A DNA stretch of 64,000 bases, taken from Lactobacillus sp. (GTDB lineage Bacteria; Bacillota; Bacilli; Lactobacillales; Lactobacillaceae). Location: NCBI GenBank assembly GCA_022483245.1, contig JAKVNR010000001.1, positions 496,001 through 560,000 of the forward strand, written 5' to 3'. Position numbers and translations under genes: made by a program. Every line of letters starts with the position of its first letter. Within the stretch, counting starts at the first letter, position 1. The notes beneath the pieces are model-generated. The model ran no database searches. It was given only the letters and a program-made list of their open reading frames with translations, and was not told where the DNA came from. Shown here piece by piece: positions 1 to 64,000 of this stretch.

Positions 1-71
1 AAAATGAATTTAGGGTGGTACCACGCTCAAGCGTCCCTCAATCAAAGCAATTTGGTTGAGGGACTTTTTTT
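1..71 (+). promoter_or_regulatory. 3' end of a T-box leader with terminator
   Basis: The sequence AGGGTGGTACCACG at 12-25 is the conserved T-box that pairs with an uncharged tRNA acceptor end in the antiterminator. It is followed by a perfect intrinsic terminator, with arms at 33-46 and 51-64, loop GCAA, and a T run at 65-71. The specifier loop lies left of the window, so the amino acid cannot be read. The branched-chain amino acid carrier downstream suggests Ile, Val or Leu. Transcription of brnQ should rise when the matching tRNA is uncharged. Confidence 0.93.
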
Positions 72-102
72 GTGATCAGATTTAATCAGTAAGGGGAGAA
101 TT

Positions 103-1479
103 ATGGAAAATCTCACATCACGCAAGTTGACTTGGAAGCATTACCTAGTGGTCGCTTCATTATTATTCGGTTTATTCTTCGGGGCGGGGAACCTGATTTT
201 CCCGCTTCACTTGGGACAGCTGGCCGGCGCTCATTGGGGCCAAGCTGCAGCTGGTTTTTTAATTACCGGTGTGCTCTTGCCGCTGTTATCAGTTCTGGCT
301 GTCGCAATTACGCGCTCAGAAGGGGTTTATGACATCGGCAAACCGCTAGGTGCCGGCTTTGCGGTGGTCTTTATGGTCTTAATTCACGCAACCATCGGCC
401 CATTATTTGGGACACCGCGGACAGCCACGGTTTCATTCACCGTCGGGATCGCTCCATTTTTACCGAAAAATGTTGAACGGCCAGCTTTGCTAATCTTTTC
501 AGCTTTGTTTTTTGCGGCGGCTTTTGCCTTTTCATACCAGCCAAATCACATTTTGTCGAATATTGGCAAAGTGCTGAATCCTTTGTTTTTAGCATTATTG
601 TTCTTAGTTTTCGTAGTTGCCTTTCTGCGGCCGCTTGGTAATCCTAACACAGCAGCTGTGACCAGTGCCTACGAGCATTCAGCCTTGGTTAATGGCTTCT
701 TAGAAGGATACAACACGATGGATGCCTTGGCCGGGTTAGCTTTCGGCGTCACCGTAGTCACAGCAGTTAAATCGATGGGGCAGCGCGATGCAAAAAGTGT
801 ATCTAAAGTAGTCGCTAAATCAGGAGTACTAGCAGTGGCAGCAATTGCTGTCATCTACTTGCTGCTCATCTTGATGGGTGCCATGTCCTTAGGCAAATTC
901 AAAGTTTCTGACAACGGCGGGGTCGCCTTTAACCAAATCGTTAGCGTTTACGGCGGCGCTTTTGGACAAGCTTTGCTAGCCTTTTTAATCACGGTGACTT
1001 GCTTGACAACAGCTGTTGGCTTGGTAGCAGCGTTTGCACAAGATTTTCATGAGCATTTTCCGCGGGTTTCCTACCATGCTTGGCTAGCCTTGAGCTGTTT
1101 AGCTTCATTTTTTACTGCTAATTTTGGTCTCGATGCAATCATCGCTTGGTCAACGCCAATGCTGATGTTTTTGTACCCGCTCGCCATGGTTTTGATCATG
1201 TTGTCCGTCTGCTCGCCGCTATTTAAACGAGACGGGGTAGTTTACTTCTTCGTCATCGTCTTCACCGTTGTCCCAGCTTTAGGGGATATGTTCGTTGCTT
1301 TTCCAAGTGTTGTTAGCCGCAGCGGATTTGGTTTATGGGTGGCCGGCTTGCGTGCTCATTTGCCGCTGGCCAGCATGGGTTTATCCTGGCTGGTGCCAGC
1401 TTTAATTGGATTAGCCTGCGGTTTGCTAGTTCATTATTTGCGCAGCAGAAAAGCTGCTCCGGTCCTGGAAGAAGAATAA
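103..1479 (+). CDS. brnQ: Branched-chain amino acid transport carrier BrnQ
   Basis: This is a 458-residue hydrophobic protein of the LIVCS family, which imports leucine, isoleucine and valine with Na+ or H+ across the cytoplasmic membrane. The N-terminal stretch FGAGNLIFP (about residues 27-35) and GPLFGTPRTA (about 99-108) are family signatures. About twelve membrane segments are visible along the chain. The length matches the family. The ATG is preceded by AGGGGAG at a normal distance. The T-box leader immediately upstream indicates control by tRNA charging. The stop lies only 18 nt before the next gene's promoter, with no obvious terminator between them. Confidence 0.93.
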   Translation: MENLTSRKLTWKHYLVVASLLFGLFFGAGNLIFPLHLGQLAGAHWGQAAAGFLITGVLLPLLSVLAVAITRSEGVYDIGKPLGAGFAVVFMVLIHATIGPLFGTPRTATVSFTVGIAPFLPKNVERPALLIFSALFFAAAFAFSYQPNHILSNIGKVLNPLFLALLFLVFVVAFLRPLGNPNTAAVTSAYEHSALVNGFLEGYNTMDALAGLAFGVTVVTAVKSMGQRDAKSVSKVVAKSGVLAVAAIAVIYLLLILMGAMSLGKFKVSDNGGVAFNQIVSVYGGAFGQALLAFLITVTCLTTAVGLVAAFAQDFHEHFPRVSYHAWLALSCLASFFTANFGLDAIIAWSTPMLMFLYPLAMVLIMLSVCSPLFKRDGVVYFFVIVFTVVPALGDMFVAFPSVVSRSGFGLWVAGLRAHLPLASMGLSWLVPALIGLACGLLVHYLRSRKAAPVLEEE

Positions 1480-1497
1480 AAAATTTTTTGAAAATCG

Positions 1498-1528
1498 TTG
1501 ACCTCAAGTTGACTTTAGGTAATATGCT
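1498..1528 (+). promoter_or_regulatory. MerR-type promoter/operator, copy 1
   Basis: The -35 TTGACC (1498-1503) and -10 TATGCT (1523-1528) are separated by 19 bp, the long spacer typical of MerR-activated promoters. A dyad fills the spacer: ACCTCAAG (1501-1508) and CTTTAGGT (1513-1520), seven of eight positions paired. The same architecture occurs at 5743-5773 next to a merR gene, so that regulator is the likely activator. Confidence 0.8.
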
Positions 1529-1562
1529 TAAAAGCAAGAACAAACATAAAGGAGAGTCAACA

Positions 1563-2246
1563 ATGGATCGAAGCAAAGTTATTGTTCACATGTATGTTTC
1601 AATTGATGGCAAAATTGATGGACCTTATGGCAGCGCATTTTCTAGCAGTTACTATTCAGATGAATTATTTCGGTTGAGTAACGCTGACGGCAACGGCCGC
1701 GAGACAATTCAAATGTATGCTGCACCAGGCCAGCCAGATTTGAGCAAATTTGATGCTAGCGGGATCGAATACGAAGATTGGCTGCCTGAAATTAAGTCAG
1801 AAAGTTGGTCAGTTGCTTTTGACCGGAAGGGTAAAGACGGCTGGCAGCAAAATTATTTTGAATATAATGGTCATAAAATGCATGCAATTGAGGTGGTCAC
1901 TAAGCAGGCCAAAAGGGAATCCCTGGCGTTTCTGCGGTCAATGAAGATCCCTTACATTGTCAGCGGCGACACAGACTTTAATTTGGAAGAGGTGCTGGTT
2001 AAACTCAAGCAGCATTATCAAATTAATACTTTAGCCGTTTGCGGCGGGTCAGTGATTGACGGCGTTTTCTTGAAAGCCCACTTAGTTGATGAAATTTCGC
2101 TGGTAGTTGCTCCGCATGTGAGCGGCGATCGTCATCAAAAAGCCGCCTTTGATACTTTAGGCAGCTATGTTGATGATACTTTTGCTATTAAAACGGTGAA
2201 AAAACTGGCTGATGGCGGCTTGCATTTAATTTTTGCCAAGCAATAA
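1563..2246 (+). CDS. RibD C-terminal-domain (dihydrofolate-reductase-like) protein
   Basis: The 227-residue product resembles the RibD C-terminal / dihydrofolate reductase superfamily. It opens with VIVHMYVSIDGKIDG, the family's NADPH-binding first strand, and later has the glycine-rich CGGSVIDGVFL typical of the family's second nucleotide contact. These proteins usually act as stand-alone NADPH-dependent reductases of unknown substrate. The open frame extends upstream into brnQ, but I place the start at this ATG because AAAGGAGAG lies at the correct distance and the MerR-type promoter ends 34 nt before it. Coregulation with the hydrolase at 5825 suggests a role in handling a reactive small molecule, which is inference. 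Confidence 0.8.
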   Translation: MDRSKVIVHMYVSIDGKIDGPYGSAFSSSYYSDELFRLSNADGNGRETIQMYAAPGQPDLSKFDASGIEYEDWLPEIKSESWSVAFDRKGKDGWQQNYFEYNGHKMHAIEVVTKQAKRESLAFLRSMKIPYIVSGDTDFNLEEVLVKLKQHYQINTLAVCGGSVIDGVFLKAHLVDEISLVVAPHVSGDRHQKAAFDTLGSYVDDTFAIKTVKKLADGGLHLIFAKQ

Positions 2247-2267
2247 AACCGAGTTTACTAAAAAATT

Positions 2268-2301
2268 AAACGGTCAGGACGAATTGGTCCTGGCCGTTTT
2301 T
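2268..2301. terminator. Convergent intrinsic terminator
   Basis: Arms AAACGGTCAGGAC (2268-2280) and GTCCTGGCCGTTT (2287-2299) are followed by T residues. It lies between the convergent RibD-like and LysR genes and can serve both. Confidence 0.85.
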
Positions 2302-2307
2302 GGTTTG

Positions 2308-3174
2308 CTATTTTTTGATGTAAGCTAAAACTTCATCGACCACGGCTGGGTGGCCATAGATTAATCCAAACGGCGCGGTGCAGTTCCAAGCTACGGTTTT
2401 TGATTTCAGGAGCGGATGCGCGGTTTGCCAATCTTCAGCTGAACAAAGCAGCCAATTATGTTTGACGCAATTATTTAAAGCCGCCAGGTCAAAACCAGCA
2501 ATTTCATGCAATTGAATGTTAGCTTGCTGACTGAGCCAAGCACGCGCTTTGTCAAAGCAGCTAAATTTGCCTTGAGCAGGCAGGGCAACAGTTTGATCAG
2601 CTAAATCCTGCAAGCTGAGCTCTGGCTTACTGCTTAACGGATTTTGAATAGGGACCGAGATCCTGAGCGGGGTTAAATATAGCTGTGTCGCAGCTAAATT
2701 ATATTGTGTAAGTAAATTTTTGTCATAGATTGAAGCGACTAAGTCAAACTCATGATTGATCCCGGCCAAAAATTCGTTGAAGCTGCCCAAAGAGCAAGAA
2801 CAAGGGATAAACTGCAAACTCAGTTGCGGCTTAGCTTGTGCTAGTTCTAGCCAGAGGTTGCTGACGCTATTGCCAGCAGCCAAGGGCCCAGCTCCAATTT
2901 TCAGCGTTTGCGTTTGGGCAGATAAGTCTTGAGCGTGCAAAATCGATGCTTGATAAGCAGCGACTAATTTGGTCGCATCCGCATAAAAAGATTTGCCGGC
3001 CGGCGTTAGGCTAACCCCGCTGTGCGTCCGCTGAAATAATTGCACTTTGATCCGATCTTCAAGTGCATTGATCTGTTTCATGACTGCCGGGACCGATAGA
3101 AATAATTGGTTAGCGGCTTGGCTAAAGCTATGATTGTCGGCAACGGCGATAAAAGTGGTCAGTTGATCGTTCAT
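2308..3174 (-). CDS. LysR-family transcriptional regulator
   Basis: The 288-residue protein has the LysR plan. Residues 1-60 carry a winged helix-turn-helix (FSQAANQLFLSVPAVMKQIN) ending in the usual LTPAGKSFY, followed by a substrate-binding-like effector domain. It is transcribed divergently from the nitroreductase at 3312, the normal arrangement for a LysR regulator and its target. A perfect palindrome lies 15 nt from its start (3190-3204). The effector is unknown. The start is supported by AGAGGAC upstream. Confidence 0.9.
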   Translation of the reverse strand: MNDQLTTFIAVADNHSFSQAANQLFLSVPAVMKQINALEDRIKVQLFQRTHSGVSLTPAGKSFYADATKLVAAYQASILHAQDLSAQTQTLKIGAGPLAAGNSVSNLWLELAQAKPQLSLQFIPCSCSLGSFNEFLAGINHEFDLVASIYDKNLLTQYNLAATQLYLTPLRISVPIQNPLSSKPELSLQDLADQTVALPAQGKFSCFDKARAWLSQQANIQLHEIAGFDLAALNNCVKHNWLLCSAEDWQTAHPLLKSKTVAWNCTAPFGLIYGHPAVVDEVLAYIKK

Positions 3175-3189
3175 ACTGATTAAGTCCTC

Positions 3190-3204
3190 TTAACTTCAAG
3201 TTAA
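3190..3204. promoter_or_regulatory. Perfect palindrome in the LysR/nitroreductase divergent region
   Basis: TTAACTT-C-AAGTTAA is a perfect 15-bp palindrome just upstream of the LysR start. Its position fits an autoregulatory LysR operator, although the classical T-N11-A form is not obvious. Confidence 0.45.
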
Positions 3205-3257
3205 TTGCTATTAACATTTTATAACTTCCACAAGTAAAAAGCTGGCGATATTATATA

Positions 3258-3272
3258 CTTACAAAAAGTAAG
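3258..3272. promoter_or_regulatory. TTAC-N5-GTAA inverted repeat overlapping a -10 element
   Basis: CTTAC-AAAAA-GTAAG sits over and just after a TATACT -10-like box (3254-3259), 40 nt before the nitroreductase start. Such TTAC-N5-GTAA sites are reminiscent of HxlR/YodB-type redox operators, which control nitroreductases in other Firmicutes. No HxlR gene is present in the window. Confidence 0.4.
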
Positions 3273-3311
3273 CAAAAACAATTTGAAATTCATATACAGG
3301 AGGTTTAGAAA

Positions 3312-3959
3312 ATGGAATTTCTTGAAACAGTCAACAACCGTCACTCAGTTCGTGACTTTAGTGATCGACTGGTTAAGCGGGCTGACCTGGAAGATATAGT
3401 CCAAACGGCTGGTAAAGCTCCTTCTTGGGCGAATGATCAACCTTGGAAAGTGGTCATTGCTACTGGTCAAACCTTAGCTGAAATTAAAAAGAATCATTTG
3501 GCCAGCAGCATGAATGGCCGGATGGAAAATTCAGAATTTCCATCTTTGCATCGGGCTAGCATGGGCCGGCAAGGTCAATCAAATTTAAGAATTTGGTCTA
3601 GCGGCATTCATAAGTTTTTGGGTGCAAATGTCAACGATATGTATGACGATTCAGCCAACTTGTTCAATGCCCCAGCTATTGCCTACCTCTTATTGCCAGC
3701 TGATTTATCAGCTTGGACAACTTATGATCTAGGGGCGTTTGGCCAGACTTTAATGCTAGCTGCTAAAGACAAGGGGATCGATTCCATACCAGCTGAAGAA
3801 TTTGTATTAAATCCAACCGCTCTGCATCAAATTCTAGGCATTGATAACGATTATGTCATCGGTATGGGGATCGGTTTGGGCTATGCCAAAGATGCCAAAA
3901 TCAATGATTTTCGCTCCAAGCGGATGGATTTAACTAAATTTTTGACGATTAAGGATTAG
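3312..3959 (+). CDS. Nitroreductase family protein
   Basis: The 215-residue product is an FMN-dependent nitroreductase-like oxidoreductase. The N-terminal NRHSVRDFSD is the phosphate-binding RxSxRxF motif, followed by APSWANDQPWKV and, near the C-terminus, GMGIGLGYAKD. The family reduces nitro compounds, quinones or related electrophiles with NAD(P)H in the cytoplasm. A strong AGGAGG site precedes the ATG. It lies in an operon with the NAD(P)-binding gene 15 nt downstream and diverges from a LysR regulator, its likely controller. The substrate cannot be told from sequence. Confidence 0.9.
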   Translation: MEFLETVNNRHSVRDFSDRLVKRADLEDIVQTAGKAPSWANDQPWKVVIATGQTLAEIKKNHLASSMNGRMENSEFPSLHRASMGRQGQSNLRIWSSGIHKFLGANVNDMYDDSANLFNAPAIAYLLLPADLSAWTTYDLGAFGQTLMLAAKDKGIDSIPAEEFVLNPTALHQILGIDNDYVIGMGIGLGYAKDAKINDFRSKRMDLTKFLTIKD

Positions 3960-3974
3960 CAAAGGAGATTTATC

Positions 3975-4640
3975 ATGAAAAACGTTTTAATTATTGGTGC
4001 TAACAGCCGGATTGCTCAATGGGCAGATAAGATGCTGCTGAAAGAGCCTGACATTAACTTGACGATGTTTGTCAGAAATAAAAGCAAATTAGCTGCAGAA
4101 CTGCAGGATAAAAATGTCATTGTTGGCGATGCGACTAATAGCGACGATCTGGAACAAGCACTGATCGGGCAAGATATCGTTTATGCTAGTTTAGCTGGCG
4201 ATGTGGTAACGGCTGCGCAAAAGCTGGTCGCTGCAATGAATAAAATCGGCGTGAAGCGGTTAATTTGGACCTCTTCATTAGGCATTTACAATGAAGTGCC
4301 AGGAAAATTTGGCGAATTAAATACCAGAGCGCTGCCAGGTTATTTGCAGACTTATCGTAAAGCGGCTGATATTATTAGCGACAGCGATCTTGATTACACA
4401 ATTATCCGGCCGGCTTGGCTGACGAACGATGATGAAATTTCGTTTGAAACGACCAGCCGCAACGAACCGTTTAAGGGTACAGAAGTTTAGCGTAAAAGCA
4501 TTGCCGCTTATGTTGTCAGCCTGATCAAGGATCCAGCAAAAGATGTTCGCGACTCAGTTGGCGTAGATAAACCAGGGACAGATGGTGATCGGCCAAGAGC
4601 AGCCGTGATGGGCGCAAATGGTTTTGACCCTGAAATGTAG
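3975..4640 (+). pseudogene. NAD(P)-binding (SDR/NmrA-like) protein split by an in-frame TAG
   Basis: A Rossmann-fold protein of the atypical SDR type, starting MKNVLIIGANSRIAQW and carrying YRKAADIISDSDLDYTIIRP. Codon 172 (4488-4490) is TAG. Reading straight on in the same frame gives a further 49 residues beginning RKSIAAYVVSLIKDP and ending at TAG 4638-4640, which look like the normal C-terminus of this family. One base change (for example TCG or CAG to TAG) explains the break. The start has AAAGGAG and follows the nitroreductase by 15 nt. A 171-residue truncated product may still be made, but it lacks the end of the substrate domain. Confidence 0.85.
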
Positions 4641-4650
4641 TAGAAAATTA

Positions 4651-4681
4651 AAAAGACCAGGACGACTTAATCCTGGTTTTT
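4651..4681. terminator. Convergent intrinsic terminator
   Basis: Arms ACCAGGA (4656-4662) and TCCTGGT (4671-4677), flanked by A and T runs, lie between the broken SDR gene and tag. Confidence 0.8.
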
Positions 4682-4686
4682 GTTTG

Positions 4687-5244
4687 CTAATCTTTAAAAC
4701 TACACCAGTCATAGTGGTCGTTGATCAGGCCAACTGCCTGTAAAAAAGAATAAATTGTCACTGGGCCGACAAATTTAAAACCAGCCTTTTTCAAAGCCTT
4801 AGCGATTTGCTGCGAATGCTGATCTTTGCTTGGCACGTCTGCTGATGTCTGCGGATGATTAATAAGAGGGGCGGGCAGATAATGTGTTAAAAAATCAGCT
4901 AGGGAACTGCCGCTTTGTTCTAGCTGCACAATTGCTTGCGCGTTATTGATCGCAGCCTGAATTTTTAGCCGGTTGCGGATAATGCCGGCATCTTGCATGA
5001 GCCGATCAATATCAGTTTGGTCAAATTGGGCGACTTTTTTATAATTCCAATTTGCAAAAGCCCGCTTGAAATTAGTTCGTTTGTGTAAAATCGTTGCCCA
5101 GGAAAGGCCAGATTGAAAGCTTTCAAGGACCAGCATCTCGTAAAGGTACGCAGGGTCTAAATTTAATTTGCCCCATTCTTGATCATGATATTGTTCATAC
5201 ACCCGGTCAGGCTTAGCCGGAAAGCAGCGTTTAATGTTAGGCAT
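4687..5244 (-). CDS. tag: DNA-3-methyladenine glycosylase I
   Basis: The 185-residue protein matches TAG, which excises 3-methyladenine from alkylated DNA. Visible features are the N-terminal zinc ligands Cys7 and His20 (RCF...YHDQEWG), the catalytic-pocket stretch LYEMLVLESFQSGLSW with Glu41, and the C-terminal zinc pair DHYDWC. The length is normal for the family. It starts 15 nt after the merR stop and is probably cotranscribed with that gene. This puts a base-repair enzyme next to a stress-type regulator. The ribosome binding site is weak. Confidence 0.93.
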   Translation of the reverse strand: MPNIKRCFPAKPDRVYEQYHDQEWGKLNLDPAYLYEMLVLESFQSGLSWATILHKRTNFKRAFANWNYKKVAQFDQTDIDRLMQDAGIIRNRLKIQAAINNAQAIVQLEQSGSSLADFLTHYLPAPLINHPQTSADVPSKDQHSQQIAKALKKAGFKFVGPVTIYSFLQAVGLINDHYDWCSFKD

Positions 5245-5259
5245 CGTTGGTGGTTCTTT

Positions 5260-5715
5260 CTATTTATTATTTGACGGTAAAACCAAACTGGAGAGCGGCA
5301 TTTGCTTCTTCACGTATTTCTCCGTTCCGTCTTGGACGGCTTGGCCGTAGTATCTGCACTTAAAGTCGATCATATCCATGGTATTTTGCAGCGCTTGCAT
5401 TTGCTGTTCAACTTGCTTTTTTAAACGCAGAAACATTGCCAACCGGTCGTTTAAAGTTGCATCACCTTGTTCAACTTTTTGCATAAAAATTTGAATTTCC
5501 TTGATCGGCATGCCGGCTGATTTTAAACAGCCAATGACGCGGACAGCATCAATATTATCTTGCGTAAAACGGCGAATACCCGCTGGAGTTTTTTGCAAGT
5601 GCGGAATTAAGCCTTCTTGGTCATAATAGCGCAGGGTTGGGATCGACAAGTCAAACATCTTGGCGACTTGCCCAATCGAATAAGTTTTTTCAGTTATTTG
5701 TGTAGCTGCTGGCAT
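5260..5715 (-). CDS. MerR-family transcriptional regulator
   Basis: The 151-residue protein begins with a MerR winged helix: YSIGQVAKMFDLSIPTLRYY at about residues 12-31, then the wing TPAGIRRFTQDN. A long dimerisation coiled coil occupies about residues 75-125. It has a single Cys in the C-terminal part and no metal-binding Cys cluster, so it is more like the AdhR/YraB-type aldehyde or electrophile sensors than metal sensors (inference). It diverges from the hydrolase at 5825. The operator between them has a close copy upstream of the RibD-like gene, so both are probably its targets. Confidence 0.9.
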   Translation of the reverse strand: MPAATQITEKTYSIGQVAKMFDLSIPTLRYYDQEGLIPHLQKTPAGIRRFTQDNIDAVRVIGCLKSAGMPIKEIQIFMQKVEQGDATLNDRLAMFLRLKKQVEQQMQALQNTMDMIDFKCRYYGQAVQDGTEKYVKKQMPLSSLVLPSNNK

Positions 5716-5742
5716 AATTTTTGTCCTTTCTCAAAAACGTGC

Positions 5743-5773
5743 TTGACCTAAAGTTAGCTTTAGGTACTATGAT
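5743..5773 (+). promoter_or_regulatory. MerR-type promoter/operator, copy 2
   Basis: -35 TTGACC (5743-5748), a 19-bp spacer and -10 TATGAT (5768-5773), with a perfect 8-bp dyad ACCTAAAG (5746-5753) / CTTTAGGT (5758-5765). It drives the hydrolase at 5825 and lies 30 nt from the start of merR. It matches the site at 1498-1528. Confidence 0.88.
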
Positions 5774-5824
5774 AAAACCAACAAATAAGAAAAACAACTA
5801 AATATCATTAAAAGAGGAAACAAG

Positions 5825-6784
5825 ATGGCTTACGGCTACATCCACGCTTTAGACAAAAATTTAAACCGAGATCATATTAGTTTTTATAATCGTTATGGCT
5901 TTAAATTAGCTGGCGATTTATATTACGCCAAAGCAATTGATCAGCAAACTGACCGGCTGCCGGCTTTAATTATTGGTGCACCATATGGCGGCACGAAAGA
6001 ACAGGGCCCGTGTGTTTGGGCTAATCAACTTGCTCAACGAGGTTTTGTCGTCTTAACTTTTGACCAAGTTTTTATGGGTGAATCAGGTGGCAATCCGCGG
6101 CATGTATCATCGCCTGATTTGTTTGCAGAAAGCTTTTCAGCAGCTGTCGACTACTTAGGTGTGCAAGTGCCGTTTGTTGACCGTGAGAAAATCGGGGTAA
6201 TCGGCATTTGCGGTTCGGGCGGTTTCAGTCTGTCAGCGGCTAGTGTTGATACCCGGATCAAAGCGGTGGCCACAGCTTCTCTATATGATATTACCGACAT
6301 TCGCGGCATGGGCAATTTGTCTAAAAAACAACTGGATGAAATGAAAGATAAGCTCACTCGGCAAAGATGGGTCGATTATGCAAATGGTCAACCAGAATAC
6401 AAGCCATTTTTCCCAGATAAGCCATATTCAAATGAAGCAGCAATTCCGGAGATGGATCCAGTCAGCAAAGTTTGGTTTAGATTTTATGCGACTCCGCGCG
6501 GTTTCCATCAGAACGCCCGCGGCGGTTTTACTACGACTTCAGACTTATCAATGCTGCAATTTGATGCTTTAGCGCATGTTGATGAAATTAGTCCACGCCC
6601 AGTCCTAGTGATTTATGGCGATATTGCTCATTCGCGGGCATACTCTGAGCGGGCTTACAAATTGCTGCAAGAGCCAAAAGAGCAGTATATCGTTAAAGGC
6701 GCTGATCATATTGACTTATACGACAATGAAGATAAGATTTCATTTGATAAAGTCGAAGATTTCTTCAAGAAAAATTTGCAGTAA
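5825..6784 (+). CDS. Alpha/beta hydrolase (dienelactone-hydrolase-like)
   Basis: The 319-residue protein has the alpha/beta-hydrolase layout: an early strand LPALIIGAPYGGTKEQG (oxyanion region), the nucleophile elbow GVIGICGSGGF with Cys129 and Ser131, and the late histidine in KGADHIDLYD. Dienelactone-hydrolase relatives use either Cys or Ser at the elbow, and which one acts here is not decidable by eye. No signal peptide is present, so the enzyme is cytoplasmic. AAAGAGGAA precedes the ATG. The MerR-type promoter directly upstream indicates inducible expression. The substrate is unknown. Confidence 0.85.
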   Translation: MAYGYIHALDKNLNRDHISFYNRYGFKLAGDLYYAKAIDQQTDRLPALIIGAPYGGTKEQGPCVWANQLAQRGFVVLTFDQVFMGESGGNPRHVSSPDLFAESFSAAVDYLGVQVPFVDREKIGVIGICGSGGFSLSAASVDTRIKAVATASLYDITDIRGMGNLSKKQLDEMKDKLTRQRWVDYANGQPEYKPFFPDKPYSNEAAIPEMDPVSKVWFRFYATPRGFHQNARGGFTTTSDLSMLQFDALAHVDEISPRPVLVIYGDIAHSRAYSERAYKLLQEPKEQYIVKGADHIDLYDNEDKISFDKVEDFFKKNLQ

Positions 6785-6811
6785 TTTTTGTCGTTGATAG
6801 CTTATTAATAC

Positions 6812-6839
6812 AAGGATTGGTTAAAGCCAATCCTTTTTT
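6812..6839 (+). terminator. Intrinsic terminator after the hydrolase
   Basis: Arms AAGGATTGG (6812-6820) and CCAATCCTT (6827-6835), then a T run. Confidence 0.88.
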
Positions 6840-6875
6840 GTTAAAATAAAATTTAAAGAAGGTGGGGGGGAAAAT

Positions 6876-7448
6876 ATGAATAAAGAACGTCTCACGGCCT
6901 TCACCGATGCGGTACTGGCCATTATTATGACGATTTTGGTCTTAGAGTTGCGCCGGCCAAGTGCACTTGCCTGGTCTGCCTTTTGGGCCTTGCGGTCGAA
7001 CTATTTGGCTTATGCGATTTCGTTTTTCTGGCTTGGGGCGATGTGGGTCAACATGCATAATGAATGGTACCCAGTTAAGCAAATTGACGCCCGCACGATT
7101 TGGGCGACTTTGATTATGCTGTTTACGGCTTCTTTATACCCATATGCAACCGATATTGTGTCGGAAAATTTCAATAACAAAATTGCACAAATTTTTTATG
7201 GGATCATTGTTTTAATGATTTCTCTTGCTAATGTTTGGATGTATGCTTGCCTGCGCCGGGCTAATCCAGACGATCAGAAAATTGCCCAGCAAGTGCGCGG
7301 GCGGTAGAGCTGGATGAGTTGGGATCTCGTCATTAAATTCATCGGCTTGCTGCTCAGTGCAACTGTCTTTGCACCAGCAATGATGCTCTCAGTGTTAGTG
7401 ACCTTGCTCGTCTTAGTTATTCCTAACCAACTAAAAGTTAAAAAATAA
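6876..7448 (+). pseudogene. TMEM175/DUF1211 membrane protein split by an in-frame TAG
   Basis: The first 143 residues contain the TMEM175 hallmark RLTAFTDAVLAI (the FSDA-type filter helix) and about four membrane helices. A TAG at 7305-7307 ends the frame. The same frame continues for 47 codons with a further helix (LVIKFIGLLLSATVFAPAMM) to TAA at 7446-7448. The full 190 residues would match the family, whose members form leak K+ channels. One substitution, for example CAG to TAG, accounts for the lesion. The truncated product would lack the last two membrane segments. The start is supported by a GAAGGTGGGGGG site. Confidence 0.8.
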
Positions 7449-7458
7449 GGCAAAGAAA

Positions 7459-7493
7459 AAAACCGCGTTTTCATGGATGAAAGCGTGGTTTTT
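7459..7493. terminator. Convergent intrinsic terminator
   Basis: AAAACCGCGTTTTCAT (7459-7474) pairs with ATGAAAGCGTGGTTTT (7477-7492) with two G-U pairs. It has A and T tracts on both sides and lies between the TMEM175 remnant and the oppA-type gene. Confidence 0.88.
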
Positions 7494-7509
7494 AATTTAA
7501 GCGATTTAA

Positions 7510-9132
7510 TTATTTTTTATAAGCAAATTGGAAGTCGTGGGCAGCACCAGCGGAGTTGTAAACGACACCCTTAACGTTAGTTCTGACCATCCAAGCGTTA
7601 TTTGCGTGGTAAATCGGAATAGTGCCAACATTATCCAGCAAAATCTTTTCAGCTTGGGCTAAATCATTGAAGCGCTTGCTGTCGCTAGCGGTATTCCGAG
7701 AATCACTAATTAACTGGTTGTATTGGGCATTGTCCCATTTGCCGTAGTTGTTGCTGTTTGAAGTGGTGTACAAATCCAAGAAGGAAATTGGGTCTGCAAA
7801 GTCAGCAATCCAGTCGTCAATCAGCAAGTCGAAGTTGCCATTTTCGCCCCGGCTTAAGGCTGATTTAATTGGAATTGATTGCACTCTGACGCTCAAACCT
7901 GGCAAGTTTTCTTCTAATTGACTTTGAATAGCTTCCGCCGTGTGCTTAGCATCATCGCCATCAAATGAAACCAAGTTCAAGCTCAATTTGCTCTTGCCTA
8001 ATTCGCTTTGGCCTTCTTTGAAGAGCTTCTTAGCTTTCTTTGGCTGGTAACTGGTGACATCTTTCGTCTGTTTGTCAGTCACCAGGTCAGTGTAATCTTT
8101 GCCCTTAACTTCAGTTAAACCAGTCGGGGTAAAGGTCGTAGCCGGTTCATTAGCGGCACCAACGGTTTTGGTGATTGCTTGCCGGTTGATAGCCATGGAT
8201 AAAGCTTGACGAATCTTCAGATTCCGCAGGGCTGGGTTGTTTTTAGTATTCAGTTCAATAAACTGCGTATCAGCCATTGGTCGGTCAGTGTAACCTGACT
8301 TGCCTTTCAGGTCTTGAACACTTTGCTTATTCAAAACCGTTCCGTCCAGTTTGCCTGATTGATACAAGTTGTAAGCAGTTGACGCTGTTTTTTGAACAGA
8401 AAAGTTAATGGTCTTTAAATGAACCTTTTTCTTATTCCAGTAATACTTGTTAGGGCTCAAGTGCCAGGATAAGTTGGCGCCGGTCCAGCCTTTATGGATG
8501 AATGGGCCGTTATAAACTTGGTACTTAGAAGCCGTGCCGTAGCGCGAACCGTACTTCTTGACGGCTTGTTGATTTTGCGGGGCAAAAACAGGGAAGGCCA
8601 GGAGCAGTTTAAAGTAAGGAATCCGTTTGTCGAGTTGGACTTGCAATTTGTACTTGCCAATCGCCTTGATGCCTAACGAACTAGCCGGCTGCTTGCCGCT
8701 GGTAATCGCGTCAGCGTTTTTGATCCCGCTGAACAGGTAAGAATATTGCGCCCCAGTTGATGGTTTGACAGTTCTCCGCCATGAGTAAACAAAGTCCTTG
8801 GCAGTTACTGTTTGGCCATTTGACCATTTAGCGTTGTGGCGCAGGTCAAAAGTCCAAGTTTTACCATCAGCACTTTGCTTTGCTTTAGTAGCAATCGCCT
8901 TGTAAGGCTTGGCGTGGTTGCCTAAACGGTAAAGGCCAGTATAGGTATTGTTTAGTTGGTCAATACTGGTATAGTCAGATGCCTTGGATGGGTCCAAGCT
9001 AGTAATTTCAGCACTTTCCATCCAGTTCAAAGTTGATTTGTCGCTGCTAGATGAGTTTGAGCCGCAGGCGGTCAGACTTAAAGCCGTGACTGCCAAGAGG
9101 CTGCCAAGCAGCATTTTCTTGTGCATTTTCAT
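7510..9132 (-). CDS. Oligopeptide ABC transporter substrate-binding lipoprotein (OppA-type)
   Basis: A 540-residue SBP_bac_5 family lipoprotein. The signal peptide ends in the lipobox LTAC, followed by a Ser-rich linker. Family stretches such as WTFDLRHNAKWSNG and KDFVYSWRRTV are clear. These proteins capture peptides outside the membrane for an Opp ABC transporter. No permease or ATPase gene is adjacent, so it is an orphan binding protein that must use a transporter encoded elsewhere. The open frame begins nine codons earlier, but GGTGAT lies five nt before the ATG at 9132. It is a close paralogue of the gene at 14949. Confidence 0.92.
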   Translation of the reverse strand: MKMHKKMLLGSLLAVTALSLTACGSNSSSSDKSTLNWMESAEITSLDPSKASDYTSIDQLNNTYTGLYRLGNHAKPYKAIATKAKQSADGKTWTFDLRHNAKWSNGQTVTAKDFVYSWRRTVKPSTGAQYSYLFSGIKNADAITSGKQPASSLGIKAIGKYKLQVQLDKRIPYFKLLLAFPVFAPQNQQAVKKYGSRYGTASKYQVYNGPFIHKGWTGANLSWHLSPNKYYWNKKKVHLKTINFSVQKTASTAYNLYQSGKLDGTVLNKQSVQDLKGKSGYTDRPMADTQFIELNTKNNPALRNLKIRQALSMAINRQAITKTVGAANEPATTFTPTGLTEVKGKDYTDLVTDKQTKDVTSYQPKKAKKLFKEGQSELGKSKLSLNLVSFDGDDAKHTAEAIQSQLEENLPGLSVRVQSIPIKSALSRGENGNFDLLIDDWIADFADPISFLDLYTTSNSNNYGKWDNAQYNQLISDSRNTASDSKRFNDLAQAEKILLDNVGTIPIYHANNAWMVRTNVKGVVYNSAGAAHDFQFAYKK

Positions 9133-9159
9133 ACAATCACCGATCTTAATCTCAATCAA

Positions 9160-9557
9160 ATATTTTCATGTCTTCCACTTAATTATAATCTTACTTGGTA
9201 AAATTTCCTCTATTTTTAAAGAATATTAGCGAAATCTGGCTTAAAACCTAATAAAAATAACCAATAATTGCCTTGATCTAGCAATTTTACGTTTTCTTAA
9301 ATTTTTCTAAAAATAAGCTTTAGCTGACGTCATAATTACGGGCATAAACTTAAAAAAGACTATAATTAACGTCAGTAAAAATATGTGTATAATTGAGCAA
9401 GCTAATAAAATTACATTCAGCTTAAATGAGTTTAATGAATGAAATAAAGTCTGCTCTTAATAACCTTTAGTTATAGCTGCTTAGAAAAGATAGATATTTT
9501 CTTTTTTAGTGCCAAGCATTTACACTACAGTTAGAAATTGAAACGGAGGCAATTAAC
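9160..9557. other. AT-rich intergenic region between divergent genes
   Basis: About 400 bp without a plausible gene on either strand. It holds TATAAT-like boxes at 9182-9187 (minus strand, for the oppA-type gene), 9360-9365 and 9388-9393 (plus strand). A spaced inverted repeat is present: CTGACGT at 9324-9330 and ACGTCAG at 9369-9375. No known riboswitch was recognised. Confidence 0.5.
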
Positions 9558-9971
9558 ATGGCTAAGAACGAAGAAGAAGTTAAAAATAGTGTCTTTGGGT
9601 TTGGTAAATCAAATGATGCCTTTGCCAAATATTTCGTCGGCACTAGTTACCTGCAACCACTAGCAGAAAATGCCGAAGCGCAAGCTGCCGTTCACAACGT
9701 TTCGTTTGAACCAGGCTGCCGCAACAACTGGCACATGCACTCAGTTGCACAGATTTTAGTAGCTGTTGCCGGTGAAGGCTGGTATCAAGCTGCTGGTGAA
9801 CCTGCTAAGAAAATGAAGCCTGGCGATGTAGTGATCGTTCCGCCTCACACTAAACACTGGCATGGTGCCACTAAAGATTCATGGTTTGCTCATTTGGCAA
9901 TCATGGTTGGCAAGAGCCAGAATGATTGGTTCGAACCAGTTTCCGATGAAGATTACGATCAATTAAATTAA
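9558..9971 (+). CDS. Cupin-domain protein
   Basis: The 137-residue single-domain cupin has both conserved motifs. Motif 1 has the metal-binding histidines in NNWHMHSVAQILVAVAGEG. Motif 2 is PGDVVIVPPHTKHWHGA. Cupins of this size bind a divalent metal and often pair with carboxymuconolactone-decarboxylase-like proteins, as here: the next gene starts 11 nt downstream. A good GGAGGC site precedes the ATG. The pair resembles small oxidoreductase or decarboxylase units of unknown substrate in other Firmicutes. Confidence 0.9.
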   Translation: MAKNEEEVKNSVFGFGKSNDAFAKYFVGTSYLQPLAENAEAQAAVHNVSFEPGCRNNWHMHSVAQILVAVAGEGWYQAAGEPAKKMKPGDVVIVPPHTKHWHGATKDSWFAHLAIMVGKSQNDWFEPVSDEDYDQLN

Positions 9972-9982
9972 GGAGAAAAAAG

Positions 9983-10303
9983 ATGGCCGTTAAACAAACA
10001 GCAGGACGCAAGCAATTAGGTGATTTTGCCCCAAAATTTGCAGAATTAAATGATGACGTTTTATTTGGTCAAGTTTGGTCACGTGAGCAGGAATTAAGCC
10101 TGCGCGATCGGAGCTTTTTGACAGTGACGGCTTTGATTACCAAAGGTGCGTTTGAACAGCTGCCATATCACATGCAAACTGCCAAGAAGAATGGGATTAC
10201 TAAAGAAGAAATCGTCGAAATGATTACCCAACTAGCATTTTATGTTGGTTGGCCAAATGCTTGGTCAGCTTTCAATATTGCTAAGAAAGTTTGGGACGAT
10301 TAG
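9983..10303 (+). CDS. Carboxymuconolactone decarboxylase family protein
   Basis: The 106-residue helical protein belongs to the CMD/AhpD-like family. RSFLTVTALITKGAFEQLPY and the C-terminal AFYVGWPNAWSAFNIAK are typical. There is no CxxC peroxidase pair, so a plain CMD-type role, not an AhpD-like reductase role, is more likely. It is cotranscribed with the cupin, with AAGGAG before its ATG, and a terminator follows at once. The substrate is not known. Confidence 0.9.
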   Translation: MAVKQTAGRKQLGDFAPKFAELNDDVLFGQVWSREQELSLRDRSFLTVTALITKGAFEQLPYHMQTAKKNGITKEEIVEMITQLAFYVGWPNAWSAFNIAKKVWDD

Positions 10304-10306
10304 GAT

Positions 10307-10337
10307 AAAAAGTTCACCGATAACAGGTGAACTTTTT
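10307..10337 (+). terminator. Terminator of the cupin-CMD operon
   Basis: AAAAGTTCACC pairs with GGTGAACTTTT across a short loop and is followed by a T run. Confidence 0.87.
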
Positions 10338-10352
10338 TATTTGCCATAAGGG

Positions 10353-10381
10353 TTGACCTTTGCTTGAATCGAACCTACAAT
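10353..10381 (+). promoter_or_regulatory. Promoter of the M-box/mgtA transcript
   Basis: -35 TTGACC (10353-10358), 17-bp spacer, -10 TACAAT (10376-10381), directly upstream of the riboswitch. Confidence 0.75.
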
Positions 10382-10409
10382 CACGGTAACAACTGAATTA
10401 GATAGCAAA

Positions 10410-10616
10410 TAAACTGTTAGGTGAGACTCCTGCGTGAACATAAGCTGTCGCCCAGCAACATCCAGAGATGACAATGGGTAAAACAGGGGTGGCCGAGAGA
10501 AGGCTTCCCCCGAACAGCTAGTATTTTTGATAACTTACGTCACGCAGTGTTAAAACTGAACGACTAGTCAAGAAGATCGCTTAAAAAGCCAACGCAGTTT
10601 AATGCGCTGGCTTTTT
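10410..10616 (+). promoter_or_regulatory. M-box (ykoK) magnesium riboswitch with terminator
   Basis: The leader has the M-box blocks in order: GTTAGGTGAGACTCCT (10416-10431), GCTG with GCCCAG (about 10444-10455), AATGGGT (10473-10479), then a variable hairpin and the closing ACGCAGTGTTAAA (about 10542-10554). The expression platform is a terminator with arms 10585-10596 and 10603-10614. High Mg2+ should terminate transcription. The magnesium P-type ATPase gene downstream fits. The 5' boundary is approximate. Confidence 0.92.
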
Positions 10617-10653
10617 GTGTTTGTTTGCTGCAGCTTTTTGGGAGGATAAGCCA

Positions 10654-13335
10654 ATGATGAGAAATAAAACGCCCCAAACCCAGGCAAACATGCAATTGAT
10701 TCAGAAAATGGCTCGAGCTGATGCCCGGGCAGTGTTGAAACAGCTAAAAACTAGTTCAGATGGCTTGAGTCCAGCTGAAGCCGAAACTAGGCTGAAACAC
10801 TACGGGCCAAACCGAGTGGCTGAGAAGAAAAGCAACACTAAACTGCGCTTTCTGGCAGAAGCATTTTTAACGCCGTTTACTTTTGTCCTGCTCCTGCTCG
10901 CCACAATTTCATTATTTACCAACTATTTATTAGTGCCCGCTGATCAAAAAGATTTGAGTACCGTCATCATTATGCTGACGATGGTGCTGATTTCTGGTTT
11001 GACCTCTTTTGTGCAAAATGTGCGTACCAGCAGCGCCGTTGAAGATTTGCTCAAAATGGTGTCGGTCACGACCAATATCAAACGGGGCGGGACTAGTAAA
11101 GAGCGGCCAACGACCGCAGTTGTCCCAGGCGATATTATCAGCGTCGCAGCCGGCGACATTGTGCCTGCCGATATGCGCCTGCTGTCTGCCAAAGACCTCT
11201 TTTGCTCAGCTAGTTCATTGAATGGTGAATCTCGGCCAGCTGAAAAAATTGCTAGCCCCTTGGCTAGCGATGCTGACACTGCTTCTTATTTGGATTATCA
11301 AAACATATTATACGAAGGAACAACCATCGTTTCTGGCACTGGGATCGGAGTCGTCTTTGCAACAGGCAGCCAGACTGTCTTTGGCCGCTTAGCGCAGAAG
11401 ATTGCAGAAACGGATCTAAAATCTACCTCTTTTGATACTGGGATTAAAAATATTTCGAAACTGCTTTTGACGATGACGGCAATCATTGCTCCGCTAGTTT
11501 TTGTCATTAATGCGGTGACGAAGGGTAACTGGCTGAATGCCTTACTGTTTGCGATTGCAACCGCGGTAGGGCTGACACCAGAAATGCTGCCGGTGATTGT
11601 GACGAGCAATTTGGTCAAGGGTTCAGTTGAAATGTCTAAACATGGCACGATCGTCAAAAAGATGAATTCGATTCAGAATTTTGGCGCAGCTGATGTGCTG
11701 TGTACTGATAAAACTGGGACGTTGACCGAAGATCGGGTCGGGCTGGAGCGGCATTACAACCTCGATTTGGAAGAAACTAATCAAATTTTGCAGTTGTCAT
11801 ATTTAAATTCTTTTTACCAGACTGGGTTGAAGAACTTGATGGACCGGGCAATTATTAAAGTAGCCCAGCGCAATTTGGATACCAAGCAGATTCAGCGTGA
11901 ATATACTAAAGTAGACGAAATTCCGTTTGATTTTAAGCGCCGCAAGATGAGCGTGGTTGTTGCCAAACAAAGCGGCGAACGGATTTTGATCACTAAGGGC
12001 GCGGCTGAAGAAATGCTTGCTTCTTCTAATCGCGTGGAAACAGGTGGGCAAATCAAGGCGTTAACGCCTGAGCGTAAAGACAAAATCTTGGACCAAATTC
12101 AACAGCTGAATGAGCATGGCTTGCGGGTTGTGCTGCTAGCTTACCAGAAGAATCCGGCTGAAGCGGGCGAATTTTCAACCGCTGATGAGAAAAATTTGAT
12201 CTTGACCGGCTTTTTGGCCTTTCTAGATCCGCCAAAAATTAGTGCTGGCAAGACCCTAGCGCAATTAAAAGCCGATGGAATTACGGTTAAGATTTTAACT
12301 GGTGATAATGCAGCGGTCACCAAAAATGTGGCTGGCAAAGTTGGGCTAAATACAGCCAAAATTTATACCGGTCAAGACTTTGCGGGCAAAACTAAAGCTG
12401 AAAAGCTGAAAATGGTCGAAGACAGCGATTTGTTCGTTAAGCTATCGCCAGAACTGAAGGCTGAAATCATTAGTCTTTTGCAAGAAAATAAACATACCGT
12501 GGCTTACATGGGTGATGGCATCAATGATGCACCAGCTATGAAAACAGCCGATGTCGCTATTTCCGTCGATACGGCGGTCGATATTGCTAAGCAATCAGCC
12601 GACATTATCTTGCTGAAAAAAGATTTAAGCGTCCTTGAAAATGGGGTGCGGATTGGCCGGCAGGTCTTTGGCAACACGATGAAATATATCAAGATCACCT
12701 TGTCATCGAATTTCGGCAATATCTTGTCGATTTTGGTAGCGTCGTCCTTCTTGCCATTCTTGCCAATGCAGCCTACGCAGTTGTTGGTCTTGGATTTACT
12801 GTACGGAACCTCTTGTTTAGCAATTCCGTTTGATGTGATGGACAAGCAGTATTTGGCAATTCCGCGCAAATGGGAGACTAAGAAACTGCCAAAATTCATG
12901 TTTTACTTTGGCCCAACTTCTTCAATTTTTGATATTTTAACGTTTGCAATTTTATACTTTTTCGTTTGCCCGCAAGTAGTTGGGGCGAGCTATGCAGCAG
13001 CTAGCGCGAGCCAAAAAGCATTGTTTACCACAGTTTTCTGTGCTGGCTGGTTCGTTGAATCACTTTGGACGCAGGAAATGGTCATCCAAGCCTTGCGTGA
13101 TCCGCGCCTGCCATTTATTCACCAGCATGCAGCCAAACCTGTGATGCTGGCTACCATTGGGGCAGCGATTATCGGAACTTGCTTCCCATTTGTCAAAGGG
13201 ATTGCTAGTGCTTTGCAATTCGGCCCGCTGCCACTTTACTTCGTACTAATTGTGATGGGATTGTTAGTTTTATACATTTTGCTAACGACGGTCGTAAAAA
13301 AATGGTATCTGCAATCTGAAGAATTTTTGATTTAG
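10654..13335 (+). CDS. mgtA: Magnesium-translocating P-type ATPase
   Basis: An 893-residue P3B-type ATPase that imports Mg2+ at the expense of ATP. Visible are the actuator loop SLNGESRPAEK, the phosphorylation motif CTDKTGTLTED, the hinge MGDGINDAPAMKTADVAISV, and a C-terminal block of about six membrane helices. The frame is open upstream through the riboswitch terminator, but GGGAGGAT at the right spacing points to the ATG at 10654 (a second ATG follows directly). The M-box leader means expression under Mg2+ limitation. Confidence 0.95.
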   Translation: MMRNKTPQTQANMQLIQKMARADARAVLKQLKTSSDGLSPAEAETRLKHYGPNRVAEKKSNTKLRFLAEAFLTPFTFVLLLLATISLFTNYLLVPADQKDLSTVIIMLTMVLISGLTSFVQNVRTSSAVEDLLKMVSVTTNIKRGGTSKERPTTAVVPGDIISVAAGDIVPADMRLLSAKDLFCSASSLNGESRPAEKIASPLASDADTASYLDYQNILYEGTTIVSGTGIGVVFATGSQTVFGRLAQKIAETDLKSTSFDTGIKNISKLLLTMTAIIAPLVFVINAVTKGNWLNALLFAIATAVGLTPEMLPVIVTSNLVKGSVEMSKHGTIVKKMNSIQNFGAADVLCTDKTGTLTEDRVGLERHYNLDLEETNQILQLSYLNSFYQTGLKNLMDRAIIKVAQRNLDTKQIQREYTKVDEIPFDFKRRKMSVVVAKQSGERILITKGAAEEMLASSNRVETGGQIKALTPERKDKILDQIQQLNEHGLRVVLLAYQKNPAEAGEFSTADEKNLILTGFLAFLDPPKISAGKTLAQLKADGITVKILTGDNAAVTKNVAGKVGLNTAKIYTGQDFAGKTKAEKLKMVEDSDLFVKLSPELKAEIISLLQENKHTVAYMGDGINDAPAMKTADVAISVDTAVDIAKQSADIILLKKDLSVLENGVRIGRQVFGNTMKYIKITLSSNFGNILSILVASSFLPFLPMQPTQLLVLDLLYGTSCLAIPFDVMDKQYLAIPRKWETKKLPKFMFYFGPTSSIFDILTFAILYFFVCPQVVGASYAAASASQKALFTTVFCAGWFVESLWTQEMVIQALRDPRLPFIHQHAAKPVMLATIGAAIIGTCFPFVKGIASALQFGPLPLYFVLIVMGLLVLYILLTTVVKKWYLQSEEFLI

Positions 13336-13348
13336 AAAAATTGTTTAA

Positions 13349-13387
13349 AAAATAGTTTGCTGACTAAGACAGTTGCAAACTATTTTT
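13349..13387 (+). terminator. Terminator of mgtA
   Basis: AAAATAGTTTGC (13349-13360) pairs with GCAAACTATTTT (13375-13386), followed by T residues. Confidence 0.88.
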
Positions 13388-13491
13388 ATTTTTATCACGT
13401 ATTCAGAAATAATTATAATTAATTTGAATTTTACTGGCAAAACAGTATAAAATTATAATTAATTATAATTTTATTTTTGGCGAGGCTAATC

Positions 13492-14676
13492 ATGATTCCT
13501 AGAAATTCATATTTAGATAAACTAGAAAAATTACGCGATAAACAAATCATCAAGGTGTTGACAGGTGTGCGTCGCTGCGGCAAGTCCACAATTTTGGAAT
13601 TATTCCAGAAGAACTTATTAAATGAAGGCGTACAGGAAAATCAGATCCAGGCCTATAATTTTGAAGATTTAGGACTGAGTGAGATTAAAGACTATTTAGA
13701 CTTGTATCAAACAATTAACTCCAAATTGCTGCCTAACAAAATGAACTATATCTTTTTAGATGAAATTCAAGCAATTCCACACTTTGAAAAAGCAGTCGAT
13801 AGTCTTTTTATTAAGAAAAATGTTGACCTCTATTTGACTGGTTCTAATGCTTTTATGCTCTCGGGTGAACTGGCAACGCTCTTATCTGGCCGGTATTTGG
13901 AAATTCCAGTTTTTCCTTTGTCATTTAAAGAATTTCAAAGCAGCAGGACAAATTCTTCGTTAGCTGAAAGTTTTAATACATATTTAGATCAGGGCGGCTT
14001 TCCGTTTGCTATTGAATTGCCCGACGAAAATACCTATTTATCTTATGTGCAAGGCATTGTGAATACAGTACTGGTGAAAGATATTCTGGCTAGGATGCAA
14101 AGAGGCAATGCAAGTCTGCTTGAACAAATTGCTGCTTTTTTAACTGATACTGCTGGTAATTTAGTGACCGCTGCCAAAATAAGTAATAAGTTAACTTCAA
14201 AAGGTATGAAAACTACTAACATGACTGTTTCATCATACCTTGATAAATTAGTCGCCGCTTTTTTGTTTTATCGGTGTGATCGGTTTGATTTAGCAGGTAA
14301 AAAATATTTGCAAACCAATAGTAAATATTACGCAGTTGATCCTGCTTTAAGGCGGGCTTTGCTGGGGCAAAAACGACCAAACATGGGTAGTCGTTTAGAA
14401 AATGTCGTTTATATGGAATTGAAAAGGCGAGGGTATGAAGTATACGTAGGCACCCTGGGTAATAAAGAAGTTGATTTTGTGGCCATTCATGATGGGGTGC
14501 GAAAATACTTTCAGGTTAGTGTTAGCGTTGCTGAGGATAAGACTTATCAGCGTGAGATCGCACCATTTTTTGAAATTAAAGATAATTATCCAAAGGTTTT
14601 GCTGACGCAGGATCCTGGAAATTTCAATGATAATGGTATTCAGCAAGTAAATGTTATTGATTGGTTAATGGAGTAA
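13492..14676 (+). CDS. AAA ATPase with DUF4143 domain
   Basis: The 394-residue protein has an N-terminal P-loop, LTGVRRCGKST (about residues 24-33), and Walker B YIFLDEIQ (Asp90-Glu91). Its C-terminal half is DUF4143-like and ends in a PD-(D/E)XK-like stretch, GNKEVDFVAI. Such ATPases are common, poorly understood accessory proteins in bacteria and archaea. The open frame can start at a TTG five codons earlier, but GAGG nine nt before the ATG at 13492 is better. AT-rich repeats precede it. It is monocistronic, between two terminators. Codon use is AT-richer than mgtA, which may indicate acquisition. Confidence 0.85.
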   Translation: MIPRNSYLDKLEKLRDKQIIKVLTGVRRCGKSTILELFQKNLLNEGVQENQIQAYNFEDLGLSEIKDYLDLYQTINSKLLPNKMNYIFLDEIQAIPHFEKAVDSLFIKKNVDLYLTGSNAFMLSGELATLLSGRYLEIPVFPLSFKEFQSSRTNSSLAESFNTYLDQGGFPFAIELPDENTYLSYVQGIVNTVLVKDILARMQRGNASLLEQIAAFLTDTAGNLVTAAKISNKLTSKGMKTTNMTVSSYLDKLVAAFLFYRCDRFDLAGKKYLQTNSKYYAVDPALRRALLGQKRPNMGSRLENVVYMELKRRGYEVYVGTLGNKEVDFVAIHDGVRKYFQVSVSVAEDKTYQREIAPFFEIKDNYPKVLLTQDPGNFNDNGIQQVNVIDWLME

Positions 14677-14700
14677 TTACCAAAAATTAATACAAAATTA

Positions 14701-14742
14701 AAAATGATCGTTCGATTTAAGCTTGAATGATCATTTTTTTTT
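14701..14742 (+). terminator. Terminator of the DUF4143 gene
   Basis: AAAATGATCGTTC (14701-14713) pairs with GAATGATCATTTT (14725-14737) and is followed by a T run. Confidence 0.85.
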
Positions 14743-14871
14743 GCTTAATTTAAAAATAATTGGTTTTTCTTGTATATTTATTACTACCGGGCAAAGACCG
14801 CTAGATCAAGCCTATCCGTATCAGATAAAAGCCGGTTTTTGCATGTTAATAAAATAAAATTAAAGTTTTAA

Positions 14872-14900
14872 TTGTATTTTCATAAACCTGGTAGTATACT
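14872..14900 (+). promoter_or_regulatory. Promoter of the second oppA-type gene
   Basis: -35 TTGTAT (14872-14877), 17-bp spacer, -10 TATACT (14895-14900), 48 nt before the ATG. Confidence 0.65.
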
Positions 14901-14948
14901 CTGTTCATATTCAAATTAACTCCTACATTTTGGGGAAGGTGAACAAAT

Positions 14949-16568
14949 ATGAAATTACGAAAATTAACAGGTGCAGCAGCAATCATTGCGGCTTCAGGTT
15001 TTATCTTAGCTGGTTGTGGCAACAACAACTCCAGCAGCAGTAAGCAGGATTTAACCTGGATGGCGAAAACTGAGCTGGAATCAATGGATATTTCAAAGGC
15101 CACTGATGGAACCAGTTTTGACCAATTAAACAATGCGATTGAAGGCTTTTACCGTTTAGGCAAGAACTCTAAAGTTGAACCTGGGATTGCTAAGAAGACC
15201 AAGATCAGCAAAGATGGCAAGCACTGGACCTTCATCTTGCGCAAGAATGCGAAATGGTCAAACGGTGATAAAGTTACAGCTAAAGACTTCGTTTATTCTT
15301 GGCGCCGGACGGTTGATCCAAAGACTGGTTCGCAATATTCATACTTGTTCTCAGGCATCAAGAATGCTGACGACATCGTCGCTGGCAAGAAGGCCGTGAA
15401 GACTTTAGGTATTAAGGCCGATGGCAATTATAAAGTTGAAGTTAACCTGGAAAAACGGATTCCATACTTCAAGCTGCTGATGGGCTTCCCATTATTTGGG
15501 CCACAAAATGAAAAAGTCGTTAAGAAATACGGCAAAAACTATGGTAACTCTTCAAAGGCCATGGTTTACAACGGGCCATTTAAACAAACAGGCTGGACTG
15601 GCACGAACTTATCGTGGAAGCTGAAAAAGAACCCATACTACTGGGACAAGAAGGCTGTTAAACTTAATACGATCAACTACAGTGTACAAAAGACGCCATC
15701 AACTGACTACAACTTATACCAATCAGGTAAGTTGGATGCAGCTTTGCTTGACCCGCAAGCTGCTAAAAGCTTAAAGGGCAAGTCGGGCTACACTATCCGG
15801 AAAGCTTCTTCCAGCATTTACTTAGAGTTGAACCAGAAGAAAGCTGCCTTTAAGAATGAAAACCTCCGCAAAGCTATTTCTTTGTCAATCAACCGGACAG
15901 AATTAGCTAAGTCAATTGGTGGGGCTGCTAAGCCGCTGACTACTTTTGACCCACAAGGTATTGCTCAAGCCAAAGGCAAGGACTTTACTGAATTAGTTAA
16001 GGGGACTGAAACTAAGAAGTTTGACAGCTACAACCCAGCTGAAGCTAAAACTTACTGGGCTAAGGCCAAGAAAGAATTAGGCAAGAAGAGCTTGTCATTC
16101 ACGATCCTGTCCTACGATGATGATGCTTCAAAGAAGGGCGCTGAATTTATCCAAAGCGCAATTGAAACTCATTTGAAGGGCATTAACGTCAGAGTACAAA
16201 GTATTCCTAAGAAAGCTGCTCTGGCTCGTGGTGAAAAAGGCAACTTCGATGTCTTCTTAGCCGGTTGGAACGCTGACTTCTCAGACCCGATTTCCTTCTT
16301 AGACTTGCACACGACTGGCAACTCATACAACCGGGGTAGTTACAGCAACACAGAATACGACAAGCTAGTTGCTGCTTCGAAGACAACTGGCAGCACTAAC
16401 CAGCGTTGGGACGATTTGGCTAAGGCTGAAAAAGTCTTAATTTCAACGCAAGGCATTACGCCTTTGTACCAACCAGCTGAAGCTTGGATGATTCGTCCAA
16501 ACGTTAAAGGTGTTATCTACAACGGTGCTGGTTCTAACTTGAACTTTAAGACTGCTTACATTAAATAG
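14949..16568 (+). CDS. Oligopeptide ABC transporter substrate-binding lipoprotein (OppA-type), paralogue
   Basis: A 539-residue SBP_bac_5 lipoprotein with lipobox LAGC after a short signal peptide, then an Asn/Ser-rich linker. It closely resembles the product of 7510-9132 along its whole length: KDFVYSWRRTVDPKTGSQYS, NGPF...GWTG.NLSW and LYQSGKLD occur in both. It should bind peptides at the outer membrane face for an Opp transporter encoded elsewhere. It is monocistronic with its own promoter and terminator. Two diverged orphan binding proteins 6 kb apart suggest different peptide preferences. GGGGAAGGTG precedes the start. Confidence 0.92.
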   Translation: MKLRKLTGAAAIIAASGFILAGCGNNNSSSSKQDLTWMAKTELESMDISKATDGTSFDQLNNAIEGFYRLGKNSKVEPGIAKKTKISKDGKHWTFILRKNAKWSNGDKVTAKDFVYSWRRTVDPKTGSQYSYLFSGIKNADDIVAGKKAVKTLGIKADGNYKVEVNLEKRIPYFKLLMGFPLFGPQNEKVVKKYGKNYGNSSKAMVYNGPFKQTGWTGTNLSWKLKKNPYYWDKKAVKLNTINYSVQKTPSTDYNLYQSGKLDAALLDPQAAKSLKGKSGYTIRKASSSIYLELNQKKAAFKNENLRKAISLSINRTELAKSIGGAAKPLTTFDPQGIAQAKGKDFTELVKGTETKKFDSYNPAEAKTYWAKAKKELGKKSLSFTILSYDDDASKKGAEFIQSAIETHLKGINVRVQSIPKKAALARGEKGNFDVFLAGWNADFSDPISFLDLHTTGNSYNRGSYSNTEYDKLVAASKTTGSTNQRWDDLAKAEKVLISTQGITPLYQPAEAWMIRPNVKGVIYNGAGSNLNFKTAYIK

Positions 16569-16661
16569 GAACACAACAATTCATTTCCTCACTGATAGAC
16601 GACAATTTGCCAGAAATGACTCCTGAAATCCTACCGGCAACTGAGATTGCTGGTTAAACAA

Positions 16662-16735
16662 AGCGATCATTGCATAAAATTTTTGATAATTGCTTAATGC
16701 AAAATTATCAAGCCAAGCTGCAGTGATCGTTTTTG
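16662..16735 (+). terminator. Long branched terminator after the second oppA-type gene
   Basis: Outer arms GCGATCATTGCA and TGCAGTGATCGT enclose an inner hairpin (TTGATAATT / AATTATCAA), followed by TTTTTG. The rest of 16569-16902 holds this element and the promoter at 16811, and I see no gene there. Confidence 0.8.
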
Positions 16736-16810
16736 TTTGCCAAAATTATGTGAAAAATTGATTTTGTAAAACTTTTTCAAAAAGCAAACGCTTACATTAA
16801 GGTAGTAGGA

Positions 16811-16839
16811 TTGCACTTTTGCTGGAAACTGTATACACT
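16811..16839 (+). promoter_or_regulatory. Promoter of the acetyltransferase gene
   Basis: -35 TTGCAC (16811-16816), 17-bp spacer, -10 TACACT (16834-16839). Confidence 0.6.
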
Positions 16840-16902
16840 AATTTATAGTGAAAAAATGAGCATAAGTAATTATGCAAACTGACTCCAGTTGGAGGAGATT
16901 AA

Positions 16903-17391
16903 ATGTCAGTTACTTACCGTCAAGTTTTTAAGACCGATTTACCGCAAATTGCAAAGTTAGAAGCTGCTGCGTTTGGCATGAAGGAAGAGCAGGCCGAGCA
17001 GGAGATGAAGCCGCGTTTAGCTGCTTATCCTGAAACTTTCATTGTGGCAGAAGACCATGAACGGATTGTGGGCTATATTTTTGGCCCAGCTACTAATACG
17101 CGTTATTTAGAAGATAAATTGTATTATGACAATAAACCAAACAGCGCTGATGCTGCTTATCAAACAGTCTTGAGTTTAGTAGTTGCCCCGCAGTTCCAGC
17201 ATAATGGGATTGCCACCAATTTGCTGCAAGCAATGTCGGTGCGGGCTCATCACGATCACCGGCAAGCTATTACCTTAACTTGTACGGCAGAACTGATGGA
17301 ATTTTACCAAGAGCGCGGCTTCCGGAATGAAGGCAAGGCTCAGAATCTTCCCGGTGAAACTAAATATAATATGGTGCATGAACTTAATTAA
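16903..17391 (+). CDS. GNAT-family N-acetyltransferase
   Basis: The 162-residue protein has the GNAT fold. SLVVAPQFQHNGIATNLLQA is strand 4 with the acetyl-CoA pyrophosphate loop (Q/RxxGxA form), and FYQERGF is the usual C-terminal helix. It resembles AANAT-like acetyltransferases acting on small amines, but the substrate cannot be assigned. A strong TTGGAGGAG site precedes the ATG. The gene stands alone between its promoter and a bidirectional terminator. Confidence 0.87.
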   Translation: MSVTYRQVFKTDLPQIAKLEAAAFGMKEEQAEQEMKPRLAAYPETFIVAEDHERIVGYIFGPATNTRYLEDKLYYDNKPNSADAAYQTVLSLVVAPQFQHNGIATNLLQAMSVRAHHDHRQAITLTCTAELMEFYQERGFRNEGKAQNLPGETKYNMVHELN

Positions 17392-17403
17392 TCAAATCAT
17401 TAA

Positions 17404-17431
17404 AAAAGGCTAGCAGTTTGCTAGTCTTTTT
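17404..17431. terminator. Convergent intrinsic terminator
   Basis: AAAAGGCTAGCA (17404-17415) and TGCTAGTCTTTT (17419-17430) form a stem usable from both sides. Confidence 0.87.
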
Positions 17432-17449
17432 GCATGTCTAGATTATCAA

Positions 17450-18310
17450 TTAGCCTTGCTCACTTTGGTCCCAGAGTTTTTTTATAGCTGGGACTTTGCC
17501 AAGATCAGTTAATTCATCTTTGTCGAGAATGACTAAGTTGTTAGGACCTTGGGCAAGTTGATTGAAACTATCCAAACTTTGGTTGCGGAAATAACCTTCA
17601 CCAGCTTGAGATAAAGCTTCTTGCATTTTTTGCACGCGATAAGCATCAGCATCAGCTTGCGTTTTAACTGCTTGTGCTTTTGCTTTAGCAGTAGCTACCA
17701 AGGCATCGTTTTGCGCTTTAGTCGTCATTTCAATCGTTTTAGCTTCACCCTCAGCCTTAGCAATGGCGGCAGTTTTTTCACGGTCAGCTGTTAATTGCTT
17801 ATCCATGGCCCGTTGAATCTCAGGACTTGGCAGCAATTCATCGACGTTAACCCGGACTACGCGAATACCGTAGACGTTGGTTAAATCACCAGTTGCTAAG
17901 AATAATTGGTCATTGATTTCTTTCGTTGAACCTAAAGCTTCGTTCAAATCCATCCGGCCAATGATATCACGCAAATGGCCACGAATTAATTGCACCATGG
18001 ATTCAACTGAATCAGTGTTGTTGTAAAAGTACTTGTAAGAGTCAGTAACCATATAGTTCAAGGTCAAACTGGTCGTAATTTCAGCGTTGTCTTTCGTAAT
18101 AATAGAATATTTAGAAATTTCCAGCGGCTGCAAAGCTAGTGGTACTTTGCGCACCCGTTGAAAGAGGGGCCACATAAAGACCAAGCCAGCTTTAACGGTG
18201 CGAGAATATTTACCCAAGGTTTCGACTAAACCTTCATTGTTCTGCGGGACAATGCGTAACCCAGCTAGGATATAAACCGCTATAAAAATAACGATACTTG
18301 GGACTAACAT
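17450..18310 (-). CDS. SPFH/Band 7 domain (stomatin/QmcA-like) membrane protein
   Basis: A 286-residue stomatin-type protein with one N-terminal membrane helix (VPSIVIFIAVYILAGL) followed by the SPFH domain (VETLGKYSRTVKAGLVFMWP). A long Ala/Lys/Glu-rich coiled coil spans about residues 170-230 (AAIAKAEGEAKTIEMTTKA). Such proteins oligomerise at the membrane, organise microdomains and often act with FtsH-type proteases. The frame extends five codons upstream, but that TTG lies inside the GAGGAGG ribosome binding site, so the ATG at 18310 is the start. No NfeD partner is adjacent. Confidence 0.9.
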   Translation of the reverse strand: MLVPSIVIFIAVYILAGLRIVPQNNEGLVETLGKYSRTVKAGLVFMWPLFQRVRKVPLALQPLEISKYSIITKDNAEITTSLTLNYMVTDSYKYFYNNTDSVESMVQLIRGHLRDIIGRMDLNEALGSTKEINDQLFLATGDLTNVYGIRVVRVNVDELLPSPEIQRAMDKQLTADREKTAAIAKAEGEAKTIEMTTKAQNDALVATAKAKAQAVKTQADADAYRVQKMQEALSQAGEGYFRNQSLDSFNQLAQGPNNLVILDKDELTDLGKVPAIKKLWDQSEQG

Positions 18311-18330
18311 TTTCTTCCTCCTCAAAATAA

Positions 18331-18397
18331 TTAACGCTAATGCGCGTTAACACGCTATTTTGATACTGAATTATAAAGCTTTTAATAAAAAGTGCAA
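18331..18397 (-). promoter_or_regulatory. Promoter of the SPFH gene with downstream inverted repeat
   Basis: On the minus strand, -35 TTGCAC (18397-18392), 16-bp spacer, -10 TATAAT (18375-18370). Between the promoter and the gene lies an inverted repeat with TTAACG (18331-18336) and CGTTAA (18345-18350), a possible operator. Confidence 0.65.
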
Positions 18398-18500
18398 GCA
18401 GCAGCATCTCAATTTCAGTGAATTAATGACCGAGGCCCTAAAACAAAAGCTCAAGGTGGAGTAGAATAAATCCTGGTACAAAATTGATTGGGATGAAAAG

Positions 18501-19604
18501 ATGAAAGTTTTAAAAAGAATCGGCATTGTTGTTTTGATTTTAATAGGTCTGTTCTTGGTGATTTTTGGCGGCTACTATTGGTATCTAGCAGCGCATTATT
18601 ACCGCATTCCAGACCACCAAAAACTGCATGTTGGCAACCAGCAAACCGCCGTTTTGCAGACCGGGAAGTCTTATAAGGCAACTACTTATAATGTTGGTTT
18701 TGGTGCCTATAACCAGCAGTTTGACTTTTTCATGGATAAGGGCGAGCTGAAAAATGGTCAAAAGCTGCATGGTCACCGCGGAACAGCCTTTTCTAAGCAG
18801 GCAGTCCTGACCTCAACTAATGGCGTAATTCAGACGATGAAACAGCAGCAGCCTGATTTTATGTTTTTCCAGGAAATTGATACGGATTCAACGCGGAGTT
18901 TTCACGTTAATCAAGTAAAAAAGGTTGAACAGGCCTTCGATCAAATGGATTATGCCTTTGCTTCTAATTTTCACTCGGCTTATTTAGCCGTTCCGCTGAC
19001 TAATCCGCATGGGACGGTACGGTCAGGTTTGTTAAGCATGAGCAAGTACCAAATGACCAGTGCAGAGCGCCGCAAGTATCCAGTTTCAGCCGGGCCAGTC
19101 GAAAAGTTTGTCGATTTGGACCGCTGCTTTGTAGTGATGAAGTTCCCAGTCAAAAATGGCAAGTCACTGGTGATGATTAATTCGCATATGTCGGCTTATG
19201 ATAAAGGCGGCAAAATGCGCAAAGCACAAATGAAGCTGATTTCAAGCGTGATGGAGCATGAATATCAGCAAGGCAATTATGTCATTGTCGGCGGGGACTT
19301 TAACCATGCTTTGGGTCAAGACATGATGACTCACTTTGAACATGAAGAAAAGATTCCAAGCTGGGTGTCACCATTAACGCAAAGCATGCTGCCAAAGGAC
19401 TTTACGATGGTCCGGGCGCAAAATCGGGAGACAGTCCCGACTTGCCGGGCGACGGATATGAAATATGATCCGAAGATCAACTATATGACCATTTGCGATG
19501 GTTTTATTGTTTCAAAAAATGTGACGGCAACGGCGACTAATTTAAATACGCAGTTTAAGTATGCCGATCATAATCCAGTGAGATTAACATTTAAGTTGAA
19601 TTAA
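18501..19604 (+). CDS. Membrane-anchored endonuclease/exonuclease/phosphatase-family protein (copy 1)
   Basis: The 367-residue protein starts with one strong membrane helix (about residues 7-30) followed by an EEP-fold domain. Active-site landmarks are Asn64 (TYNVGFG), Glu125 (QEID), Asp266 and Asn268 (GGDFNH), and Asp356-His357 (ADHNPV). The helix topology suggests the domain faces outside. EEP proteins cleave phosphodiesters or phosphomonoesters, and the substrate here is unknown. It is strikingly similar to the protein at 33920-35014. The ribosome binding site is weak. A terminator follows. Confidence 0.85.
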   Translation: MKVLKRIGIVVLILIGLFLVIFGGYYWYLAAHYYRIPDHQKLHVGNQQTAVLQTGKSYKATTYNVGFGAYNQQFDFFMDKGELKNGQKLHGHRGTAFSKQAVLTSTNGVIQTMKQQQPDFMFFQEIDTDSTRSFHVNQVKKVEQAFDQMDYAFASNFHSAYLAVPLTNPHGTVRSGLLSMSKYQMTSAERRKYPVSAGPVEKFVDLDRCFVVMKFPVKNGKSLVMINSHMSAYDKGGKMRKAQMKLISSVMEHEYQQGNYVIVGGDFNHALGQDMMTHFEHEEKIPSWVSPLTQSMLPKDFTMVRAQNRETVPTCRATDMKYDPKINYMTICDGFIVSKNVTATATNLNTQFKYADHNPVRLTFKLN

Positions 19605-19610
19605 TGAATA

Positions 19611-19648
19611 AAAAGCAGTTTTTTTAATACCAAAAGAAACTGCTTTTT
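19611..19648 (+). terminator. Terminator of EEP copy 1
   Basis: AAAAGCAGTTT pairs with AAACTGCTTTT and ends in T residues. Confidence 0.85.
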
Positions 19649-19690
19649 GCGTATATAAAAATAGAGGGGATTACTAAAGTTAAAAATGGT

Positions 19691-19715
19691 GAATACAATG
19701 AATACCGTGTATACT
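19691..19715 (+). promoter_or_regulatory. Tandem 9-nt repeats over the -10 of the antitoxin-toxin operon
   Basis: GAATAC-AAT, GAATAC-CGT and GTATAC occur in exact 9-nt register at 19691, 19700 and 19709. The last overlaps a TATACT -10 box. The placement suits an operator for the AbrB-type antitoxin. Confidence 0.45.
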
Positions 19716-19733
19716 TGAGAAGAGGTGATATTT

Positions 19734-20003
19734 ATGTTTGTTAAGGCGCGCCATCAAGGAAATTCAATTGTCCTGACTATTCCGAAAAGTATCAATGTCA
19801 AAGCAAATACTGAATATAGTGTAATGCAAGGCGAAGATGGCTCAATTATTTATAAACCAGTAAACAAGCAAAAATATGATATTTGGTCAGACCATTCACT
19901 TGATAATTTAGATTATGAGCAAATCCAAAAACAAGAGTATCAAGATTTAGGCTACAATCCCCGAGAATTAAAACCAGTTGGAAAGGAAAAATTTAATGGT
20001 TAA
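19734..20003 (+). CDS. AbrB/MazE-like antitoxin
   Basis: The 89-residue protein has an N-terminal SpoVT/AbrB swapped-hairpin domain (VKARHQGNSIVLTIPKSINV) that binds DNA. Its acidic C-terminal tail is the part that would wrap the toxin. AGAGGTG lies before the ATG at 19734. A GTG three codons earlier is inside the ribosome binding site. The stop overlaps the toxin start by 8 nt, as in many toxin-antitoxin pairs. The toxin gene is frameshifted, so this antitoxin may now have no partner at this locus. Confidence 0.83.
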   Translation: MFVKARHQGNSIVLTIPKSINVKANTEYSVMQGEDGSIIYKPVNKQKYDIWSDHSLDNLDYEQIQKQEYQDLGYNPRELKPVGKEKFNG

Positions 20004-20363
20004 AATTCGGCAAGGAGATATAGTTTATTTAGATGCTGATCCTCATGCTGGACATGAAATGGGTGGGCATTCGCCTGCAACAGGTAATGTTAGGCGCCTT
20101 TTTTAGTTGTCAGTCGACAAAGTTATCAGGAGAGAGCTAGTTTAATTATTGGACTTGCTATTACGCACGTTCATCGCGATTCACCGTTTAGATTTCCAAT
20201 TATTGACCTCAATAGCAAAATAAATGGTGATGCATTATTACTGCAATTATTGAGTTATGATTATATTGCTAGACACGGACAAATAGTCGGACATTTGAAT
20301 AATCAGCGACAACTTGATGATATTTTGTTCCAAGTCCAAAATATTTTTAAAAAAGAATCATAG
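19996..20363 (+). pseudogene. MazF/PemK-type toxin, frameshifted
   Basis: The frame starts MVKIRQGDIVYLDADPHAGH, the typical MazF/PemK opening, and runs into TAG within 40 codons at GCGCCTTTTTTAG (20095-20107). One added base before the T run (CGC CCT TTT TTA) restores the conserved RPFLVVS followed by SYQERASLIIGLAITHVHRD and a normal C-terminus ending at 20363. The lesion is thus a single-base deletion in a C run. MazF toxins are mRNA interferases, and the shifted gene should be inactive. A slippage-prone T run is adjacent, so a sequencing error or phase variation remains possible. Confidence 0.87.
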
Positions 20364-20369
20364 TATCAA

Positions 20370-20397
20370 AAAAGGACGAGCATTAGCTCGTCCTTTT
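20370..20397. terminator. Convergent intrinsic terminator
   Basis: AAAAGGACGAGC (20370-20381) and GCTCGTCCTTTT (20386-20397) form a perfect stem between the mazF remnant and the small membrane protein gene. Confidence 0.88.
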
Positions 20398-20413
20398 ACT
20401 TTATACTTAACGA

Positions 20414-20626
20414 TTATTGGTCTTGCTGCTTACCCTTGATAAACAGCAACCAAGCAATCTGGAATTCAGCAATTAAAACAAACACTGCCACTACAAGCAC
20501 ATACATTAGGGCATGCGAAAGTGGCTCGCCTAATTCGCTAGTGTCAAACGGGTGACTTTCAATCAGGTAAATAATGACCCCTAACAGAAAGACCCAGTAG
20601 GCATTAGCGCCCCACCACATCTTCAT
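20414..20626 (-). CDS. Small two-helix membrane protein, unknown function
   Basis: I do not recognise this 70-residue protein. It has two clear membrane segments (AYWVFLLGVIIYLI and ALMYVLVVAVFVLIAEF) separated by a short polar, acidic loop, and a basic C-terminal end (FIKGKQQDQ). The ribosome binding site is poor. A 24-bp region upstream carries a perfect inverted repeat, TTATACT (20653-20659) and AGTATAA (20670-20676). The gene follows the histidine kinase gene on the same strand, about 100 nt downstream, and could be part of that system, but there is no direct evidence. Confidence 0.55.
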   Translation of the reverse strand: MKMWWGANAYWVFLLGVIIYLIESHPFDTSELGEPLSHALMYVLVVAVFVLIAEFQIAWLLFIKGKQQDQ

Positions 20627-20652
20627 CGTCTTAAACGCTTTCTATCTATCAT

Positions 20653-20676
20653 TTATACTATCCAGTTACAGTATAA
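20653..20676. repeat. Inverted repeat upstream of the small membrane protein
   Basis: Perfect 7-bp arms TTATACT / AGTATAA with a 10-nt spacer. They include TATACT-like boxes on both strands, so they may form an operator-promoter element. Confidence 0.4.
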
Positions 20677-20731
20677 CATGAAAGCGCATACATTGGCGAT
20701 AAATTAAGAAAAAAGTGGCTTTTATTTAAAT

Positions 20732-21991
20732 TTATTTAGCTAATTTCAAAACGATGGTAAAAATGATCATTGGTTCGCGGTAATCAACTTTAATTTTCCC
20801 GCGGAAGGCATGAACTAATTCCTGCGCCATCGACAGGCCGATCCCAAAGCCCTGACGTTTTTGATTATGCGATTCATCGGCGCGGTAGAAGCGATCAAAG
20901 AACTGATTAAAGTTTTGACCCTTACCGGCTTGGTAAGTATTACTAATTTTTAAAACCGCAGAATTGCTTAGTTTGCTTGGTGCCAAGTCGATTTGTACCT
21001 GACCCTTTGGGTCACAATACTTTTGAGCATTATCTAAAAAGATGTTAATGAGCTCAGTCAGAGACTTTTCTTCAGCTAGTACAGTTAGATTTGGTTGTAC
21101 GTTGGTGATAAATTGCAGCCCTTGCTTCTCCATAACAGGTTTAAAGCTGGTACCAGCTTTTTGTACAATCCCCGACAAGTCAACAGGGGACAGGGTGAGT
21201 TCACCAGTTTCTCCGGTGCGGGCGATGGCAATCAAGTGATCAATCAACTGCGTCAGCCGCTTGGTTTGCTCTTTAGTACTTTCTGTCCATTCACTAGCTT
21301 GACCAGTCATTTCTTGCATTTCAGTGTTGGCTGAAATAATCGTTAATGGCGTCTTCAGCTCATGCCCAGCATTCGTGATGAATTGCTGCTGTTTATGGTA
21401 GGTTTCAATAATTGGTTTGATCGCTTTTTTGGATAAACCAATTAAAATCAAAGCAAAGAAAATTAATGAGCACAGGCCAAGGATGATACCCAGCCGAAGC
21501 AGGCTCCAAGAGTGGGCATAAATCAAAGAGATATTTAGGAAAATAATTGCTTGTTGGCCAGTCTGGCTGCGATAGCAGTGATAACTATAAACATTATTAT
21601 TAAATCTAATCCGTCCGTCTTTTTTGCCACTAGCTAAAATCGACTTAACTTGACTATTAATTTTTGACTGTGACCAAGTAAAATTCTTGGGCTGGTTAGT
21701 CAAAATAACCTGTTTTTTATTAATAACAACCCGGAAATATCGGTATTGGTAGGCTGATTCTGGGTTAGGTTTGCCGTTAATAAAGCGATTTGGCACGCCG
21801 CCATCAATTTGCTTAGAGGCATTAGGATTCAGAGTGCCGTCATTTTTAACGAGAGCGGTCATGACGCGGTTAGCTTCATTATGATTATGATAAAAGCTAA
21901 TCCCGACTAACCCGCCGATCGAAACAAGCAGGACAATCAGCAGCGAACAGACCGAAATAGTAATAAAACGCCAGCGAAATTTTTGAATCAT
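20732..21991 (-). CDS. Two-component sensor histidine kinase
   Basis: The 419-residue kinase has two membrane helices (about residues 9-34 and 165-186) flanking an extracellular sensor domain of about 125 residues. It then has the dimerisation helix with the phospho-acceptor His210 (NAGHELKTPLTI), the N box (IFLDNAQKY) and the G box (GFGIGLSMA). Its start overlaps the response-regulator stop by four nt (ATGA). The third gene of the operon is a small alarmone synthetase. The partner response regulator carries an amber codon, so this kinase may currently lack a working cognate output. Confidence 0.93.
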   Translation of the reverse strand: MIQKFRWRFITISVCSLLIVLLVSIGGLVGISFYHNHNEANRVMTALVKNDGTLNPNASKQIDGGVPNRFINGKPNPESAYQYRYFRVVINKKQVILTNQPKNFTWSQSKINSQVKSILASGKKDGRIRFNNNVYSYHCYRSQTGQQAIIFLNISLIYAHSWSLLRLGIILGLCSLIFFALILIGLSKKAIKPIIETYHKQQQFITNAGHELKTPLTIISANTEMQEMTGQASEWTESTKEQTKRLTQLIDHLIAIARTGETGELTLSPVDLSGIVQKAGTSFKPVMEKQGLQFITNVQPNLTVLAEEKSLTELINIFLDNAQKYCDPKGQVQIDLAPSKLSNSAVLKISNTYQAGKGQNFNQFFDRFYRADESHNQKRQGFGIGLSMAQELVHAFRGKIKVDYREPMIIFTIVLKLAK

Positions 21992-22668
21992 GGCTCTTCA
22001 CCTTGCTTGATTAACTCATATGAGCCGCCTTTTTCGCCAAGGATTTGCGTGCGGCTTTGAATAGAGGCTAGTTTTTGCCGAAGATAAGAAACGTACACCC
22101 AAACCAGGTCAGTCGTAGCATCGGCTTGATCTTGCCAGACATGTTTGAATAATTCATCAGTAGATAAAGATTTATTGGGATTAAGCAGGAAGTACTGCAG
22201 CATATCAGTTTCTTTACTCGACAAGCGGATCGAATTCTTAGAAGACAATTCTTGTTCATCAGTATTCAGCTACAAATCGCCAAAGGCCAAATGGTCGTTG
22301 CCATAGTTATCAGCCCGGCGCTGAACTGAATTCAACCTGGCGACTAGTTCTTTTAAAGAAAAAGGCTTAGTTAGGTAGTCATCGGCGCCAGCTTCTAAGC
22401 CAGTCACTTTATCATCAATTTCAGACTTGGCGGTCAGCATCATGACGTAAGTGCGGTTGCCATTTTGTCTAATTTTTTCAAGAGCAGTTACGCCGTCCAT
22501 CACGGGCATCATGATATCGAGGATAATGGCATCGTAGGCATTTTGTTTGGCCTGGTCGACCGCAGCTTGCCCGTCAAAAACGGAATCAACTTCGTGATGA
22601 AAATTTTCCAAAGCCGCCGTAATAACGCGGTTTAATTGTGGTTCATCTTCAGCTAGTAAAATTTTCAT
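21988..22668 (-). pseudogene. OmpR-type response regulator split by an in-frame TAG
   Basis: The receiver domain is intact, with the acidic pair in LLAEDEPQ, phospho-acceptor Asp51 (IILDIMMPVMDG) and Lys101 (LTKPFS). Codon 133 is TAG (22272-22270). The same frame then continues through LNTDEQELSS and a complete winged-helix output domain (LSSKETDMLQYFLLNP...TDLVWVYVSYLRQKL) to the natural stop at 21988, giving 226 codons in all. A single CAG-to-TAG change fits. The interruption falls exactly in the linker, so the receiver could persist without DNA binding, or the output domain could reinitiate. It follows the RelP-type gene by 3 nt and overlaps the kinase. Confidence 0.88.
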
Positions 22669-22671
22669 CGT

Positions 22672-23283
22672 TTATTTGTCCTCTCTAACTAATTGCCGAA
22701 TGGTTTGCATGCTGATGTCGCAAGATGCTAATTCATCGGCCACGCGTTTTAACTCCTGACTAATCATCTCAGGATTTTTAATATCATGTTTATACTTGAT
22801 TTCATGCTCCAAACTAGCCCAAGTATCCATCGCAATCGTTCGGAGCTGGATTTCAACAAAATAATGGCCTGGGTTTTGCCCGTCTGGGTCAGGATAATTA
22901 AAAGTTTTATCCAAAATTAAGTGATAGGAGCGATAACCATTTGGTTTTGATTGCGTAATGTAATCCTTTTTTTCCACGATTTTGACGTCAGGCATTTGCT
23001 CGATCAAATCAACGCAATCGTAAATCTCATCAATAAAATTGCAGACAATCCGCAGACCAATACTGTCGCGATTTTTGCGCAGGGCAGAATAAGTTGTCAC
23101 TGGATAGCCTTTACGGTGACATTTTTCAATCATACTTTGCTCGCTTTTAATGCGGGCATTGAGGTGCTCAAAGAGGCTCAGATCATTTTTTTGTTGGTAT
23201 TCTTTATTCAGCTGCTGCAAGCTCGTCGTCAGTTCTGACATAATTTGCGGTAAAACTGACTGGTATTCTCCATAAATATTCAT
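22672..23283 (-). CDS. relP: Small alarmone synthetase (RelP/RelQ type)
   Basis: The 203-residue protein is a stand-alone RelA/SpoT synthetase domain without hydrolase or regulatory domains. Landmarks are SRIKSEQSM-like helix residues, DSIGLRIVCNFIDEIYDCV (the RxKxxxSI/D..G.R region), the catalytic stretch KPNGYRSYHLIL and EIQLRTIAMDTWASLEHE. It makes (p)ppGpp or pGpp from GTP/GDP and ATP. I chose the ATG at 23283 because AAGGTG is correctly spaced there, whereas the upstream ATG abuts it. It heads an operon with the response regulator and kinase, the layout described for relPRS in Streptococcus mutans. Confidence 0.87.
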   Translation of the reverse strand: MNIYGEYQSVLPQIMSELTTSLQQLNKEYQQKNDLSLFEHLNARIKSEQSMIEKCHRKGYPVTTYSALRKNRDSIGLRIVCNFIDEIYDCVDLIEQMPDVKIVEKKDYITQSKPNGYRSYHLILDKTFNYPDPDGQNPGHYFVEIQLRTIAMDTWASLEHEIKYKHDIKNPEMISQELKRVADELASCDISMQTIRQLVREDK

Positions 23284-23467
23284 ATTCATCACCTTGCTTT
23301 TCAGTATAGCTAAAATTTGTGAAGGAAATTCTTGCAAAAGTTAAAAAGTAAATAAGTTTTTGACTAGGACAAGTTGCTAATTGTAACCAAGGCTAATTCT
23401 TTTCTTTTTTGGTCTAACATTGTACTATTATTTTAAAAAGCGATGTTTTGCAAACTAGAGGGGAATT

Positions 23468-24142
23468 ATGATGACAAAGATTGATGCTTTTGCGCATATT
23501 TTACCGCCCAATTTTTACCAAGCGATGCTGAAACTTGATCCCACAATTCCGGCGAAATTTCCATTCATTAAAATTAAAACTCTGATTGATGTCGATGAGC
23601 GAATTAAACTCTGGCCAGAACCAGGCATGAAACAGGTTTTAACTTTTGCTAATCTCAACCCCGAGGATTTTATAGGGCCGGAGCAAGCAGCAGAATTAGC
23701 TGAAGATGCTAACCAAGAACTAGCCGCGATTGTTGACACACATTCTCGATATTTTGCAGCTGGTGTCGGCATGCTGCCGATGAACAATTTGGCAGCAGCT
23801 AATAAAATTTTGAACGAGATAGCTGCTAATCCCAAGCTAGTTGGAGCCCAAATTTTTACGCGGCATTTATGCAAGAGCATTGCTGACCCTACTTTTGAAC
23901 CAATTTTTGCTCGTGCTTCTGAATTAAATCTCCCTTTGTGGCTTCACCCCGTATTTGACCAGCGCAAACCTGATAATAATTTAGTTTTTTCCTGGGAATA
24001 TGAGCTGTCACAAGCCATGTTGCAATTAGTGCAAGCAGATATATTTAGCAAATATCCGCATTTGAAGATCTTAGTTCACCATGCTGGTGCAATGGTGCCG
24101 TTCTTTAGGGGCCGGATTGAGCATATTTTTAGGAGAAATTAG
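23468..24142 (+). pseudogene. Amidohydrolase (ACMSD-like), truncated at the 3' end
   Basis: The 224-residue reading frame matches the N-terminal two thirds of amidohydrolase-2 family enzymes. It has the metal motif as DAFAHILP, LPLWLHP, and KILVHHAGAMVPFFRGRIEHIF. The family normally continues for about 100 residues with the last catalytic Asp region (TDxP), but here the frame stops at TAG after HIFRRN, and none of the following 60 nt encodes the missing part. An internal deletion therefore seems to have removed the 3' end, and the protein is unlikely to be active. A good GAGGGGAATT site precedes the ATG. Confidence 0.72.
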
Positions 24143-24204
24143 CGGACTAGTTTAGAATAAAAATAGTAAAAATAAAAATAGTAAAAAAGCAGAAAGGTGG
24201 CACT

Positions 24205-24603
24205 ATGATGACACAAATCAAATTTACCCAAGCAGCCTTAGCTGAAATGAAAAAGCGCGATTTACTTGAGCACCCTTTGTTATTAATTGCGGATGATGCT
24301 GGCGGCAAATATTCAATTCGCGGCGGGTCTTGCAGCATGGGCGCCAGTTTTTCAATCATCAAACTGGATAAACTGGATCCAGATTATCCAATTGCCTTGC
24401 AAAATGATGCAGGCGTTGAAATTTATACTTCCCAATATGACTTAACTTTGCTCGAGGACAATTTAGTCGTTGATTATGTTAATGCTGGTTTGCTGCTTAA
24501 AAATGACAGCGGTTTGCTAGATGGGGCAATGAGTATCGGCGATGGTGCGAAATTATTAGCTGCTAACGATAACGTGCAGCAGGGCGCGACTAAAAATTGC
24601 TGA
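24205..24603 (+). CDS. HesB/iron-sulfur cluster biosynthesis family protein
   Basis: The 132-residue protein resembles the HesB-like 'iron-sulfur cluster biosynthesis' family common in lactobacilli. It shows KFTQAALAEM, LLLIADDAGGKYSIRGGSCSMGASFSII and VEIYTSQYDLTLLEDNLVVDYV, with a C-terminal Cys. Only one other Cys is present, so classical A-type scaffold function with three Cys is doubtful. The ATG at 24208 has slightly better spacing from AAAGGTGG than the one at 24205. It is monocistronic. Confidence 0.75.
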   Translation: MMTQIKFTQAALAEMKKRDLLEHPLLLIADDAGGKYSIRGGSCSMGASFSIIKLDKLDPDYPIALQNDAGVEIYTSQYDLTLLEDNLVVDYVNAGLLLKNDSGLLDGAMSIGDGAKLLAANDNVQQGATKNC

Positions 24604-24734
24604 TAAAATTTGAGTGCAAATAATAGTCAATTGTTATTGTAAATAGTATAATAACTTATGAATTAAGAAAGCTTTTCTTGATCCTGATATTGGTACTTAT
24701 GTTATTTAATTTTAGCTGGAAAGGACCTTTCTAA

Positions 24735-25100
24735 ATGAAAAAATTAGCTGGAACTTCTTTAACTCAAGCACAACAAGACTTCTTCGCAAGCCACTTGGCA
24801 TATTTAGCAACTGTTGACGCTAACGGCAACCCACAAGTTGGCCCAAAGCAATCCATGAAAGTAATCGATGCTAACCACCTGCAATACTTAGAAAAAACCA
24901 AGGCACATGCTTATGAAAACTTGAAAGGCGGCTCAAAAGCTGCGGTAGTTGTTGCAGACAAGCCTTCACATACGAATGTGCGGGTAATCGGCAGTGCTGA
25001 AATTCACGAAAACGATGCTTACGCACAAAAGGTTAACGGCAGCGATAGTGCTGACAACCCATACGTAGTGGTTATTACCATCGAAGAAATCGACGAATAA
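24735..25100 (+). CDS. Pyridoxamine 5'-phosphate oxidase family protein
   Basis: The 121-residue single-domain protein has the split-barrel flavin-binding fold of the PPOX family. HLAYLATVDANGNPQVGPKQ is the conserved first hairpin, followed by AYENLKGGSKAAVVV and NVRVIGSAEI. These small members bind FMN or F420-like cofactors, and their substrates are mostly unknown. Codon use is highly biased, similar to the deoC gene, which suggests good expression. AAAGGACC lies before the ATG. A terminator follows at 25121. Confidence 0.85.
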   Translation: MKKLAGTSLTQAQQDFFASHLAYLATVDANGNPQVGPKQSMKVIDANHLQYLEKTKAHAYENLKGGSKAAVVVADKPSHTNVRVIGSAEIHENDAYAQKVNGSDSADNPYVVVITIEEIDE

Positions 25101-25120
25101 GAGTTATATCGTTAAATAGC

Positions 25121-25155
25121 AAAATCCAAGGTTTTAAAAAGCCTTGGATTTTTTG
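25121..25155 (+). terminator. Terminator of the PPOX-family gene
   Basis: AAAATCCAAGG (25121-25131) pairs with CCTTGGATTTT (25142-25152), followed by T residues. Confidence 0.87.
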
Positions 25156-25205
25156 TTTTCATCAATATTACTCAACTTAAAGGAAATGAAATATCAGCAA
25201 TAACT

Positions 25206-25322
25206 TTGCCTAAAAATTTCGTGCATGTTATGGTGGACATAGATAGATTAACTATCGCTCCATTCCCATGGAGTAAGCTGACGCTTTTTAACGACAGTTA
25301 TGGACCAACAGTTATTGAACTG
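25206..25322 (+). promoter_or_regulatory. Leader region of the surface-protein gene: weak promoter and three small hairpins
   Basis: A weak promoter (TTGCCT 25206-25211, 17-bp spacer, TATGGT 25229-25234) is followed by three consecutive inverted repeats: GATAG/CTATC (about 25242-25256), CTCCA/TGGAG (about 25258-25273) and ACAGTT/AACTGT (about 25307-25322). No known riboswitch matches. Confidence 0.4.
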
Positions 25323-25347
25323 TGATTTCAAAGTGGGGGTATCAACG

Positions 25348-27818
25348 ATGGCTAACCTAAAAAGTAATCATAATAATTCAATAGGCAATCAAAGGCAGCC
25401 GCGATATAGCATTCGCAAGTTAACGATTGGCACTGCTTCTTGTTTGATTGGCTATTTTTTATTTATGCCGACAACAACGGTGAAAGCTGCTGATCATTTG
25501 CCTGCGGCGGTTGAAGAACAGTTAGCAGCAATTGACTACGACAATCAAAATAATGCTATCGATAAAGTTAGTATCAAAGATGATCAAGCAGAAGTCTCTT
25601 TGCCGATTGATAAAACACCCGCAGACGCCGACGTGAATACGGCTACTGATATAGAGCATGAAACTGCTGCGTCTGTAACAGCTGAAAAAACCAAAGCAAC
25701 AAATGATGATGCAACTAGTAGCGGGGCTACTGACAAGACAGCTGCTTCAAAAAAGGAAGATGCAGGCAATATCTTGATAGTTGGCGATGGAGCAGATGAT
25801 TATCACACTCTGCATGAAGCAGTAGATCATGCTCATGACGGTGATACGATTTCTATCGAAAAAGACACTCAGGAAACTGAAACGACAATTATTGATAAGG
25901 ATCTTACTCTGCTCGGTCAGAATAAGGACATTATTTTTGACGATAGCTCTCATCTAGAGATTGCAGCCGACAAAAATGTTGTCTTTGGCAGTACTGATGA
26001 AAATCAGGGTGTCACCGTTAAAAGCAAGCATGATTTTACTGTGTATGGTCACCTAACTACTTATGATAGTTTTACATATGTTTGTGAGAACCCAGAGCCA
26101 GAAAAAGCAAAATTAAAGGTAGCTGCTGGCGGCCGGCTGGATGTTGAAGGTGGTACTTTTTCGCCAGCTTATGTTGAGTATCAACGCGGCTCAACAGGCA
26201 GCATCATGGCGGTAATTTTTTCAATAATAAGCGTGTCAACAATGAATGCTTATTTATTGATGGCGATGTTTATGAAATAACCGGTGGTAGTTTTAGCAAC
26301 GATCTGCTGGCTGATGATACTAACAACACTCGTGCAGCGGTTTACATTCAGGGACATGTTGGCATTATCAGCGGTGGCACTTTCCTTTCGGAAAAAAGCA
26401 ATGCTCTGAACATTATCCATGGCGGTCACGTAGATGAGATTAGCGGTGGTACATTTACGACTCACAGTCCGCATAATCAACATGGTTACGCTCTAGCGAT
26501 GATGTCTAATGCAAACACACCAGTTTCTTATGTCAATAAAATCAGTGGTGGGGTCTTTAATGGGCAACATATTGGGATTTGGATTTTTAGTTACTATGGC
26601 GGCCAATGTTATATTGGTGAGATTTCTGGCGGTACTTTTATTGGCGGACAAGCGGGGATACAAAACGACATTGGATCTAAAATAGGTAAAATAAGTGGCG
26701 GTATCTTTCAAGCTGATAGCGCAGGACTGTTTAATGTAAGCCAAATTGATGAAATCAGTGGTGGTCAGTTTACGGGGACTTTTACCGGTGGCATTTGGAA
26801 TTATGACTCGAGAGCTCAAATTGACTTGATTAGCGGCGGGCAATTTAGCGGCTCTTCGGGTATTAACAATAAGGGTACGATAGACCGTATTACCGGCGGT
26901 GAATTTACAGGCAACAGGTTTTATGGCTTACGTAATCAAAGCGTGATCAATACGATTGATGGAGGACGCTTTATTGGACGCAGCAATGGGGTAGATAATA
27001 CTGGCCGTCTTAGCCAAATCACTAATGGTGTTTTCTGGGGTAAGCAAAGCTATGGCATTGATAATCACAGCCAAGAAGCAATTATTTTAGAACCTGGCTT
27101 GCAAATTGATCCGAATGGTTTAGGGATTGGTAATGCCCGTTATTTGGGTCAAAAAGATGCTTTGCGGGGCGAGTTTTCTCTCCCAGGCGACTATCACATG
27201 AGCAGCCGCGAAACTGTTTTACCAGTAAAAGGAATTGATGAAACTGAGTTTCGTTTCTTAAAAGAATACTTAACTTTATCGTATGATCCAAATGGTGGAA
27301 CCGGTACAATGAATTCACAAACTGAAACTGAGGATTCGCAAATATTAACAATTGCGGATAATGGTTTTATTTACCCTGATTATGAGTTTGTTGGTTGGAA
27401 TACGAAAGCTGATGGCAGCGGAACTGTTTATCAGCCCGGGGATACTATTGTGTTAATCCAAAATACAACTCTATATGTGCAATGGCAAACTAAGGATAAA
27501 CCACAGATTCCAGAGTTGCCTGAGATTCCGGAAACACCAGAAATCCCAAGTAAACCAGAAGAACCAATTGATCCAGTGGATCCCGATAAGCCAGCAGAAC
27601 CTGATCGACCAATAGAACCAGGCCACCCAACAGACCAAGCTAAATTGGATAAACTTAGTCAACAAGGGCTATCTAAAAAGGGTAGTAGAAAGTTAAACCA
27701 GATAAATGCAAATAAGCTTTTACCGCAAACCGGTTTTAAATTATCACCGATTGCTATTCTGTCCGTACTTTTAGTAGCTGGCATTAGCTCGCTTAATTGG
27801 CGTAAAAAAAGAGAATAA
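25348..27818 (+). pseudogene. YSIRK/LPxTG surface protein with beta-helix-like repeats, frameshifted
   Basis: The N-terminus carries a YSIRK signal (RYSIRKLTIGTASCLIGYF, residues 19-37) with cleavage near AADH. A Thr/Ala/Asp-rich segment follows, then about eight repeats of roughly 20 residues built on I(S/T)GGxFxG, suggesting a right-handed beta-helix. Next come an InlB-type (Listeria-Bacteroides) repeat, LSYDPNGGTGTM...WNTKADGSGT, a Pro/Glu wall spacer and the sortase signal LPQTG with hydrophobic tail and RKKRE. The frame breaks near 26205-26212 (ATCATGGC); one extra base gives a continuous reading into the second frame at 26499. The first frame stops at 26280. Intact, it would be a wall-anchored adhesin of about 820 residues. 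Confidence 0.85.
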
Positions 27819-27930
27819 GTAATGGTAGAAATTTTTATCTTAGATAATTAGAAATGAGAAGGCAGTTCCCTCCATAGAAGCTCCCTTGCAGCCCGCTTAA
27901 AGAGCGGTGGAAAATATTATTTTTTCGGCA

Positions 27931-27979
27931 AACGCCTACTCAATAACTTCGTCCAGAGTTAAGGTTGAGCGGCGTTTTT
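27931..27979 (+). terminator. Branched terminator after the surface-protein gene
   Basis: Nested arms AACGCC/GGCGTT, CTCAA/TTGAG and TAACT/AGTTA form a long hairpin ending in TTTTT at 27975-27979, oriented for the plus strand. The 110 nt between the LPQTG gene and this hairpin contain no recognisable gene. Confidence 0.75.
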
Positions 27980-29379
27980 CATTTTGCAATTTCCACTCGT
28001 GATTTATTATGCAGCCAAAAGACCAAGATAAAACCTAGCAGATTCAACACGCAAATAGCAGCAAATGACCAGTGATAGCCTAAGCTGTTGGCTGCTAGCG
28101 AACTTAGGCCTCTAGCAAGCCCAGATTTTTTGCCCAAAGATTGCATCGTCGCCGCCATTGCGTTAGCAAAGGCATCAGCAATTTGATTCATATTAACGAT
28201 TAAAGTGCTGCCGAAGACAACGTACTTTTTAGGCAGGGAATTCAGCGCGTAGACAGTGAGGGGAGCATAAGCTAAATTTAAAGCCCCGCACCGCAAAGCG
28301 TACATGATTGTGACAGTGCCCGCACTAGTCTGAGCGGAGTACCAGATCATCGGAGCAGTTGCTACCAAGCCCAGTCCCATCCCAATCACGGCAATCTTTT
28401 TAATCCCGATTTCATCATATAGGCGGCCAGCAATTGGTGACACGATCGCCATAACCACTGCACTTGGAATTAGCATTAAGCCAGAAACAGTCGGTGTGAC
28501 TTTTAAAATATTCTGGTTAAACAGCGGCAGCATCAATTCTGTCGCCATGAGTGAGGACGTATTAAGGAGAGCCAGCAATGCTCCTAGCCGAAAAGACGGG
28601 GCTTGGTAAACGCGCATTTCTAGTAGCGGCTTGTCTAATTTAAATTGCCGGCGCACAAACAGTGCTACGATAATTAGCCCGGCGACTTGCATCAAACCAA
28701 TTTGCCAGGAAAAACGGCCTGTTTGTCCGATCCGTCCAAGGCTGTATAAAAGCAAGCCTAACCCACCGGTCGCCGTAAAAACGGACACCCAGTCTAGTTG
28801 ATCGGTTTTCGCCCGCACAACATTTTTCACCGCAAATTGGGTGGCGATAATAATCACTAAACTAACTGGAATCAGGATGATGAACAACATCCGCCAGCTG
28901 TAGTGATCGACAACAATGCCCGAAATTGTGGGCCCAATCGCCGGTCCGATATTGATAATAATGCCAGATAAGCCCATCACGGTCCCGCGCTGGTTAGCCG
29001 GGAAAATTAGCGATAACACGCTTGGAATTAGCGGCATATTAACGCCAACGGCAATTCCTTCAATCAACCGGCCAAGCAAAAGGATTGGAAAATTAGGCGC
29101 GCATGCCGCAATCATTGTGCCTAGCAGGAAAATCGACATCGTGGCCGTAAATAAGTGCTTGAGTTTGAATGAATTAAGCAAATAAGCAGCTAGCGGCATA
29201 GTCATCCCCGCAATGAGCATATAACCGGTGCTCAGCCACTGCACAATCATTTCGGAAACGCCAACTTCACGCATGATTGTTGGCAAGCCGTTATTGAGCA
29301 AGGTCTCCGAAAATGCCGTGGTAAAACTGCCTAGCAACAGAGTAAACACCATCCAAAATTTTTGCCGTTTTGTTAGCAC
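27979..29379 (-). CDS. MFS drug exporter (DHA2, EmrB/LmrB-like)
   Basis: A 466-residue multidrug-type major facilitator with about 14 membrane helices. Visible are the motif C-like stretch GLSGIIINIGPAIGPTISGIVVDHYSWRM, the DHA2 feature LIEGIAVGVNMPLIPSVLSL, and a WRMLF signature near TM6. It should export hydrophobic compounds with proton antiport. The open frame begins at a TTG lying inside the GGGAGG site. I use the GTG at 29379, spaced correctly from it. The leader contains an intrinsic terminator (29401-29440), suggesting induction by attenuation. Confidence 0.9.
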   Translation of the reverse strand: MLTKRQKFWMVFTLLLGSFTTAFSETLLNNGLPTIMREVGVSEMIVQWLSTGYMLIAGMTMPLAAYLLNSFKLKHLFTATMSIFLLGTMIAACAPNFPILLLGRLIEGIAVGVNMPLIPSVLSLIFPANQRGTVMGLSGIIINIGPAIGPTISGIVVDHYSWRMLFIILIPVSLVIIIATQFAVKNVVRAKTDQLDWVSVFTATGGLGLLLYSLGRIGQTGRFSWQIGLMQVAGLIIVALFVRRQFKLDKPLLEMRVYQAPSFRLGALLALLNTSSLMATELMLPLFNQNILKVTPTVSGLMLIPSAVVMAIVSPIAGRLYDEIGIKKIAVIGMGLGLVATAPMIWYSAQTSAGTVTIMYALRCGALNLAYAPLTVYALNSLPKKYVVFGSTLIVNMNQIADAFANAMAATMQSLGKKSGLARGLSSLAANSLGYHWSFAAICVLNLLGFILVFWLHNKSRVEIAK

Positions 29380-29400
29380 TATTTGCAACCTCCCTCGAAG

Positions 29401-29440
29401 AAAAAAAGCTGGATTAGGGTAAAACCTGATCCAGCTTTTA
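29401..29440 (-). terminator. Leader terminator upstream of the MFS exporter
   Basis: On the minus strand a 15-bp stem (29439-29425 with 29418-29404, AAAAGCTGGAT at its foot) is followed by seven T residues, ending about 20 nt before the start codon. No gene upstream on that strand needs a terminator, so it is probably an attenuator in the exporter's own leader. Confidence 0.75.
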
Positions 29441-29560
29441 TGCTCGCTGTTGATGAGCTGATAAACAAATTTTCTACAATTTAAGTTAGCAAGTTTTCAT
29501 GTTTTTGGCAAGATCTTCGGTAAAATTAAGTGAGAAGATTTTTAAAAAGGAGTTAGCTTT

Positions 29561-30006
29561 ATGAACCAAGATGAACGCAGCGGGCGATCGAATTATCAAA
29601 AGCAGCAGTTGAGCATGGGAATGAACCGTTTGGGGCGGTCTTAGTGAAAGACGGCAAGATCGTCTTTGAAAATGAAAATCAAATTCATACAGCTAGCGAT
29701 CCGACTTTTCATGCCGAACTTGGACTAATCCGCCGTTTCTGCAGTCAGCAAGGTACAGAAGATTTGCGCGACTACACGCTTTATACCAGTTGCGAGCCCT
29801 GCATGATGTGCTCTGGCGCGATGGTGTGGGCTAAATTGGGCCGGATGGTTTATGGTGCCAGCAATATTGATTTAGAAAATATTTTGCATAAAACTGGCCA
29901 TAACACTAGTGAACTGACTTTTACTGAAATGGGCCGCGGGCCAAAGACCACTGGCGGCGTTTTACGCGATGCCAGCTACCAAGTTTTAGCAGCATATTTT
30001 GGCTAA
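29561..30006 (+). pseudogene. Cytidine/guanine deaminase-like (CMP/dCMP fold) protein, frameshifted near the start
   Basis: A good start (AAAAAGGAG, then ATG at 29561, MNQDER) leads after seven codons into the wrong frame and stops at 29641. The frame beginning GCG at 29584 reads AIELSKAAVEHGNEPFGAVL and continues with zinc motifs FHAELG and TSCEPCMMCSGAM to 30006. The missing bases near 29576-29583 (a family member would have roughly RFMQR) imply a small deletion. Translation could only restart at GTG 29644, losing the first helix and strand. The family deaminates guanine, cytosine or tRNA adenosine. The complete zinc site remains. Confidence 0.8.
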
Positions 30007-30078
30007 AATTTTAATTTTACTCTCACTAAAACTTGTTATATGATCGAACATAAAATAATTATTAGAAAAGAGACTGAA

Positions 30079-31395
30079 ATGGGCAAACTTACTCTGCAAA
30101 CTACTGATGATTTTTCACGCGATTTCAATGCTAGCCAGCAAAATCAAGTTGCTTCTAGAGCTGCTCGCCGGAGCGGCTTGCTGGAAGCTTCGTTTAATGA
30201 TCAGGTTTCTGGCCGCTTGAACCACGTTTTTTCAACTGAACTTGATGTCGGCACGGTCACTAATCAAAAACAATCCGGCCGTTGCTGGGAATTTTCAAGT
30301 TTAAACCTGCTGCGCCACTTTTTTGGTAAAAAGTATCAAGTTAAGAACTTTACTTTTTCTCAAGCTTATAACTTTTTCTGGGACAAGCTGGAGCGGGCGA
30401 ATGCTTTTTACGATAAAATGATCGCTTTGGCAGATCGGCCGCTTGACGACCGCGAAGTCCAAGCTTGGCTGAATTTTGCCGGTCAAGATGGCGGCCTCTG
30501 GCAAATGGCAGTTAACTTGATTAAAAAATACGGTGTTGTCCCATCATATGCGATGCCGGAAAACTTTAATTCTAACAATACCCGCGGTCTGATTGATTCG
30601 CTGGCCCGCAAGGAGCGCAAAGACGCCTTGCAGCTGCGAAAACTCGCCCAATTGGGCAAGACCGACGAGCTGGCAGCCGCTAAACAAAACTGCCTGAACG
30701 AAGTTTACCGAATGGTCGCCGTTGCTTTAGGTGAACCGCCAAAGACTTTTGACTTAGAATATCGCGATGATCAAAAACATTATCATTTAGACCGCAATTT
30801 GACGCCGCAAGACTTTTTGCAAAAATACCTCGGTGATTTCCCATTTGATGATTATGTAGTATTGCTCAATGCACCTAATTTCGACTATCAAAAACGCTAC
30901 CATCAAGACCTGTATGACAACGTGGTCGGCGGCCAGCCAATTGTTGGCTTGAATTTACCAATCGAAGATTTAGCGCGGGCCGCAGTGGCACAGTTAAAAG
31001 ATGGGGAAGCAGTCATGTTCGGCAATGATGTCCTCAAGCAAATGGAACGCAAATCTGGCTACATGGACACTGAATTGTACAAGACCGATGCTTTGTTCAG
31101 CGTCGATACGCAAATGAGCAAAGCCGATCGCTTACGCACCGGTGAAGGGACAGCCACCCATGATATGACTTTAGTCGGCGTTGACGAAGATCAAGGAGAA
31201 ATTCGGCAATGGAAAGTTGAAAATTCCTGGGGTGAAAAAATGGGTGACCATGGTTTTTATGTCATGAGCCAGCCTTGGTTTGAACAATATGTGTATGACG
31301 TGGTCGTCAATAAAAAGTATTTGACTCCTGACCAGCAAAAATTATGGGAAAGCAAGCCAATTGACCTGAATCCTTGGGATCATATTGGTTTGTAA
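30079..31395 (+). CDS. pepC: C1-family aminopeptidase/endopeptidase (PepC/PepE/PepG type)
   Basis: The 438-residue protein is a cytoplasmic bleomycin-hydrolase-type cysteine peptidase of lactic acid bacteria. The triad is Cys69 (KQSGRCWEFSSL), His361 (ATHDMTLVG) and Asn382 (VENSWG). QAYNFFWDKLERAN is a further signature. It processes imported peptides and so fits the OppA-type binding proteins here. Similarity looks at least as high to the PepE/PepG endopeptidases as to PepC, so the exact symbol is uncertain. I prefer the ATG at 30079 over an upstream one 13 codons earlier, because AGAGA sits before it and homologues start there. Confidence 0.88.
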   Translation: MGKLTLQTTDDFSRDFNASQQNQVASRAARRSGLLEASFNDQVSGRLNHVFSTELDVGTVTNQKQSGRCWEFSSLNLLRHFFGKKYQVKNFTFSQAYNFFWDKLERANAFYDKMIALADRPLDDREVQAWLNFAGQDGGLWQMAVNLIKKYGVVPSYAMPENFNSNNTRGLIDSLARKERKDALQLRKLAQLGKTDELAAAKQNCLNEVYRMVAVALGEPPKTFDLEYRDDQKHYHLDRNLTPQDFLQKYLGDFPFDDYVVLLNAPNFDYQKRYHQDLYDNVVGGQPIVGLNLPIEDLARAAVAQLKDGEAVMFGNDVLKQMERKSGYMDTELYKTDALFSVDTQMSKADRLRTGEGTATHDMTLVGVDEDQGEIRQWKVENSWGEKMGDHGFYVMSQPWFEQYVYDVVVNKKYLTPDQQKLWESKPIDLNPWDHIGL

Positions 31396-31416
31396 TTGAA
31401 GCAGAAGGCTTTTAGT

Positions 31417-31917
31417 ATGCAGTTTCGCTTAGCGCAGCATTCAGAATTGCCGCAAATTGTTCATATCTATAACGAAATTATTCCTTCACGCTTAGCTACA
31501 GCTGACCTAGAACCAGTTAGCGTAGCTGATCGAGAAGCCTGGTTTAACTCTTTTACTCAGACTCATCCTTTATGGGTCATTTTGAATGATGCACAAGAGA
31601 TTATTGGCTGGGTTGGGCTAGAGCCATTTTATGGCCGGCCAGCTTATGAACATACAGCAGAAATTTCAATTTACATTGATGAAAAAGGCCGCCATCAAGG
31701 CGTCGGGACAGCTGCGATTTCATTTGTAGAACAGCAAGTCAAGCAACTAGGAATTTCAGCGATTGTCTGCTACATTTTTGGGCATAATCAGCCAAGTTTG
31801 AAGTTATTTGAAAAATTTAATTATCAAGAGTGGGGCCGTTTACCAAGAGTAGCTGAACTAGACGGTCAGCAGCGTGATTTGGTAATTATGGGCAAACGCT
31901 ACGATGAGGAACAATAA
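31417..31917 (+). CDS. GNAT N-acetyltransferase (Pat/YncA-like)
   Basis: The 166-residue protein resembles phosphinothricin-type acetyltransferases: IVHIYNEIIPSRLATADLEPV, GWVGLEPFYGRPAYEHTAEISIYI and the acetyl-CoA loop KGRHQGVGTAAI. Relatives acetylate amino acid analogues or toxic amines. AGAAGG precedes the ATG at 31417, seven codons into the open frame. Its stop overlaps the next acetyltransferase start by one nt (TAATG), so the two are translationally coupled. Confidence 0.87.
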   Translation: MQFRLAQHSELPQIVHIYNEIIPSRLATADLEPVSVADREAWFNSFTQTHPLWVILNDAQEIIGWVGLEPFYGRPAYEHTAEISIYIDEKGRHQGVGTAAISFVEQQVKQLGISAIVCYIFGHNQPSLKLFEKFNYQEWGRLPRVAELDGQQRDLVIMGKRYDEEQ

Positions 31918-32360
31918 TGCAGATCCAAGAAATTAACGACCGCTCACCGGAAGTAATTGCTGCTTTAGTCAAAATTTGGCGGCGGTCAGTGGACGCCACC
32001 CATGATTTTTTAACAAAATCGGAAATTGATCAAATTGCAGGTTACGTGCCGCAGGCTTTAAAGTCCGTTGAGACTTTGGTCGGTGCACAAGAAAATGGTA
32101 ATTTTGTAGGCTTTATGGGTATTCAAGCCGGCTTTTTGGAAATGCTCTTCATTGATCCTGCTTTTCGCGGGCAGGGCCTGGGCAAACAATTACTGCAATT
32201 AGGCGAGCAGGAATACGGCGTTAAAGAACTCAGCGTGAATGAACAAAACCCGCAAGCAGTGGGTTTTTATCAGCATATGGGCTTTGAAACATACAAACGG
32301 ACTGATCACGATGAAGAAGGGCAGCCATATCCGCTCCTATATATGAAGCTTAAGGGATAA
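31917..32360 (+). CDS. GNAT N-acetyltransferase (YjaB-like)
   Basis: The 147-residue protein has the short GNAT form: LVKIWRRSVDATHDFLT at the N-terminus, EMLFIDPAFRGQGLGKQLL with the acetyl-CoA loop, and the C-terminal signature VNEQNPQAVGFYQHMGF. It resembles the YjaB group. Substrate unknown. It is coupled to the preceding acetyltransferase, and a terminator follows. Confidence 0.87.
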   Translation: MQIQEINDRSPEVIAALVKIWRRSVDATHDFLTKSEIDQIAGYVPQALKSVETLVGAQENGNFVGFMGIQAGFLEMLFIDPAFRGQGLGKQLLQLGEQEYGVKELSVNEQNPQAVGFYQHMGFETYKRTDHDEEGQPYPLLYMKLKG

Positions 32361-32369
32361 TTATTAAAC

Positions 32370-32400
32370 AAGCGTTGGCAATTTTGCTGATGCTTTTTGT
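32370..32400 (+). terminator. Terminator of the acetyltransferase pair
   Basis: AAGCGTTGGCAA (32370-32381) pairs with TTGCTGATGCTT (32384-32395) through several G-U pairs and is followed by TTTT. Confidence 0.6.
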
Positions 32401-32471
32401 TTAACTAAATAGTGGACAAAAGCCACCATTCTGATTAGACTAACTTTAAAAATAATAAAGGAGCGATCATC

Positions 32472-32909
32472 GTGCTGAACCTAGCCCAAATTGGACAAAT
32501 TCGTGATTTTAACCGGCAATACGTCATTAAGTTAGGCGTGCTAAGCCGTAAAACTTATCAAACTGATTTAACTTGGCCGCAAGCTAGATTAGTGATTGAA
32601 ATGGGCTTGCATCATTTAAACACCCCCATCGAATTATCGCGTCAGCTTAATTTAGATAAAAGCTACACCAGCCGGCTAATTAAGCAGTTAGTCAGCCGCG
32701 ACATAATCGTCAAAGAACCGTCAGCAGTTGACGCGCGGTCAATTAATTTGCGGCTAACTCCTGATGGAGACAAAATATTCCAGCAATTAAATCAGCGCTC
32801 AAACCAGCAGGTGCAAGCGCTGTTATCAGGTTTAACGCCTGACCAGCAAACAGAATTTTTTACAGCAATTCAGACCATTAATACTTTAATTTTTCCCAAC
32901 AAGAAGTGA
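32472..32909 (+). CDS. MarR-family transcriptional regulator
   Basis: The 145-residue protein has the MarR winged helix: LSRQLNLDKSYTSRLIKQLVSRDIIVKEPSAVDARSINLRLT, where the last part is the DxRxxxLxLT wing, flanked by dimerisation helices. It starts at GTG behind AAAGGAGCG. The acetyltransferase starts six nt after its stop, and ogt follows, so it may control this small acetylation/alkylation-repair cluster. The ligand is unknown. Confidence 0.9.
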   Translation: MLNLAQIGQIRDFNRQYVIKLGVLSRKTYQTDLTWPQARLVIEMGLHHLNTPIELSRQLNLDKSYTSRLIKQLVSRDIIVKEPSAVDARSINLRLTPDGDKIFQQLNQRSNQQVQALLSGLTPDQQTEFFTAIQTINTLIFPNKK

Positions 32910-32915
32910 TCTAAC

Positions 32916-33362
32916 ATGTGGCAATGCAAACAATTTTCACAGTTAACTACTAATGAGCTTTACCAAATTTTATACTTGCGCACGGCTACCTTTGTCGTGG
33001 CGCAGCACCGCATTTACCAAGAAGTCGACAACATTGATCAAACAGCTTGGCACCTGTTTAAAACTGACGAAAGCGGCACAGTGATCGCTTATGCTCGGAT
33101 TTTTACAATTAATCACGGACAAGAAGTATCTTTTGGCCGCGTAGTTACTAGCCCAGCTGTGCGCGGGCAGGGCGTTGGCGGTCAGCTGCTGACAAAAATC
33201 ATGGCTTTCATCAAGCAGCATTTTCCTGGTAAAAAGATCGTCATCGAAGCACAAGTGCAGGTGACCGGTTTTTATCGCCGGGAAAACTTTACTACCTTTG
33301 GCAAACCGTTTATTTATAAATCAACCCCGCACATTAAAATGGTGCATGCGCCCCTTAACTAG
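32916..33362 (+). CDS. ElaA-type GNAT acetyltransferase
   Basis: The 148-residue protein matches the ElaA group of GNAT enzymes: ELYQILYLRTATFVVAQ near the N-terminus, a Tyr/Glu-Val-Asp-x-Asp stretch (YQEVDNIDQTAWHL), then FGRVVTSPAVRGQGVGGQLL as the acetyl-CoA loop. The function of ElaA is unknown. It directly follows the MarR gene, with weak ribosome binding (AAGAAGTGA) overlapping that gene's end, which supports cotranscription. Confidence 0.87.
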   Translation: MWQCKQFSQLTTNELYQILYLRTATFVVAQHRIYQEVDNIDQTAWHLFKTDESGTVIAYARIFTINHGQEVSFGRVVTSPAVRGQGVGGQLLTKIMAFIKQHFPGKKIVIEAQVQVTGFYRRENFTTFGKPFIYKSTPHIKMVHAPLN

Positions 33363-33430
33363 CTTCGTATTGACATTGAAGCTCAGCCCTTTAAACTAGA
33401 TTTAAGAGCTAATCATTGAAGGGACAAACG

Positions 33431-33904
33431 ATGACAATCCAAATGGTTTATCATTTTTCAATTGGTGACTTAAAACTGGTTGAAAATAATGGCCAACTAA
33501 CTGAAGTCTTGCCCGTGACCAGTCCGCAAACTGTTCAACAGCAAGAACACTCAGAACTACTTGCAAAGGCGGCTCGGCAGATCAAAGAGTACTTAGCAGG
33601 GCAGCGGCAAAAATTCGACTTGCCACTAGCCTTCACCGGTACAGCCTTTCAGCAGCAAGTTTGGCAATATTTGTTAACGATTCCCTATGGTGAAACCAGA
33701 ACTTACCAAGCAGTCGCACGTGCAATCGGCAAACCACAAGCAGTCAGGGCCGTTGGCCACGCGATTGGGCAAAATAAGTTGTTACTGGTGGTTCCTTGTC
33801 ACCGCGTCCTGGGTAAAAATGGGTCTTTGACCGGTTACGCCGGCGGATTAGCGATGAAAAAGCAGCTTTTAGCTCTAGAACATCTACATCAAAATAAAAA
33901 TTAG
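33431..33904 (+). CDS. ogt: Methylated-DNA-protein-cysteine methyltransferase
   Basis: The 157-residue protein removes O6-alkyl groups from guanine by transfer to its own cysteine. The active site VVPCHRVLGKNGSLTGYAGG is exact, and AFQQQVWQYLLTIPYGETRTY is the DNA-binding helix region. The frame opens earlier at a TTG inside the AAGGGA site, so the ATG at 33431 is used. It lies after the MarR-ElaA genes and before the second EEP gene. Together with tag at 4.7 kb it covers alkylation repair. Confidence 0.93.
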   Translation: MTIQMVYHFSIGDLKLVENNGQLTEVLPVTSPQTVQQQEHSELLAKAARQIKEYLAGQRQKFDLPLAFTGTAFQQQVWQYLLTIPYGETRTYQAVARAIGKPQAVRAVGHAIGQNKLLLVVPCHRVLGKNGSLTGYAGGLAMKKQLLALEHLHQNKN

Positions 33905-33919
33905 AAAGTCTGATAAATT

Positions 33920-35014
33920 ATGAACTTTTTTAAAAAAGCAGGTTTTGTCTTAGCTGGCGGGGCAGCTGCCTTTGCAGCTTACTATACTTACTTATCTAAG
34001 CAGTACTACCGCATCCCTGATCACCAGCCACTTAATTCTGATCATAACCCTGAGGGTAAATTAGAGCCTGGCGTAGACTATTCAGCCATTACTTTTAACG
34101 TGGGATTTGGTGCTTACAACCACGACTTTGATTTCTTCATGGATAGTGGCACGATGCTGAATGGTAAAAAAGTCCACGGCCACCGCGGGACAGCCATTTC
34201 AAAGCATGCAGTCTTGACCTCAACTAACGGGGTGATCAATACCTTAAAAGATGAAAATCCAGACTTCATGCTGCTTCAAGAAATTGATACAAACTCTACG
34301 CGGAGTTTCCACGTCAACCAAGTCGAATTAGTCAGTCATGCTTTCCCCAAGTATGCCCATTTGTATGCTAGTGATTTCCATACAGCTTACTTAGCTGTCC
34401 CAATTACTAATCCGCATGGTATTGCCCGCTCAGGCTTGTTAACTTTGAGCAAGTATCACATTAATAAGGCTGAACGGCGCCAATATCCTGTTTCAAATGG
34501 TCCAATTGAAAAATTTGTCGACCTAGACCGTTGTTTTGAAATGATGCGCCTGCCAGTAACTAATGGCAAAGAGCTGATTTTAATCAACAGCCATATGTCA
34601 GCTTATGATAAAAATGGTGACAGCCGCGCTAAGCAAATTCATTTACTGGCCGAGCTCATGAAGAACGAAACTGCCGCTGGTAATTATGTCATCATTGGCG
34701 GCGACTTCAACCAAGTCTTTGGTGCTGATATGATCGGCTACTTCCACCACCAAGAAGAAATTCCAGGTTGGGTTTCAGTCTTAAATGATCCAGAAAGACT
34801 CCCAGAAAATAGTCACGTCGTCATGGCCAAGAACCGGCTAGAAGTGCCAACTTGCCGGGCTGCTGAAATGCCATATGACCCAGAAATTAACTACATGACC
34901 ATTTGCGACGGTTTTATTATTTCAAACAATGTTGAAGCAGAAGCAATCAATTTGGATACTGATTTTGCCTACGCTGATCACAACCCAGTTCGCTTAAACT
35001 TCAAGCTAAAGTAA
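33920..35014 (+). CDS. Membrane-anchored endonuclease/exonuclease/phosphatase-family protein (copy 2)
   Basis: The 364-residue protein is a close paralogue of the one at 18501-19604. It has an N-terminal hydrophobic helix (FVLAGGAAAFAAYYTYL), then the same landmarks: ITFNVGFGAYNHDFDFFMD, LLQEIDTNSTRSFHVNQVE, INSHMSAYDKNGDSRAKQ, GGDFNQVFG and ADHNPVRLNFKLK. The helix is shorter and more Ala-rich than in copy 1. Synonymous differences are widespread, so the duplication is old. It lies 15 nt after ogt, possibly in the same transcript, and ends at a strong terminator. Confidence 0.85.
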   Translation: MNFFKKAGFVLAGGAAAFAAYYTYLSKQYYRIPDHQPLNSDHNPEGKLEPGVDYSAITFNVGFGAYNHDFDFFMDSGTMLNGKKVHGHRGTAISKHAVLTSTNGVINTLKDENPDFMLLQEIDTNSTRSFHVNQVELVSHAFPKYAHLYASDFHTAYLAVPITNPHGIARSGLLTLSKYHINKAERRQYPVSNGPIEKFVDLDRCFEMMRLPVTNGKELILINSHMSAYDKNGDSRAKQIHLLAELMKNETAAGNYVIIGGDFNQVFGADMIGYFHHQEEIPGWVSVLNDPERLPENSHVVMAKNRLEVPTCRAAEMPYDPEINYMTICDGFIISNNVEAEAINLDTDFAYADHNPVRLNFKLK

Positions 35015-35026
35015 AAAATACAAAAT

Positions 35027-35056
35027 AAAAGTCAGCTGATGAGCAGCTGACTTTTT
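35027..35056. terminator. Convergent intrinsic terminator
   Basis: AAAAGTCAGCTG (35027-35038) and CAGCTGACTTTT (35044-35055) form a perfect stem between EEP copy 2 and plsY. Confidence 0.9.
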
Positions 35057-35065
35057 GCGTGTTAA

Positions 35066-35713
35066 TTATTTTTCATCCGGGTGTTTTTGTTTATACCAAT
35101 AAAATAAACCAAATGGCATCATGCTTTCTTCGCGATTTTCTAAACGCTTGATATTAGCGTGGTGCCGAACAAAAAGCAGGACCATAATCCCAAACATGAC
35201 TGCGGTTAAGATCCAGTCATGGAACCAAAAAGATAAGATAAAGATCAGAACTACTGACAGCAAACTGGATAAACTAACCGTACTGGTAATAAATAAAATT
35301 GGGAAAAAGATGACGGCGCACCAGCCGAAGAAGACCGGGTTATAGCCGAGTAAAATTCCCGCACTGGTTGCCACGGCCTTGCCGCCATGAAATTTCAAAA
35401 AAATTGAAAAAGTATGGCCGGCAATGGCTGCCATTCCGAAAATCAGGACCCAATAATGGGGCAGGGGCAGTTTAAAGATCACAGGCAAGAGCGAACCTAA
35501 AGTTCCCTTTAAAACATCAATAATCAGGACAAAAATTCCAGCGACAGGCCCACAGGTTCGAAAAGTATTGGTCGCGCCGGTATTGCCAGACCCAATTTTA
35601 CGGATGTCTTTATGGAAGAAAAACTTACCAACTAAATACCCGGTCGGAAAGCTGCCGACTAAGTATGCTAAAATAAGTAACAGCGCTATTTTTAAGATAA
35701 GCACAGCATTCAT
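35066..35713 (-). CDS. plsY: Acyl-phosphate:glycerol-3-phosphate acyltransferase
   Basis: A 215-residue integral membrane enzyme that transfers acyl groups from acyl-phosphate to glycerol-3-phosphate, the first step in phospholipid synthesis. Its three conserved motifs are seen as GSFPTGYLVGK, GSGNTGATNTFR and FLKFHGGKAVATS. About five to seven membrane helices are present. It diverges from parE, a conserved neighbourhood in lactobacilli and streptococci. AAAGGAT precedes the start. Confidence 0.95.
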   Translation of the reverse strand: MNAVLILKIALLLILAYLVGSFPTGYLVGKFFFHKDIRKIGSGNTGATNTFRTCGPVAGIFVLIIDVLKGTLGSLLPVIFKLPLPHYWVLIFGMAAIAGHTFSIFLKFHGGKAVATSAGILLGYNPVFFGWCAVIFFPILFITSTVSLSSLLSVVLIFILSFWFHDWILTAVMFGIMVLLFVRHHANIKRLENREESMMPFGLFYWYKQKHPDEK

Positions 35714-35809
35714 ATTTAATATCCTTTCATTAACCTTATTCTACCAAAAAAGCTGGTAGCCTGAGCTTAATGTTGATAGCAGCTAATAATATTCATTGGA
35801 GGAATTTTT

Positions 35810-37756
35810 TTGGCTGAAAAAAATACTTATACTGATTCATCAATTAAAATTTTGCATGGACTAGAAGCGGTTCGGAAACGCCCTGGGATGTACATCGGTT
35901 CAACCGACATTCATGGCTTAAACCAGCTAGTCTATGAAATTGTCGATAACTCAGTCGATGAAGCGATGGCTGGTTTCGGCAAAGAAATTCGCATTACCAT
36001 TCATCCTGACAATAGTGTGACCGTGCAAGACTTTGGCCGCGGGATGCCAACTGGGATGCACACATCTGGCAAGCCAACCATTGAAGTTATTTTGACAGTT
36101 TTGCATGCCGGCGGTAAGTTCACTGAACAAAACTACAAAACTTCTGGTGGTTTGCACGGGGTTGGTTCTTCAGTGGTTAATGCCTTATCTGAATGGTTAA
36201 AAATTCGGGTTGTGCGCGGCGGCGAAGCTTTTGAAGAAGAGTTCCAACATGGCGGTCACCCAGTGGGCACCTTGAAAAAATTAGGACCAACTAAGGATAA
36301 AACCGGTACGACGATTACTTTTAAACCGGATTCAACGATTTTTACCACTACCAAGTTTCACTTTGAAACGATCGAAGAACGGATCCGTGAATCAGCTTTC
36401 CTGTTGCCAGGAGTCAGATTCGTACTAACTGATGAGCGCGAACCGCAGCACCATGATGATTTCAATTACCATGACGGGATTAAATCATTTGTTAAGTATT
36501 TAAACGAAGGCAAGGAAACTTTAGGCGACGTTTTCTACTTCTCTGGCAAGCAAGAGGGGATGGAAATTGAATTTAGCGGTCAATATAATGATGGCTATTC
36601 AGAAAACTTCATTTCCTTTGTCAACAATGTGCGGACCGCTGATGGCGGCAGCCATGAAGTTGGCGCCCGGTCAGGCTTTACGCGGGCGTTTAATGATTAT
36701 GCTAAAAAGCAGGGCCTGCTCAAAAAGAATGAAAAAACGATCGATGGGTCAGACTACCGTGAAGGTTTGAGCGCCGTCTTATCAGTCAAAATTCCTGAAG
36801 AACTGCTGGAATTTGAAGGGCAGACCAAAGGTAAATTAGGAACGCCGCAAGCAAGATCGGCCGTTGACAGTATTGTCTATGAGCAGCTGTCGTATTACCT
36901 GATGGAAAACGGTGAGTTCGCCCAAGAATTGGTGAAAAAAGCTCAGCGGGCTCGCGATGCCCGGCAAGCAGCAAAAAAAGCCCGTGATGAAAGCCGGTCT
37001 GGTAAAAAGCGCCGGAAGAAAGAGCTTTTATCTGGTAAATTGACGCCAGCCCAATCACGCAACCCTAAGAAAAATGAATTGTTCTTGGTCGAGGGGGATT
37101 CTGCCGGTGGATCAGCTAAACAAGGGCGTGACCGCCGCTTCCAAGCAATTTTGCCTTTGCGCGGGAAAGTGTTAAATACGCAAAAGGCTAAGTTAGCTGA
37201 TATTTTTAAAAACGAAGAAATCAATACCATGATTCATACCATCGGCGCGGGTGTTGGAACTGAATTTAATTTAGAAGATGCTAATTACGATAAAATTATT
37301 ATCATGACTGACGCCGACACAGATGGGGCTCACATTCAGGTCTTGCTGCTGACTTTCTTTTATCGGTACATGCGGCCAATGATTACCGCTGGCCGGGTCT
37401 ACATTGCCCTGCCGCCGCTGTATAAACTGCAAAAAGGCACTGGCAAAAAAGCCGATATCATCTATGCCTGGACTGACGAAGAGTTAGACCGCGATACCAA
37501 GAAAATTGGCAAGGGCTATGCTTTGCAGCGCTTTAAAGGTTTAGGTGAAATGAATGCGGACCAGCTGTGGGAAACGACTATGAACCCAGCTACTCGGACT
37601 TTAATCCGGGTGAAAATCGACGATGCTGCTTTAGCCGAACGGCGCGTCACAACTTTAATGGGGACACAAGTGGCGGCTCGGCGCAAGTGGCTGGAAGAAA
37701 ACGTCCAGTTCAAGATGGGCGAAGACGGCTCAATTTTAGAAACAAGTCGGAATTAA
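35810..37756 (+). CDS. parE: DNA topoisomerase IV subunit B
   Basis: The 648-residue ATPase subunit of topoisomerase IV decatenates daughter chromosomes. The GHKL motifs are VDNSVDEAMAG and GLHGVGSSVVNALS. The TOPRIM domain shows VEGDSAGGSAKQGRDRRFQ and TDADTDGAHI. It starts at TTG behind TTGGAGGAAT. The partner subunit begins 13 nt downstream, and plsY lies divergently upstream, the usual order for parE rather than gyrB. Confidence 0.96.
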   Translation: MAEKNTYTDSSIKILHGLEAVRKRPGMYIGSTDIHGLNQLVYEIVDNSVDEAMAGFGKEIRITIHPDNSVTVQDFGRGMPTGMHTSGKPTIEVILTVLHAGGKFTEQNYKTSGGLHGVGSSVVNALSEWLKIRVVRGGEAFEEEFQHGGHPVGTLKKLGPTKDKTGTTITFKPDSTIFTTTKFHFETIEERIRESAFLLPGVRFVLTDEREPQHHDDFNYHDGIKSFVKYLNEGKETLGDVFYFSGKQEGMEIEFSGQYNDGYSENFISFVNNVRTADGGSHEVGARSGFTRAFNDYAKKQGLLKKNEKTIDGSDYREGLSAVLSVKIPEELLEFEGQTKGKLGTPQARSAVDSIVYEQLSYYLMENGEFAQELVKKAQRARDARQAAKKARDESRSGKKRRKKELLSGKLTPAQSRNPKKNELFLVEGDSAGGSAKQGRDRRFQAILPLRGKVLNTQKAKLADIFKNEEINTMIHTIGAGVGTEFNLEDANYDKIIIMTDADTDGAHIQVLLLTFFYRYMRPMITAGRVYIALPPLYKLQKGTGKKADIIYAWTDEELDRDTKKIGKGYALQRFKGLGEMNADQLWETTMNPATRTLIRVKIDDAALAERRVTTLMGTQVAARRKWLEENVQFKMGEDGSILETSRN

Positions 37757-37769
37757 AGAGGGTATTTAA

Positions 37770-40250
37770 GTGGTACAAAGCAAAGAAAGAATTCGTGAGC
37801 TTCCACTCGAAGAAGTTATGGGTGAGCGGTTTGGCCGTTATTCTAAATACATCATCCAAGAACGGGCACTGCCTGATATTAACGATGGTTTCAAACCTGT
37901 CCAGCGGCGGATTTTGTACGCCATGTATTTAGACCACAACACCTATGACAAGCCATATAAAAAAGCGGCTAAATCGGTTGGTAACGTGATGGGGAATTTC
38001 CACCCGCACGGGGATAGTTCAATTTATGGCGCTTTAGTGCACATGTCGCAAGACTGGAAAATGCGCGCACCGCTAATCCAGATGCACGGCAATAACGGTT
38101 CAATGGACGGCGACAGCCCAGCAGCCATGCGGTATACCGAAGCTCGTCTTAGAAAAATTGCCAATGCCATGCTGGCCGATATTGATAAAAATACCGTCCC
38201 GATGGTGCTTAACTTTGATGACACTGAAAATGAGCCAACCGTGCTGCCAGCTGGTTTCCCAAATCTCCTGGTTAATGGTGCAACGGGTATTTCATCGGGG
38301 TATGCGACTGAAATTCCGCCGCACAATTTAGGAGAAGTGCTTGATGCTGCTATTTACTTGGTTAAGCATCCAGACGCTGATTTGACTGACTTAATGCAAT
38401 TTGTGCAGGGGCCAGATTTCCCAACCGGCGGCGTGATTATGGGCACCGATGGCATTCGGCAAGCTTATGAAACGGGCCGCGGCCGGATTCAAGTCCGGGC
38501 CAAAGCAAATATTCAAGAAATTCGCGGGCACCGGCAAGCGATCGTGATTACCGAAATCCCGTTTGCCGTCAACAAGGCTTTATTGGTCAAAAAGATGGAT
38601 GAAATTCGGCTCAATAAAGAAATTGATGGCATTAGCGAAGTCCGCGATGAAACTGACAGACACGGTTTAACAATCGTCGTTGAATTAAAGAAAAATGCGG
38701 CCGCACAAAGCATTTTGAACTATCTGTTCAAGAATACCGACCTGCAAGTTTCTTATAATTTCAACATGGTGGCCATTGACGACATGACTCCGCGCCAGGT
38801 TGGGTTAAAGCATATTTTGTCAGCCTTTCTGGTTCATAAACGCGGAGTGGTCCTCAAACGCACCCAATATGATCTTAAACAAGCCCAAGATCGGCTAGAA
38901 GTCATTGATGGCTTAATCCACGCAATGAGCATTTTGGACCAGGTCATTAAAACGATTCGTGCTTCTAAAAACAAGTCCGATGCCCAAAACAATTTAATTA
39001 AAGAATTTGGCTTTTCTCAGCGGCAAGCTGAAGCAATCGTAGCTTTGCGTTTATACCGGTTGACGAATACTGACGTAGTCGCTTTGCAGACAGAACACGA
39101 TGATTTGGAAACCCGCGTGAAGCAATTGCAAAAGATTTTGGACGATAAAAAAACTTTAGATCAGCAAATCATTAAAGAACTTAAACAAGTCAAACGCGAC
39201 TTTAATGATCCACGCCGGACGCAAATTTCTGAAGAATCGGCTAAAATTCAAATTAATGAAAAATCTTTGATTGCCGATGAAGATGTCCGCGTCCTGGTCA
39301 GCCGGAATGGCTACTTGAAACGCTCATCGCTGCGGTCATATTCATCAACAACAGACAGTGAAAATGGTTTGCCGGATGGCGATGAAGTGATTTTTGAAAA
39401 GACCGTTTCCACGCTGACTAATCTTTACCTATTTACTGACTATGGTAATTTGATTTACCGGCCAGTCCATGAGCTGCTCGAAAGCAAATGGAAAGAAACC
39501 GGGCAGCACTTGTCGCAGGAATTAGGCTTAGCTAATGACGAACACATTATCCGCGTCTTTGAACTGCCAAAACTGCACGCTGATTGCAACTTTGTCTTTG
39601 CGACTAACGATGGGTTTATTAAGCAAGTTAAATTAGCCGACTTGCAGCCAACGCGGACTTATAAGTCACGGGCAATTAGTGCTGTTAAGCTAAAAACTTC
39701 AACTTCCCGGTTATTAAATGTCTTTTTAGTGAATGCAGATGCTGAACGCGAAGTCCTTTTAGTGACCCAGCATGCTTATGCTTTGCGCTATGCTTTGTCA
39801 GAAGTGAGTGTTTCTGGCAAACAGGCCGTCGGGGTTAAATCAATTAATCTGAAAGCAGATGACCAAGTGATCAGCTTCTACTTGCTTGATCCGGCTTATG
39901 ATGATTTACTGAGCCTTGGCTTAATTACCCAGCGCGGCGCCTTTAAGCAGCTAGCTGTCAGCGAGATTAACTTGATTACGCGGGCTAAGCGCGGCGTGCA
40001 AATCATGCGCGAACTGAAGACTAAACCGCACCGCATTATTGGCAGCGTTTGCTACGGTCAAAATCATGAATTGCTGCTTACAACTGGCAGCCAGCGGCAT
40101 ATTACAATTAAAACTAGCGACTTCCCAGTTGATAGCCGATACTCCAACGGATCGTTTGTAATGGATCCAATGACAGAAGGGCGGCCGCTGAGATTGACGA
40201 TGGGCAAGCCACTGCCAGCTGGACGGACTAATGTTGACCAGCTCTTTTAA
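37770..40250 (+). CDS. parC: DNA topoisomerase IV subunit A
   Basis: The 826-residue catalytic subunit has its active Tyr at residue 122 (AAMRYTEARL) and a C-terminal beta-pinwheel. The quinolone-determining region reads NFHPHGDSSIYGALVHMSQ. Ser83 corresponds to the wild-type Ser80 of Escherichia coli, but the position equivalent to Glu84 is Gly87, where other bacteria carry Glu or Asp. It starts at GTG behind AGAGGG and is cotranscribed with parE. Confidence 0.96.
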   Translation: MVQSKERIRELPLEEVMGERFGRYSKYIIQERALPDINDGFKPVQRRILYAMYLDHNTYDKPYKKAAKSVGNVMGNFHPHGDSSIYGALVHMSQDWKMRAPLIQMHGNNGSMDGDSPAAMRYTEARLRKIANAMLADIDKNTVPMVLNFDDTENEPTVLPAGFPNLLVNGATGISSGYATEIPPHNLGEVLDAAIYLVKHPDADLTDLMQFVQGPDFPTGGVIMGTDGIRQAYETGRGRIQVRAKANIQEIRGHRQAIVITEIPFAVNKALLVKKMDEIRLNKEIDGISEVRDETDRHGLTIVVELKKNAAAQSILNYLFKNTDLQVSYNFNMVAIDDMTPRQVGLKHILSAFLVHKRGVVLKRTQYDLKQAQDRLEVIDGLIHAMSILDQVIKTIRASKNKSDAQNNLIKEFGFSQRQAEAIVALRLYRLTNTDVVALQTEHDDLETRVKQLQKILDDKKTLDQQIIKELKQVKRDFNDPRRTQISEESAKIQINEKSLIADEDVRVLVSRNGYLKRSSLRSYSSTTDSENGLPDGDEVIFEKTVSTLTNLYLFTDYGNLIYRPVHELLESKWKETGQHLSQELGLANDEHIIRVFELPKLHADCNFVFATNDGFIKQVKLADLQPTRTYKSRAISAVKLKTSTSRLLNVFLVNADAEREVLLVTQHAYALRYALSEVSVSGKQAVGVKSINLKADDQVISFYLLDPAYDDLLSLGLITQRGAFKQLAVSEINLITRAKRGVQIMRELKTKPHRIIGSVCYGQNHELLLTTGSQRHITIKTSDFPVDSRYSNGSFVMDPMTEGRPLRLTMGKPLPAGRTNVDQLF

Positions 40251-40322
40251 TGAAAAGGGTTGGCAAGTCTGATAGATTTTAGTAGGCTAGTTAGGAAAGA
40301 ATTATAAAAGAGGTTTAACACA

Positions 40323-41255
40323 ATGAAAGAATTAGTTTTTGGTCACCGTAGTCCAGATACGGATGCGATTGATACTGCAATTGCTTTTTCATATTTACAA
40401 AATCAACTTGGCTATGACACGGAAGCTGTTGCTTTAGGCGAACCAAGTGACGAAACCAAGTACGCTTTAAATAAATTTGGCTACCAAGCACCACGAGTAG
40501 TCAAAATTGTAGCTAATGAAGTTGACGCTGTGATGCTGATCGACCACAACGAGCCGCAACAAAGCGTAGCCGACCGCGACAAAGTGACCGTAACCCACGT
40601 AGTTGATCACCACCGGATTATGAACTTTGAAACCAAGGCGCCATTGTTCTACCGGGCAGAACCAGTTGGCTGCACTAGTACGATTGTGTGGGAAATGTTC
40701 AATGAAAAAGGCGTTGAAATTCCAAGCAAGCTCGCTGGTTTAATGCTGTCAGCAATTATTTCTGATACTTTGCTGCTGAAGAGCCCAACTACTACTGAGC
40801 TTGATAAAAAAGCAGTTAAAGCCTTAGCTGAAATTGCTGGCGTTGATTATGAATCATACGGTTTAGCAATGCTGAAGGCTGGAACTAACATTGCCGACAA
40901 GTCAGAAAGCGACTTGATCGATCAAGATGCCAAGAGCTTTGAATTAAACGGTTCAACTATCCGGGTTGCTCAAATCAATACTGTCGATTTGCCAGAAGCC
41001 ATGGAACGCAAAGATGCTTTCTTAAAGGCAATGCAAACAGAAGCTGATGCACAAGGCTACGACTTGTTCTTAGTTTTATTGACCGATATTCTGAATTCTA
41101 ACTCTAAAGGTTTAGCCATCGGCAGCACTGACGCACAAGCAGGTCTGGAAGCAGCCTTTGATCAAAAACTGCAAGCTAACGAATTAGATCTGCCAGGCGT
41201 AGTTTCACGGAAGAAACAAATTGTGCCACCATTAACATCAGCATTTGAAAAATAA
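40323..41255 (+). CDS. ppaC: Manganese-dependent inorganic pyrophosphatase
   Basis: The 310-residue protein is a family II pyrophosphatase of the DHH superfamily. The N-terminal [16 protein letters not shown], the Asp in [11 protein letters not shown] and the hallmark VDHHRI bind Mn2+. The C-terminal [10 protein letters not shown] is the DHHA2 signature. It hydrolyses pyrophosphate from nucleic acid and protein synthesis. AAGAGG precedes the ATG. The cyclophilin gene follows by 9 nt, suggesting a two-gene operon. Confidence 0.96.
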
Positions 41256-41264
41256 GAGGTTTTC

Positions 41265-41921
41265 ATGAACAATTCTCAAAACGATTTTCCGCAATTAAGC
41301 CTAACTAATGTTGAAGGCCCACAAGCTTTAGTTAAAACCAACTATGGTGACTTCTTAATCCAACTGTTTGAAAAAGAAGCACCAATGCTGGTTGAAAACT
41401 TTGTTCGCTTGGCTCAAAGCCGCTATTACGATGGAACTGTGTTCTATAAGATCGATCCAGACTTTGCTTTGCAAGGCGGGTCAACTAAGCTGGACGGAAC
41501 CGGCGGTAAAAGTGCCTGGGGCCACCCAATTGAAAATGAATTTGCCCCTAACTTGTTCCACTTCCGCGGGGCTGTTTCCATGGTTAGTGAACAGCCTCAA
41601 ACTAACACTAATTCTAGCCAATTCTTCGTTGTGCAGAATAAGCACACGCCAGAACAATATCTAAAACAATTAGAAGAAGCTGGCTACCCAGAAGACGTCA
41701 TCAATACCTACAAGCAAAATGGCGGCTTGCCAATTTTAGACCAACGCTACAGTATTTTTGGTCAAGTTGTCCAAGGCTTAGACGTCGTTGACAAGATTGC
41801 TGGCGTCGAAATTGACAAGGATAATCATCCAGTTAAACCGGTCAAGATTGAAACGGTTGAAATTACTGGCGACCTTTGGGACATTAAAGTGCCTCGGAAG
41901 GATAAAAAAGAAGAAGATTAA
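41265..41921 (+). CDS. Cyclophilin-type peptidyl-prolyl isomerase
   Basis: The 218-residue protein is a cytoplasmic cyclophilin (no signal peptide). VENFVRLAQSRYYDGTVFYKI, FALQGGSTKLDGTGG and NTNSSQFFVVQN are the active-site blocks. The insertion KHTPEQYLKQLEEAGYPEDV before the last strand is common in Lactobacillus cyclophilins. It catalyses cis-trans isomerisation of X-Pro bonds during folding. It is cotranscribed with ppaC and ends at a strong terminator. Confidence 0.93.
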   Translation: MNNSQNDFPQLSLTNVEGPQALVKTNYGDFLIQLFEKEAPMLVENFVRLAQSRYYDGTVFYKIDPDFALQGGSTKLDGTGGKSAWGHPIENEFAPNLFHFRGAVSMVSEQPQTNTNSSQFFVVQNKHTPEQYLKQLEEAGYPEDVINTYKQNGGLPILDQRYSIFGQVVQGLDVVDKIAGVEIDKDNHPVKPVKIETVEITGDLWDIKVPRKDKKEED

Positions 41922-41952
41922 CTAGCTACTAGCTTAATAACGATCTAATAAT

Positions 41953-41989
41953 AAAACCCTGAAATTCTATGTTGGATTTCAGGGTTTTT
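41953..41989 (+). terminator. Terminator of ppaC-cyclophilin operon
   Basis: AAAACCCTGAAAT (41953-41965) pairs with ATTTCAGGGTTTT (41976-41988). Confidence 0.9.
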
Positions 41990-42085
41990 GTTTGTTGAAA
42001 ATGAGTGAGTTTCACTACACATTTCAAAAACTGTCAATAATTGTACAGAAGCTTAGGCGACTCACCAGTGAAGGTGAAACGCCTA

Positions 42086-42538
42086 TTATTTTTGAATTCC
42101 AGCTTCTTTTTGTTTTTGTTTAACTAAGATTGTTTCAATCACATCAGCTAAGCTAACATGATTTAGCTTCGCAAGGGCTGCATTTTCCGCTTCTTGATAG
42201 TAATATTCCAATGTCTTTTGAATATTTCCGCCAACGATACATTGAGGATTGGTGTCATAATCGATTTCAAATAGCGGTTTATCTTTTTCAACCGCTAAAT
42301 AAATATCCAACAGAGAAATGTCTTCGGCAGGCTTTGCTAAACGAGGATCAGGAGAAGCGCCTGATTTTGTTTCAAGCAAACCTGCCTTTTTTAATGTGCT
42401 CATTAATTTACGGACCATCACCGAAGAAAGTTCGACACTTCCAGCAATATTATCGCTGGTGAGAGGAATCTTTCCGTGATAAATATTGATGAAAGCAAGG
42501 ATGTGAATCGCATCGCTAAAACGAGTAGAAACTTTCAT
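42086..42538 (-). CDS. Rrf2-family transcriptional regulator (YwnA-like)
   Basis: The 150-residue protein has the Rrf2 winged helix (STRFSDAIHILAFINIYHG...ELSSVMVRKLMSTLKKAGLLETKSGASPDPRLAKP) and a helical tail. It has one Cys, in NPQCIVG, and no Cys cluster for an iron-sulfur site, so it is closer to YwnA/thiol- or ligand-sensing members than to IscR or NsrR. It diverges from the ABC transporter and reductase genes, its probable targets. A strong AAAGGAGGG site precedes the ATG. Confidence 0.9.
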   Translation of the reverse strand: MKVSTRFSDAIHILAFINIYHGKIPLTSDNIAGSVELSSVMVRKLMSTLKKAGLLETKSGASPDPRLAKPAEDISLLDIYLAVEKDKPLFEIDYDTNPQCIVGGNIQKTLEYYYQEAENAALAKLNHVSLADVIETILVKQKQKEAGIQK

Positions 42539-42562
42539 TTTATTTCCCTCCTTTGGATATTA

Positions 42563-42639
42563 TTGTAATTTATATTTTTACAAATATCAAAACTTTTGAA
42601 TTGACTCATTACGTACAATTGCTTTATACTTCAAATTGT
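42563..42639 (+). promoter_or_regulatory. Promoter and two inverted repeats between Rrf2 and the ABC operon
   Basis: The plus-strand promoter has -35 TTGACT (42601-42606), 18-bp spacer and -10 TATACT (42625-42630). ACAATT (42615-42620) and AATTGT (42634-42639) flank the -10. A second dyad, TTGTAA (42563-42568) and TTACAA (42578-42583), lies near the Rrf2 start. Both are plausible Rrf2 operators. Confidence 0.55.
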
Positions 42640-42672
42640 AAATATTTAAGTGTAAATAAAAGAATTACAATT

Positions 42673-43587
42673 ATGAACAAAAACGCCATTAATTTGATTA
42701 GTTTTTTAGTTTTATTAGTCGGCATTATCTGCTTCGGTTTTTGGCAAACTACTAAACAAGCTAACACCAAAAACGCACAAGCAATAGTCATTGGTTCTAA
42801 GAATTTTACGGAAAGCAAGATCGTCATGCAAATCTATGCCGATGCTTTAAGTAAAAATCATTATCAAGTTAGAACTAAGCCTAATATTTCAAGTTCAGTT
42901 GTGTTTCAAGCAGCTAAATCCGGACAAATTGATCTCTATCCGGAATATACAGGCACGATTGCCATGACTTATCTGAGCAAAAATATTGTTGGCAAAAATG
43001 CATCCCAGATCGCGACAATCGCAAGAAAAGGAATAGCCAAAAATAATTTAGTCACCCTAAATTACGCACCTGCTAACGACGCGCAGGGATTAGTCATCAC
43101 AAATAAAGCCGCCAATAAATATCATATTAAAACTATTGCAGATTTACAAAGGAAAGCTAAATACCTACGTTTTATTTCTCAAGGATAATTTGATAAACGG
43201 CAAGATGGTCTGATTGATTTAACCAAAGTTTATGGTCCATTTAAATTTAAGAGCCATAAGTTATACGATCAAAGTCTGCGTTATGAACTTCTTGATAAAA
43301 ATCAGGGTGATGTGACGACCGCTTCTACCACAGAAGGTCAGCTAGCTACTGGTAAATATCGCGTTTTAGTCGACAATAAACGCTTCTGGCCAGCATATAA
43401 TTTAGTCCCAGTAATTAGAAAAAATATAATCGGACGTTATCCTGAAATTCAAAAGATCCTGAATCAAATTGATCAGAAATTAACTACCAAAGAATTAACT
43501 AAACTGAATAAAAAAGTTGATGTTGACGGTCAAAACTATCAAAAAGTCGCTCAGGATTGGCTTAAGCACAATTACGAAAGAAGATAA
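42673..43587 (+). pseudogene. Glycine betaine/choline (OpuCC-type) substrate-binding protein with an in-frame TAA
   Basis: The reading frame starts with a membrane or signal segment (NLISFLVLLVGIICFGF), then IVIGSKNFTESKIVMQIYADAL and DLYPEYTGTIAMTYL, as in OpuCC/OsmF binding proteins. Codon 172 (43186-43188) is TAA. The same frame goes on as FDKRQDGLIDLTKVYGPFKF to the natural end at 43587 (304 residues in all). A GAA-to-TAA change (SQGEFDKR expected) explains it. There is no lipobox Cys, so the protein would be held by its N-terminal helix. The truncation removes the second lobe, so substrate capture should fail while the transporter genes downstream remain intact. Confidence 0.87.
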
Positions 43588-43589
43588 AT

Positions 43590-44222
43590 ATGTTGCAAAG
43601 TATTATTCATTATTTTCAAAATAATGCAAATGAATATTGGTTGGCTGTCAGGCAGCATTTAGTACTTAGCTTTTCGGCGTTGATCATTTCTTTAATAATT
43701 GCCTTGCCACTAGGATATTTGGGATCTAAGAATCAAAAGATTGCTGATATTTGTCAAAGCTTTACTCAAGTTCTACGAATCATTCCTAGTTTAGCTCTCT
43801 TATTCATTTTAATTCCATATGTTGGAACAGGGACATTGCCATCATTGATTGCCTTAGTTATTTTGGCTTTGCCACCACTGGTCGTCAACACCATTTTAGG
43901 TTTTAACGAAGTGCCAACAGATTTAAACGAAGTTGCGCTTTCTTTAGGGATGAATAACTGGCAGCTTTTAACTAAAGTTCAACTGCCACTTTCATTACCT
44001 TATTTGTTGAACGGTATAAAACTAGCATTGATTGAAATTATCGCTAGTGCTACTTTAGCTGCTTATATCGGAGCAGGAGGCTTAGGCGATTTAATCATGA
44101 CTGGCTTAGGTCTATATCGTATTGACTTAATTATGATTGGCGGAATCAGTGTTGCAATTTTGTCATTTGGTTCGATGCTCACCATTGATTGGCTGATTAG
44201 AAAGGCTGCTAGAAATGAATAA
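43590..44222 (+). CDS. Osmoprotectant-type ABC transporter permease (OpuCB-like)
   Basis: The 210-residue permease has five to six membrane helices and the BPD_transp_1 EAA loop NEVALSLGMNNWQLLTKVQLPLSLP. It would form one half of the membrane channel for quaternary amines or related solutes. It begins two nt after the binding-protein gene and overlaps the ATPase start by eight nt. The order binding protein, permease, ATPase, permease is typical of split osmoprotectant systems, although the substrate is inferred. Confidence 0.88.
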   Translation: MLQSIIHYFQNNANEYWLAVRQHLVLSFSALIISLIIALPLGYLGSKNQKIADICQSFTQVLRIIPSLALLFILIPYVGTGTLPSLIALVILALPPLVVNTILGFNEVPTDLNEVALSLGMNNWQLLTKVQLPLSLPYLLNGIKLALIEIIASATLAAYIGAGGLGDLIMTGLGLYRIDLIMIGGISVAILSFGSMLTIDWLIRKAARNE

Positions 44223-44979
44223 AGCAATGATTAAATTTAAAAACGTCAGTAAAAAATTCGGGAAAAACGAAATTATCTCGAATCTGAATTTTGAAGTTAA
44301 AGAGGGCGAGTTTATCACTGTTCTCGGGGCATCGGGTAGTGGTAAAACTACCACTTTAAAAATGATCAACGGCCTTGAAAAGCCAACCGCAGGGGATATA
44401 AATGTTGCCGGATATTCAATTCAAAAAGGTAAATTAATCGAATTCAGACGGCACATCGGTTATGTCGTGCAATCTATTGGACTTTTTCCGCATATGACGA
44501 TTGCTCAAAATATCGCAGTAACTCCTAAGCTATTAGGTTGGGATAAAGAAAAAATTAACCACCGCGTTGATGAATTATTAGATTTAGTCAATTTACCCAG
44601 AGATTTCAAAGATCGCTATCCAGCTCAGCTCTCTGGTGGTCAGCAACAAAGAGTCGGCGTTGCTCGAGCCTTAAGTGCTAATCCGCCATTGCTTTTATTT
44701 GATGAACCATTTTCAGCTTTGGACTCTTTAATTAGACAGGAATTGCAACATCAATTAAAAGATTTGCATCGAAAATTGGACAATAAAACCTTCTATTTTG
44801 TTACGCATGATATCAACGAAGCTCTATATCTTGGTGATCGGGTCATGGTAATGAATCACGGGAAAATTGAGCAATTTGATACACCACAGAATCTAGTCAA
44901 ACATCCCCAAACTGAATATGTTAAACAATTGCTCGATACTGCACAGGAAAATCAGAAATTATGGGAAGCATTAAAATGA
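44215..44979 (+). CDS. Osmoprotectant-type ABC transporter ATPase (OpuCA-like)
   Basis: The 254-residue ATPase has Walker A GASGSGKTT, the Q loop VVQSIGLFPHMT, signature LSGGQQQRVGVARAL, Walker B LLLFDEPFSALD and switch His in YFVTHD. It ends soon after the ATPase core, without the CBS domains of longer OpuCA proteins. The VQSIGLFPHMTI sequence is typical of the betaine/carnitine/choline group. It is coupled to both permease genes by overlaps. Confidence 0.92.
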   Translation: MNKAMIKFKNVSKKFGKNEIISNLNFEVKEGEFITVLGASGSGKTTTLKMINGLEKPTAGDINVAGYSIQKGKLIEFRRHIGYVVQSIGLFPHMTIAQNIAVTPKLLGWDKEKINHRVDELLDLVNLPRDFKDRYPAQLSGGQQQRVGVARALSANPPLLLFDEPFSALDSLIRQELQHQLKDLHRKLDNKTFYFVTHDINEALYLGDRVMVMNHGKIEQFDTPQNLVKHPQTEYVKQLLDTAQENQKLWEALK

Positions 44980-45620
44980 TTAAATATTGGCAAGAAAATA
45001 ATCAAATGATGCTGTCTCTAACTTGGCAGCATTTAGTCCTTGTGATTTCATCGCTGGTCCTTGCCACAATAATTGCAGTAATAATTATTGCCCTGTTTTT
45101 AAGAAAAAAGAATTGGCTTAAAGCCCTGACTTATTTCTTTTCATTGCTATATTCAGTCCCCAGCTTTGCCTTTTTTGCTTTGCTAATACCTTTAACTGGT
45201 TTAGGAACAACAAGTGCAATTATTGTCTTGGTCATTTATTCAGAATATGTTCTATTGCGAAACTTTATCACAGGCATTCAAGAAGTGGATCCTAGTTATC
45301 TCGAAGTAGCCAAAGGGTTAGGGATGAATGAACGGCAGATCTTTTTAAAAGTTCAATTGCCACTAGCCATGTCCGCAATTTTTTCAGGATTACAGATTGC
45401 TCTTTGTTCAACGATGGCAATTGCAACTATTGCTTCAACAATTAGTGCAGGAGGATTGGGAGATTTATTATTTGAAGGTTTACAAACGGGACGAATTGAA
45501 CCCATCTTATGGGGCACGATCTTAACTGCGTGTTTGAGTTTGTACTTTATGCTAATGCTTAAATTACTAGAAAATGTCATTAGTGGATCTTGGCGGAATG
45601 CCTTGAAAGGAGAGAATTAA
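44976..45620 (+). CDS. Osmoprotectant-type ABC transporter permease (OpuCD-like)
   Basis: The 214-residue second permease has the EAA loop YLEVAKGLGMNERQIFLKVQLPLAM and about six membrane helices. I use the ATG at 44976, which overlaps the ATPase stop as ATGA and has GGGAAG upstream. An ATG five codons earlier is less well placed. It completes the transporter. The quinone-reductase gene follows directly, with its ribosome binding site inside the end of this gene. Confidence 0.87.
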   Translation: MIKYWQENNQMMLSLTWQHLVLVISSLVLATIIAVIIIALFLRKKNWLKALTYFFSLLYSVPSFAFFALLIPLTGLGTTSAIIVLVIYSEYVLLRNFITGIQEVDPSYLEVAKGLGMNERQIFLKVQLPLAMSAIFSGLQIALCSTMAIATIASTISAGGLGDLLFEGLQTGRIEPILWGTILTACLSLYFMLMLKLLENVISGSWRNALKGEN

Positions 45621-45622
45621 TT

Positions 45623-46579
45623 ATGAAGGCGATTGTAATTCACCAGGCTGGCGGTCCAGAGCAATTAAAATTGGAAAATGTACCAGTTCCCAAAATAAAA
45701 AAAGATTGGTCATTAGTTAAAATTAAAGGTTTGGGGATTAATCATTCAGAAATTTTCACCAGAAAAGGTTTATCACCAACAGTCAAGTTTCCAAGAATTT
45801 TAGGAATTGAGTGTGTAGGCGTAATTGAAGAAACCACTGATCCTGAGCACTTACCAGTAGGGCAAAAGATAGTTTCGATTATGGGTGAAATGGGTCGAGA
45901 TTTTGATGGTTCATATGCAGAATATGTTTTACTTCCTAATAAACAAATCTATCCAGTAGATACCGATTTGGATTGGACAACATTAGCTGCTTTGCCAGAG
46001 ACTTATTACACCGCCTTTGGTTCATTTCTAAATTTGAAAATAAACGAGCATGATAAGATTTTAGTTCGTGGTGGCACAAGCGGAGTAGGGATTGCTTTTT
46101 TGAAATTAGTCAAAGCAAAGTATCCTAATATTTTTATTGCGGGCACTAGCCGATCTTTAGTAAAAGAAAGAATTATGAAAGATGCTGGTTACGATCAAGT
46201 AATTATTGATCAGGATGGTGAATTACAAACCAAACAAAAATTTAACAAAATTCTTGAACTAATCGGCCCTAAGACAGTTAAAAACAGTTTTAAACACACC
46301 AGTGAAGGTGGAATTGTCTGCTCAACTGGAGAATTAGGAAATCAATGGTATTTGAACAACTTTGATCCAATTATGGATATTGTTCCGAATGCTTATTTGA
46401 CCAGTTTCTATTCAAATAATGTCGATCAAGATCGGTTAAATGAGATGCTTAAATTCGTTAAGAAATATAAAGTTGATGCAAAACCAGAGAAAGTTTTTGA
46501 TTTAGAACATGTTGCTGATGCTCATCGTTATTTGGAAAGTCGGCATAGTTTCGGCAAAGTAGTCGTTGTGGAGGATTAA
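45623..46579 (+). CDS. Zinc-independent alcohol dehydrogenase/quinone oxidoreductase (MDR family)
   Basis: The 318-residue medium-chain reductase begins MKAIVIHQAGGPEQLKL and has GIECVGVIEE and the nucleotide motif RGGTSGVGIAFLKLVKA (GxSGVG type). The catalytic zinc ligands are absent, so it belongs to the NADPH:quinone reductase branch. The open frame extends 11 codons upstream, but AAAGGAGAG marks the ATG at 45623. It is probably cotranscribed with the transporter and with the next NmrA-like gene. Confidence 0.88.
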   Translation: MKAIVIHQAGGPEQLKLENVPVPKIKKDWSLVKIKGLGINHSEIFTRKGLSPTVKFPRILGIECVGVIEETTDPEHLPVGQKIVSIMGEMGRDFDGSYAEYVLLPNKQIYPVDTDLDWTTLAALPETYYTAFGSFLNLKINEHDKILVRGGTSGVGIAFLKLVKAKYPNIFIAGTSRSLVKERIMKDAGYDQVIIDQDGELQTKQKFNKILELIGPKTVKNSFKHTSEGGIVCSTGELGNQWYLNNFDPIMDIVPNAYLTSFYSNNVDQDRLNEMLKFVKKYKVDAKPEKVFDLEHVADAHRYLESRHSFGKVVVVED

Positions 46580-46581
46580 TT

Positions 46582-47442
46582 ATGAAAATCGCTGTTACTG
46601 GAGCTACCGGTCATTTAGGTAATCAAATCATTAATCAATTATTGAAGAAAACAGAAAAAGACAACATCGTTGCCTTAGTTCATACTAAAAAGCATGCACA
46701 AAAGTTAATTGACGAAAATTTAGAAGTTCGCGAAATTGATTTTCAAAATGAAGCTTCATTGCAAAAGGCCTTTGTCGGCATTGATACTTTGATTTATGTA
46801 GCTTCTAAAACATATTCTGTTTTAGATCGAGTAAAAGAATTTGAAAATGTTTTAAGTGCTTTAGAAAAGGATAATGTCAAAAATCTAGTTGCAATGAGTT
46901 TCATTGCCGATCAGGAAACTAATCCTTTTGTAATGTCTCCGTTCTATGGTTATTTACCAAGACGTCTTGCAGGAACAAATCTTAATTATGCAATTGCTAA
47001 AAATGCCCTTTACGCTGATCCGTTGGTCCCATATTTACCTGAATTAATCGAGCGTCACGCCTTAATTTATCCAGTTGGTAACGCAAAAATGTCCTTTATT
47101 TCAATTGAAGATTCTGCCGAAGCGATGGCCGATATGGCTTTAAATGAAGACATTTTGCATAGTCGTAAAATTTATACATTAACACAAGGTCGCTCGTACA
47201 CAATGCCAGAATTAGGGAAAATAATGACTAAAGTAACAGGACATGAAATTGGTTATAAACCAGTTAGCGTCAAAGAATTTGGTGAAATTTATTCCTCTGA
47301 AGGCGATGGAGCAGAGCTTGCATCGATGTACGCTGGCGGTGCAATGGGGATGCTCACCAGTCTTAGTGATGATTTTGCCCATATTACTGGTCATGAACCA
47401 GAAGATATGTACCACTTTTTATTGAAAAATTATCAAAAATAG
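46582..47442 (+). CDS. NmrA/QorB-like NAD(P)H:quinone oxidoreductase
   Basis: The 286-residue atypical SDR has the Rossmann loop MKIAVTGATGHLGNQI and the QorB/YtfG-type body (DTLIYVASKTY, VAMSFIADQETNPF, FISIEDSAEAMADMAL). Such enzymes reduce quinones or sense NADPH. It starts two nt after the preceding gene with GGAGG upstream. Together with the Rrf2 regulator, a redox-responsive unit is plausible. A terminator follows. Confidence 0.87.
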   Translation: MKIAVTGATGHLGNQIINQLLKKTEKDNIVALVHTKKHAQKLIDENLEVREIDFQNEASLQKAFVGIDTLIYVASKTYSVLDRVKEFENVLSALEKDNVKNLVAMSFIADQETNPFVMSPFYGYLPRRLAGTNLNYAIAKNALYADPLVPYLPELIERHALIYPVGNAKMSFISIEDSAEAMADMALNEDILHSRKIYTLTQGRSYTMPELGKIMTKVTGHEIGYKPVSVKEFGEIYSSEGDGAELASMYAGGAMGMLTSLSDDFAHITGHEPEDMYHFLLKNYQK

Positions 47443-47450
47443 CTAACAAA

Positions 47451-47475
47451 AAAGCCTGGCATTAAGCCAGGTTTT
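47451..47475 (+). terminator. Terminator of the Rrf2-divergent operon
   Basis: AAAGCCTGGC (47451-47460) pairs with GCCAGGTTTT (47466-47475). Confidence 0.82.
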
Positions 47476-47484
47476 AATTTACTA

Positions 47485-47568
47485 CTAAAAATTAAACTTA
47501 ATCTTTAGAGCACCGTTTTCAATATATTCACCGAAGCACTTCATTGTTAACACGGCTTGCGCAATTTA
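47485..47568 (-). pseudogene. Short coding remnant downstream of deoR
   Basis: Directly after the deoR stop on the minus strand is an uninterrupted stretch, IAQAVLTMKCFGEYIENGAL followed by six more residues and a TAG. It looks like the C-terminal end of a larger protein, not like random sequence. It has no start of its own and I do not recognise the family. It could be what remains of a gene deleted from the deoR operon. Confidence 0.35.
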
Positions 47569-47570
47569 CC

Positions 47571-48506
47571 TTATTTATTCTCTAGCAAAGCCTTAGCCGT
47601 TTCTGTATCAGTAATTAGCACATTTGGATAACCAGCCGTTAAAGCTGCCTTGATTGGCAAAAATTTTTCTTGCCCGCCGGCAATTAAAATAGAATAGGGA
47701 GCACGTTTTAAATTCGCTAAAGAGACAGCCGCGGTGCGCTGATCAAGTTCTTCATCAGCCAGTGATCCGTCAGCTTTGATAAAGTGTGCATTAACATCGC
47801 CGACTGCTTTTGACTGCAATTCAGCAATTTCTTGCTCATTGAAGTAATCCAAATTGAACATCATCGCTTGCCGGCGCACCGTGCCAACCGTGTACATCAC
47901 AATTTCAGCTTGCGAACTAATCTGTGATAGCCGTGCAATAAAGCCATCTTGCATCACTGCTTTGAGCGTAGCCGCTTTTTGAAAAATAACTGGCACTGGC
48001 CACAGCTGCGTTTGTAATTGATAAGCTTGATTAAACGCAGCTGCAATTTGACCCGCAAAGTTGGTTTGCGCAGAATTAGACACAATGCCTTTTAAAGAAA
48101 CAAACTGCAAGTTTTGCCGATGAGCAGGTTCTAAATGCTGAGCAACCGCTGTCATTGTTTCGCCCCAACTTAACCCAACTACTTGCTGATCGCTAATAAT
48201 CGACTGTAAGTATTGCGCGCCAGCTTGCCCTAAGTTTTCCAGCAAATCTTCTGTTTGACCAGGCTGGCACAGGATAACTTTACGCAAATTAAACTTATCA
48301 GCTAACTGCTCACTTAATGTTTGAGCATCAGCTAAGGGATCATTGATTTTAATCTGAATAATGCCTTCTTTTAAAGCAGTTTTTAGGGCATTAGCCACGG
48401 TTGGCCGCGATAAATGCAATTCGTCAGCAATTTGACTTTGGCTCAAGTGTTGATAATAGTGCAGCTGACTAATTTTAACCAGACGCTGCAATTTTTCATT
48501 ATTCAT
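47571..48506 (-). CDS. deoR: SorC/DeoR-type transcriptional regulator of deoxyribose metabolism
   Basis: The 311-residue protein has an N-terminal helix-turn-helix (LSQSQIADELHLSRPTVANALK) and a C-terminal sugar-phosphate-binding domain of the SorC family (GLSWGETMTAVAQHL, LKGIVSNS, YTVGTV, ILIAGGQEK). Bacillus DeoR has this architecture and responds to deoxyribose-5-phosphate. It diverges from deoC, with a palindrome over the deoC -35. AAAGGAG precedes the start. The ligand is inferred from the neighbour. Confidence 0.87.
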   Translation of the reverse strand: MNNEKLQRLVKISQLHYYQHLSQSQIADELHLSRPTVANALKTALKEGIIQIKINDPLADAQTLSEQLADKFNLRKVILCQPGQTEDLLENLGQAGAQYLQSIISDQQVVGLSWGETMTAVAQHLEPAHRQNLQFVSLKGIVSNSAQTNFAGQIAAAFNQAYQLQTQLWPVPVIFQKAATLKAVMQDGFIARLSQISSQAEIVMYTVGTVRRQAMMFNLDYFNEQEIAELQSKAVGDVNAHFIKADGSLADEELDQRTAAVSLANLKRAPYSILIAGGQEKFLPIKAALTAGYPNVLITDTETAKALLENK

Positions 48507-48563
48507 CTGGTTTGGACTCCTTTAACTTAGTTGTTAAATTTATTATAAGGAATATTTTTCATT

Positions 48564-48606
48564 TGTAAAATATATTTATTTACATTTGCAAAATTCTATG
48601 TATAAT
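48564..48606 (+). promoter_or_regulatory. deoC promoter with overlapping palindrome
   Basis: TGTAAA (48564-48569) and TTTACA (48579-48584) form an inverted repeat. The right arm is also the -35, followed by a 16-bp spacer and -10 TATAAT (48601-48606). Binding there would block deoC transcription, as expected for a DeoR operator. Confidence 0.6.
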
Positions 48607-48655
48607 TAAACTTGTCAAATCAAATAAGTCTTTTTGTTAAAGGAGTTAAGCAAAC

Positions 48656-49312
48656 ATGACTGAATTCAACAAATATATCGACCATACTTTATTAAGTCCA
48701 GATGCAACTGAAGACCAAGTTGATACTGTAATCAAGCAAGCGATCGACAATCACTTCCACACTGTCATGATCAATCCTTACTGGGTTAAGAAGACCCACA
48801 AGGCTTTGGAAGGAACCGATGTTGTAACTGCAACTGTTATTGGTTTCCCTCTGGGCGCAACTACAACTGCCAGCAAGCTGTTTGAAGCTAAAAAGGCTAT
48901 GGAAGACGGCGTTGATGAATTCGACATGGTAATGAACATCGGCGAAATGAAGGCTGGTCACTACGACAAGGTTGAAGCTGACATTCAAGCTTTAGTTGAT
49001 GCAGGTCACGCTGAAAACAAGGTCGTTAAGGTTATTATTGAAACTTGCTTATTAACTGATGATGAAATCACTAAGGCAAGCAAGATCGTAGCCAAGACTG
49101 GTGCAGACTTTGTTAAGACTTCAACTGGTTTCTCAACTGAAGGTGCAACTGTTCATGGTGTTGAATTAATGGCTGCTGCTGTTAAGGGCACTAATACTCA
49201 AGTTAAGGCTTCAGGTGGTATCCACTCAGCTGCTGAAGCACAAGCTATGATCGACGCTGGTGCTACTCGTTTAGGCGTTAGCCACAGTATGGCTGTGATC
49301 GGCAAGGCTTAA
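48656..49312 (+). CDS. deoC: Deoxyribose-phosphate aldolase
   Basis: The 218-residue aldolase cleaves 2-deoxyribose-5-phosphate to glyceraldehyde-3-phosphate and acetaldehyde in deoxynucleoside breakdown. [12 protein letters not shown] opens the barrel. The Schiff-base lysine lies in FVKTSTGFS, and [10 protein letters not shown] and VKASGGIHS carry the other conserved lysines. Codon bias is strong (high expression). AAAGGAG lies before the ATG. No deoB, nucleoside phosphorylase or transporter gene is adjacent. Confidence 0.96.
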
Positions 49313-49600
49313 AAATTAAGTTAATTAATTTAAAGATCGAATCATGATGATTCGATCTTTTTTCATGTAATTAAAATTAAATAGACAGACAATTGTCAGC
49401 AAAACATCAATAAAATTGCAATGATTGAACTAATAATTAAACTTACTTGTTAAGTGACTGATTTCTTGCTATGATTGAAAAGAAGCATATCGTTAATATT
49501 AAAACAAGAATTTTATTACTAGGTTTATAGAGCACCCTTACTAGATCTAGATTTTAAATCTACGTACGAATTTAAATTATTTAGAAAGCCGTAATCATCA
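49313..49600. other. Intergenic region with terminator and palindromes before xerS
   Basis: A terminator lies at 49332-49363 (AAAGATCGAATCAT / ATGATTCGATCTTT). The remaining 240 bp has no gene. Just before the recombinase are three palindromes in a row: CTAGATCTAG (49541-49550), TAGATTT-T-AAATCTA (49548-49562) and CGTACG (49563-49568). A recombination site or a regulatory site is possible. I could not recognise a canonical dif sequence. Confidence 0.5.
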
Positions 49601-50698
49601 TTGGAAACACAACAATACCTAGACTTAATCGAACGTGAACTTACTCAGATGCCTGATTACGTTAAACAATATTATCTAGGCACCAATCATTCACTAGCAA
49701 CTTCATATCAATATTTAACAGAAATCAGGCGTTTTTTAACATGGCTGCGCTCAAGCGGGATTTCTGATGCAACTAGCAATGCTGATGTTTCAACCGAAAC
49801 GCTTGAACATCTGCGCCGCAATGACATCATGCTGTATATTGATTACTTGCATCATACTAAAAATCAACAAGGCCGTTTAAATTCACCAACAACGATCAAC
49901 CGATCAATCAATTCCTTGCGATCACTGTTTAAATTCCTCACAATTACTGCCGATAATAATAATGGCGAGCCATATTTTGACCGCAACGTCATGCTGAAGA
50001 TTGATTCGCTCAATTCTTCTAAAACCTTAAATTACCGGGCCCACGTGCTTGAATCGCATATGCTGCCGGGTCAGCTAAAATACGATTTTTTAGACTTTAT
50101 CGAGAAGACCTATCCTCAAAAATGCCGTAAACAGGCACTGCCAGCTTTTAAAATGAATAAAGAACGTGATCTGGCAATTATTGCCTTGATTTTAGGGACC
50201 GGCGTACGTGTGTCAGAATGTGCTGGGGCTGATCTAGAAGATTTAAACTTGAAGAAAGCTACTTTGGATGTAACTCGCAAAGGTGGTCAACGCGATAGCG
50301 TCCCAATTGCACTTTGGACCTTGCCATATGTCGAAAATTATTTAGAAATCAGGGCTAAACGCTACCAAGCTAAAAAAGCTGACCATGCCCTCTTCCTCAC
50401 CCGCTGGCACGACCAAACTCGGCGCATTACTTCTCATGCAATTGAAATGCTCGTCAATAAATATTCTAAAGCTTTCGGTCATCCGTTAACCCCGCATAAA
50501 TTACGCCACACCTTAGCATCAGAATTATACAGCGTGACTAAAGACCAAGTGTTAGTTGCCCAGCAGCTGGGGCAAAAAGGAACTTCTGCGACTGATTTAT
50601 ATACTCACGTTGATCAAAAGCAGCAACGGGCAGCCTTAAATGAAATCAGGCAGCTCGATCAAGCGGCAAGTAAACAGCATGAAGAAAAGGCGGACTAG
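49601..50698 (+). CDS. xerS: Tyrosine recombinase XerS-like
   Basis: The 365-residue tyrosine recombinase has an N-terminal SAM-like core-binding domain and a catalytic domain with GTGVRVSE (first Arg), HKLRHTLAS (His-x-x-Arg) and the nucleophile Tyr in SATDLYTHVD. The length and the start resemble XerS, the single recombinase that resolves chromosome dimers at dif-SL in streptococci and lactococci. It begins at TTG with only a weak site (AGAAAG). The palindromes upstream may be its target. Its stop lies inside a bidirectional terminator. Confidence 0.87.
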   Translation: METQQYLDLIERELTQMPDYVKQYYLGTNHSLATSYQYLTEIRRFLTWLRSSGISDATSNADVSTETLEHLRRNDIMLYIDYLHHTKNQQGRLNSPTTINRSINSLRSLFKFLTITADNNNGEPYFDRNVMLKIDSLNSSKTLNYRAHVLESHMLPGQLKYDFLDFIEKTYPQKCRKQALPAFKMNKERDLAIIALILGTGVRVSECAGADLEDLNLKKATLDVTRKGGQRDSVPIALWTLPYVENYLEIRAKRYQAKKADHALFLTRWHDQTRRITSHAIEMLVNKYSKAFGHPLTPHKLRHTLASELYSVTKDQVLVAQQLGQKGTSATDLYTHVDQKQQRAALNEIRQLDQAASKQHEEKAD

Positions 50699-50719
50699 TT
50701 TTAGACTAGCCCGCCTTTT
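50685..50719. terminator. Bidirectional terminator overlapping the xerS stop
   Basis: AAAAGGCGGACTAG (50685-50698) pairs with CTAGCCCGCCTTTT (50706-50719). The left arm contains the last codons and stop of xerS. Confidence 0.85.
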
Positions 50720-50732
50720 GTGGTTGTAAATA

Positions 50733-51614
50733 TTATTTTAAGAAATCTGGATCTTCAAAGGCTGGATGTGGGTACTTGTAAAAACCTTGCCCTGCTAATT
50801 GACCAGTGTGGCCGGCTTCAATCATGCCAGCCAACTTATCGGCAATTAACTTAGAAGCAGGATTGTCTTTGGCTTTACCTTCGTTAATGGCATGCACAGT
50901 CCGCAAACCAACCATGTCTAAAATCATGAATGGGCCCATTGGTGCACCAGATGAATTCATCCAGTCCTTGTCAATAGTTTGATAGTCAGCAACACCGCTA
51001 GCCCATAAATACAAAGCCGAACTCAACAATGGAATCAGCATCGCATTCATTAAGTAGCCAGGATTTTCTTTATGCAAAACTACTGGCATCATCTTGATTG
51101 CCCGTGCAAAATCTACGACTTCTTGAATGACTGCTGGATCAGTGTCTTTAGTGCCGACAATTTCAGCGGTATTAAATTGCCAAATGTGGTTTGCAAAGTG
51201 CATATGCAAGAAGCGACTTGGGTCTTTAACATATTTCACTAATTGACTTGGCATAAAAGTTGAAGAGTTGCTGGCAATAATGGTTTTATCAGAAATATAT
51301 TGGTTTAAATGCTGATAAAAGTCTTCTTTAACTTCTAGCTTTTCTGGAACAGCTTCAATGATGTAATCAGCTTGGCTAAATGGTTTATCCCATTCATTCG
51401 TAATTAACTTAATGTTAGCCATCGCTGCATCAAATTGCTCATCAGTTAAGTGCAGATCATGTTGGTACAGCGGCTTAAGCGCAGCCAACCGTTTTTTAGC
51501 ACGGTCTGGGTGCGGATTCCAAATATTAACTGGAAAACCGCAAAGAGCAGTTTGAAAAGCAATTTGACTGCCGAGAGTTCCTGCCCCAGCAACGGTTAAA
51601 TTGGTAATTGCCAT
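50733..51614 (-). CDS. 3-hydroxyacyl-CoA dehydrogenase family protein
   Basis: The 293-residue protein has an N-terminal Rossmann domain (VAGAGTLGSQIAFQTALCG) and the C-terminal HCDH domain. The conserved motif is HMHFANHIWQFNTAEIV, where the catalytic His is kept but the usual HFFNP is altered. GLRTVHAI is typical. Since lactobacilli lack beta-oxidation, the true substrate is probably another hydroxy acid (inference). It ends an apparent MarR-degV-dehydrogenase operon, starting 11 nt after the degV stop. Confidence 0.85.
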   Translation of the reverse strand: MAITNLTVAGAGTLGSQIAFQTALCGFPVNIWNPHPDRAKKRLAALKPLYQHDLHLTDEQFDAAMANIKLITNEWDKPFSQADYIIEAVPEKLEVKEDFYQHLNQYISDKTIIASNSSTFMPSQLVKYVKDPSRFLHMHFANHIWQFNTAEIVGTKDTDPAVIQEVVDFARAIKMMPVVLHKENPGYLMNAMLIPLLSSALYLWASGVADYQTIDKDWMNSSGAPMGPFMILDMVGLRTVHAINEGKAKDNPASKLIADKLAGMIEAGHTGQLAGQGFYKYPHPAFEDPDFLK

Positions 51615-51625
51615 AATAAAACCTC

Positions 51626-52504
51626 TTATCTTTCTAAATCAAACTTGTTGATGTCATACATCCACGCAAAGCCCATTGATTTTTCGCCTAAGTGAGTGGC
51701 GATGCTTGGCGTAAATTCCGTAAATTCAACGGCTTGACCCGGAAATAGTTGCTTAACGTCATGCTGCATCTTTTCAGCTTGTTTTAAATCATTCGAGTGA
51801 ATCACTAAAAAACACAACTTGTCTTTGTATGGCAGCTTGGCAATCCGCTCTTGGGCCAGCTCTTCAACTTTGGCTAAAGCCCGCTTCATTGATCTGACCT
51901 TATCAAAAGCCACGATTTTGCCGTCCTCAAAAGTTAACAACGGTTTGATATGCAGAAGTGAACCAATAAAAGCACTCGCATTGCTCAGCCGGCCATTTTT
52001 TTGCAAATTGTTTAAATCGTCAACGATGAAGAGTTCATCAATCGTTGCCCGCAACTGGTCTAAACGCTCGATAATTTCAGCTGGTGCCAAGTCATTAGCA
52101 GCCATTTTAGCAGCGGCAATAGCTAAATTACCCTGCATCTTAACTGTCATGCCGGAATCATATGGATATAAATTGAATTCAGGGTGTTCTTGCTTAACCG
52201 AATTCAAGGTATTAAACCAGCAACTGATTCCACTTGATAAGGCAATCGCGATAATGGCATCATAACCATTTTCATGCAGCTTTTTGCAAGTAGCAATGAC
52301 ATCGCCTAAACGCGGTTGTGATGTATGCGGAAAGCCGCCAGTTTCTTTTTGAATCTCAAAAAATTGCTTGGTCGTAATATTAACGCCATCCAAAAAAGAC
52401 TGACCAGCAATTTCAATCGGCGTGGCAATGACTTGAATTTGATATTTTTCTTGATCAGCACTCGAAAGACCACAAGTGCTGTCAGTGATAACAGCTATCT
52501 TCAA
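51626..52504 (-). CDS. DegV family fatty-acid-binding protein (FakB-like), copy 1
   Basis: The 292-residue DegV protein has ITDSTCGL, the Thr/Ser pocket HTSQPRLGD, ALSSGIS and NLQKNGRLSNASAFIGSLL. Such proteins bind a fatty acid and present it to FakA kinase for phosphorylation. No fakA is in the window. It starts at TTG behind GAGGAAG. Its operon partners are a MarR regulator and a hydroxyacyl-CoA-like dehydrogenase. A paralogue lies at 62672. Confidence 0.9.
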   Translation of the reverse strand: MKIAVITDSTCGLSSADQEKYQIQVIATPIEIAGQSFLDGVNITTKQFFEIQKETGGFPHTSQPRLGDVIATCKKLHENGYDAIIAIALSSGISCWFNTLNSVKQEHPEFNLYPYDSGMTVKMQGNLAIAAAKMAANDLAPAEIIERLDQLRATIDELFIVDDLNNLQKNGRLSNASAFIGSLLHIKPLLTFEDGKIVAFDKVRSMKRALAKVEELAQERIAKLPYKDKLCFLVIHSNDLKQAEKMQHDVKQLFPGQAVEFTEFTPSIATHLGEKSMGFAWMYDINKFDLER

Positions 52505-52562
52505 TTTTAAACTTCCTCAATCAAGATCTGTTAGGAATTATAACATAGAGAAAGTTTAGAAC

Positions 52563-52982
52563 CTATTGATTTTGCTCGTCACTTGCCTGCAAACGACCGC
52601 TAATTTCAACTAATTGTTCAGAAAAACGAGTGACATCTTGAGTAACCCAATCACCAAAAATTCGCTCTTGCAGGTCCGCAAGAACCTTTTTCAAAGCTAA
52701 GGCCTGCTTCCAACCAGTCTCATTTAAACGAATTGTTTTAGCAGAATTACCAGGTACTTTAGCCACTTCGATCAAAGTAGCAGTTTTTGCTTGATTTAGT
52801 TGCCTGCTTAAAGTCGACAAAGAAATATTTAACCCAGCCGCTAAATCTCCCATTTTTAAAGCTTGATTATCATTTTGTAAAAAATAATAAACTAATCTAG
52901 TTTGTGAAGAAGTTAATTTTAACTCGTGAAATATGTAACTTTTGATCTCAGTAGCAATATCAGCAAAGTCTAGCACTTGCAT
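52563..52982 (-). CDS. MarR-type winged-helix regulator
   Basis: The 139-residue protein has the MarR arrangement: a helical lead, helix-turn-helix (MGDLAAGLNISLSTLSRQLNQ), a wing (AKTIRLNETG) and a C-terminal dimerisation helix. It heads a probable operon with degV, 58 nt downstream, and the dehydrogenase. A role in lipid or acyl-CoA-linked control is suggested by context only. GGGAGGAG precedes the ATG. Confidence 0.8.
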   Translation of the reverse strand: MQVLDFADIATEIKSYIFHELKLTSSQTRLVYYFLQNDNQALKMGDLAAGLNISLSTLSRQLNQAKTATLIEVAKVPGNSAKTIRLNETGWKQALALKKVLADLQERIFGDWVTQDVTRFSEQLVEISGRLQASDEQNQ

Positions 52983-53223
52983 TGGCTGATCTCCTCCCTT
53001 TTTTGCAGCTTTTCATTGGTCTTTCCAAGCCGCATAAAACGTTATCCCATGATCTTTATTCTATCCTAATTGACCAACCAGCAGGCCGATTTTAATCATA
53101 ATTTAAGCTAGCGGGTTACTTTGTGATTGATAATTTCTTAAAATAAAGAACTATAGTTAAAATTAGCTTGTTATTAGCCTTTGCCGTATAATTGGAAGGT
53201 ACAACTTTGAAGGAGGAGTTTTT

Positions 53224-54912
53224 ATGGCTTTTGATGGTTTATTTATTCATAGTTTGCTGACTGCCATCTCCCCTACCCTGCTTAACAGCAAACTTTCTAA
53301 AATTTACCAACCCTTTGAACATGACTTGATTTTCGTTTTTCGTCAGCAGCGAAAAAATTATAAATTGTTAGTTTCAGCTAATTCTCAATCTCCGCGTTTT
53401 TATTTCCAAACTGAGGAAATTCCTAATCCAGATAAAGCACCTGCTTTTGTCATGGTTTTACGTAAATATTTAGCTGGCTCGATTCTGAAAAAGGTTGAAC
53501 AAGTCGGGCTGGACCGCATCGTTAATTTTTACTTTTCAAATCGCAATGAATTAGGCGATGAAGTCAATTTGATGCTTTCATTTGAATTAATGGGCAGACA
53601 CAGCAATGTCATTTTAGTAGACCAAACTTCTGGCAAAATTATTGATTTGCTCAAACGAATCAATCCAGATGAAAACCGGGCTCGCTTGCTGCTGCCTCAT
53701 GCTAGTTATGAACTGCCGCCACTCAAACCTGGAATTAATCCTTTAACTTTGACTGAAGAGAAGTTTAAGCAACTAGCTAATGAATTATCACCAGATCAAT
53801 TGGTGCCGCAAGTCACTGGACTTGATCGTGATGATCGCGATGAATTGCTCGGCTATTTAACTGATGATTATTCATTTAGTTCCTGGCAAACTTTCTTTAA
53901 TCAGCTGGATCATCCTAAAGTATATGTTTTACAGAATGAACGACACCGCGAGCGCATTTTCTTATACCTGCCCTACCACCTTGATTTGACCCTCGTCAGC
54001 AAATCTGAACACCTCAACGAGGCATTAGAAGAGTTTTATCATGATCAGGCAACCCGTGATTGGGTCCGTCAAAAATCTGGCCAGATTCGCACGGTTGTCA
54101 AAAATGAGCAGAAGAAACTGCGCAAAAAAATCGCTAAGTTAAAACAGCAATTAGATGCCGCGCACAATGCTGATTCCTTGCGGATCAAAGGTGAACTGCT
54201 TAACACTTACCTGCGTCAAGTTCCCGCTGGTGCTAAATCTGTTGACCTACCTAATTACTACGACAACAACCAGCCGCTTACGATTGAGTTAGATCCGTCC
54301 TTGCGGCCTGAGCGCAATGCCCAGAAATACTTTACCCGCTACCAAAAACTGCGCGATTCGGTTAAACACGTGCATGAACAGATCAAGTTAGCTGAAGAAG
54401 ATTTAGCTTACTTTGAAACTATTCAAACTGAGATAGATATTGCTGATCCGCAAGATATTGATGCCATTAACGATGAGCTGATTAATCAAGGCTACTTGCA
54501 TGTCCAGAAAAAGCCGCAGCGCCGCAAGAAGATCACGACTCGTAATTTGCCGCAGTTTAAATTAACTTCGGGCAAGATAGTGTTAGTTGGTAAGAATAAT
54601 TACGAAAATGATTGGCTAACCTTTAAAAAGGCTAATAAAAACGATTACTGGTTCCATGTCAAAAATATGCCGGGTTCGCACACAATTTTGCAAGATAGCA
54701 ATCCCAGCCCAGAAGACATTAAAGAAGCAGCTGAAATTGCCGCCTACTTTTCTAAAGGCAAAAATTCTAGCCACGTTCCAGTTGACTACATCCAAGTCAA
54801 GCGAATTAAAAAGCCACATGGCAGCAAACCTGGTTTTGTGACCTACCGGGGACAGAATTCGATTGAAGCTACCCCAGTTGAAAGCAATGTCTTAGCTAAA
54901 AAAATCAAATAG
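53224..54912 (+). CDS. rqcH: Rqc2/NFACT protein RqcH (FbpA-like)
   Basis: The 562-residue NFACT protein has the N-terminal NFACT-N domain with Asp97-Arg98 in GLDRI, the residues needed by Bacillus RqcH to recruit tRNA-Ala. It also has a central coiled coil (EQKKLRKKIAKLKQQLDAA, about residues 295-315 and later) and the C-terminal NFACT-R domain (WFHVKNMPGSH). RqcH adds alanine tails to stalled chains on 50S subunits. Older annotation calls it fibronectin-binding FbpA. A strong AAGGAGGAG site precedes the ATG. Confidence 0.93.
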   Translation: MAFDGLFIHSLLTAISPTLLNSKLSKIYQPFEHDLIFVFRQQRKNYKLLVSANSQSPRFYFQTEEIPNPDKAPAFVMVLRKYLAGSILKKVEQVGLDRIVNFYFSNRNELGDEVNLMLSFELMGRHSNVILVDQTSGKIIDLLKRINPDENRARLLLPHASYELPPLKPGINPLTLTEEKFKQLANELSPDQLVPQVTGLDRDDRDELLGYLTDDYSFSSWQTFFNQLDHPKVYVLQNERHRERIFLYLPYHLDLTLVSKSEHLNEALEEFYHDQATRDWVRQKSGQIRTVVKNEQKKLRKKIAKLKQQLDAAHNADSLRIKGELLNTYLRQVPAGAKSVDLPNYYDNNQPLTIELDPSLRPERNAQKYFTRYQKLRDSVKHVHEQIKLAEEDLAYFETIQTEIDIADPQDIDAINDELINQGYLHVQKKPQRRKKITTRNLPQFKLTSGKIVLVGKNNYENDWLTFKKANKNDYWFHVKNMPGSHTILQDSNPSPEDIKEAAEIAAYFSKGKNSSHVPVDYIQVKRIKKPHGSKPGFVTYRGQNSIEATPVESNVLAKKIK

Positions 54913-54916
54913 ACAA

Positions 54917-54949
54917 GCAAAAGAGCACTCCAATGGAGTGCTCTTCTTT
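54917..54949. terminator. Convergent terminator between rqcH and carB-like gene
   Basis: AAGAGCACTCC (54921-54931) pairs with GGAGTGCTCTT (54935-54945), with T-rich flanks. Confidence 0.85.
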
Positions 54950-54964
54950 GCTTGCTTTTCTTTC

Positions 54965-57900
54965 TTAAATTGGCTGCGTTGTTAACGATAGCGATTCTAA
55001 AACTTCCAACACAAATTCCGCCGTCTGCAAGCTTGAAAAGACAGGAATATGAGTGCTTAAAGCTTGATCGCGGATCCTAATTGCGTCTTGACTAGCCGCA
55101 TCAGAAAAGTCGGTAACATTGATGACTAATTTGATTTGGTGATTAAACAGTTTACTTAATAAACTATCGCTGCCTTGGTGAATTTTTTTGACAATATCCG
55201 TCGTAATACCAGCTTCAGCCAGCATGTTGGCGGTCCCTTCCGTCGCAATCAGCTTAAAGCCTAATCGGTGGAAACGCTTAGCAATCGCCGTTGCCCGCTC
55301 TTTATCCTTATCTTTAACAGAGATAAAGATTGTCCCGTAAGTTGGAACATACAGCCCGCTAGCTTCATATCCCTTGTAAAGGGCTTTAGACAAAGCCGGG
55401 TCACGGCCAATGACGTTGCCTGCAGTTTTCATCTTTGAATCAAAAGTATTGCCGCTGTGGTAATTTAACCAGCTAGAAACTGGCATTTTAATATAGATTA
55501 GCTGATTAGTCAGCCGCCATGAATCAGACTTAATCAAATCTGGCAATTTTTCCCCGAGCAAGATTGAAGTGGTCAGGCCCACTAAGTCTTGGTTTAAAAC
55601 CTTCGACATAAAGGCCAAATTATGGCCAGCGTAAGTTTTTAGCTGCAAAAAGTATAAGTGGCCGTCTGCAATTAAAAAGTTCAAGTTAATCGGGCCTACT
55701 AAGTGTTTAGACTTAATTAAAGACGCTGTGGCAGCACGCATAGCTTGCTCATCGGTTTTTCTTAAGTTTTGGGGCGGAAAAACAGCGATTGAATCACTCG
55801 CATGTGAGCCTGATTGTTCCAAGTGCTCAATAATTCCTGGAATAGTGACGTTTTCTCCATCAGAAATTGCGGCGACTTCATATTTAGACCCAGCAATAAA
55901 TTTGGAAATCCGAATCGTCTTTAAATCATTTTCTTGAATATACTTGCTCAAGGCCGGCATATCAAAGACAACCGCTGATTTTTGTTCTTGCTTTTGGTGA
56001 CTGGTTCCGCCAATCAAAACTGGAAAACCAACTTTGACAGCAAAACTATAAGCCTTATTTTCATCGCTTGTGCGCAAAGCTGGTGGCATTGAAAATGTCA
56101 ACGGTTCCGTAACAGCATGCCAGTTTGGTTTAGTCAAATCTGACTGGCCCAAAATTTTAAGGCCGGCATCAACTAGCTGTTTGCGCAAGGCATTAACTTT
56201 TTTACCAGAAAATTCAGTCAGCACTTCGGTGATTTGTTCACGTTCTGCTACATCCAAGATATTTTCAAGGGTAACTGGTTCAAAATAAACCCGATCAACG
56301 GCATTGTAAGCTGCTGAAATAGCCTCCGCGTTATTGCTCAATAAAATAGCAGTACGCCCTTGGGCTTTTAAAGTTTGGGCGGCTTGGTACAGCATAAAGT
56401 CAAATTCGCTTGTTTGCGAAACTTGGAACGGATAAAGTCCAACCAAGAGTACTTTATTTTGGCTGCTTTGTTTACCAGCTTCGTCTTCAACATCATAGGC
56501 CGAATAAACAGCATTGATTTTCGGCTGCCAAATGCCAGCGGTGCCGTTGATCTGCAAGTAAACAGGTTCAATTCCTGCTTGCTGGCGGGCTTGGCGAATT
56601 TCACGCGCTGACATGGACGCTAAACCAGCAATAGTTTTATCCGACAAACCGACTTTTTTAGCGGCCAGTAAGAGCGAATTAGGGGGTACTTGGCTAGTGA
56701 CCAGCTGATTCATGACTTCAACTGCCCGGTCTAAGCTATGCAAAAAAAGCGGTTGAATGTTAGTAATTGCTTGAATTTTTTGCAAGCTGATTTTACGCGC
56801 TAAAGCAGCCAGCAAGACAATCAAATGTACTTCACTTGGGTGTCGCAAATCATCAATGACTTCATCATCATTTTTAGAAATTTCTTGCTTAAAGACATTG
56901 GCGGCATTAGTAAAACTCATCGTGGAGTACAAGCCTTTGAAAAAGGCCGCTGAAAAATCGATGCCTAAACTAATAGCTTCACCGCTCGCCTGCATTCTAG
57001 GGCCTAAGTCATAATGATTATAGCCGCTGTCTGAAAATGACCAATACGGCGTTTTGACAGCCACTGCATCTAGCACAGGTTCAACAGCTGCATTTAAATC
57101 AGATTCAGGATCAGTAATTTCATTTAAGTTATAGCCTAAGGCCAATTTGGCTGTGACATAACCTAGACTATAAACACCAGCCCGATAAGCTAATAAGGAA
57201 CTGCGGGCAATCCGCGGTTTAAAACCTAAAATTTTGATCACAATTTGATTGTTTTCATGCTTAATCGCAAAGTGAATGCTTAAAGCACCGACTAAATCTA
57301 GGTTAGCAGCCACTTTTCCAGCACAGGCGCGCAGGCGCTGCACTTCATCGTTGTTAAAACCTAACAGCGGAGAAATCAGGACTGAATCGCCTGAGTTAAT
57401 CGCTACCGGTTCTAAAGAAGAAGCCAAATTGATAAAGCAGTTGTTGCCATTGGCGTCTCGCACTAAGTCAATAATAACTTCTTCCCAATCAGATAAGTCT
57501 TCAGTGATGCGGTAATCATGCAGATTAAAGTGTTCGCTTGCCGCTTCTTGGTCAAAATATTTAGCAATGCTGGCTTGATCACTAAAGTGCAGGTGATCAT
57601 TTTTAACGTAGCGATGATACTTGGTCAAAAGCACCGGATAAGCTAATTGCTTGAGCGTTGAAGCTAGTGGAACACTCTTTTGCAAGCGCCAAGATTTACT
57701 GGTCGGCAATTGATTATCGCGCAAAAATTTAAGCTGCTGACTCTGCTGCTGCAATAGCAAAGCTTTTTTTGTCACCGTTAACAATTCAATGTGCATCTCA
57801 TGCAAAATGCCATCTTCTAGCAGCTGCCTGGTTAAATTTAAGCCGACTAAACTACCATATGCAGTCACAATGGCATTAGGTTCTTCGATCCGCAAAATTC

Positions 57901-58126
57901 GCTTCATGAATGACAGCGTCAGCGGTTCCATATAAATAGTGACGCCAGGTCGTTTATTAGTCGCGATAGTAGCTGGGTTAGGATTAACTAAGACAACTTG
58001 CACGTTATCTTCAACAAAAGCATCAATTGCCTGCTTTGTCATTAAATCCAATTCCGCCACCGCCCCAACAATATTAGGGCCGGACCCGATAATTAATACT
58101 TTGTTTAAATCAGTTCTTAATGGCAT
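54965..58126 (-). CDS. carB: Degenerate carbamoyl-phosphate synthase large subunit-like protein (CarB-like)
   Basis: The 1053-residue frame aligns end to end with CarB, but the catalytic signatures are gone. In half 1 the Glu/Asn metal pair of IEVNPR is Gly301/Lys303 (ILGFKPRIARSS), and the RPxxxxGGxGG nucleotide loop is YPVLLTKYHRY. In half 2 the pair is Gln828/Lys830 (FLQLKTYAG), and the loop is FPVLIGGTSHQ. The GSGP loop of half 2 is absent (LVGLYPFQVS). By contrast the C-terminal MGS-like domain (residues about 930-1045: GTIFISVKDKDKERATAIAK, LIATEGTANMLAEAGI) looks canonical. No stop or frameshift interrupts 3.16 kb. It should not make carbamoyl phosphate. Its start overlaps carA by 17 nt, with a weak ribosome binding site. 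Confidence 0.9.
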   Translation of the reverse strand: MPLRTDLNKVLIIGSGPNIVGAVAELDLMTKQAIDAFVEDNVQVVLVNPNPATIATNKRPGVTIYMEPLTLSFMKRILRIEEPNAIVTAYGSLVGLNLTRQLLEDGILHEMHIELLTVTKKALLLQQQSQQLKFLRDNQLPTSKSWRLQKSVPLASTLKQLAYPVLLTKYHRYVKNDHLHFSDQASIAKYFDQEAASEHFNLHDYRITEDLSDWEEVIIDLVRDANGNNCFINLASSLEPVAINSGDSVLISPLLGFNNDEVQRLRACAGKVAANLDLVGALSIHFAIKHENNQIVIKILGFKPRIARSSLLAYRAGVYSLGYVTAKLALGYNLNEITDPESDLNAAVEPVLDAVAVKTPYWSFSDSGYNHYDLGPRMQASGEAISLGIDFSAAFFKGLYSTMSFTNAANVFKQEISKNDDEVIDDLRHPSEVHLIVLLAALARKISLQKIQAITNIQPLFLHSLDRAVEVMNQLVTSQVPPNSLLLAAKKVGLSDKTIAGLASMSAREIRQARQQAGIEPVYLQINGTAGIWQPKINAVYSAYDVEDEAGKQSSQNKVLLVGLYPFQVSQTSEFDFMLYQAAQTLKAQGRTAILLSNNAEAISAAYNAVDRVYFEPVTLENILDVAEREQITEVLTEFSGKKVNALRKQLVDAGLKILGQSDLTKPNWHAVTEPLTFSMPPALRTSDENKAYSFAVKVGFPVLIGGTSHQKQEQKSAVVFDMPALSKYIQENDLKTIRISKFIAGSKYEVAAISDGENVTIPGIIEHLEQSGSHASDSIAVFPPQNLRKTDEQAMRAATASLIKSKHLVGPINLNFLIADGHLYFLQLKTYAGHNLAFMSKVLNQDLVGLTTSILLGEKLPDLIKSDSWRLTNQLIYIKMPVSSWLNYHSGNTFDSKMKTAGNVIGRDPALSKALYKGYEASGLYVPTYGTIFISVKDKDKERATAIAKRFHRLGFKLIATEGTANMLAEAGITTDIVKKIHQGSDSLLSKLFNHQIKLVINVTDFSDAASQDAIRIRDQALSTHIPVFSSLQTAEFVLEVLESLSLTTQPI

Positions 58127-59177
58127 TTTTGTTCATCAACTTAAAGAAATCATCGAAAATTACACTCGCTTCAAATGCACCAGGCGAACCTTCAGGATTA
58201 AAGGCCGTTGCTAGGATTTGTTCTTGCTCAAAACTGTAGCCCGCCAGCAGGTCGCTATGCAAATCATAATACTTCTCTGAAAAATCGTATTCGATGGTTT
58301 GCGGGAGCGCCAGCTGCGAGATATTCATCGCAGTTTGCCAAACGCGGCCGGTATTCTGAGCAATCACGGGATAGTTGCTGCCGTTATAAGCAGGCTGTAA
58401 ATCAGCCAATTCAAAGTTCAAGTAGTCGCTCAGCGCTAAAAAGCCTAAGCCAATGCCTAAGACTGGCATTTTCGTCAAGAAACGTTTAAAAATTGGCGCT
58501 AAGCCTGCACGGACTTCTTTTACTGTCCCCGGTCCATTTGAGACAATCAAGCCATTCGGCTGTAAATTAGCAATATCTTCGGCACTAGCAGTCACGGGCA
58601 TGACGACTACGTTGATTTGACGCAGCGACAATGACCGCAAAAGAGAATTTTTTAAACCTAAGTCAATGACTGCTACTGTTTCGCCAATATTGGGAACAGC
58701 ATAGGCGTTAGTAGTTGAAGTTTGCGCCGTTTTATTTTTGGGTAGCACCAAAGCCTTAATCTGATCAAAAGCATGCTGGTCATCAGTATCCATAATAGAG
58801 GCCTTGATCACAGGTTCAGTAACCAACTTACGGACCAGCGCGTGCGTATCAACGCCAAAAATTCCCGGAATACCCTTTTCTTGCAGGAATTCATTTAAGT
58901 TTTCAGTAGCTGGTTGCTGAGCTGGTGCAATTCCGCCAGCAATAATGCCCTTAATACGCGGATTAATTGCTTCGTAGTCGATCGCATTAATTCCGCTAGC
59001 TCCAATTAAGGGAGTAGAAAACAACAAGATTTTTCCATCATTAGCAGGGTCAGTTAACGCCTCTTGATAACCATAATTACCAGTAAACAGGGCTAGTTCG
59101 CCCGTCGCAATAATTGAGGCGCCAAAGCCTTCACCGGCAAAAGCCGTGCCGTCAGCCAAAATTAAGTAGCGCTTCAT
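58110..59177 (-). CDS. carA: Degenerate carbamoyl-phosphate synthase small subunit-like protein (CarA-like)
   Basis: The 355-residue protein keeps the CarA N-terminal domain (LADGTAFAGEGFGA, GNYGYQEALTDP, IPGIFGVDTHALVRKL) and a class-I glutamine amidotransferase fold. The glutaminase residues, however, are missing. The nucleophile Cys of GICLGHQ is Gly243 (GIGLGFL), the next His is Phe246, and the catalytic His of QYHPE is Asn327 (AFNPEGSPG). Glutamine hydrolysis should be impossible. The frame is intact, has AGAGGC before its ATG and overlaps rluD by four nt and the CarB-like gene by 17 nt. It is therefore still produced as a coupled pair. Confidence 0.9.
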   Translation of the reverse strand: MKRYLILADGTAFAGEGFGASIIATGELALFTGNYGYQEALTDPANDGKILLFSTPLIGASGINAIDYEAINPRIKGIIAGGIAPAQQPATENLNEFLQEKGIPGIFGVDTHALVRKLVTEPVIKASIMDTDDQHAFDQIKALVLPKNKTAQTSTTNAYAVPNIGETVAVIDLGLKNSLLRSLSLRQINVVVMPVTASAEDIANLQPNGLIVSNGPGTVKEVRAGLAPIFKRFLTKMPVLGIGLGFLALSDYLNFELADLQPAYNGSNYPVIAQNTGRVWQTAMNISQLALPQTIEYDFSEKYYDLHSDLLAGYSFEQEQILATAFNPEGSPGAFEASVIFDDFFKLMNKNAIKN

Positions 59178-60085
59178 TGCTTTGCCTCTTTTCTTAATTG
59201 ACCCAGAGTTGTTTGAAAAATAGTCGGTGGTTCAACCGAAAATTCACACCATTTGCCAGTCCGGGGATGCTTGAAGCCTAAAACTTCTGCATGCAAAAAT
59301 TGACCGTGACCAGCTAACGTGTGCCGCGGTCCATACAAGGGATCGCCCGCAACTGGATGACCGATATAAGCTAGATGCACGCGAATCTGATGCGTTCGCC
59401 CAGTTTCTAATTGACAAGCCAGCAAGCTATAGCCTTTAAACTGTTCTAGCACTCTAAAATGCGTTACCGCCGGCTTCCCATTAGCCTCCACGGCCATTTG
59501 CTTGCGATTAGCAGGATTGCGGCCAATTGGTGCATCAACTGTGCCAGTTTTTTCATTAAAATTGCCGTGCACAATCGCTAAATAAACACGTTTATTGCTT
59601 TTTTCAGCGAGTTGTTCTTCAAGTGATTGACGGGCGGCCATGTTCTTAGCAATCATGAGCAAACCTGAAGTATCTTTATCAATGCGGTGGACAATGCCCG
59701 GCCGAAATCCTTCTGGGCTTTTAGCTAAATCGCGGGTGTGGTATAAAAGCGCATTGACTAAAGTATGGTCAGGATGGCCAGCTGATGGGTGAACAACCAT
59801 GCCTTGCGGTTTATTGACAACAATCACATCTTGATCTTCATAAATAATATCTAGTGGCAAATCTTCAGGCTCTAAACTAAGCGGCTTCAAAGGCGGAACA
59901 TGGACCGCTACTTCAGCCGGCTGTTCCAGTTTAAACGAGCCCTTTTCTGACTTGCCAGCCACTAGAATATCGCCGCTTTTAATTAAAGCTTGGACTCTGG
60001 TTCGACTTAAATCTGCGACTTGCTCAGCCACAAATTTATCTAAGCGCTCGCCGGTCCCTGCAGCCTGCAGTAAGTAATCAGTCAT
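59174..60085 (-). CDS. rluD: RluA/RluD-family pseudouridine synthase
   Basis: The 303-residue enzyme has an N-terminal S4 RNA-binding domain (RLDKFVAEQVADLSRTRVQALIKSG) and the catalytic motif HRIDKDTSGLLM with the nucleophile Asp. TGRTHQIRVHL and GDPLYGP complete the active site. It isomerises uridines in 23S rRNA. AAGGAGA fits the ATG at 60085, six codons inside the longest frame. That ATG lies in the last codons of lspA (ATGACTGA), showing coupling. Confidence 0.94.
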   Translation of the reverse strand: MTDYLLQAAGTGERLDKFVAEQVADLSRTRVQALIKSGDILVAGKSEKGSFKLEQPAEVAVHVPPLKPLSLEPEDLPLDIIYEDQDVIVVNKPQGMVVHPSAGHPDHTLVNALLYHTRDLAKSPEGFRPGIVHRIDKDTSGLLMIAKNMAARQSLEEQLAEKSNKRVYLAIVHGNFNEKTGTVDAPIGRNPANRKQMAVEANGKPAVTHFRVLEQFKGYSLLACQLETGRTHQIRVHLAYIGHPVAGDPLYGPRHTLAGHGQFLHAEVLGFKHPRTGKWCEFSVEPPTIFQTTLGQLRKEAKQ

Positions 60086-60539
60086 GCTTCTCCTTGTCTT
60101 CAAAGAAAATTAGATAAATAAAGATCAGAATAATTCCGACCGTAATGGCACTATCGGCGATATTGAAAATATTAAAATTCATAAAATCTAATTGAATCAT
60201 ATCCACGACGTAGTGATAGCGAATTCGGTCGATCAAATTACCGATAATGCCACCCAGTACCAAACTTAACCCGACGCTAAATAAGACAGAACGTGGCGAT
60301 TGCTTGAATAGATAATACAAAACAATAGCAATCGCTACCGCTGAGATGATATAGAAAAAGACCATCCGCCCCGGAAAAATATTCCAAGCTGCCCCATTAT
60401 TGCGTAAATAGGTCAGCGAAAATAAGCCGGGCAAAGCCGGCTTAACTTGTCCTAGCGCCCAATGATTAACAATTAAGGACTTTAAGCCCTGATCGGCGAG
60501 GATAACAATCAAAGAAATAATTAAATAAAGTGCTTGCAT
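60078..60539 (-). CDS. lspA: Lipoprotein signal peptidase
   Basis: A 153-residue aspartic membrane peptidase that cleaves prolipoproteins such as the two OppA-type proteins here. Four membrane helices are seen. Catalytic Asp residues lie in GNLIDRIRYHYVVDMI and FNIADSAITVG, and NNGAAWNIF is the conserved third box. Its ATG overlaps the fhs stop (TAATG), and it overlaps rluD by eight nt. Confidence 0.95.
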   Translation of the reverse strand: MQALYLIISLIVILADQGLKSLIVNHWALGQVKPALPGLFSLTYLRNNGAAWNIFPGRMVFFYIISAVAIAIVLYYLFKQSPRSVLFSVGLSLVLGGIIGNLIDRIRYHYVVDMIQLDFMNFNIFNIADSAITVGIILIFIYLIFFEDKEKHD

Positions 60540-62218
60540 TAGAATAAACCAGAAATTTTGCCGTTATTGTCAACGTCAATGTCTAAAGCGGCTGGATGTT
60601 TGGGCAGCCCAGGCATACTTAAAACATGCCCGGTAGTAACTACGATAAACCCGGCCCCATTTTTTAGTTGTAAGGAGCGGACATGCAAAGTGAAACCGCT
60701 AGGTGCGCCTAATACCTTTTTGTCATCACTAAAGCTAAACTGAGTCTTCGCAATAATGACTGGCAGTTTATCTTTTCCTAGGTGCCGCAAATGAGCCAGT
60801 TGCTGCTTGGCTAAGTCGCTATATTCGACTTGCCCTGCCCCATAAATTTGCTTAGCAATTTTGTCAATTTTTACTTCAACTGGGTCATTGTCAGCGTAAG
60901 TTCGCTTTATTGCAGCTTGAGGAGCATGATTCAGCAATTCCAAAACTTTATCAGCTGCTTCGGTTGAAGAATTCGTGCCGCGATCATGATAATTGACAAC
61001 AGCACATTCGACTCCCTCTGCTTCGATCAGTTGGCGCAAAACAGACAGCTCTTGCTCGGTATCGGTCGCAAATTCATTAATTAAGACAATCACTGGCAAA
61101 CCATAATGCCGCATATTATTCATATGCCGCTTGAGGTTAGCAAAGCCCGCCTTCAGGGAAGCAATGTTTTCTTGATCAAGCCGGTCAGTAGATTGTTCAG
61201 CCTGATACTTCAAAGCTCTGACAGTCGCCACAACGACTACGGCGTCTGGTTCTTTATCCAGGTGTTGAGATACAAAGTCCATAAACTTTTGTCCACCTAG
61301 ATCGGCCCCAAAGCCGGCTTCAGTTAAAACCACATCACTTAAGTGCATTGCCAGATCTGTGGCTAAGATTGAGTTAGCACCGTGGGCAATATTGGCAAAC
61401 GGTCCGCCGTGAACAAACGCTGGCACGTGATAAAGAGTTTGGACCAAATTAGGCTCAAGTGCTTTTGACAATAAAGCCGCAATCGCCCCTTCAAAATGCA
61501 GCTGTTTAACGTAAACAGGTTCATCATTGACAGTATAGCCAACCAGCATTTCGCCAATTCTGCGTTTCAAATCGTCAATATCTGATGCCAGGCAGAGAAT
61601 AGCCATCAATTCATTAGCTACCGTAATGGCAAAATGATCAGTCCGCTCGACCCCATTAAAACGCGAACCCTGTCCAATTGTAATGTTGCGCAAGGTCCGA
61701 TCATTGACGTCTAACCCGCGCTTTAGCAAAATTCGATTTGGATCCAGTTGCAAACTATTGTCTTGGTAAAGATAATTGTCAACTAAAGCTGCGAGCGTAT
61801 CAATCGCACTAGTTAAAGCATGCATGTCGCCAGTAAAGTGCAAATTAATATCTTCCATCGGAATGATTTGCGCTCTGCCGCCGCCAGTTGCACCACCTTT
61901 GAGGCCAAAGACTGGGCCCATTGAAGGCTCACGCAGTGCGATGGCTACTCGTTGGTGTTTTTGCTCTTGCAAGGCGTCAGCTAACCCAATCGTGATGGTC
62001 GACTTGCCTTCTCCAGCTGGTGTTGGACTAATTGAAGTTACGAGGATCAATTTGCCTAGTTTTTTATTTTGACGAATGCGCTTAATCGCCGGCCAGGTAA
62101 TTTTGGCTTTATCACGGCCATAGACTTCTAAGTCTTCTGGCTGCAAGTTTAATTTAGCTGCAATTTTTTCAATTTGTTGGGCAACAGTTGCTTGTGCAAT
62201 TTCAATATCAGATTTCAT
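60539..62218 (-). CDS. fhs: Formate-tetrahydrofolate ligase
   Basis: The 559-residue enzyme makes 10-formyl-THF from formate, ATP and THF for purine and fMet-tRNA synthesis. The P-loop is [14 protein letters not shown], and [18 protein letters not shown] and [14 protein letters not shown] are family signatures. AAGGAG is nine nt from the ATG at 62218. The ATG two codons earlier is too close to it. It lies in the operon small membrane protein-fhs-lspA-rluD-carA-carB, all tightly packed. Confidence 0.95.
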
Positions 62219-62231
62219 GGGCATGTTCTCC

Positions 62232-62576
62232 TTAATTTTTCTCAAGAACTAAATAAGTCAGCTGTTTGTAATCAGACAACTTGGCTTGATAAATATGAAT
62301 CATCGAAAAGGCAAATAGCAACTTGGTGGACTCAATGGTCTGTGCTTTGCGTTGATAAGGCAATCTAATTTTGGTTTGCTCACCCTCCTTGCTAAGATAA
62401 CAAGTCAAAAAACTATAGAGCAAAGCCGCAGCAAACACTGCCCCAACAGCAATGGCAGGCCAAGAGATGCTACGGTTGCTTTCATAGCCGATAATAAAAG
62501 CAATAAATAGCACATCCAGCAACCAGCTGTTGTAAATTAGGCCGGCTTTACCTAAAAGCAGGCAATGTTTCTTCAT
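62232..62576 (-). CDS. Small membrane protein (possibly EbsA-like)
   Basis: The 114-residue protein has two membrane helices ([15 protein letters not shown] and [21 protein letters not shown]) followed by a basic, probably cytoplasmic tail. It may belong to the EbsA-like proteins of lactobacilli and enterococci, but I cannot confirm this. ATAAGGAG precedes the ATG. It is the first gene of the fhs operon, ending 13 nt before fhs. A TATAAT box about 30 nt upstream on the minus strand is the likely -10. Confidence 0.65.
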
Positions 62577-62671
62577 AGGCGCTCCTTATGATAAGATTTT
62601 CATAGATATTATAGCAGAAAAGCCGGCAACTTGATTGCTGGCAATTGGGATAGAAATTTGGAGTGAACAAC

Positions 62672-63547
62672 ATGAAAATCGGAGTTTTAACTGATAGTTC
62701 CGCCTATCTGACCCCCGAAGAACAGCAGGCAGATGGTATTAAGGTTTTGCCGATTCCTATTATTTGGGGCAAGCAAACTTATTACGACTTAGTCACGATC
62801 GGCTTTCACGAATTTTATCAAAAATTAGCCTCAGATTCAGACTTGCCGAATACCTCCCAGCCATCGACTGGGGAGCTAAAAGAAGCAATTGATAAATTTG
62901 TTGCTGATGGTTACACAGATGTGTTTGTCATTACTTTATCAAGTGGTATTTCCGGCTTTTACAACAACGTGGTGCAATATGCTCAGCAAGAAGACCGGCT
63001 TAAGATTCACCCCTTTGATTCAAAAGTAACTTGCGCTGGGTTAGCCTTCCAAGCCCAACTGGCTGGTCGTTTAGCCAAAACTGGCGCTGACGCAGAGACA
63101 ATTCAGGCTGCTTTAGAAGACTTGCGCAGCACAACCAGGGTCCGGTTTGAAGTTGATAATTTACAGCACCTAAAGCGGACTGGCCGGCTATCAAACGCGG
63201 CCAGCTTCATTGGGGGCTTGCTGAAAATCAAACCGATTTTAACCATGAATGTTCAAACTGACGGCAAAATTGTAGCGATTGCCAAAGAACGTCAAGAAAG
63301 ACGGGCCCTGCGCCATATCATTACTGATGTGCAAACTGATATAGCCAAAGCTAATTATCCAGTTCAGGGGACGATTTTCCATGCTGATGACGAGGCAAAA
63401 GAAGACGCCTGGTGCAAAGCTTTTCAAACTGAGGTTCCAACTATGCGCTTAGGCCGCAGCATTATTGGCCCAGTAGTTGGAACGCACGTTGGCCAGCATA
63501 CAATGTCGATTATCTGGGCGAAAGACTTAGCTGAATATTTCAAATAG
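62672..63547 (+). CDS. DegV family fatty-acid-binding protein (FakB-like), copy 2
   Basis: The 291-residue DegV protein has VLTDSSAYLT, the ligand pocket NTSQPSTGEL, TLSSGISG and NLQHLKRTGRLSNAASFIGGLL. It should bind a fatty acid for FakA-dependent phosphorylation. It differs clearly from the copy at 51626, so the two may prefer saturated and unsaturated chains as FakB1/FakB2 do (inference). TTTGGAG is well spaced from the ATG at 62672. A GTG three codons earlier overlaps that site. Confidence 0.9.
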   Translation: MKIGVLTDSSAYLTPEEQQADGIKVLPIPIIWGKQTYYDLVTIGFHEFYQKLASDSDLPNTSQPSTGELKEAIDKFVADGYTDVFVITLSSGISGFYNNVVQYAQQEDRLKIHPFDSKVTCAGLAFQAQLAGRLAKTGADAETIQAALEDLRSTTRVRFEVDNLQHLKRTGRLSNAASFIGGLLKIKPILTMNVQTDGKIVAIAKERQERRALRHIITDVQTDIAKANYPVQGTIFHADDEAKEDAWCKAFQTEVPTMRLGRSIIGPVVGTHVGQHTMSIIWAKDLAEYFK

Positions 63548-63562
63548 AAATCTTTCTCACGC

Positions 63563-63592
63563 AAAAAGCAGGACAAAAGTCCTGCTTTTTTT
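63563..63592. terminator. Convergent terminator
   Basis: AAAAAGCAGGAC (63563-63574) and GTCCTGCTTTTT (63579-63590) form a perfect stem. Confidence 0.88.
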
Positions 63593-63593
63593 G

Positions 63594-63998
63594 TTAATAC
63601 TTAAGTTCTAATTGCCAGTTATCGGCCGCTGGGTCAGTATGGTACAAACTTAGCAAATAATCAGGCCGCATAATTTGCTCCTGCACTAGCCAGTTAAAAG
63701 CCGGCGTTTGCTGCAGCGCAGTTAAGTCTTTTTCGCTGATTAGGTTGCTGCCAGTAAAATAAGCCCAGTGCATTTTAGCTAGTAAATGCGTGCCTGCTTG
63801 CCATAACTGCGGATCAATCTCGCGGCCAGCCAATTTTTGTAAAATTGGCCGCTGGTCGCGCTTAAAGAAAATGCTATGCAAATAAGCAGCAAATTCCTGC
63901 TCTGGCCTAGCAAAGCTGCGCCGCTGATAAATTAAACCAGTCGGAGATAACTGCACTACCCCATAACCTTGATCAGTCATACAAAAAGCCGAAGTCAC
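63594..63998 (-). CDS. Unrecognised protein, possibly truncated by the window edge
   Basis: At least 128 residues are encoded (from an internal ATG: MTDQGYGVVQLSPTGLIYQR), and a GTG start six codons earlier or a longer N-terminus outside the window is possible. The sequence is rich in aromatic and Gln residues, with no membrane segment or known motif that I can see (LLAKMHWAYFTGSNLI, YLLSLYHTDPAADNW). It looks like a real soluble protein in a normal codon style. Function unknown. Confidence 0.6.
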   Translation of the reverse strand: MTSAFCMTDQGYGVVQLSPTGLIYQRRSFARPEQEFAAYLHSIFFKRDQRPILQKLAGREIDPQLWQAGTHLLAKMHWAYFTGSNLISEKDLTALQQTPAFNWLVQEQIMRPDYLLSLYHTDPAADNWQLELKY

Positions 63999-64000
63999 TA

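Follow-up and report, generated by a model that had tools for sequence, protein, structure and literature searches.

We found that the gene at 54965..58126 of the window (the whole stretch of 64,000 nucleotides analysed from Lactobacillus sp.) is the larger member of a gene pair, CarA'-CarB', which by its residues has lost all three active centres of carbamoyl-phosphate synthase (CPS), the glutaminase as well as both ATP-grasp sites. CPS, with its three coupled active centres, is a standard example of a channelling enzyme. That CarB' is dead and maintained in Lactobacillus appears close to certain. With moderate confidence, we interpret the pair as a relic of a pyr operon that turned, in place, into a conserved pseudoenzyme, whose most likely role is that of a regulatory complex sensing a ligand. 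The features of the locus are as follows.

54965..58126, minus strand: CarB', dead CPS large subunit, 1053 aa
54968..55342, minus strand: MGS-like effector domain of CarB', residues 929-1053, UMP/IMP-site residues kept
55622..55645, minus strand: half-2 site of CarB', Gln828-Leu-Lys830-Thr-Tyr832-Ala-Gly-His835 replacing Glu841-Val-Asn843-Pro-Arg845-Ala-Ala-Arg848
57218..57226, minus strand: half-1 metal-ligand positions of CarB', Gly301-Phe-Lys303 replacing Glu299-Met-Asn301
58110..59177, minus strand: CarA', dead CPS small subunit (glutaminase), 355 aa, 17-base overlap with CarB'
58197..58199, minus strand: Asn327 of CarA' replacing catalytic His353
58449..58451, minus strand: Gly243 of CarA' replacing catalytic Cys269
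59174..60103, minus strand: RluD-type pseudouridine synthase, conserved upstream neighbour, 4-base overlap of its stop with the start of CarA'
60078..60539, minus strand: LspA signal peptidase II, conserved upstream neighbour
53224..54912, plus strand: NFACT-family (fibronectin-binding-protein-like) gene, convergent, the usual downstream border of the slot

An Rfam scan of 48-64 kb of the window gave no match. A brief look at ORF lengths showed four stretches of more than 350 bases in the window that hold no ORF of 110 aa.

Fold and active centres of the pair

The preliminary description had reported, without a strand, an open 1053-codon frame colinear with CarB. The open frame is that of the minus strand, and the colinearity holds from end to end, with NCBIfam NF003671 covering residues 1-1047 and the phmmer match to E. 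coli CarB residues 1-1027. The score of CarB' is 665.6 bits for NF003671, above the NCBI equivalog cut-off of 599 bits, and 658 bits for TIGR01369, far below the cut-off of 1027. Its identity to E. coli CarB is 26-29%, compared with 48-51% for canonical Lactobacillus CarB. The domain order is kept (pre-ATP-grasp, ATP-grasp, oligomerisation, ATP-grasp, MGS), and the AlphaFold2 model (pLDDT 78, pTM 0.79) predicts an intact, full-length CPS fold; the best seven Foldseek matches of this model are all E. coli CPS (TM 0.85-0.87). The pair resembles CarAB of E. coli (pyrAA/pyrAB of the Firmicute pyr operon) in domain order, fold (TM 0.86), carA-carB order, MGS effector residues and ancestral operon position, whereas the glutaminase Cys/His and both ATP-grasp metal/nucleotide sets are replaced.

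CarB' was aligned with E. coli CarB and 14 or 16 canonical Lactobacillaceae CarB in two alignments. The metal-ligand pairs Glu299/Asn301 and Glu841/Asn843 correspond to Gly301/Lys303 and Gln828/Lys830, exactly as first described, and in half 1 the register is anchored by Pro-Arg (304-305) after the ligand pair. The half-2 loop GGGPNRIGQ is likewise changed, to GLYPFQVSQ. The letters in the B-subdomain (R129, R675, G175-G176) depend on the alignment, CarB' having Ser or Gln at R129. Canonical ligands elsewhere in the chain are ruled out, as Glu299 and Glu841 occur in 0/58 distinct CarB' orthologs; Asn301 is present in one and Asn843 in none, and Q285 is His in 57 of them. CarB' retains neither the half-1 metal/nucleotide set (R129, R169, D207, Q285, E299, N301) nor that of half 2 (R715, D753, E761, Q829, E841, N843, R845, R848). 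The half-2 substitutions E841Q, N843K, R848H, D753S, E761K and R715G occur in 58/58 orthologs. In half 2, seven of the 11 replaced catalytic positions (G706, S741, K748, Q828, K830, Y832 and H835) have become fixed for a single new residue, each shared by 57-58 of the 58 orthologs, compared with 27% of the half-2 columns (binomial P 0.012, with columns treated as independent and sites listed after the residues were seen). The corresponding figure for half 1 is one of nine positions, compared with 17% of columns. H775, E770 and D778 (E. coli H788, E783 and D791) are kept in 58/58 orthologs, R303 in all Lactobacillus orthologs and E215 in nearly all.

The small subunit, which had been missed in the preliminary description, has lost its glutaminase residues. 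Neither Cys269 nor His353 is found in any of the 57 CarA' orthologs; in the CarA' encoded in the window, Leu247 also replaces Gln273.

By residue identity, the UMP/IMP effector site of CarB' is intact (S936, K942, T962, T965, K981, N1003, T1005). Across the orthologs, S948 and K954 are kept in 58/58, T974, T977, K993 and N1015 in 57/58 and T1017 in 52/58, the single odd row at the four 57/58 positions being the frameshifted L. hamsteri frame each time. Between the window and its nearest relative, L002, the MGS domain also shows the lowest dN of CarB' (0.017 vs 0.058, 0.199 and 0.070). These residues are kept in most canonical CarB too, so there may be other reasons for their retention.

Maintenance within Lactobacillus

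A CarB' ortholog was found in 74 of 75 Lactobacillus genomes, including 60/60 of those at least 90% complete; the one genome without a match is 59% complete. In one near-complete genome, G016, the frame is interrupted where the MGS domain begins, as it is in the L. hamsteri draft L033, which reflects either a sequencing error or a real loss. Values of dN/dS for CarB' range from 0.027 to 0.127 (YN00; computable for 13 of 15 pairs, two giving no dS, and with several saturated dS above 1.5), which rules out a ratio near 1. The ranges for comparison are 0.020-0.197 for rluD (14/15 pairs) and 0.014-0.084 for the NFACT gene (10/15 pairs). The window differs from L002 at 695 of 3159 bases, 517 of them at third codon positions, and no stop has arisen, while 695 random substitutions gave a mean of 26 stops and a minimum of 13 (500 trials). 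The open frame is therefore not due to chance, and this conclusion does not depend on the earlier remark about fresh nonsense mutations in the window. For the tallies, identical sequences, CarA below 330 aa and CarB below 860 aa were dropped, the fragments being four (tail pieces of L033 and L090, L037, L085 CarA'), and the partial L085 CarB' does not enter the invariant columns or the 58-ortholog sites. Because the orthologs are kin, invariance overstates the independent evidence.

A search for canonical carA or carB elsewhere in the source genome, G000, found none. Including G000, the dead pair is present in 12 near-complete genomes without canonical CarA, CarB or PyrB (PyrB above the cut-off in 0/12). 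Its retention even by species that have apparently given up pyrimidine synthesis suggests that the job is probably non-catalytic. Judged by its residues and predicted fold, CarB' appears to be a pseudoenzyme, its catalytic residues lost and its fold and sequence under purifying selection. The maintained pseudoenzyme first proposed is thus supported by site loss, dN/dS, the absence of canonical carAB and genus-wide conservation.

Counterparts in other genera and origin of the pair

Among 39 other Lactobacillaceae genera sampled, 33 have in the same slot a dead CarA and a divergent, mostly shortened CarB (643-901 aa in 26 of the 33), five have a live operon (rluD-pyrR-pyrP-..-carA-carB), and one, G103, has lost the pair. 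Intermediate gene orders are pyrR-pyrP-A'-B' (G113) and pyrP-A'-B' (G101), with A'-B' in Lactobacillus. From the live rluD-linked operons in five genera and these stepwise losses, we conclude that the pair descends in place from the carAB of a pyr operon once located at lspA-rluD. A recent duplication of canonical carAB within the genus was rejected: a CarA tree constrained to group dead CarA with canonical Lactobacillus CarA (six rows, excluding L072) in one clade has an AU p of 1.7e-5. A single origin of all dead CarA is neither shown nor rejected (23% of bootstrap trees, AU p 0.17), and a branch of a quick tree joining all dead CarA with two live rluD-linked CarA was not kept by the careful tree.

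Two of the 33 genera (L142, L176) keep the half-1 Glu299/Asn301 pair, so beyond Lactobacillus some halves are not dead. The one shortened CarB' scanned with Pfam has no MGS domain, and hence nucleotide sensing by this domain cannot be the role everywhere. The short forms are least conserved in their second half. A bicarbonate sensor acting through the retained R303 was set aside as a lead, this position being Tyr, Phe or another residue in most short forms.

Possible functions of the pair

For the sensor mechanism itself our confidence falls just short of even. The pair may still form a CarAB-like heterodimer that is non-catalytic. In Lactobacillus, UMP, IMP or a related nucleotide would bind to the preserved MGS domain, and a second ligand or a partner to the remodelled half-2 pocket, which has lost its metal ligands and acquired two lysines; the complex would then relay nucleotide status to some target. 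In most other genera, the pair adjoins a PyrR and may feed that regulator, since L. plantarum PyrR2 is reported to respond to inorganic carbon. A literature search gave no expression or phenotype data on the pair among the matches listed. The alternatives overlap with this explanation and with each other, and their probabilities do not sum to one.

The pair could be a purely structural partner that binds no ligand, a scaffold or assembly factor for, e.g., RluD, LspA, the ribosome or NFACT quality control. The pair follows rluD in 79 of 82 Lactobacillus loci, the remaining three being too short to tell, and in 77 of the 79 measured (some genomes counted twice) the rluD-CarA' gap ranges from -23 to +18 bases; the two long gaps are those of L083 and L084, which retain pyrP or pyrR-pyrP there. 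NFACT lies within 400 bases downstream in 71/82 loci, 1.9-7.3 kb off in three, and was not seen in eight, seven of which have at most 1.4 kb downstream. Moreover, the N-domain of CarA' has more invariant columns than that of canonical CarA (56 vs 40 of 152, the canonical set being smaller and more mixed). However, these neighbouring genes are conserved in their own right and lay beside the pair before it died, as live operons occupy the same slot, and a structural partner has no need for an intact MGS nucleotide site. We regard this role as unlikely, if a serious contender.

Somewhat less probable is regulation of the pyr operon via PyrR, with the pair as a PyrR2-type sensor of inorganic carbon or carbamoyl phosphate that acts in trans in Lactobacillus. 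PyrR lies directly upstream of the dead pair in 27 of the 33 other genera, and the L. plantarum locus tags (pyrR2 lp_1782, fibronectin-binding protein lp_1793, pyrR1 lp_2704) suggest, by their numbers, that PyrR2 is the copy in this slot. However, the Lactobacillus slot is without PyrR, as is that of four other genera (G076, G079, G091, G101), and no PyrR was found in 7/12 genomes with the dead pair only, none of which has PyrB over the cut-off; PyrR is thus not the obligatory target. A strict swap, in which a slot PyrR and an intact effector site would exclude each other, was rejected, since G113 and G084 have both.

It is more doubtful still that half 2 acquired a new, metal-independent or different chemistry and that the pair is an active enzyme. 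The seven fixed half-2 positions and the invariant H775, E770 and D778 would fit such an enzyme, but the glutaminase is dead too, the half-1 catalytic positions drift and the short forms of other genera conserve their second half least. To our knowledge, no ATP-grasp enzyme works without acidic or Asn metal ligands, which also counts against it.

A still working CPS with compensating residues is very improbable: all domains are present and R303, H788, E783, D791 and mostly E215 are kept, but catalytic or metal residues are gone from three separate active centres at once, and genomes without other pathway genes retain the pair. Least credible for Lactobacillus is that the gene is decaying neutrally or reflects an error of annotation or assembly, for despite the loss in G103 and the frameshifted L. 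hamsteri draft, dN/dS is 0.03-0.13, 695 substitutions brought 0 stops and 60/60 near-complete genomes have the gene.

Overall, the finding is larger than the preliminary description suggested, as it includes a dead CarA partner, a genus-wide pair, counterparts in the family and a preserved effector domain. A retained pathway domain without catalysis has a precedent in yeast Ura2, which, according to PMC6245113, has an inactive dihydroorotase-like domain. There, however, it is a linker domain of a working multienzyme, whereas CarA'-CarB' is an entire stand-alone two-subunit enzyme that is retained also where no working CPS was found.

As CarB' passes the NCBI equivalog cut-off, calls of carbamoyl-phosphate synthase at this locus are unsafe, and metabolic models trusting them would credit a likely pyrimidine auxotroph with CPS. 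A fully dead CPS, genus-wide and with counterparts in 33 of 39 genera, separates allosteric and assembly roles from catalysis, and gives a testable lead on nucleotide or inorganic-carbon sensing in lactobacilli. Tentatively, a complex dead at all three centres may have been retained across most of the family as a dedicated metabolite sensor, outlasting both the pathway and its PyrR neighbour, and may be a candidate for the inorganic-carbon/nucleotide signal still missing in lactobacilli. Two lineages would then have kept opposite halves, Lactobacillus the C-half with the effector domain and other genera the N-half with the oligomerisation domain. If true, this would be a natural experiment that dissects CPS allostery in the absence of catalysis.

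Genes and setting of the CarA'-CarB' pair

A full-length CarB-like pseudoenzyme without both ATP-grasp sites had been proposed at 54965-58126, and we found that this frame is open and colinear with CarB along its whole length. It lies next to a homolog of the small subunit of carbamoyl-phosphate synthetase (CPS); CarA' and CarB' denote the catalytically dead small and large subunit homologs, canonical those with the catalytic residues kept.

54965-58126, minus strand: CarB', open frame of 1053 aa, matching CarB over its full length
58110-59177, minus strand: CarA', 355 aa, directly upstream of CarB' with a 17-base overlap

The start of CarA' overlaps the stop of an RluD-type pseudouridine synthase gene by 4 bases. 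Upstream of rluD-CarA'-CarB' lie lspA and a formate-tetrahydrofolate ligase gene, and the slot is closed by a convergent NFACT gene. The window belongs to a 1.555-Mb single-contig genome (G000), and the closest named relative found is a Lactobacillus MAG (L002, 89% CarB' identity). DegV-like genes flank the locus on both sides (51626-52504 and 62663-63547), as in many relatives. A 114-aa ORF at 62232-62576 has no NCBIfam or Pfam match, and similar ORFs occur upstream of the formate-tetrahydrofolate ligase gene and lspA in many loci of the genus. The window's longest run devoid of 110-aa ORFs spans 19602-20734 (1.1 kb).

With 665.6 bits, CarB' of the window clears the equivalog cut-off (599) that NCBIfam sets for the large subunit of CPS; the same model is matched by 26/26 orthologs scanned, a match that says nothing on the cut-off. 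Among the matches listed by an open-literature search, with most subscription papers outside its scope, none described a catalytically dead CPS from lactobacilli. Novelty in print is not proven, since those papers were not covered and publications on PyrR2 of L. plantarum may mention a second carAB-like pair.

Catalytic residues, effector domain and selection

Positions are numbered after E. coli CarA and CarB (L067), and those listed, effector residues apart, are taken by us to be catalytic residues or metal ligands. Alignment to E. coli and canonical CarB bore out the Glu/Asn replacements of the preliminary description: E299/N301 are G301/K303 in half 1, and E841/N843 are Q828/K830 in half 2 of the two ATP-grasp halves. 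CarA' carries G243 for C269, L247 for Q273 and N327 for H353. Among distinct orthologs from Lactobacillus and two sister genera, E299, E841 and N843 are each kept in 0/58 CarB' and N301 in 1/58, and C269 and H353 in 0/57 CarA'; E299, N301, E841, N843, C269 and H353 are retained in 16/16 canonical pairs of the family. Every CarB' retains R303, H788, E783 and D791, and almost every one E215.

The replaced positions of half 1 vary, one of nine being fixed against 17% of the columns of this half. The half-2 pocket has lost its acidic ligands and three arginines and gained two lysines, and it looks constrained in its new form. At seven of its eleven replaced positions a single new residue has become fixed (G, S, K, Q, K, Y, H), against 27% of the columns of this half (P 0.012). 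This is only suggestive of a reshaped binding site: the test assumes independence of columns and of sequences that are in fact related, and its sites were drawn up when the residues were already known.

The residues of the C-terminal effector domain (MGS), named in an excerpt of PMC6245113, are largely kept in CarB': S948 and K954 in 58/58, T974, T977, K993 and N1015 in 57/58, the odd one each time being the frameshifted frame of L. hamsteri, and T1017 in 52/58. The mean pairwise identity of MGS is 0.69 in the dead set (31/110 columns invariant) vs 0.56 in 16 canonical CarB (10/110), an unmatched contrast, as the canonical set includes a divergent type (L072-L074) and one sequence from another genus. 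Between the window and L002, dN is 0.017 for MGS; the three remaining parts of CarB' give 0.058, 0.199 and 0.070. The CarB' frame is broken near residue 945 in G016 and likewise in the named L. hamsteri draft L033. At about 10885 in L033, and also in L090 from G016, it breaks just before MGS and a CarB'-like tail continues in another frame, which is either a sequencing error or a genuine first case of effector-domain loss.

The idea of a maintained pseudoenzyme agrees with dN/dS values far from 1. By YN00, with many dS saturated, these were 0.027-0.127 for CarB' and 0.010-0.099 for CarA' (13/15 pairs each), 0.020-0.197 for rluD (14/15) and 0.014-0.084 for NFACT (10/15), so that constraint on CarB' matches that on rluD and is a little weaker than that on NFACT. 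Moreover, CarB' of the window and L002 differ at 695/3159 bases, 517 of them third-position; the same 695 changes placed randomly gave a mean of 26 stops and a minimum of 13 (500 trials), and 0 were observed.

Distribution in Lactobacillus and the family

CarB' was matched in 74/75 genomes of the genus and in 60/60 of those at least 90% complete; the only genome without a match is 59% complete. In the 82 loci of the dead pair, some from genomes fetched twice, rluD lies directly upstream in 79, the remaining three ending too close to show it. At most 400 bases separate the pair from NFACT in 71 loci and 1.9-7.3 kb in three (L026, L034, L084); NFACT is unseen in eight, seven with at most 1.4 kb downstream and one (L091) with 6 kb.

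Genomes with a full-length canonical CarB encode it in a gene of its own, 28-33% identical to the CarB' query. No canonical CarB was found in 13 near-complete genomes (G000, G004, G018, G022, G036, G037, G038, G039, G044, G045, G067, G074 and G016), and only a fragment in G008 and G055. In the first 12, CPS models found one CarB each above 600 bits and under the 1027 cut-off, weaker matches being other ATP-grasp genes or left unexamined, and one CarA each under its cut-off; a canonical carAB elsewhere in G000, a check on the preliminary description, was not found. PyrB exceeded its cut-off in 0/12, and PyrR at E 1e-15 is absent in seven (G022, G036, G038, G039, G044, G045, G074); the other five, G000 included, have PyrR elsewhere in the genome. 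G008 (C1:386971-388086) carries part of a canonical carB together with a pyrB match that is interrupted by a stop; this operon seems to be decaying while the dead pair stays open. Three genomes (G011, G032, G061) have a second, distant canonical CarAB type (L072, L073, L074; 48% to E. coli CarB), perhaps acquired or arginine-linked; in the tree, the L072 CarA falls outside the remaining Lactobacillales sequences.

At E 1e-180, a full CarB' ortholog occurs in 28/397 Lactobacillaceae genomes; 25 belong to the genus of the window, two to the sister genus g28 and one to the sister genus g40. The slot behind lspA-rluD was surveyed in one genome from each of 39 other genera (G075-G113), both sister genera among them, and 33 have a dead CarA. 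Gly replaces Cys269 in 32 of these and His353 is kept in none; G107 keeps the Cys and has lost His353 and the acidic residue at 355. CarB' has 643-901 aa in 26/33 genera and full length in seven. Glu299/Asn301 are kept in two of 33 (L142 from G095, L176 from G096), and Glu841 in 0/18 tabulated. Judged by these residues, CarA is dead in 33/33 genera and CarB in most, if not provably in every half. The one short CarB' examined has no MGS domain and a single ATP-binding-domain match; it is modelled as an N-half with an abbreviated second half (pLDDT 75), its C-terminal 180 residues being the least conserved part.

Five genera (G085, G086, G099, G104, G105) have a live carAB behind rluD-pyrR-pyrP, with other genes between pyrP and carA, and G103 has neither pair, rluD standing directly before NFACT. 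PyrR lies between rluD and the dead pair in 27/33 genera and not in G076, G079, G091 and G101. Contigs end between rluD and the pair in G102, which does not show the position of PyrR, and in G107, where PyrR stands beside rluD on another contig than the pair. The two sister genera (g28 and g40), with rluD-pyrR-pyrP-CarA'-CarB' (G113) and rluD-pyrP-CarA'-CarB' (G101), show the pyr operon in the course of erosion.

CarB exceeded the cut-off in at least 140/198 genomes of the order (three candidates scored per genome), and dead copies may exist in other families. Outside Lactobacillaceae, in the Lactobacillales genera g49 (G455, G489, G517, G571) and g83 (G596, G614), some CarB matches score unusually low (from 1221 bits to E 4e-163) and are possibly independent degenerate CPS. 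Some g43 genomes (e.g. G449, G464, G477) have only a very weak match (E ~1e-83 to 1e-87); others have full CarB.

Origin and possible role

In the CarA tree, the dead sequences of Lactobacillus, g28 and g40 form a clade with 100/100 support. A common clade of dead and canonical Lactobacillus CarA was rejected (AU p 1.7e-5), whereas the grouping of every dead CarA in one clade has no support and is not rejected either (p 0.17). Taken together with the live operons that other genera have at this position, the tree shows the dead pair to be the old resident of the lspA-rluD slot and not a recent copy.

The AlphaFold2 model of CarB' from 26 orthologs (pLDDT 78.2, pTM 0.79) predicts an intact CPS fold, and its best 17 Foldseek matches are E. 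coli CPS (the first seven) and human CPS1, with TM to query of 0.76-0.87. Read from residues and substitutions, the Lactobacillus pair is dead at three centres, maintained and intact in its effector residues. CarA' and CarB' would form a heterodimer that may bind a nucleotide and signal to a target. A role tied to PyrR only is at odds with the Lactobacillus genomes that lack PyrR and keep the pair. By locus tags alone (pyrR2 lp_1782, pyrR1 lp_2704, fibronectin-binding protein lp_1793; tables of PMC7911632 and PMC9159523), PyrR2 of L. plantarum fits this slot.

Overall, the CPS finding stands and is strengthened, as a dead two-subunit enzyme and not a single dead protein, found across the genus and matched by counterparts in most of the family. 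The strongest clue to its physiology is the PyrR that stands beside the pair in other genera (on L. plantarum, see the part of PMC3582564 that deals with this species).
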